Shown here: positions 1-21,796 of the stretch, in pieces
Numbering within the stretch: the stretch's first letter is position 1
How the letters are laid out: each line of letters starts with the position of its first letter
Source of the DNA: Thermoplasmatales archaeon ex4484_36
GTDB taxonomy: Archaea; Thermoplasmatota; Penumbrarchaeia; Penumbrarchaeales; EX4484-36
Direction of reading: 5' to 3'
DNA: 21,796 bases
Assembly (NCBI GenBank): GCA_002254765.1
Contig: NJDV01000074.1
Span: 1 to 21,796 of the forward strand
Program-made: the position numbers and the translations under genes
The notes under the pieces: generated by a model
The model's input: only the letters and a program-made list of their open reading frames with translations
Databases searched by the model: none
What the model was told of the DNA's origin: nothing

Positions 1-5
1 GGTGT

Positions 6-183
6 GGGGGCATGGTGTAACCAGGCAGCATCGCGGGCTCCAGTTACGCGTGATTGACAACGGGTCTGCTGATGGGAGGAGACGTCCTCCCATAGGATGA
101 ATAACTGGAGCGATGAGCTCTTCACGTTCGCGATGCGTAGAAGATACCCGCTGATCTGGGTTCAAATCCCAGTGCCCCCACCA
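6..183 (+). tRNA. trnW: tRNA-Trp (CCA anticodon), intron-containing
   Basis: A complete cloverleaf forms once 44-145 is removed. The acceptor stem pairs 6-12 with 173-179, the discriminator is A180, and CCA is encoded at 181-183. The D-arm is short (15-18 with 28-31) with a GG at 24-25. The anticodon stem pairs 33-37 with 147-151. The loop C38 T39 C40 C41 A42 G43 + A146 places anticodon CCA at 40-42, which means Trp. The T-arm pairs 156-160 with 168-172 around the loop TTCAAAT. A bulge-helix-bulge supports the splice sites: three-base bulges 42-44 and 144-146, a central helix of 38-41 with 140-143 (one C-A mismatch), and an inner helix of 45-49 with 135-139. The endonuclease cuts would fall at 43/44 and 145/146, the usual archaeal 37/38 position. 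Its promoter lies outside the window. Confidence 0.95.
44..145 (+). ncRNA. tRNA-Trp intron carrying a box C/D 2'-O-methylation guide
   Basis: The 102-nt intron has C/D sRNA architecture. Box C-like GTGATTGA is at 50-57, box D' CTGA at 69-72, box C' AGGATGA at 94-100, and a degenerate box D ATGA at 113-116. Guide 61-68 is complementary to 41-43 plus 146-150, across the ligated exon junction. The fifth base before D' (G64) pairs with C147, tRNA position 39. Guide 102-110 is complementary to 38-46, and the fifth base before box D (G108) pairs with C40, tRNA position 34. These are the two positions targeted by the known Haloferax tRNA-Trp intron guide. A nine-base-pair hairpin (72-80 with 85-93) separates D' and C'. 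Weak points are the imperfect box C and box D, and a closing stem (45-49/135-139) that is not adjacent to box D. Confidence 0.88.
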
Positions 184-199
184 ATATATTAATCAATGG

Positions 200-246
200 A
201 AAAAAAAGAGAGTTGTCTAAAAAGAAACATGAAAAATTGAAAAAAG
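200..246 (-). terminator. Oligo-T termination region for the DUF4870 gene
   Basis: Read on the minus strand just past the stop of the 275-871 gene, this stretch contains four runs of five to eight T residues (241-246, about 232-236, 219-223 and 200-207). Archaeal RNA polymerase terminates at such T-rich tracts without needing a hairpin. No comparable T-run follows the tRNA on the plus strand. The tract covers most of the gap between the two genes. Confidence 0.55.
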
Positions 247-274
247 AATAAGGGGCTAAAACCACCTTATTCCT

Positions 275-871
275 CTATATTTTCCCACTCTTAAGCAGAT
301 TCTCGGCAATGTCCCCCACAACAGGGAATTTAAAGTACTCCCCAGTATATGCTTTCAACATTCCCACAAGCCACGCCATAACCAGGAGAAGACCACCCAA
401 CCACACTATGATGTGGAGAGGCCAGATCAGCCAGGCAAGCCATCCCAGAATTGACAGTATTATTACCCCGGAGAGAAATATAACGACAGATTGCATAGCG
501 TGGAAGCGGACAAATTTGTTCTTCCTCTCAAGAATAAGGACTAATATCCCAGTGAAGAACATCCCGGCATACGCTATTAAAGCGGCTATATTCTTATCGA
601 GCCCAAAGATGCTCGTCTCATCCCCTTCCTTCTCCACCCTCTTTTCTTCTCTCTCTACCTCTTCCTTCCCTTCCCCTTCACCTTCCCCTCCCTCTTCCTT
701 CTCGCCTTCCTCCTCTTTCTTCTCTTTCCCTTCCTCTCCCTCCTCCGCCTTCTCCTCCTTCTCGCCCTCTCCGGCCCCCTCTTCTACCTCCTCCTCTTTC
801 TTTTCACTTTCCCCCTTCTTCTCTTCTGCAATCTCCTCTTCTTTCACCTTTGATTCTTTATTTTCTAACAA
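275..871 (-). CDS. DUF4870/Tic20-like membrane protein with long acidic/lysine tail
   Basis: A 198-residue membrane protein of unknown function. Residues 1-85 are almost entirely Glu, Lys and Gly, so probably disordered and highly charged. Residues 93-175 hold three hydrophobic segments (about 95-114, 127-148, 152-172), with a KFVRFHAMQS motif at 119-128 between the first two. That motif is typical of the DUF4870/Tic20-like family, usually about 110 residues long, so the acidic tail is an addition. The start is a TTG at 871 chosen because GGAGGTG lies about five bases upstream; no ATG fits the family better. The gene stands alone, with T-runs downstream. The polypurine coding strand makes the tail prone to sequencing error, but the frame is open throughout. 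The role of the tail is unknown. Confidence 0.8.
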   Translation of the reverse strand: MLENKESKVKEEEIAEEKKGESEKKEEEVEEGAGEGEKEEKAEEGEEGKEKKEEEGEKEEGGEGEGEGKEEVEREEKRVEKEGDETSIFGLDKNIAALIAYAGMFFTGILVLILERKNKFVRFHAMQSVVIFLSGVIILSILGWLAWLIWPLHIIVWLGGLLLVMAWLVGMLKAYTGEYFKFPVVGDIAENLLKSGKI

Positions 872-933
872 ATGGCCACCTCCTTTTATACTGCTTCAAA
901 AAACTAGGGCCCCAAGCAGCTAAAACCTATACT

Positions 934-945
934 CCCTTAAATATG
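934..945 (-). promoter_or_regulatory. TATA-like element upstream of the DUF4870 gene
   Basis: On the minus strand this reads CATATTTAAGG, an archaeal TATA-like box about 65 bases upstream of the TTG start. That leaves a short leader, consistent with the Shine-Dalgarno sequence seen there. It is a single motif match in an AT-richer gap. Confidence 0.35.
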
Positions 946-993
946 TTTTTTCTAAAACCGACGCTTCACAGCCTTCTAATTCACCCTGAGCAA

Positions 994-3560
994 TTAGCCG
1001 AGGAACCCCTCTCTCTTTAAGGTATAGACAACAAGCCCTCCCAGCAGAGCCGCCAAAGCATAAAGGACGTAAGATACCCATCCATAACCGCCCACTCCGT
1101 TAGCTCCACTGCTCCAGGCTTCCTCCCCTCTCCTGTACTCCTGAAGGTTCGTCACCCCATCCCCGTCGGGGTCCTCATCGGCATCAGAGGGGTCGAAAGG
1201 ATCAAGACCCCTCATCGCCTCCCAGCGGTCTGGCATCCCGTCCCCGTCAGTGTCCTCGTCCAGGGGGTCGGGCACGCCGTCGGAGTCCGTATCCCGGGGA
1301 ACGGACAGTGAGGAGAGGGGATCGCTGCCGCACGCTATCTCCACTTCGTCAGAAAAGCCATCATTGTCGTCGTCGGGGTCCTCCACATCCCCTACCCCAT
1401 CCAAATCGCTATCTCTCCACTCCAATGGGTCGAGGGGAAAAAGATCCCATAGGTCAGGGACGGCGTCGCCATCAGAATCTCTGCTGGAGGAGGGCAGGGC
1501 GTAGAGGTATATCCTGTAAGGGAGGGGGTCGGTGAGGTGGAGAGTCAGGCTGCCCTCGGCGGAGGAGTAATCGCTCGGAATGTCAACCGGAATATCACCG
1601 TTGAAGAGGTAGGCCTTCGCAGTTGAAATGATCACATCCCCTAATGCCTGCTGGGAAAGGTCTATGATAATATCAAACTTCCTTACATCCAGCTCGCCCC
1701 TCACCTCAAGCATCAATGAAATGTTAAGGTAGACTCTGGCCCCAATGCGTACCTGGGGCGGGGGAGAGCTGTCAAGGGCCAGGGTGACCTCCCCCGGACC
1801 CTGTCCTAGGTAGCGGGCCCGAACTGCCCCTCCCTCCCAGTATCTCTCTGTGAAATGCTCTCCCACACTGATGCCCCCTAGCACCTCAGTTGAGGTCTCC
1901 TCTCCCCACTGGTCTATCGCCCGGAACAGGAAGCTGTGGTTTCCCTCAGGGAGGCGGATGCCGAAGGAGAGCCTGACCCCACCGGAGAAGTCCAAAGGTC
2001 TTCGAGGTACTTCAAGGGGGTGCTCCTCCCCGTCCAGTATAAGGGAGAGCAGGCGTGGCCTGTCCCCGTCACTGTCCCGGTAGGTCACCTCAAATGTGTA
2101 GAGGCCTACGGAGGTATCGGAAGGATAACAGATGGGGTTCAAAAGCTCCGGGGGGTCGCTCACAGGGCTCACCGCGACTTCCAGGGTGTAGAGCTCCACC
2201 CCTCCCCCCTCCCCAATGACCTTCAAGTATATTTCCCCCTCACCCCAGCAGTCCTTGAGGCCCTCTACCAGAAGGGTCGAACCCTCCAGCTGGCAGGAGA
2301 CCACCTCTCCCCTGGTCCCCACCACCTCGAATCCAAAGGGGTCCCTGAAATAGCTGCTCAGGTTCAGGCTGGCCGTTCCCTCTTCCTCAAGAGATATCTT
2401 AGGAAGCTCTTTTAACAGCTCCGGGGGACCGTAGAGAGGGGGTGGAGTGATGAGAAGCGCTGCACTCTCCACGCTTAGATAGTCCGAGACATTGATGTAG
2501 AGGAGGGCGGGGATAAGGTCTTCCGGTGCTTCAAGAAGGATCGTTCCGTTCTCCGGATCGCAGGTGACCCATGGCAGGGATCGGGGGTTTCCTCGTCGGA
2601 TATACTCACTGGAAGTATTACATCCTCCCCGGGGTTTATAACAATGCTCGGATAAGGGAGGAAGACCTCGGGAGGGTCGTTCCGCTCCCTCACGCTCGTC
2701 TGAAGGGTGTAGTTCCCCCAGCTCAAGGAGCAAATATGAAAAGTGTGGGTGGGTCGTCAACGTAGGAGACGAAAGGACTTGTAGTGCTCACCTGGAAAGT
2801 AGGCGAATGGTTCCCCGGGGTGTAGAATTCAAGGGGTATGAGAGTAGGAGTGTCCTCCTCCACCACAACGGATGTTGAGAAGTTGAGAAGTGTTGGGGGG
2901 ATGTGAGAGGCCACGGTCCGAATCAGATTGCCCTCCTCGGAGGGTGTGTAGAGGTGATACCACCAAGTGCTTCCAAGCACCTTCACCTCTACAGTTAACA
3001 TCTACAGTCCCTACCCGGAGGAAGTACCTCACCTGGGCGCTGGAGGTGGTGTCTACAAAGACGCTACCTGAGGAGAAGGTGGAGTTCACCCAGCTTATTG
3101 TAGCTCCCGTGGTGGAGCTGAAGAGGAAGGCGTAACCTGAAAACGTAGAGTTCTTGACCACCGCCCGGGAGTTCTCCGCCGAGAGACCGCAGTTCGCATT
3201 CTCCACAATTAGGTGGGAGACCTCTGCGGTGGTTGAGTGGAGGAAGACGCCAGCCCATTCCTCCGGACCCCCAAGTCTTATGGGCCTCTCCGGGGTACCC
3301 TTGGCTAGAAGGGGCCCGTACACGTCAAGCCTCACTCCCCTGGTGAAGGTAACCCGGGCCCCCGGCATGATCCGAAGCGTCTCTCCCACAGGGATGGTTG
3401 TGTCCTCCGTTATGGTAATATTGCCTGACCATACGGTCTCTCCCCTGGTTTCCGTCTGCCTCAAACCCTCTTCCCCTGAGGAGTGGTGTATCGGCAGTAC
3501 CTGGATGAGCAGAAGGAGAGCGGTGAAGAGGGCAACCGGGATGGGAGCTTTCAATCCCAA
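994..3560 (-). pseudogene. Cell-surface protein (beta-helix-like N-terminus, TSP3-type calcium repeats), frameshifted
   Basis: One long secreted protein is split over three frames. It begins at a TTG (3560, or better 3554, where GGAGGAG lies about eight bases upstream) with a signal peptide, KAPIPVALFTALLLLIQVLP. A region follows with features of right-handed beta-helix surface proteins (PVGETLRIMPGARVTF). The frame then shifts near 3000, again near 2730 and again near 2570; reading across these sites gives continuous, compositionally uniform sequence. Residues encoded about 1490-1140 contain tandem D-x-D-x-D-G calcium-binding thrombospondin type 3 repeats (DSDGDAVPD, DTDSDGVPD, DTDGDGMPD, DPDGDGVT). 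The protein ends in one transmembrane helix and a short basic tail (about 1075-996). It overlaps the end of the response regulator gene, so it is probably cotranscribed with it. Sequencing indels are as likely as true decay. Function is not recognised beyond a surface role. Confidence 0.75.
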
Positions 3561-3910
3561 ATCTCCTCCACCTCCTTCAGAAGCTCTGATGGAAGAATGG
3601 GCTTGAAAAGGAACTGCCTCACCTGGGGATAGGAGGAGAGCCTCCTTCTGGCATCCTCAATGACCTCCCCGGTCACGGCAATAACGGGGGTGTCAATCCC
3701 CCTACGAAGCATGAAGTCAAGAACGTCGAAGCCGTCAAATCCCGGGAGCATCAGATCCAGTATCACCAGCTCAAAGCTCTCTTCGGCGAGCAACCTCATG
3801 GCCTCCTCCCCGTCGTAAGCCGATGAGGTCCGGTAGCCCTCGTCTTCAAACACCTCTCTCCAAATCTCGTTTATCTCAAGGGTGTCCTCAACGATAAGTA
3901 TACTTTTCAT
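3551..3910 (-). CDS. Stand-alone response regulator receiver domain
   Basis: A single CheY-type receiver domain of 119 residues with no output domain. The acidic pocket is E8/D9, the phosphoacceptor is D52 in VILDLML, and the switch residues are T80 and K103 (FKP). The ATG at 3910 is preferred over an upstream in-frame start because the family begins at MKSILIVED and GAGGGGTG precedes it by about four bases. It overlaps the 3' end of the histidine kinase gene by 23 bases, so translation is probably coupled and the kinase is its expected phosphodonor. Without an effector domain it must act by protein contact. The downstream surface protein gene overlaps its stop codon. Confidence 0.93.
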   Translation of the reverse strand: MKSILIVEDTLEINEIWREVFEDEGYRTSSAYDGEEAMRLLAEESFELVILDLMLPGFDGFDVLDFMLRRGIDTPVIAVTGEVIEDARRRLSSYPQVRQFLFKPILPSELLKEVEEIWD

Positions 3911-4844
3911 GTTCACCCCTCGGCAGGAATATCTCAACCCTTGTTCCCTTGCCCTCCCTGCTCTCTATGGTCACCCGTCCCCTGTGCATCTCAATGATGT
4001 TCTTCACAAGGTAGAGGCCCATTCCCATCCCCCCCTCCCTTCTCCGGGATGAGGAATCCACCTGATAGAACCGACGGAAGACCCTCTTAAGCTCCCTACG
4101 GGGTATCCCAGGGCCTGAATCCTCAACGACTACCACGGCCCACCTCTCACCGCCCCTCACCTCAACCCGCACTTTGGACCCCTCAGGGGAGAACTTTATG
4201 GCGTTGTCAAGAACGTTTCTTATGGCCGCCTGTATTCTTCCTGGATCCACACTGCACCACACCTCCCCCTCGTAGCTCTCGAGGATTGCCATCCTCTTCC
4301 TTCCAGCGTCCTCCCTCATCACCTCCACAACCTCCCGGGTGATCTCCACAAGGTCCACCTCTCTCCTCTGGAGGGCGATCCTTCCAGTCTCTATCATCGA
4401 GACAGCCATTAGATCCTCCAAGAGTAGCTGAAGCCTCTTTAAGTTCCTTGAGAAGACCTCCACAAACCTGTCCAGCTCCTCTGGGCCTTTCTTCTTCAGC
4501 AACTCCAGGCGGCCTATCATGATGTGCAGAGGGGTTCTCAGTTCGTGGGAGATGTTGGCCAGAAAGCGGTTCATCTCCTCCTCATTCTTCTCAAGTCCCC
4601 TTGCAGTCTCAAGAAGGGCCCTGTAGCTCTTCCGCAGGCTCCGCAGGGCCTTTTCCCTATCCGCCGTCGCCTTGCTCAAAGAGCTGAAGGCGGAGTTTAG
4701 TGCTTCAATCACGGAGTTTATCCCATCCACCAGCTCCTCGAGCTCGTCGCCCGTTGAGAGCGTCTCGTTTTTCTGCAGAGGCTCAATTCTGACCCCCTTC
4801 CTCACCACATCCTCCTCTTTAAGCTCCTTCAGCTTTTTCTCCAC
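3888..4844 (-). CDS. HAMP-containing sensor histidine kinase (no membrane segment)
   Basis: A 318-residue histidine kinase. Residues 1-50 resemble a HAMP linker (GDELEELVDGINSVIEAL), then a coiled coil, then the DHp domain with phosphoacceptor H100 in SHELRTP. The ATPase domain has an N box (N210 and N214), the G1 box DSGPGIP at 242-248, an F box around RVFRRFYQVD and the G2 box GMGMGL at 272-277. All catalytic boxes are intact. The start is a GTG at 4844. HAMP domains normally follow a transmembrane helix directly, but none is encoded here; the preceding gene, overlapping by 26 bases in another frame, supplies a membrane anchor and possible sensor domain. The two may be a split receptor, or one gene broken by a deletion or frameshift. 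The partner is the response regulator immediately downstream. Confidence 0.88.
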   Translation of the reverse strand: MEKKLKELKEEDVVRKGVRIEPLQKNETLSTGDELEELVDGINSVIEALNSAFSSLSKATADREKALRSLRKSYRALLETARGLEKNEEEMNRFLANISHELRTPLHIMIGRLELLKKKGPEELDRFVEVFSRNLKRLQLLLEDLMAVSMIETGRIALQRREVDLVEITREVVEVMREDAGRKRMAILESYEGEVWCSVDPGRIQAAIRNVLDNAIKFSPEGSKVRVEVRGGERWAVVVVEDSGPGIPRRELKRVFRRFYQVDSSSRRREGGMGMGLYLVKNIIEMHRGRVTIESREGKGTRVEIFLPRGEHEKYTYR

Positions 4845-6192
4845 GGTAGAGCCTTACCCTCTTCATGGTGTCCCATTCACTTTCGAAGACCTCCTCAAGC
4901 CTCCAGGTAAAGCGGGTCCCCGGGGGAGGAAGAACCCCCTCCAGCTCCTCCTCTGAGATCTCCGTCACCAGATGGCTCCCTCGGATGGAGGTGTTGGTGT
5001 GTACGATCCAGATGGAGTCGTTCCCGCTCTCCATAAGGGAGCAGGAGATGTTCGCAGAGAGTTCAACGGTTCTTTTCAGGGTGTACCCCCTATCACTGTA
5101 GTAATCCAGAGGTTCTTCAGGGAGTGCCCTGTACCTCGGGGGAAGGTTCCTTTCCATATAACGACAGAGGTTCTCACAGGAGAGCTTGAATGCAATGGGG
5201 GGTAGCCCCTCGGAGGATGTGATGTTAGCCAAAATGTACCAGGTGGATGTGGGATAAAGATAGGAGGGCGGTAAGATGAATCCCCCGTGTGGCTGCGAGT
5301 TCCACTCGTCAAGGCCAGTGAGAAGTGTGACGAAATAGGGGCGGGTGAGGTTCAGGGGAAGAAGACCCCCTTGCGAGGGAAAAAGGAGCTCTGCTTCTCC
5401 CGTGGGGAGAACGTTGCTTGCCGCGAGCTCCTGAGCGGTTTTACAGACGCTCTGAAGCCTCGGGGAGAGGTCGACCGCCTCCGGAAGTGAAAGGGGGTTG
5501 GTGCTCAGAATGTATCCTGTGAACCCCTCAAGGTCCACATCACCCGATACATGTCCGTAAACGCTGCCCTCTATGTTCAGCTCCCCCCCACCCATTATGA
5601 AAGCATCCGGTATGGGGCTATAGAGGCTCCACAGATGGGTGCCGAGCTGTCCCTCCACATAGCCGGAGACGTTCTGAAGGAGCTCGCCCGCCAGTGGAGA
5701 CCCCTCGCTCAATAGGTAACCAACTCCCTCCACTCTAGCACTTATGTTTCCAGAGAAGCTGAACACACCCCTTATCTCAAAGGTGCCCAGGAACGTCCCA
5801 GCCCCTTCACCGTTAAGGTACAATTCAGATGTGTTGAAGGAGGCGCTCAGGTTCTCAAGCCGGTACAGATAATTCCCGCTCATGGGGTTAGGAGGGGCCT
5901 CCCGGGTGGCACTTCCAGTGAGGATCAGTGTATAGTTCTCGGGAAGACCGCACGTTCTCTCAAGCATTGTGTCCTGTGCGCTTTTCAGCTGCCATCCTTT
6001 CTCGCTCAGGTAATTGAGCCTCACCTCCTCCCTCCTCTCCTCATTTATCTCCTCGGAATAATCCTTTTTCAACCTGGAGAAGTCCTCCTCCATGTTCCTC
6101 ATGGAAAGAGATATAACCAAGGCTGTGAGAAGAAGCGGGATCAGCGATACTACCACAATAATCAATATCTGCTTCTTCGTGAGGCTGAGCAT
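4819..6192 (-). CDS. Membrane-anchored extracellular sensor-like protein
   Basis: A 457-residue protein with one N-terminal transmembrane helix (about residues 8-30), a short coiled coil (31-60) and a long region with many N-glycosylation sequons (NYT, NIS, NVS, NLT), consistent with exposure outside the cell. No domain family was recognised with confidence. It is first in a minus-strand operon with the histidine kinase, response regulator and surface protein, and overlaps the kinase start by 26 bases, so a sensory role is inferred. A normal receptor kinase would continue into a second membrane helix and HAMP; here the frame stops just where those would begin. The ATG at 6192 is followed directly by a signal-anchor. 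There are few Cys residues and no obvious catalytic motif. Confidence 0.7.
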   Translation of the reverse strand: MLSLTKKQILIIVVVSLIPLLLTALVISLSMRNMEEDFSRLKKDYSEEINEERREEVRLNYLSEKGWQLKSAQDTMLERTCGLPENYTLILTGSATREAPPNPMSGNYLYRLENLSASFNTSELYLNGEGAGTFLGTFEIRGVFSFSGNISARVEGVGYLLSEGSPLAGELLQNVSGYVEGQLGTHLWSLYSPIPDAFIMGGGELNIEGSVYGHVSGDVDLEGFTGYILSTNPLSLPEAVDLSPRLQSVCKTAQELAASNVLPTGEAELLFPSQGGLLPLNLTRPYFVTLLTGLDEWNSQPHGGFILPPSYLYPTSTWYILANITSSEGLPPIAFKLSCENLCRYMERNLPPRYRALPEEPLDYYSDRGYTLKRTVELSANISCSLMESGNDSIWIVHTNTSIRGSHLVTEISEEELEGVLPPPGTRFTWRLEEVFESEWDTMKRVRLYRGEKAEGA

Positions 6193-6236
6193 AGAGGCCC
6201 TCTATTTCCAACTGTGAAGCAAAAATGAGGGGGTCC

Positions 6237-6247
6237 ATTATAAAATT
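6237..6247 (-). promoter_or_regulatory. TATA-like element for the sensor/kinase operon
   Basis: On the minus strand this reads AATTTTATAAT, a good archaeal TATA match about 50 bases upstream of the ATG at 6192. It lies in the 139-base divergent gap between the two-component operon and the HAD/ubiquitin-like operon. Confidence 0.4.
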
Positions 6248-6296
6248 AGCGATGAAAATGTCAAGCTGTGAACTCTTGAAGCTCACGGCATTCAGT

Positions 6297-6308
6297 TAAG
6301 AATATTAC
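6297..6308 (+). promoter_or_regulatory. TATA-like element for the HAD/ubiquitin-like gene run
   Basis: TTAAGAATATTA is centred about 29 bases upstream of the ATG at 6332, the spacing expected for a leaderless archaeal transcript. No Shine-Dalgarno sequence precedes that ATG, in keeping with leaderless initiation. Confidence 0.45.
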
Positions 6309-6331
6309 GGGCCTACCCCTTCCCCCACCCG

Positions 6332-6982
6332 ATGAAACTTTCCCTGCTCATGGACTTCGACGGGACGGCTACGGACAAGGATGTGACGGAGGTGATCTTC
6401 AGAAGGTTTGCCAGAGGTAACTGGCGCAAGTGGGACAAGATGGCACTCACTCTCAAGGTTCCGGTCCACAAGGCCCTCTCGGAGCAATTCAGAATGGTTG
6501 AGGCCACCCCGGAGGAGGTTCTTAGTGCACTGGATGAGGAGGTGCACCTCCGGGAGGGGCTCAAAGAACTTGTGGCTTATCTGAAGGAGGTGGAGATTCC
6601 CTGGATTATAGTGAGCGAGGGGGCGGATTTTTACATAAAATACATACTGGAAAGGGAAGGACTTCATCCCGATATGATCTTCTCTTACAGAAGTCGCTTC
6701 GTTAGGGGGCATATTGAAGTGGAGCCCCTCTGGATGTGGGAGGGATGTGATCGCTGCGGGACCTGCAAAAGGAGGATAGTGAAGGCGTTCAGACATCTGG
6801 GACCCGTGGCCTATGTGGGGGACTCCACCACGGACTTCTGTGTGGCAGACACAGTGGACCTCCTCTACGCCAGGGGATACCTCAAGGCTTTTGCGGAGAA
6901 GCAAGGGATCCCTCATGTGCCCTACCTAGACCTCCACCAGGTCAGGAAACATCTGAAGGGATTTCTGGAGGGGGAGGAATGA
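6332..6982 (+). CDS. MtnX-like HAD-superfamily phosphatase
   Basis: A 216-residue HAD phosphatase of the SerB/MtnX-like branch. Motif I is DFDGT (nucleophile D8, acid D10), motif II is the Ser in IIVSEG (S95), and motif IV is GDSTTD (163-168) with a basic stretch before it. A Cys cluster, CDRCGTC (139-145), sits in the cap-to-core region and may bind metal; it is unusual. In bacteria MtnX dephosphorylates a methionine-salvage intermediate, but no other salvage gene is nearby, so the substrate is open. The stop overlaps the next HAD start (ATGA), which points to an operon. It is the first gene of the plus-strand run that leads into the ubiquitin-like locus, but a functional link is not shown. 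Confidence 0.85.
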   Translation: MKLSLLMDFDGTATDKDVTEVIFRRFARGNWRKWDKMALTLKVPVHKALSEQFRMVEATPEEVLSALDEEVHLREGLKELVAYLKEVEIPWIIVSEGADFYIKYILEREGLHPDMIFSYRSRFVRGHIEVEPLWMWEGCDRCGTCKRRIVKAFRHLGPVAYVGDSTTDFCVADTVDLLYARGYLKAFAEKQGIPHVPYLDLHQVRKHLKGFLEGEE

Positions 6983-7598
6983 GACCTGTGGCTTTCCTGT
7001 TTGATCTGGGCTCAACTGTCTTTCCCTATAGGGAGAGTGAGGCAAGGCTTTTCCTGAGGAGGTTCTTTATGGGGGTGAGGACGAGGACCTGCCAAGCAGG
7101 CTCAGGAGATTCTTCAGGTCCACCGGGATAGAACCGGAGGATGAAGAGATCTGGATTGAGGAGCATCGGAAGGCTTTCGTGAGAAGCGTTGAGATCCCAC
7201 CCAGCAAGATAGAGTTCCTGAAATCCCTCTCAGAGAAGTTCCCGCTGGGGGTTGTGACGAACTACCCGGACGAAGAGACCATTCTCACCCTTCTAAAGAT
7301 GAACTCCCTTGAAGAAGCAATAAGTGCAGTGGCCGTCTCGGGAGCCCTGGGGTACAGGAAACCACACAGGAGGCCCTTCCTTCACGCCCTCTGGGAGATG
7401 GAGGTGAAGCCCTCCCGGGAAGTGGTGATGGTGGGAGACCGCTGGCTGGAAGACGTGGAGGGGGCGAGGGCGACAGGACTTACCGGAGTACTCACCGTTG
7501 AATGGGCTGAAGGGGAGAAGCAGCCTCCAAAGGATCCCACCGTGCCCATCATATACAGGCTGGAAGACGCCTTGAGGGTTGTGAGAAGGCTTAAGTAA
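6979..7598 (+). pseudogene. HAD-superfamily hydrolase, single frameshift
   Basis: A HAD hydrolase of about 206 residues read in two frames. The ATG at 6979 overlaps the previous stop and opens with motif I, FDLGST. The frame is lost at the G-run around 7066-7071; shifting one base there restores a continuous protein through to the stop at 7598. That protein has motif II in VVTNYP, a basic residue in RKPHRRP and motif IV GDRWLEDVEGA. Motif I has Gly at the usual +2 Asp site, which is tolerated in many HAD hydrolases but may change chemistry. A homopolymer miscall is the simplest cause, so the gene is probably intact in the organism. The substrate is unknown. It is followed 42 bases later by the ubiquitin-like gene. 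Confidence 0.8.
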
Positions 7599-7612
7599 AA
7601 AAACTATCTACA

Positions 7613-7621
7613 CCATATATG
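7613..7621 (+). promoter_or_regulatory. Possible internal TATA element before the ubiquitin-like gene
   Basis: CCATATATG lies in the 42-base gap between the second HAD gene and the Ubl gene, about 25 bases before its TTG start. It could let the conjugation genes be transcribed separately from the HAD genes. A Shine-Dalgarno sequence at 7630-7637 argues that the main transcript starts further upstream. Confidence 0.3.
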
Positions 7622-7640
7622 CCAGTCAAGAGGTGAGACC

Positions 7641-7883
7641 TTGAAAATATACGTTCAGCTTCCAATTGGATACTCCTCCGGCCTCGTTGAGGTGGAGACG
7701 GAGCCTGAGCACACCCTCGCAGAGGTGAAAAGGGAGGTTTGCGCCGCCGAAGGCATACCCCCCAACAATATGGCTCTGATGTACGGCGGGGAGGTGCTGA
7801 AAGAGCATAAAACCTTGAAGGCCCTAGGGATAGAGGATGGCGCCACCCTGGCTCTTATGCCCCTAGACATCATAGGGGGATAG
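7641..7883 (+). CDS. Ubiquitin-like modifier protein with exposed Gly-Gly C-terminus
   Basis: An 80-residue beta-grasp protein closely following ubiquitin. It has the N-terminal hairpin (MKIYVQLPIG), a helix ending in EGIPP (37-41, the same five residues as in ubiquitin), a strand ALMYGG where ubiquitin has its Ile44 patch, KTLKALGIEDGATL matching the ubiquitin TLSDYNIQKESTL segment, and a tail that ends exactly in IIGG followed by the stop. No residues follow Gly-Gly, so no precursor processing is needed. Candidate chain-forming lysines are K30, K54, K57 and K60; the ubiquitin Lys48 position appears to be Glu. The start is TTG, supported by GAGGTGAG about four bases upstream. The E2 gene begins six bases after the stop. 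It is more like ubiquitin than like MoaD, ThiS or SAMP proteins. Expected role: covalent protein tag activated by the E1 two genes downstream. Confidence 0.93.
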   Translation: MKIYVQLPIGYSSGLVEVETEPEHTLAEVKREVCAAEGIPPNNMALMYGGEVLKEHKTLKALGIEDGATLALMPLDIIGG

Positions 7884-7889
7884 GGTAGT

Positions 7890-8444
7890 TTGGTGGACGA
7901 AGAGCTCCTTCTGGAGGAGAGGGAGTACATTCTGAAGAACTTCCCTCGGGTGACCTCCTCAAGCCCCACTCTCTACGAGGTGAGTCTCAGGGCGGAGGGA
8001 GGAAGGGTCCAGGAGCTGGCTGAAGAGGGTGTATGGCCCTTCACCCAGTACGTGAAGTGGCACAGAGCGAAGATAGAGGTGGGATACCTTTATCCCTTCA
8101 GACCTCCAGCCGTCACATGGCTCACTGACATAGACCACCCCAACATAATCCCGGGAAGGAGGGGAAAGGTCTGCCTCTCCATTCTCGGAAAGGGCTGGAG
8201 ACCCTCCTACAGGTTATCTGCAGTAATCAACGGGCTCTACTTTCTCCTTCAGGACCCCAACCCCTACTCCGCCTACCCCAACAAAAGGTGCAAAAAGGCG
8301 GCCATGGTGCTCTACATGTACGGCTTTCCCCTCCACAGACCTCCCACGGGAAGGTGGGTCAAATGCCCGGGGTGCTCAAACGACGTACTGATCATAGGAA
8401 ATGAGGGCAGGTGCTTACGATGCGGAAAGAGGATAGTTCTTTAG
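7890..8444 (+). CDS. E2 ubiquitin-conjugating enzyme-like protein with C-terminal zinc ribbon
   Basis: A 184-residue E2. The UBC fold spans about residues 1-150, with the HPN motif at 83-85, the catalytic Cys C95 in VCLSIL, and W103 exactly eight residues after it as in eukaryotic E2s (CLDILxxxW). The helix after it ends in LLQDPNP, again matching the eukaryotic LLxxPNP. Residues 155-184 add a zinc ribbon (C159/C162 and C175/C178) not found in the basic E2 fold, which could recruit an E3, substrate or the membrane protein. The start is TTG at 7890 or the adjoining GTG at 7893. It is packed between the Ubl and E1 genes and overlaps the E1 start by 25 bases. It should accept the activated Ubl on C95 and pass it to a target lysine. 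No frameshift is seen. Confidence 0.92.
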   Translation: MVDEELLLEEREYILKNFPRVTSSSPTLYEVSLRAEGGRVQELAEEGVWPFTQYVKWHRAKIEVGYLYPFRPPAVTWLTDIDHPNIIPGRRGKVCLSILGKGWRPSYRLSAVINGLYFLLQDPNPYSAYPNKRCKKAAMVLYMYGFPLHRPPTGRWVKCPGCSNDVLIIGNEGRCLRCGKRIVL

Positions 8445-9208
8445 ACCCCGAGGAGTTCTGGAGCCGCCAGGACAGACTATGGCCTGGTCTCAGGGGAAAG
8501 GCTGCCGGGCTCAAGCTAACCGTGGTGGGGGTGGGGGCCACAGGCAGCTACGCCGCTCTCTTCGCCGCCCAGATGGGCTTTCGGAGGATCACCCTTGTAG
8601 ACCCCGACAGAGTTGAAATGAGTAATTTGAATAGAACCCCTTACACGCTGGACCACATTGGGATGAGAAAGGTTGACGCCTTAGCAGAGATCCTGCGGGA
8701 GAAGGTCCCCGGGGTGCATGTGAGAACCTTGAAAAGAGCTGTGGAGACCCTCAGATGGGAGAGCGTTGAGGCTGATCTCATACTCTCTTGTCTGGACGTT
8801 GTGGATGCCAGATTCTATCTCGCCTCCCGGGCCTACAGAGCTGATGCACCCCTCTTTGACGTTGGAACCGAAGGAGAGAGGATTCGGGTGCAAGCATCCA
8901 TTCCCCCTGGGCCCTGTCTTGCGTGCACCGTTCCCGAAGAGCTCTACGGGGAGGTGGTGGGGCTTAAGGACTCCTGTACCGCCCCCGGGGAGGAGCACGC
9001 TCCCTCTGGCCCCTTGGTCCCCCCAAAGTTTATAAACCTTAACTGCAATTTGAATATGTTGGAAGGTGTGGCAGGATGGCCAGCAAGCTCCAGTGGATCA
9101 AAAGGCTCCGCTTCGCAGGAGACGGAGCCCTCTTTGCGATCCTCCTGCTCTTCATATATATCTTCCTCCGTGCCTACTTCAGCGACTACACCGCCGAGAT
9201 CGACATAA
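8420..9208 (+). CDS. E1-like ubiquitin-activating enzyme (ThiF/UBA fold), 3' end frameshifted
   Basis: An adenylating E1. From the ATG at 8420, residues 34-63 form the Rossmann core with GVGATG (37-42) and the acidic D61; then comes SNLNR (68-72) with the arginine finger, and K84 in GMRKVDA. GPCLACTVP (164-172) matches the first Zn-binding CxxC of MoeB/UBA proteins, and C186 in DSCTAPGEEH fits the CT active-site motif of canonical E1s. Adenylation of the Ubl Gly-Gly and thioester formation on C186 are inferred. The frame to 9208 ends with about 44 Ser-rich residues unlike the rest. Shifting near 9075 instead joins LEGVAG to MASKLQWIKRL, the expected E1 exit helix, so the true protein probably continues into the 9076-9585 frame. 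An ATG here beats the upstream GTG because GAGGGCAGGTG precedes it. Confidence 0.9.
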   Translation: MRKEDSSLDPEEFWSRQDRLWPGLRGKAAGLKLTVVGVGATGSYAALFAAQMGFRRITLVDPDRVEMSNLNRTPYTLDHIGMRKVDALAEILREKVPGVHVRTLKRAVETLRWESVEADLILSCLDVVDARFYLASRAYRADAPLFDVGTEGERIRVQASIPPGPCLACTVPEELYGEVVGLKDSCTAPGEEHAPSGPLVPPKFINLNCNLNMLEGVAGWPASSSGSKGSASQETEPSLRSSCSSYISSSVPTSATTPPRST

Positions 9209-9585
9209 ATCAATACGGCGAGGCCCGGGTGGAGCTCATCATCCTGCTGGGAGTTATCCTTCCCCTGGCCGCCTTGACCCTGGCCTACTCATACCTTGAC
9301 CTGGTGACAACATGGAAGGCACGCCAGTGGGTGGTCTCCACCGATTACTCACTTCTTGAAGGTTGGAGGAGGAAGCTCAAAGGCGGACCGGTAGAGCTCA
9401 AGTGCACAAGCTGCGGGCGCACCTTCCCCTTCGATCCCCTCTCGGCCCCCAGCAGATATGTGAAACTGGTTTGTCCCAGCTGCGGAAAGAGCGGCGTGGT
9501 AGACGTTCTCAGCCTGAAAGGGAGGGAGGGGGAGAGCGACATAAAGGTGAGGGTCATCAAGGACATCTGGGACAGGGGGGAGTGA
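9076..9585 (+). CDS. Two-helix membrane protein with zinc ribbon (possible E1 C-terminus)
   Basis: A 169-residue protein with an amphipathic start (MASKLQWIKRLRF), two transmembrane helices (about 17-34 and 53-75), then a soluble C-terminal domain with a zinc ribbon (C110/C113 and C133/C136). Only four Cys ligands are present, so it is not a RING finger. It lies between the E1 and JAMM genes, in the slot held by the small RING protein in the Caldiarchaeum ubiquitin locus. Two readings are possible. It may be a separate gene starting at this ATG, with a purine-rich GGAAGGTGTGG upstream and a TATA-like TTTATAAA at 9029-9036. Or it is the membrane-anchored C-terminus of the E1, since its first residues match the helix that ends E1 adenylation domains. 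Either would tether the system to the membrane. Confidence 0.75.
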   Translation: MASKLQWIKRLRFAGDGALFAILLLFIYIFLRAYFSDYTAEIDINQYGEARVELIILLGVILPLAALTLAYSYLDLVTTWKARQWVVSTDYSLLEGWRRKLKGGPVELKCTSCGRTFPFDPLSAPSRYVKLVCPSCGKSGVVDVLSLKGREGESDIKVRVIKDIWDRGE

Positions 9586-9658
9586 TATAGAGCGCGTCCT
9601 GGGCGGAGAGAGGGAATACCTTCCAGCGGACACTGTTTTTCTGATAGTCAGCGAGAGA

Positions 9659-10480
9659 ATGCTCAATAGGATGAGGGAAATCGCCGCCTCCTCCTCTCAA
9701 GAGGTTATAGGGCTACTTCTGGGGGGTGCCGAGCTCAACACCGTGAGGATTGTGGGGCATTACACAGGACCCCAGTATCGGATGAAAACCCGCGTGAGAT
9801 TGAGCACTAGAGCGGTTGCTTGGGCGGCTAAGGAGCTTATAAAGGAGGGGGCCAGAAACTCCCTTGTGGGGTGGTACCACTCCCACCCGGGCTTTGGAGT
9901 CTTTCTCTCACCCCGGGATATAAAAACCCACAGCACCTTCGCAGAAGCCTTCCCCCTCTCCATCGCCCTGGTCATAGACCCAGTGAGGGGAGAGGAGGGC
10001 TTCTTCACAGCCCCGGCAGGGGTCCCCCTCAAAATCCCCCCAGAAAACATGCTTCTCAAGAGGGAATGGGAAAGGAAGGAGGAGTTCGAGAGGGCATTAA
10101 AGGAGCTGAAAGAGAGGGCTCTTGAGAGCCTCGGCCCCTTCATGCTCTGCCCCCTGTGCCACACCCCCATGATACCCTTGGAGAGGCTGGGGGGGGAGGG
10201 TGCTGGGGAGGAAGGGAGAAGAGAAGGGGGCCTCGTCGTATACGAGAAGGAGAACTTTCTCTGTCTTAAGTGCAACAGAAGGTTTTCTGGGGCTGCCCTC
10301 CCCCTCTGTCCAGTCTGTGACTCCCTCATGGAGCTCGACGTGGAGAAGGGTAGTTTCTTCTGCAACGAGTGCCAGATGCACCACTACCCAATAAAGGGCA
10401 TAAAAAGGGTAGTCCAGATAAGAATGAAGAGAAAAGAAGAGGAGAGCGCAGAGAAAAGCATTCTGAAACGCCTTGAGTGA
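9659..10480 (+). CDS. Rpn11-like JAMM/MPN metalloprotease with two zinc ribbons
   Basis: A JAMM-domain deubiquitinase-like protein. Numbered from the ATG at 9659, the zinc site is E15 (EVIGLLLG), H74 and H76 (GWYHSHPGFG), S84 and D87, in the exact H-x-H-x7-S-x2-D spacing. The core closely resembles eukaryotic Rpn11 and archaeal Rpn11 homologues. Residues 135-155 form a charged helix, then two zinc ribbons follow (C164/C167 with C202/C205, C217/C220 with C235/C238), which is not a usual JAMM architecture. The first MPN strand (TVFLIVSERML) is encoded upstream of this ATG, in an open frame from about 9584, so the real start is earlier. No ATG, GTG or TTG serves there, only a CTG at 9599; an extra G in the run at 9575-9580 could have broken a fusion with the preceding gene. 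Predicted role: removal of the Ubl from targets. Confidence 0.92.
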   Translation: MLNRMREIAASSSQEVIGLLLGGAELNTVRIVGHYTGPQYRMKTRVRLSTRAVAWAAKELIKEGARNSLVGWYHSHPGFGVFLSPRDIKTHSTFAEAFPLSIALVIDPVRGEEGFFTAPAGVPLKIPPENMLLKREWERKEEFERALKELKERALESLGPFMLCPLCHTPMIPLERLGGEGAGEEGRREGGLVVYEKENFLCLKCNRRFSGAALPLCPVCDSLMELDVEKGSFFCNECQMHHYPIKGIKRVVQIRMKRKEEESAEKSILKRLE

Positions 10481-10645
10481 TCAGTGCTCCTTCGCCCAGC
10501 TGTAGGAGCGCCTCTTGCTTTTCGCACCATAGCCGCAGGAAGAACACCTCTTCTTTCTCACGTGATATGAGTGATTGCCACACCTGCGGCATCTTATGTG
10601 AACGCGCTTGTTCCTCTTTCCCTTAGACGGTGTCCCTTTGCTCAT
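10481..10645 (-). CDS. rpl37e: Ribosomal protein eL37 (L37e)
   Basis: A 54-residue zinc-binding protein of the large ribosomal subunit. It starts [20 protein letters not shown] and carries the C19/C22 and C34/C37 pairs (CRRC and CSSC) that form the zinc finger, and ends YSWAKEH. Length and motifs are those of archaeal eL37. The gene sits 16 bases downstream of the Sm-like gene, a pairing conserved across euryarchaea, so the two are cotranscribed. Its stop abuts the stop of the convergent JAMM gene with no spacer (TGATCA at 10478-10483). Confidence 0.96.
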
Positions 10646-10661
10646 CTCCATCACCCACCCT

Positions 10662-10880
10662 TCACGGTGAGATGTATATCACGTTGTCACCCCTCACCAC
10701 CGCCAGGTCGGCCCTGCGGAGGAGGGTGTCATATCTATACTCCTCAACCTCTTTGAGGACAAGGTTCATGTGCGGGTCAAACCCATCCAGCACCCCTCGA
10801 TATTGCCTCCCCCCTTTAAGCTCTACTATCACCCTACTTCCCAAGGAGCTGTTGAGCATGTTTATGGGTTTTATCGCCAT
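10662..10880 (-). CDS. Archaeal Sm-like RNA-binding protein (SmAP/LSm)
   Basis: A 72-residue LSm protein that would assemble into a ring and bind U-rich RNA. The Sm1 motif runs about 16-47 ([19 protein letters not shown], then MNLVL), and the Sm2 motif is [10 protein letters not shown] near 61-70. Length is standard. The start is ATG at 10880; a TATA-like box 25 bases upstream and no clear Shine-Dalgarno sequence suggest a leaderless mRNA. It precedes the eL37 gene, the usual archaeal arrangement. Confidence 0.96.
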
Positions 10881-10900
10881 TTGAACCAGCCCGGGGGCTG

Positions 10901-10910
10901 CTTAAAGTCT
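10901..10910 (-). promoter_or_regulatory. TATA-like element for the Sm-like/eL37 operon
   Basis: The minus strand reads GACTTTAAG, centred about 25 bases upstream of the ATG at 10880, which fits leaderless initiation. A second AT-rich match (AAGTTTAAG) lies about 16 bases further upstream and is an alternative. Confidence 0.4.
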
Positions 10911-11000
10911 TTCCTTACTTAAACTTTGCTCCCTAAAGGGTGCAGAGGGCATCACAGAGGGGGCTCTGCGGCCGCTCTTCCTGGGCGGCATTGGAGCCCA

Positions 11001-11528
11001 CTACCACACCTCGCGATGCACCCTCTTGGGCATGTACTCGTCATCTGTGTGGGGGTCCTTCTCCTCCCCTGGATGACCAAGGGCGATTATTGAAAGCACC
11101 CTGAAGCCCTCAGGTATCTTAAGGAGTCTCCTCACATATTCCTCGCTGGGCTCACCATCCTCCCTCACCCTCCCCCTAATCTGTATCCAGAAGGCGCCAA
11201 GCCCTAGGGCCTCCGCAATGAGAAGAAGGTAGGTGGATGCCACTGAGAGGTCCTCTATCCACACCCCGCTCTCCCTCTCTCTCGCCACTACAACTATGGC
11301 CGCCGAGGCCCCCTCAAGCCCCCGGGCACCCCCACCCCTCTTCGCCCGACTCAAGGCCACAAGCGTCTTCCTGTTCCTAACAACTACGAAGTGCCAGGGC
11401 CTTCTACCTCTGGACGAAGGGGCGAAAAAGGTATACTTGAGCAGCCTCTCGAGCAGATACTCCTCCACTTCCTTAGCCTCAAAAACCCTTATACTCCTTC
11501 TTCTCCTTAAAACCTCGAAGAAATCCAT
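11001..11528 (-). CDS. Nitroreductase-family FMN oxidoreductase
   Basis: A 175-residue nitroreductase-fold flavoprotein. The N-terminal FMN phosphate-binding motif RRRRSIRVFE (about 8-17) is followed by APSSRGRRPWHFVVV (36-50), the classic second FMN-binding segment. A central region (SVASTYLLLIAEALGLGAFWI) forms the dimer-interface helix, and FRVLSIIALGHPGEEK near the end is also typical. It would use NAD(P)H to reduce an organic substrate, which cannot be named. ATG at 11528 is chosen over the GTG immediately before it because GAGGAGGT lies at good spacing. It is a stand-alone minus-strand gene between the Sm-like operon and the divergent Hef gene. Confidence 0.92.
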   Translation of the reverse strand: MDFFEVLRRRRSIRVFEAKEVEEYLLERLLKYTFFAPSSRGRRPWHFVVVRNRKTLVALSRAKRGGGARGLEGASAAIVVVARERESGVWIEDLSVASTYLLLIAEALGLGAFWIQIRGRVREDGEPSEEYVRRLLKIPEGFRVLSIIALGHPGEEKDPHTDDEYMPKRVHREVW

Positions 11529-11595
11529 CACAATACCTCCTCTTTCGCTCCCCCCGGGGGGAAAGACTAATTTAGATGAGGATGAATCTTCCCCT

Positions 11596-13971
11596 GTGGA
11601 GTATATAGAGCACCCCTTAATAAAACCGAATGCAATAGAAGCCAGGGCCTTTCAGGTTAGCACCAACAAAACCCTTGGTAGAGCAGCACGCTGATACATT
11701 GAAGAAGTTCCTTCTCGCCTCACCGGTGGTCACCTTCACCGGGGAGGTCCCCCCGGCGGAGCGGGAGAGGAAATACCGAGACGCAGCTGTGATAGTCTCC
11801 ACGCCCCAGGTGATATACAACGACCTTCTCGCGGGACGGTTCAACCTTCAACGAGTGAACCTCATCGTCTTTGACGAGGCGCACCGTGCCGTGGGGAACT
11901 ACGCCTACGTCCCCATAGCCAGGAGATACCTTCTTGAGAGGCCAGAGGCCCTATCTATGGGGCTCACGGCCTCCCCCGGGTGGGATGAAAAGAAAATTAT
12001 AGAGGTCTGCACGAACCTGGGTATAGACCACGTGGAGATAAGGACCCGTAACGACCCGGATGTGAAACCCTACATCCAGGATCTCGAGCTCACCTGGGTG
12101 AAGGTGGACGTCCCCGAGGCCCTCCGGGTGGTGAAGAACACCCTGGAGGAACTCATGAGGTCTTACTGCATGAAGATGGCCCAGATGGGGCTCATATACA
12201 ACCCCAAGAGGACCTCCACCAAGGAGCTCGTTGAGGTGGGAAAGCGCATAAGGAGGATGATGGCTCAGGGAGGGAAAAAACACCCACCCCACCTCTATCA
12301 CGCCGCTAGCCTCCACGCACAGGCACTCAAAATCTCCCACGCCCTTGAGCTGGCAGAGACCCAGGGCCCGGGGGCTCTCTTCCGCTATTTAGACCGCCTG
12401 GTGGAGGAGGCTTACTCCCCCTCAGCTTCCAAAGCCGCCAAAGCCATCGTCAAGAACGAGCTCTTCAGGAGGGCCTACAACCTTGCGGAAGCCATAAAGG
12501 ATATGGACCATCCGAAAGTGCAGGCCGCCATAAATGTCGTGAGAGAGCAGATAGAAAAGAAACCAGACTCCCGCATAATACTCTTCTCCCAGTACAGGGA
12601 CACCGCCTCCCTTCTTTACGAGAGACTTTCCTCCCTCGAAGAAGAGAGGATAAGGCCCGTGAGGTTCGTGGGGCAGGCCTCAAGGAGGGGTGACAAAGGG
12701 CTGAAGCAGAGGGAGCAGAAGGAGATCGTGGAGAGGTTCCGGGAGGGTTACTACAACGTCCTTATAGCTACCTCGGTGGCGGAGGAGGGGCTCGACATAC
12801 CCTCCACGGACCTGGTCATATTCTACGAGCCAGTCCCATCAGAGATAAGGACAATCCAGAGGAGAGGGCGCACCGGGAGAACGAGGATGGGCAGGGTGGT
12901 GATACTGATCACCAGGGAGACGAGGGATGTAGCCTATTTCTTCTCTTCCATAAAAAAGGAGAAAAGAATGGAGGCGCACCTGAAGAGGCTTAAAGAGGCC
13001 TTGAAGCAGACCACCCTCCTTGAAGATTACACTACTACGGCGGGCGACCTCTTTCTTAAATCTCAGCAGGAGAAGACCTCAGGTGAGGGGGAGGGGGGAG
13101 GTGAGGAAGGTGTCCCCTCGGCTTTTGAAGGGAAAGAGATGGTAGAGGGAGCGGGAAAGGTGGACACGCCCGGGGGAGAGCAGCTCACTCTTGTCGATTT
13201 TGTGGGGGACTCCAAGAAAAGTATGACCTCCCCGCCTCCGGAGGAGGAGCGCGTGAAGGGGAGGTGGGAGAAGGGGGGAGGACCGTCTCCTATAACTTCC
13301 GCCACGGACCAGAAGGGGAAAAAAGAGGGGGGAGGCCCTGGGGGAGAGGAGGGAGAGGTGGAGAGTCTGGTGATTTGGGTTGACCACAGGGAGCTCTCCT
13401 CCCCTGTTGCAGAACACCTGCGAAAGCTCGGAACATCCCCCGTACCCACAACGCTCCCCGAAGGCGACTATCTACTTTCGGAAGAGGTGGTAGTTGAGAG
13501 GAAAAGTGCGGCGGATTTCGTCAGCTCTCTTCTGGACGGGAGGCTCTTTACCCAGTTGAAAGAGCTCAGGAGGAGCTAGAGGGAGACCTAGAGGTGGCGA
13601 TGAGAGGGGTGAAAGATGAGGCTCTCTGGGGGGCCCTTTCCTCCATCGTGGTGGACCTGGGTGTGGCGGTTGTAAGGACCTTAAGCCCCCGGGAGACCGC
13701 CCTGTTTCTGGCCGCCACCTTGAAGAGAATGAGCAAAAAGAAGGGGGGACCGCCCCCGCTTAGGAGGAAGAGAGGGGGTATGACTGTGGAGGAACAGAAA
13801 AGATTCGTTCTAGAGGGGCTTCCCCATATATCCTCATCCACCGCCCAGAGGCTGCTTGACGAGTTTGGCACCCTTAAGGGGGTCTTCTCAGCATCACTGG
13901 AAGATTTGAAGAGGGTGAAAGGAATAGGTGATAAGAAAGCCCGGGACCTCTACCGCCTCATGAACTCCTGA
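11596..13971 (+). pseudogene. hef: Hef helicase/XPF-type nuclease, broken by two deletions
   Basis: The archaeal Hef protein (Fancm/XPF-like) unwinds and cuts stalled replication forks. The gene opens at GTG 11596 with YIEHPLIKPNAIEARAFQV, the normal Hef start, but at about 11658 jumps, out of frame, to APTKPLVEQHA (motif Ia). About 40-45 residues including the Walker A motif GLGKT are missing. The rest of the helicase is good: DEAH box, LTASPG, an alpha-helical insertion, and ATSVAEEGLDIP...QRRGRTGR (motifs V-VI). A Gly/Glu-rich linker with a PIP-like motif follows, then the nuclease domain with GDYLLSEEVVVERKSAADF. A second break near 13577 shifts frame and loses about eight residues before EGDLE. 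The C-terminal HhH dimerisation domain (about 13820-13965) is intact. As sequenced, helicase activity would be lost; misassembly is possible. Confidence 0.85.
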
Positions 13972-13981
13972 AAAGATGAGG

Positions 13982-14503
13982 TTACCTCACGAAAAGCCTG
14001 TACTTCTCCTTCGTGTTTTCCAGTTCCTGTATGATTCTCTTGACAATCAGCCTCTCGGGATGGCGGAGGGTGGGGACCCTCTCGCACAGGTCAGAGAAGG
14101 ATGCAAAGGGGCTCTTCTTCCGCTCTTCAAGAATGGCCCACATGGTCTTCTTTCCCAACCCCGGGAGAAGCTCAAGAGAGTGGAGGCGAGTCGTTATGGG
14201 CTGGGCGGTGTTGAAGAACTCCACGAACTTCTCCTCCCCCCTCCTGACGATCTCCTCAAGTATGTAGGGTAGCTCCTCCTTGGCCGCGTGGGTCAGCTCA
14301 TCGTAGGAGACCCTCCTCTTCACAGCCCTGACCTTGTCCCTCTTCTCCTTCTCCTTGCCCACATATATCCTCTCGCCGATGGTGAAATCGGCGTCCTCCA
14401 GAGGTGCTATCTCCAGGATTTTGAACTCGCTCTCGCCTATGGCGTAGACTACCGGCTCTCTGTGGAACTTCTTCATTGCTACAGGTAAAGAAGTATATTT
14501 CAT
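13982..14503 (-). CDS. DUF655 protein (helix-hairpin-helix, RNA/DNA-binding)
   Basis: A 173-residue archaeal DUF655 protein. An OB-like N-terminal half contains ERIYVGKEKEKRDKV (about 44-58), and a helix-hairpin-helix in the second half includes LELLPGLGKKTMWAILEER. Its function is not established; conserved linkage to RpoF and ribosomal genes suggests a role in RNA metabolism. The ATG at 14503 overlaps the RpoF stop (ATGA), so the two are translationally coupled. An internal ATG at residue 10 is less likely because it lacks that coupling. In many euryarchaea ksgA (16S rRNA dimethyltransferase) follows; here the next gene is the convergent Hef end, only ten bases away. Confidence 0.93.
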   Translation of the reverse strand: MKYTSLPVAMKKFHREPVVYAIGESEFKILEIAPLEDADFTIGERIYVGKEKEKRDKVRAVKRRVSYDELTHAAKEELPYILEEIVRRGEEKFVEFFNTAQPITTRLHSLELLPGLGKKTMWAILEERKKSPFASFSDLCERVPTLRHPERLIVKRIIQELENTKEKYRLFVR

Positions 14504-14859
14504 TCCCTATATTTATCTATAACTGTAAGAATCTCCTTGAGCTCCTCTGTCGAGAGCTCAAACCTCTCCTTTGCAAAAACGGGCCTGAGCTCCGCCTCGT
14601 CCCGGGGCATTAGCTCCGCTATCTTGTAAGCATGAATAGGGTTTATTCTCTCGAACTTGAGGAGCTCGGAGATGAGCTTCCCTGCCGGCTCCGACCCCAG
14701 CCTTTTGATCTTCTCAACGTGTTCCAAGGTGGCGCGGACCTCGAAGGTCTCCTCCTCCCCCTTTTCACGGCTCTCCTCCACAACCTTCCTCAGAATCTCA
14801 GCAACCTCTGCTGGCGTCAGATAACTGTCATCATCGCTCAAAACCAACACCTCCCGCAT
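14500..14859 (-). CDS. rpoF: DNA-directed RNA polymerase subunit F (Rpo4/RpoF)
   Basis: A 119-residue Rpb4-like subunit that pairs with RpoE to form the stalk of archaeal RNA polymerase. Recognisable features are the N-terminal YLTPAEVAEILRK, the central TLEHVEKIKRL and the C-terminal HRDC-like helix set ending in LSTEELKEILTVIDKYRE. Length is normal. The ATG at 14859 is preceded at about 30 bases by a TATA-like box, so it may have its own promoter within the L21e-RpoF-DUF655 cluster. It ends in a four-base overlap with the DUF655 start. Confidence 0.95.
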   Translation of the reverse strand: MREVLVLSDDDSYLTPAEVAEILRKVVEESREKGEEETFEVRATLEHVEKIKRLGSEPAGKLISELLKFERINPIHAYKIAELMPRDEAELRPVFAKERFELSTEELKEILTVIDKYRE

Positions 14860-14886
14860 CTACACAGTGAAGGTATCCTCAGGTCC

Positions 14887-14896
14887 TTTATAAAAC
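14887..14896 (-). promoter_or_regulatory. TATA-like element upstream of rpoF
   Basis: The minus strand reads GTTTTATAAAG, a strong archaeal TATA match centred about 33 bases before the rpoF ATG, in the 51-base gap after the L21e stop. It could boost rpoF-DUF655 transcription independently of upstream genes. Confidence 0.5.
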
Positions 14897-14910
14897 CTTT
14901 CAGTTAAATG

Positions 14911-15213
14911 TCACTGCCTGGGAACCTTTTTGAGGTGCTCAGGCCTCGCTATGAGCGTTTTATAGGTGTTCTTGCCTACCCTCACTTTCACAAGATAGGC
15001 CCTTCCCCTCTTTCCCACAACCTCTCCTATAAGTCCATGGTATCTGGGATGGGGCATCCCCTTATGTGATGAGGGCTCAAGCACTATAGCCGCCTTCTCC
15101 CCGATCTCAAAGGTCTTAAGAAACTCCGTAATGGGCGGCATGCCCCTTCTCCGGGGCGATTTCTTGAGTGTCCGGCGTGTCCTTACCCGGAACCCCTTTG
15201 ATCTCTTCACCAT
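14911..15213 (-). CDS. rpl21e: Ribosomal protein eL21 (L21e)
   Basis: A 100-residue large-subunit ribosomal protein. It begins MVKRSKGFRVRTRRTLKK, has the basic PRRRGMPPITEFLKTFEIG segment, and the SH3-like core includes HPRYHGLIGEVVGKRGRAYLVK (positions about 56-77), characteristic of eL21. Length is standard for archaea. It lies three bases downstream of the Pus10 stop and upstream of rpoF, a cluster conserved in many euryarchaea. Confidence 0.96.
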   Translation of the reverse strand: MVKRSKGFRVRTRRTLKKSPRRRGMPPITEFLKTFEIGEKAAIVLEPSSHKGMPHPRYHGLIGEVVGKRGRAYLVKVRVGKNTYKTLIARPEHLKKVPRQ

Positions 15214-15216
15214 CCT

Positions 15217-16482
15217 TCATCCCTCCTTGGGGCTCTCCTCCGCCACGTCCAGCACATCAAGCTGAAGCACCTCCAGCGGGACTCCCAGCTCGGATGAGAG
15301 AGAGGGTGTCGTGCCGCCGCCATCCCCGTGAACCAGCTCTTTTATATATAGACCCCCTTCCGCCACGAAGGTTATCGTGGCTTCGGACCCTTCCAGCTCC
15401 TCCAGAGCCGCTTTGTACACCCTCCTCACCCGCACCCGGTCAGCCCGCCTGTGCCTCACTCTCTCTGGCGTGCGCTGCCGTATGGGCGAGGAGGGCAGAA
15501 GGGACAATACCTTTTTAAGTTTTTCTTCATCAAGCTCCCCTCCTAGGGACCTTATCCTCACCCGATAGGTCTTATGTCCCCTCACCTCTTTGAACCTCCT
15601 GACATCCTCCCGACAGGCGTATTGAAGTTCCTCAACCTCCACCACACCCTCCGCCCTACGGTTGATTTCCTTCTCAAGAGCCCTCAGGTCTAGGTTTCTT
15701 CTCAAGGGGGAGGAGAGCTCCATCACGAAGGGCCTTCCCCTCCCCAGCATGAGCGCATCTACATCTTCCCTCCCCATGCCGTGTAGCTTGTAATTGGTCG
15801 CCTGGGATGCCTCCTTCATCACCTCCCCAATAATCTCCTCAACGGACGTGGGGTACTGCTTTCCCGTGTAGTTACACTTCTCACATCCCCTCCCCCCACA
15901 CTCTCTATGGGGCCAACGGGTCTGCGGTATGCCCCTTTCAAGCTTGCGGTACCTCCCCTTTATGAAAAGGGGGGATATAACCCTCTCCACCCCGAAGAGC
16001 TCCACATCCAGTATAAAGACCACCTCCGGCCTCTCTCTGCTGAACTCCTTACCCGTAATCTCAGAGAACATCCTGCCCACCTCTCTGTTGATCTCCCGCC
16101 CTATGGGCTCAGGAGCCTCCAGAGAGTACTTCCTCCAAAGCGCCTCCTCCCTCTCTTTAAGGTCCTCCGCCACTCGTGTGCCTATCTGAAACGTACTGAA
16201 CTCAACCCCTTCGGCGCTTTTGGCCACCAGATTCACCAGATCCTCAAGCCTTCCCATAAGCCCACCGCAGAGAGGACACAACCCCTCGCCACTCTCCTCC
16301 TGGTAGTGATGGCTTCGAGGCAGGCGCCTTAGAACTTCCATGGCTTTCTGCTTCAACTCCCCCTTTAAGGCATCCGATTCTAGGGCCTCCTCAACAAGGA
16401 GGACTAAGGCTACCTCAAGGGCCTCTCCCCTCTCCTCGTTGGTGAGACCTGTCCCATGAGCATAATGTACATGTGCCTCCAA
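15217..16482 (-). CDS. pus10: tRNA pseudouridine synthase Pus10, N-terminus disrupted
   Basis: Pus10 converts tRNA U54 and U55 to pseudouridine in archaea. The reading frame gives 421 residues. Conserved family segments include the region around GLTNEERGEALE near the start, the Zn-binding CGGRGCEKCNYTGKQYPTSV (about residues 193-212), GREDVDALMLGRGRPFVMEL, which holds the catalytic Asp (D-V-D-A), and the C-terminal QRTPERVRHRRADRVRVRRV. The nominal TTG start at 16482 is not credible: the family starts with a CxxCLGR motif before GLTNEERG, and here that motif is absent. Instead the sequence upstream runs directly into the end of the prenyltransferase gene in another frame. A deletion spanning both gene ends is the best explanation. 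The gene is followed three bases later by L21e. Confidence 0.88.
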   Translation of the reverse strand: MEAHVHYAHGTGLTNEERGEALEVALVLLVEEALESDALKGELKQKAMEVLRRLPRSHHYQEESGEGLCPLCGGLMGRLEDLVNLVAKSAEGVEFSTFQIGTRVAEDLKEREEALWRKYSLEAPEPIGREINREVGRMFSEITGKEFSRERPEVVFILDVELFGVERVISPLFIKGRYRKLERGIPQTRWPHRECGGRGCEKCNYTGKQYPTSVEEIIGEVMKEASQATNYKLHGMGREDVDALMLGRGRPFVMELSSPLRRNLDLRALEKEINRRAEGVVEVEELQYACREDVRRFKEVRGHKTYRVRIRSLGGELDEEKLKKVLSLLPSSPIRQRTPERVRHRRADRVRVRRVYKAALEELEGSEATITFVAEGGLYIKELVHGDGGGTTPSLSSELGVPLEVLQLDVLDVAEESPKEG

Positions 16483-17393
16483 GCTGGGGAGTTCTCAAAG
16501 TGCTCGTCTGGACGGTCACCCTCCCTCGCTAGAAGATAGGCTACAGCTGCCCCCCAAGGAATAAGAACAACTCCAAGGTAGAGCGCTTCCAGGGGAAATA
16601 TCCCCTCCCAGGTGTAGAGGAGGGTGAATAAAGAGGGGAGAAGGAAGAAGGGCAGGGAGAGGGTGATGGCCCTCTTCTTCCCATAGACCACAGGTAGGGT
16701 CCTCACCCCGTAGAGTCTGTCCCCCTCTACATCGGTTAAATCCTTAGTGGTCGTGGACCCTACCAGATAGAGGGCCATGACAGAGCCTATTGCCCAGGGG
16801 ACCGGGTCAGTGACATCTCCAAAAATAGACCAGGAGGCGACTATTCCCAGCAGTCCCCGGGGAATCGCTATCGATATGTTGGAAATCCATAGCCTTTTCT
16901 TTAGCCTGAAGGGGGGGACAGAGTAGAGGACCGTGAAGATTGCTATAAGCAGAACAAGGGAGAAGAATACCGCCCCCACCACCGCCGCCCTCCAGAAGGA
17001 GAAGAGGTAGAGTAAGAATGATATCCAGAGGGCCTCTTCCCGGGTATATATTCCAGAGGGCAGGGGCCGGTAGGGCTTATTCACCCTGTCTATCTCAAGG
17101 TCGTAGACCTGGTTTAAAGCGTTTGAAGCGGCATTGAGGAAAACCAGGGCCGAGACACCTGTCAGGAGGGGGTAAAGAACTGGTCTGGAGAGCTGTATGA
17201 AGGGGTAGCTCGCCGACACACTAGCCCCTTCAATGGACCCTTCGCTGGCAAGGGCCATTAAGGCTCCCGCTATCCCGCCGATAAGGGGGGGGAGCAGGGT
17301 GAAGGGCCTCACCAGATCTAGAAGGGCCCTAACCCTCACCGGGACGTACTCCGCCTTCTCCCAGGGGTCTTTGGGGTATATCTTTGGGCACAT
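16410..17393 (-). CDS. UbiA-family prenyltransferase, C-terminus disrupted
   Basis: An integral membrane prenyltransferase with about eight hydrophobic segments. The first Asp-rich motif is NALNQVYDLEIDRVNKPYRP (about residues 90-109), and the second is the DLTDVEGDRLYGVRTLP segment (about 217-233); both bind the Mg-diphosphate of the prenyl donor. In archaea the best-known member is digeranylgeranylglyceryl phosphate synthase, which adds the second chain of archaeal lipids, and that is the likeliest role here, though not proven. The sequence is good to SPAWRHMYIMLMG, the start of the last helix, and then becomes a charged nonsense tail (QVSPTRRGERPLR) that overlaps the Pus10 frame by 73 bases. 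So the last helix is missing through a deletion at about 16450-16465. The start is ATG 17393. Confidence 0.85.
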   Translation of the reverse strand: MCPKIYPKDPWEKAEYVPVRVRALLDLVRPFTLLPPLIGGIAGALMALASEGSIEGASVSASYPFIQLSRPVLYPLLTGVSALVFLNAASNALNQVYDLEIDRVNKPYRPLPSGIYTREEALWISFLLYLFSFWRAAVVGAVFFSLVLLIAIFTVLYSVPPFRLKKRLWISNISIAIPRGLLGIVASWSIFGDVTDPVPWAIGSVMALYLVGSTTTKDLTDVEGDRLYGVRTLPVVYGKKRAITLSLPFFLLPSLFTLLYTWEGIFPLEALYLGVVLIPWGAAVAYLLAREGDRPDEHFENSPAWRHMYIMLMGQVSPTRRGERPLR

Positions 17394-17417
17394 TGAACGC
17401 CCGATAGTTACCGGGAT

Positions 17418-17431
17418 GATTTATTTATTTT
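17418..17431. promoter_or_regulatory. Shared AT-rich promoter core between divergent UbiA and HemK2 genes
   Basis: GATTTATTTATTTT is the only AT-rich stretch in the 57-base gap between the ATGs at 17393 and 17451. Its centre is about 26 bases from the plus-strand start and about 30 from the minus-strand start, so the same few bases may act as TATA box for both leaderless transcripts. Confidence 0.5.
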
Positions 17432-17450
17432 CCCTTCTCATTCCCCTGCG

Positions 17451-18077
17451 ATGCTAAGGGATTTCTACAGGGGTGTGGAGGTTCTCATCTGCCCCGGGGT
17501 CTACCACCCCGCCGAGGACACCTACCTTCTGGTGGATGGCGTGATGGACCACCTGCCCCCAGGGGAGGGGAGGAGCTTCCTTGAGGTGGGCTCAGGCACG
17601 GGGATGGTAACGGTAGCTGCCGCCTTACGGGGCTACAGTGTGCACTTCTGCGACCTCAATCCCCGGGCGGTGCTATGTACCCGGGAGAACCTGAGGAGAG
17701 CCGGCCTTGAGGGAGAGGAGATAGACCCGGAAGAGTTCTTTGAGGGAGAGGGGGGAGCCTATGATGTAATCGTCTTCAACCCCCCCTACCTCCCAGGGAG
17801 AGTGGAGGGGGAGGAGTGGGAGAGGCTGGCGCTTGAGGGAGGCGGCCCCCGGGGGAGGGGCGTCATAGAGAGGTTTTTAAGAGCCCTCCCGGGACAGATG
17901 GGGAGGAGCTCTGTGGCGCTTCTTATCCTCTCATCCCTGAACTCCCCTTCAGAAATCAAAGAGGTCCATCCCGAACTTTCTTTTGAAATTCTGAAGAATC
18001 TCACCATGGGCCTTGAGACCCTCTATCTCGTCGAGATCAGGGCGGTGGGGGAGCACTTCTCAACAATTCAACGATAG
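17451..18077 (+). CDS. HemK2-type protein/N5-glutamine methyltransferase
   Basis: A 208-residue SAM-dependent methyltransferase of the HemK2/Mtq2 group. It opens with VYHPAEDTYLL (18-28), diagnostic of HemK2. The SAM-binding motif I is FLEVGSGTG (43-51), the acidic D68 follows the second strand, and the substrate motif NPPY is at 110-113. Family members methylate the glutamine of the GGQ motif of class I release factor; archaeal aRF1 is the expected substrate. The start is ATG at 17451 with no Shine-Dalgarno sequence but a TATA element about 26 bases upstream, so it is probably leaderless. It is the first gene of a plus-strand run leading to the isoprenoid genes, from which it is separated by 64 bases containing another TATA-like box. 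Confidence 0.9.
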   Translation: MLRDFYRGVEVLICPGVYHPAEDTYLLVDGVMDHLPPGEGRSFLEVGSGTGMVTVAAALRGYSVHFCDLNPRAVLCTRENLRRAGLEGEEIDPEEFFEGEGGAYDVIVFNPPYLPGRVEGEEWERLALEGGGPRGRGVIERFLRALPGQMGRSSVALLILSSLNSPSEIKEVHPELSFEILKNLTMGLETLYLVEIRAVGEHFSTIQR

Positions 18078-18108
18078 GGCATGTAAAAGGGCCCGGGGAG
18101 GTGGAAGG

Positions 18109-18119
18109 GATTTAATACC
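18109..18119 (+). promoter_or_regulatory. TATA-like element for the isoprenoid genes
   Basis: GATTTAATACC is centred about 28 bases upstream of the isopentenyl phosphate kinase ATG at 18142, in the 64-base gap after the HemK2 stop. The spacing fits a leaderless or near-leaderless transcript. Confidence 0.4.
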
Positions 18120-18141
18120 ATTTCACATATCGGCACAGAGG

Positions 18142-18987
18142 ATGACTTTATATCTTGTCAAACTGGGCGGTTCAAGGATAACCCTCCCCGGGGAGGAGAA
18201 GAGAGTGGACGGAACATCACTCCGGGACCTTTGCTGCCAGATAGGAAAATGGTGGGAGAAAGTGGAGGGGGACAGCCTTATAGTGGTCCACGGGGCCGGT
18301 AGCTTCGGCCATAAAGAGGCGAAGAGGATCGGCATAAGGGGAGGGGACAGGGAGGGGAGACCTATAGAAAAAAAGGACCTCCCAGGGATAGCGCTTATAC
18401 ACCGGGAGGTAAGGGAGCTTCACCTCCGGGTCCTGAAGGATCTTCACGAGGTTGGCGTTCCGGCCTACTCCCATCCCCCCTACCCCTTCGTCTCGTGGCA
18501 GGGTAGCCCAGGGGCGGGAAGGAGAGCCGACATTACCTCCCTCAAGCTCCTCCAGAGCGCCCGGTGGGGGCTGGTCCCCGTAACCTTCGGAGATGTGGTG
18601 GAGGACCCCTCTCTTCGTTACTCCGTCATATCGGGGGATCACCTGATATGCTTCAGCGCTATGGAGGGTTGTCGGGCGGGAGAGAGGGTGAAGGTTATCT
18701 TTGTTATGAGTGAGAGGGGGATAAGGGAGGGAGAGAGATATCTTCGAGAGATAAAACCCCGGGTGGCTAGGGAACTTCTGGGGAGGTTGGGGAGGGGGGT
18801 GTCATCGAGGGGGGAGGAGGATGTCACCGGGGGGATCTCCTTAAAGCTGAAAGTAGGTATAAAGCTGGCCGAGGCAGGGGTGGAGGTGGTGTATACCGAC
18901 GGGAGAGAGGGCTCGCTCTACGAAGAGCTCAAAGGCAGGAGCAGCAGGGCCAGCAGAATCATTAAGGAGGTCAAAGGTGAGCGGTAA
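18142..18987 (+). CDS. ipk: Isopentenyl phosphate kinase
   Basis: A 281-residue amino acid kinase-fold enzyme of the archaeal mevalonate pathway; it phosphorylates isopentenyl phosphate to isopentenyl diphosphate using ATP. Visible motifs are the N-terminal LVKLGGS (5-11), VVHGAGSFGH (48-57) with the His that distinguishes IPKs, and ISGDHL in the nucleotide half, followed by DVTGGISLKLK, also typical. Length is slightly above the usual 245-265 because of an extra loop. The ATG at 18142 is selected over an upstream in-frame start since family similarity begins at MTLYLVKLGG and a TATA box lies 28 bases before. Its stop overlaps the fni start (TAATG), so both belong to one operon for isoprenoid lipid precursors. 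Confidence 0.95.
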   Translation: MTLYLVKLGGSRITLPGEEKRVDGTSLRDLCCQIGKWWEKVEGDSLIVVHGAGSFGHKEAKRIGIRGGDREGRPIEKKDLPGIALIHREVRELHLRVLKDLHEVGVPAYSHPPYPFVSWQGSPGAGRRADITSLKLLQSARWGLVPVTFGDVVEDPSLRYSVISGDHLICFSAMEGCRAGERVKVIFVMSERGIREGERYLREIKPRVARELLGRLGRGVSSRGEEDVTGGISLKLKVGIKLAEAGVEVVYTDGREGSLYEELKGRSSRASRIIKEVKGER

Positions 18988-20102
18988 TGAAGAGGAAAAA
19001 AAGAACAACCGGGGGAAACCTGCACGAGGAGAGAAAAGTTGACCACGTAAAGATCTGCTTGGAGGAGGATGTGGCGTCTTCTAAAAACTTCTGGGACGAC
19101 GTCTATTTGGTCCACGAAGCCCTCCCAGAAGTGGACCCGGAGGATGTAGACCTCACTGTGGAGGTCTTCGGAAGGAAGCTCGCCGCCCCCATAATCATAT
19201 CTGGTATGACGGGGGGATCGGAAAGCGTCACCAGAATCAACGAAAACATAGCCGCTGTGGCGGAGGAGCTGGGAATTGCCATGGGCGTTGGTTCCCAGAG
19301 GGCCGCCCTGCTCGACGCATCTTTGAGGGGCTCCTTCAAGGTGGTTAAGGAGCACTCCCCTCCCCTTGTCCTGGCCAACATAGGCGCCCCCCAGCTCGTG
19401 AAGCAGAATGACGGGGTGGTCTTCGGAGCCGAGGAGGCGATTGATGCCATGGAGATGGTGGGGGCCCACCTCATCGCCGTGCACCTGAACTTCCTCCAGG
19501 AGATGGTCCAGCCCGAGGGGGACCGCAAGACCGATGGGGTCTGGGAGGCCCTAAAAGGACTTTCCCAGGAGGTGCCAGTGGTGGCAAAGGAAACCGGCGC
19601 GGGGGTGTCCAGAAAAGCGGCCATCATGCTCAAGGAGGCGGGGGTGAAGGGGATAGATGTGGGGGGCCTTTCGGGCACAACGTTCTCAGCAGTTGAGTAT
19701 TACAGGGCCCTTCAGGCCTCCGACAGCTTGAAGGCGGCCTTGGCGAGGACCTTCTGGGACTGGGGCATACCCACGCCGGTCTCTCTCCTCAGAGCCTCTG
19801 TAGGGCTCCCCCTCATCGCCACAGGGGGGTTGAGGGATGGACTGGACGTAGCCAGAGCACTCTCTCTGGGAGCAGCTCTGGGGGGCTTCGCCCGGGGGGT
19901 GCTCAAAGATGCTGTGGAGTCCAAAGAGGCGCTGATGGTGAGACTCCAGACGATTATAGAGGAGCTCAAAGTGGCACTTGCCCTTCAGGGCATAAAGAGG
20001 GCACGGGATGCTCGGGAAAGACCCGGCATTCTTCTCGGACAAACCGCTGAGATAGCGAAGGAGAGCTCATCCACTGCTTCACTCTTGTGCACGATGACAT
20101 AA
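18987..20102 (+). CDS. fni: Type II isopentenyl-diphosphate delta-isomerase, 3' end joined to next gene
   Basis: An FMN- and NAD(P)H-dependent IPP/DMAPP isomerase (IDI-2). Key segments: MTGG (74-77), GSQRAAL (102-108), the family hallmark HLNFLQEMVQPEGD (166-179) with the catalytic Gln and metal-binding Glu, VVAKETGAG (198-206), DVGGLSGTTF and ATGGLRDGLDVARALSLGA. It acts directly after isopentenyl phosphate kinase, with which it overlaps by one base. The protein is family-like to about residue 358 (RPGILLGQTAEIAKE), near the normal end. The last dozen residues as read (SSSTASLLCTMT) come from an out-of-frame stretch of the prenyl synthase gene, so the true terminus has been lost at a junction around 20055-20063. 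Catalytic parts are complete. Confidence 0.93.
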   Translation: MKRKKRTTGGNLHEERKVDHVKICLEEDVASSKNFWDDVYLVHEALPEVDPEDVDLTVEVFGRKLAAPIIISGMTGGSESVTRINENIAAVAEELGIAMGVGSQRAALLDASLRGSFKVVKEHSPPLVLANIGAPQLVKQNDGVVFGAEEAIDAMEMVGAHLIAVHLNFLQEMVQPEGDRKTDGVWEALKGLSQEVPVVAKETGAGVSRKAAIMLKEAGVKGIDVGGLSGTTFSAVEYYRALQASDSLKAALARTFWDWGIPTPVSLLRASVGLPLIATGGLRDGLDVARALSLGAALGGFARGVLKDAVESKEALMVRLQTIIEELKVALALQGIKRARDARERPGILLGQTAEIAKESSSTASLLCTMT

Positions 20103-20833
20103 TGGACCAGGACTCCCTGAGGAGGGGGGTCCCCACAGTGCACACCCTCTGGGGAGTGAACACCGCCATAAACGCTGGGGATGCCCTTTTCGCACTAGCG
20201 TTCGAGCAGCTCCCCAGACTTGACATCCCCGGGGAGCGCTTGAAAAGGGTCCTCAGGCTTATAGCAGGATCTGTGAGGAAGGTGGCCGAGGGCCAGCAAA
20301 TGGACCTCAACTTTGAGTCCTCAGAGGATGTGGACTTCGACTCCTACCTCAGAATGGTGGAGCTGAAGACCGCTTACCTCTTCATGGCATCCTTCGTGGG
20401 AGGCGCAATAGCCGCCGGCGCGGATGAGGATGGAGAGAGGAGGGCTAGGGAGTTCTCCCGCTCCTTGGGGGTGGCCTTCCAGATACAGGACGACCTCCTG
20501 GACATACTGGCCGACGAGAAGATGCTCGGGAAGGACCACTACTCCGACATAAGGCAGGGAAAGAGGTCCCTTCCCATAATAAAAGCTCTTGAAATGCTCT
20601 CCCCTGAAGATGCAAGGTGGCTCAAAGACCTCCTGAGTAGGGAGGAGAAAGAGGAAGCAGACGTTAAGAGGGGCGCCGAGATGATCGTAGAATGCGGAGC
20701 GGTGGAGAAGTGCAGAAAGCTGATGCTTGAGCACTACGCCGTAGCGGAGGAACTCATAGAGAGCTTCCCCAACCCCCCCGCTAGGAAACACATAAGGGAG
20801 CTCGTTGACTTCCTGAGGGTAAGAGAGCTCTAA
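20063..20833 (+). pseudogene. Polyprenyl (GGPP-type) synthase, N-terminus missing
   Basis: A trans-prenyl diphosphate synthase that would condense IPP with allylic diphosphates to make chains for archaeal lipids. In-frame family sequence starts at ELIHCFTLVHDDIMDQDSL, which includes the first Asp-rich motif DDIMD and RRG. It continues through AINAGDALFALAF, a conserved GQQMDL-type segment (EGQQMDLNFE) and the second Asp-rich motif FQIQDDLLDI, then KDHYSDIRQGKRSLPIIKAL, to a normal end. About 70 N-terminal residues expected in the family, with the IPP-binding GKRLRP-type motif, are absent, and a stop lies just upstream in this frame. The frame instead abuts the Fni 3' end, pointing to a deletion of a few hundred bases across the gene boundary. 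The GTG at 20087 is not a credible start. Product chain length cannot be read reliably. Confidence 0.85.
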
Positions 20834-20986
20834 GATAGGGGTATGTACCCTTAAGGAGACCTCATTCATCATCCAAACGTTGGGCTCTCACGTGATTGAA
20901 TGCCACTCAAAAGAGAAGCAGACCCTCTAGTTCTCCTTGTAACGATCCGCTTTAAGGGAATCCCTTCCCCCGCCACTTCTCTCTCG

Positions 20987-21796
20987 TCACGGAAAATCCC
21001 TGCGGGCCCCATCACCGGAGCGGGGGGGAAGCCTCCCGGGGGGGTGCGGAGGAGGTCTGGGGAAATAAAGGCCCCCTCCCACCGGGGGAGGCCTCTTCCG
21101 AGAGGGTTCCAGAGGCTGCGGGGGCTCCCTTCTACGCGCTCTTATCCTTCTCATATAGAAATAGAGTATTGCTACGATGACTATGAGCAGCACAAACATA
21201 GTGGAGACGGTGTTCTGAAATCCAGCGGTGGTCTGTTGGATGAGGGGGGTGGACTCCTCTCCAGTCTCCACCACCCGGGTGGAGACGAAGCTGCTCTCAA
21301 GATGCCAGAGCCCTGCACGTCTGCCTCCAATGCCCAGGCCCCACCGGTTGCCGTAGAAGTGCCTCTCCCCGATTGTCCGTCTAGACCTCAGAGAGGAATA
21401 GATGGCATAGGCCCCGCCGGGGGTCATGTTGCATAAGGGGCGCAGGGCGTCCCGGAAGGTCACCACGCCCTCGCCTTTTGAAGGCACAGTGGGCTCTTCG
21501 CTTAAAGTAGAGGATAGAGGTGGCGGCCCCTGCCAAGGGGTGTAGCGGTAGAAGCCCCGTACCAGCTTGAGTTCCGTCTCCCTGACAAAGAATAGCCTGC
21601 TTCTTAAGGTCAGATTCCCCCCGAGATACCTCCCAGGCAGGGTCACATCGAGGCTCAGCTTGATCATCCTCTGGCTTGTGGTAAAGGGGGCCGTACCCTC
21701 ATAGCTCACCTCTTCGACCCTTCTTGTGCCCTCCCTGCCCACCACCACCTTGAACCGGGGTACGCTCTCCTGCCCCGGCATCAGATCCCCAACCCT
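20987..21796 (-). CDS. Partial membrane-anchored surface protein
   Basis: The C-terminal part of a protein that continues past the window edge; the frame stays open upstream of the ATG at 21781 to the last base, and there is no signal peptide at that ATG. Residues are numbered from that ATG. The visible region has an extracytoplasmic beta-rich segment with N-glycosylation sequons (NLT, NMT), one transmembrane helix (about 191-210, NTVSTMFVLLIVIVAILYFY), then an Arg/Pro-rich tail of about 54 residues, presumably cytoplasmic. No family was recognised. A tail this basic and proline-rich could also reflect a late frameshift, as seen elsewhere in the window. It converges with the prenyl synthase gene, with 153 bases between. 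Confidence 0.6.
   Translation of the reverse strand, partial: RVGDLMPGQESVPRFKVVVGREGTRRVEEVSYEGTAPFTTSQRMIKLSLDVTLPGRYLGGNLTLRSRLFFVRETELKLVRGFYRYTPWQGPPPLSSTLSEEPTVPSKGEGVVTFRDALRPLCNMTPGGAYAIYSSLRSRRTIGERHFYGNRWGLGIGGRRAGLWHLESSFVSTRVVETGEESTPLIQQTTAGFQNTVSTMFVLLIVIVAILYFYMRRIRARRREPPQPLEPSRKRPPPVGGGLYFPRPPPHPPGRLPPRSGDGARRDFP

What the first reader, a model, noticed from the sequence alone, without database searches (positions are those of the whole stretch)
7641..10480. Compact eukaryote-like ubiquitin conjugation locus (Ubl, E2, E1, membrane zinc ribbon, JAMM)
Seen: five adjacent plus-strand frames encode a Ubl ending in Gly-Gly, an E2 with HPN, catalytic C95 and W103 at the eukaryotic spacing, an E1 with GxGxxG, arginine finger and CT active site, and a JAMM with exact HxHx7Sx2D spacing close to Rpn11. 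Known: a comparable Ub/E2/E1/RING/Rpn11 operon was described in Caldiarchaeum, with others in Asgard archaea; bacterial versions (Bil, CBASS-linked) are organised differently. Inferred: a functional tagging system in a genome with euryarchaeal-type ribosomal and RNA polymerase clusters, through transfer or ancestral retention, without a recognisable RING E3.
Basis: partly seen in the sequence, partly recalled or inferred. Interest (0 to 1): 0.95.

Follow-up and report, generated by a model that had tools for sequence, protein, structure and literature searches.

The report
Thermoplasmatal ubiquitin operon with membrane partner
A five-gene cluster in an uncultured thermoplasmatal archaeon encodes a ubiquitin-like tag, two enzymes that likely attach it to proteins, a protease that likely removes it, and a membrane protein predicted to bring the reaction to the cell membrane; related tag-conjugating genes occur in about a fifth of the sampled genomes of its phylum, outside the archaea usually linked to the origin of ubiquitin.

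Summary
The five frames are real: a ubiquitin-like protein (UBL) ending in Gly-Gly, a UBC-type E2 with a C-terminal zinc ribbon, a ThiF-type E1, a membrane zinc-ribbon protein (MZR) and an Rpn11-like JAMM. The host is a thermoplasmatal archaeon. Corrections: the E1 in this contig lacks its C-terminal end, while a 252-residue E1 from other assemblies, apparently the same species, is complete; it is MoeB-sized, not eukaryote-sized. The operon has no RING, but the genome encodes a protein with a RING-like tail behind a hydrophobic helix. E2 domains occur in 81 of 389 sampled Thermoplasmatota genomes, usually beside UBL, JAMM and E1; RING-like domains are enriched there (52 of 81, against 17 of 308). 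The window's E2 sits in a separate branch whose other members mostly carry an N-terminal UBL-type domain, usually without Gly-Gly at the junction; in one chromosome record (bin33) the fused gene lies among two MZR genes, a membrane JAMM, a free Gly-Gly UBL and an E1. Best reading: a reversible tagging system predicted to work at the membrane; a new variant of the archaeal ubiquitin operon. Biochemistry untested.

The parts
7641..7883 (+). UBL: 80-residue ubiquitin-like modifier, TTG start, ends ..MPLDIIGG with no tail
   Evidence: Pfam ubiquitin 3.4e-15; 2mqj (Caldiarchaeum Ub) 6.6e-10; 94% and 56% identical to the G001 and bin33 UBLs
7884..7889 (+). six-base gap between the UBL stop codon and the E2 start; corresponds in position to the junction of the fused relatives
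7890..8444 (+). E2: 184 residues, HPN 83-85, C95, W103
   Evidence: UQ_con 6.3e-17; catalytic residues invariant in 17 rows
8364..8423 (+). C-terminal zinc ribbon of the E2 (CPGC..CLRC)
   Evidence: sequence; among the 78 scored E2 loci only the window and G001 carry two CxxC after the UBC domain; also in database relatives P0004-P0012 and P0055
8411..9208 (+). E1 frame as called; likely start ATG 8420; homologous to E1 only to about 9020, the rest is out of register
   Evidence: ThiF 6.7e-31; DNA comparison with G001; intact P0057
9076..9585 (+). MZR: two predicted membrane helices (best 19-residue hydropathy windows begin at residues 13 and 52), zinc ribbon C110-C113 / C133-C136 (side of the membrane not determined)
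   Evidence: lies beside the system in G001 and twice in bin33
9659..10480 (+). JAMM (MPN+) with C-terminal zinc-ribbon region; frame open from about 9551, start codon unclear
   Evidence: JAB 4.6e-13; 6fjv 2e-19; catalytic residues shared with bin33

Best explanation
The operon encodes a ubiquitin-like modifier, an E1, an E2 and a JAMM protease, and likely runs a reversible protein-tagging cycle that a co-encoded membrane zinc-ribbon protein (MZR) is predicted to hold at the cell membrane. Inferred steps: the UBL, already ending in Gly-Gly, would be adenylated by the E1 (in cells whose E1 is intact) and passed to the E1 cysteine C189 (8411 frame), then to E2 C95, then to lysines of substrates. 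MZR, and perhaps the RING-tailed protein encoded elsewhere in the genome, would bring substrates or E2 together in place of an operon-encoded RING E3. The Rpn11-like JAMM would remove the tag; it is not needed to mature this UBL. Tagged proteins could go to the Cdc48/proteasome machinery that the genome also encodes. In the nearest relatives a UBL-type domain is fused to the E2 and has mostly lost its Gly-Gly, so there it is probably a fixed docking domain; in bin33 a separate UBL with Gly-Gly lies close by.
For: Families and catalytic residues. Co-location in window, G001 and bin33, with MZR beside the system in all three and twice in bin33. UBL 56% identical to the free bin33 UBL, both ending PLDI-[IV]GG before any tail. 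Phylum-wide pattern: of 78 scored E2 loci 63 have a UBL neighbour, 66 a JAMM, 57 an E1, 45 all three. E1 tree: window E1 with the bin33 operon E1 (98/92) and apart from the genome's own MoeB-like protein. RING-like domains in 52 of 81 E2 genomes against 17 of 308 others, and beside the E2 in 7 of 83 loci by motif. A strong hydrophobic stretch precedes the RING-like tail in G000 and G001 and in 9 more of the 16 loci examined with a motif match. Proteasome and Cdc48-N genes present. JAMMs with C-terminal or central membrane helices in bin33, L030, L035, L043.
Against: No biochemistry. The window's own E1 is truncated. The E1 is closest by profile to ThiF/MoeB, and the AU test does not reject a clade with MoeB (p 0.133). 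MZR's membrane hairpin is not specific to the system: of 29 other genomes with weak or partial MZR-profile matches, 25 have no E2, and some hold short hairpins with the same type of loop and no zinc ribbon. Its model matched nothing at E 0.001. Six of the seven RING-like proteins found by motif beside an E2 show no membrane helix in the part seen. RING-like hits also occur in 5 of 8 E2-lacking genomes of the window's own order, and the RING count is not corrected for kinship. The window's JAMM has no membrane helix, and only 4 of 66 JAMM-bearing loci clearly do.
Confidence: 0.66

Rival explanations
1. The UBL is a sulfur carrier or SAMP/Urm1-like protein and the E1 a MoeB-like activator; the E2 plays no true conjugation role.
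For: E1 best profile matches are ThiF/MoeB; AU test does not reject window E1 with MoeB.
Against: The UBL matches ubiquitin, with no ThiS/MoaD family among its hits up to E 1; E2 catalytic residues are invariant; the genome has a separate MoeB-like ThiF protein on contig C18 that groups with E. coli MoeB.
Confidence: 0.07
2. It is a defence module like Bil or Bub/CBASS-linked systems.
For: The E1 matches 33 PADLOC models up to E 1 (the 25 listed are all of the E1-E2 class) and the JAMM weakly matches JAB models.
Against: No PADLOC model matches the UBL or E2 up to E 1; the E1 matches only part of fused E1-E2 models; the downstream flank is kept in the same-genus genome; related gene sets occur across the phylum.
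Confidence: 0.08
3. The core is a tagging system but MZR is only a neighbour: a member of a general archaeal two-helix membrane family with no part in tagging.
For: Hairpin relatives without zinc ribbon in genomes without an E2; no fold match.
Against: Ribbon-bearing MZR matching the whole profile was seen only beside this system: window, G001 (cut by the contig end), and both flanks in bin33. The protein database gave three hits, one of them on a 1,103-base contig whose neighbours are unknown. bin33 was not searched genome-wide for MZR.
Confidence: 0.36
4. The locus is decaying in this lineage.
For: E1 loses its C-terminal end in this contig; a HAD gene next door is frameshifted.
Against: A nearly identical intact E1 stands for 12 database sequences on 5 contigs, longest 69,658 bases; G001's E1 is intact.
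Confidence: 0.07

Closest known systems
Caldiarchaeum subterraneum ubiquitin operon (Hennell James 2017, PMC5654768; Fuchs 2018, PMC6043591; abstracts and passages read)
   Same: UBL, E1, E2 and Rpn11-like JAMM encoded together; UBL and JAMM have the Caldiarchaeum proteins among their best solved matches.
   Different: There a small RING E3 is in the operon, the E1-like proteins are discussed with a C-terminal ubiquitin-like domain, and the UBL has a nine-residue tail cut by Rpn11. Here: no RING in the operon, minimal E1, no tail, E2 and JAMM carry zinc ribbons, and MZR is added.
'JAMM-3' group and Ub/E1/E2 operons without E3 (Fuchs 2018, passages read; species not named in the passages)
   Same: Same gene content class; JAMM near Rpn11/CSN5.
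   Different: Whether the window JAMM belongs to that cluster was not tested; MZR, E2 zinc ribbon and UBL-E2 fusion are not mentioned in the passages read.
Asgard ubiquitin systems (from passages of PMC5654768 and PMC6043591)
   Same: Ub/E1/E2/Rpn11-like set.
Bacterial Bil/Bub systems (PMC11354881, passages read; PDB BubCD hit)
   Same: UBL, E1, E2, JAB.
   Different: BilA has two ubiquitin-like domains and the E1 BilD is larger (passages); PADLOC models do not match the UBL or E2 here. PMC11354881 also mentions bacterial polyubiquitins fused to an inactive E2-like domain, a different fusion from the active-site-bearing one here.

Membership tests
Archaeal ubiquitin-conjugation operon (Caldiarchaeum type) | Ubiquitin-family modifier with C-terminal Gly-Gly | tested here: met
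Archaeal ubiquitin-conjugation operon (Caldiarchaeum type) | E2 with UBC core, HPN and catalytic Cys | tested here: met
   predicted model too poor to add anything (pLDDT 52)
Archaeal ubiquitin-conjugation operon (Caldiarchaeum type) | Intact E1 adenylation domain with catalytic Cys | tested here: inconclusive
   truncated in this contig, intact in P0057 and P0059
Archaeal ubiquitin-conjugation operon (Caldiarchaeum type) | E1 with extra C-terminal ubiquitin-like domain | tested here: not met
   252 residues, ThiF only; the feature is from a figure legend of PMC5654768
Archaeal ubiquitin-conjugation operon (Caldiarchaeum type) | RING E3 in the operon | tested here: not met
   a RING-like protein is elsewhere in the genome
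Archaeal ubiquitin-conjugation operon (Caldiarchaeum type) | Rpn11-like JAMM with full MPN+ residues | tested here: met
Archaeal ubiquitin-conjugation operon (Caldiarchaeum type) | ATP-dependent thioester relay and lysine conjugation | not testable with these tools
   needs proteins
SAMP/Urm1/MoaD-type sulfur carrier system | Modifier in the ThiS/MoaD family | tested here: not met
   no such Pfam hit for the UBL up to E 1; PF02597 found nowhere in the 54% complete own genome
SAMP/Urm1/MoaD-type sulfur carrier system | E1 inside the MoeB clade | tested here: inconclusive
   free tree apart, AU p 0.133
Bil / CBASS-type defence modules | UBL and E2 matched by defence-system models | tested here: not met

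The most novel reading that the evidence does not exclude
Thermoplasmatota carry their own membrane ubiquitin pathway, parallel to eukaryotic membrane quality control: membrane zinc-ribbon and RING-tailed proteins act as the ligase step, membrane-tethered JAMMs act as the eraser, and the ubiquitin-fold domain that eukaryotes put on the E1 to catch the E2 has instead been welded to the E2 itself. The window shows the split state of that weld.
Probability: 0.18. Interest if true: 0.9.

Novelty: new variant of a known kind. Interest (0 to 1): 0.66.

Why it matters
Discussion of where the ubiquitin cascade came from rests, in the papers read, on Caldiarchaeum and Asgard archaea. A phylum outside both, with many E1-UBL-E2-JAMM gene sets, several E2 branches, a UBL-E2 fusion branch, some membrane JAMMs and enriched RING-like proteins, gives a natural series of gene-set stages to test: which step needs an E3, how a minimal E1 hands over to an E2, and whether early tagging served the membrane.

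Tried and rejected
E2 model from 17 sequences: pLDDT 52, not used. MZR model: pLDDT 67; Foldseek against PDB gave nothing at E 0.001 (ZitP zinc finger at rank 2, E 1.4, 36 columns), so no fold claim. A first E2 profile picked up UBLs because fused UBL-E2 proteins were in it; one search separated them by an HPN-C pattern, which dropped 5 of 83 loci (L037, L039, L042, L105, L171). The E2 places of five genomes (G022, G032, G040, G045, G054) were not fetched at length and are in none of the neighbour counts. The E2 tree used the 78 scored loci less L174, 13 of the 53 database proteins, and four more loci. A first E1 tree held a mis-picked frame from L067 and long branches; L067, L074, P0060 and P0062 were dropped and 18 more rows of the common clade thinned before the second tree. 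TAG read-through joining UBL and E2 was considered; nothing tested supports it, and G001 has a stop at the same place. Contamination was considered and set aside. Literature: the listings (open-licence library only; 31, 67 cut at 20 titles) showed no paper on E2 operons of Thermoplasmatota by title or abstract start; thermoplasmatota with ubiquitin-conjugating, ubiquitin and archaea gave 0 papers.
Full report
What is there. The window (21,796 bases) is contig C67 of a 1.02 Mb, 54% complete genome bin. The same-genus genome G001 corresponds to a record named 'Thermoplasmata archaeon' (its 4,863-base contig matches JAGHBW010000185.1), a name that NCBI places in Thermoplasmatota. Frames at 7641-7883, 7890-8444, 8411-9208, 9076-9585 and 9659-10480 lie head to tail on the plus strand. 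Pfam gives ubiquitin, UQ_con, ThiF, a weak zinc ribbon, and JAB. Solved relatives are: natural and designed ubiquitins with 2mqj (Caldiarchaeum Ub by PMC6043591) at 6.6e-10, UBC12 at 9.1e-12, TcdA/MoeB/ThiF/UBA5-type enzymes, and 6fjv (recalled as Caldiarchaeum Rpn11) at 2e-19.

The E1 needs correcting. Compared with G001, the DNA is similar up to GGTCCCCCC (about 9020) and then passes into the leader of the MZR gene. A database E1 of 252 residues (P0057; 12 sequences, 5 contigs, longest 69,658 bases; one named DRN35_03295, Thermoplasmata archaeon) matches the window up to that point, 99% over 195 columns, and goes on to a second CxxC. So this contig's copy is incomplete, and other assemblies of what looks like the same species hold a complete one. 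Whether the loss is an assembly fault or a strain difference is open. Even intact, it is a single ThiF domain without the C-terminal ubiquitin-like domain that a figure legend of PMC5654768 mentions for archaeal E1-like proteins.

Relatives of the E2. A protein search returned 53 E2s. Apart from two of the window type (82% and 96% identical) and two fragments (P0055, P0056), they are longer proteins at 52-60% identity with an N-terminal domain in front of the E2. In 18 of the 53 that domain carries a ubiquitin or Rad60-SLD (SUMO-like) label (PF00240 or PF11976); in the rest of the long ones it is UBL-type only by alignment and length. I could read the junction in 43: 3 have Gly-Gly immediately before the conserved VDEELL-type start of the E2, 40 do not; the other 10 had no fusion or no readable junction. 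The three with Gly-Gly all belong to the sub-group whose E2 ends in a zinc ribbon, as the window's does. In the window the same position holds UBL-Gly-Gly-stop, six bases, then LVDEELL. The tree of 94 E2 cores, with 11 of the fused database proteins and the bin33 one, puts the window type (98/97) with the fused proteins (16 rows, 96/95), apart from a 70-row clade of other Thermoplasmatota E2s (86/75). Some end branches are long and only 138 columns were kept, so deeper forks are not relied on.

The bin33 chromosome. The genome collection scan found two loci: G001's contig and one on a 5.16 Mb chromosome record, CP070751.1, Thermoplasmata archaeon bin33. There, in order: MZR, UBL-E2 fusion (junction without Gly-Gly; PF00240 6.5e-5), JAMM with one membrane helix and an Ig-like domain (Big_7), free UBL ending in PLDIVGGKDE, E1 with an extra N-terminal stretch of about 80 residues, second MZR; further on another gene and another E1 on the other strand. 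The free UBL is 56% identical to the window's. So here, where the fused domain has lost Gly-Gly, a separate conjugatable UBL exists. bin33 also has a second locus with an E1 closest to ubiquitin-activating enzyme E1 1 (1.8e-37), an E2 closest to UBE2T (3.2e-16), a JAMM, and a 694-residue protein with weak RING and RWD matches.

The phylum. PF00179 matched 81 of 389 sampled Thermoplasmatota genomes, 80 over the family's cut-off (61 of 203 of good quality; 0 of 14 control genomes). I took 83 loci (60 fetched, the window, and two of bin33); five E2 genomes (G022, G032, G040, G045, G054) were left out. A strict HPN-C pattern scored 78 of the 83: 63 have a UBL neighbour, 66 a JAMM, 57 an E1, 45 all of these; the UBL ends exactly in Gly-Gly in 26 and has a tail of up to 12 residues in 36. 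Contig ends make the neighbour counts lower bounds. The commonest UBL ending is IPDPEGG.

RING. The window operon has none. PF13639 found one place in each of G000 and G001 and two in bin33. In G000 (contig C36) and G001 it is a C-terminal C-x2-C ... C-x-C-G-x2-[FY]-H-x2-C ... C-P-x-C tail, 69 and 32 residues behind a strongly hydrophobic stretch. Scores are marginal (27.3 and 25.6 bits against a cut-off of 27.3; 22.5 and 22.1 in the whole-protein scan, where G001's also matches Prok-RING_1). Of 18 RING loci examined, 16 match the motif and 11 of these have such a stretch (hydropathy 1.7 or more) within 120 residues before the tail. Across the phylum, 52 of 81 E2 genomes but 17 of 308 others have PF13639 at E 0.001 (Fisher p 6e-29, not corrected for kinship). 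In 7 of 83 loci a RING-like protein found by motif lies beside the E2: L035, L043, L045, L046, L164 on the same strand, L171 and L174 divergent; the bin33 second locus adds one found by Pfam only. Against a membrane reading: six of those seven (all but L046) show no membrane helix in the part seen, some being cut by the stretch. Against an E2 link: 5 of 8 genomes of the window's own order have RING-like hits but no E2. At least two E2-lacking genomes (G228, G313) carry RINGs that look eukaryote- or virus-like to my eye.

MZR. Hydropathy gives two membrane helices in all four loci's sequences, with a conserved IN-x-YGEA loop between them, then four ribbon cysteines. In the phylum sample only G000 and G001 match the profile along most of its length (G001's is cut by the contig end; bin33 was not in that sample); 29 other genomes give weak or partial matches, 25 of them without an E2. 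Some of these are short hairpins without a ribbon. So the hairpin belongs to a wider family, and the ribbon-bearing form was seen only with this system. A ligase or recruiting role is my inference from position and domains; the orientation in the membrane is not shown.

E1 origin. In the second tree (46 rows, 269 columns) the window E1s join the bin33 operon E1 (98/92) and then the other operon E1s (97/89), while the genome's MoeB-like protein (C18) joins E. coli MoeB (99/97). Forcing window E1s with MoeB costs 12.2 log units, p-AU 0.133, so that alternative is not rejected.

Machinery downstream. Proteasome-family genes (two places each) and a Cdc48-N domain are present in G000, G001 and bin33 (the G000 Cdc48-N frame is only 112 residues), as expected of archaea; they permit but do not show degradation of tagged proteins. 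ThiS/MoaD family: none found in the incomplete G000, one place in G001, five in bin33.

Literature. Hennell James 2017 (PMC5654768) and Fuchs 2018 (PMC6043591), read as abstracts and passages, describe the Caldiarchaeum cascade, further archaeal clusters I-III whose members are in a supplement I could not open, and a JAMM-3 group nearer to Rpn11 and CSN5; Fuchs also says that prokaryotic JAMMs closer to Rpn11 lie in operons with Ub, E1 and E2. Some Thermoplasmatota operons may therefore already be in those figures, which lowers the novelty of the general finding. [quoted passage not shown] PMC10936438 (passages) places the ubiquitin-ESCRT link in Asgard archaea and describes minimal ESCRT in Thermoplasmata, with no Thermoplasmata ubiquitin system in the passages seen. 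PMC11354881 (passages) names Caldiarchaeum and an Asgard isolate for E2/E3-type systems. PMC11237513 (a reference title only) cites a MoaD-MoaE fusion cut by a JAMM, a precedent for processing of Gly-Gly fusions.

Verdict. A real, probably working ubiquitin-type system of a new make-up. Core tagging function: likely. Membrane action through MZR or RING-tailed proteins: plausible, untested. Names of neighbouring genes not covered by a call (ribosomal L37e, Sm, nitroreductase, Hef) are read by eye.

Noticed in passing
window 6979-7598 (+): A HAD-type hydrolase gene (by eye) is split by a frameshift between about 7060 and 7130; with the E1 deletion this suggests indel faults in the contig.
   Followed up: partly
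L105 3969-9188 (bin33 second locus): Second ubiquitin locus on a thermoplasmatal chromosome record: E1 closest to ubiquitin-activating enzyme E1 1, UBE2T-like E2, JAMM and a 694-residue protein with weak RING and RWD matches.
   Followed up: partly
L035, L043, L045, L164: Very long frames (1,888-2,780 residues, cut by the stretch) ending in a RING-like tail lie directly upstream of the E2 or UBL-E2-JAMM genes; no membrane helix in the part seen.
   Followed up: partly
L131 5595-7484, L148 5390-8044, L153 2256-4895: JAMM domains inside 629 to 884-residue proteins between E2 and E1 genes.
   Followed up: no
L066 10494-11462: bin33 operon E1 has about 80 extra N-terminal residues that look to me like a further beta-grasp domain; no Pfam match there.
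   Followed up: no
L084-L088, L093: Small two-helix membrane proteins with an IN-x-[YF]GEA-type loop, in some beside one conserved gene (ILGQTHFIKSVEDLYEA motif); wider family of the MZR hairpin.
   Followed up: partly
L107 (G313), L108 (G228): RING proteins that look eukaryotic or viral in thermoplasmatal bins without an E2 hit; possible contamination.
   Followed up: no
window 9551-9659: The JAMM frame is open and conserved upstream of the first ATG, with no ATG/GTG/TTG; the same-genus genome keeps the stretch (..VFLIVSE..); an unusual start codon is possible.
   Followed up: partly
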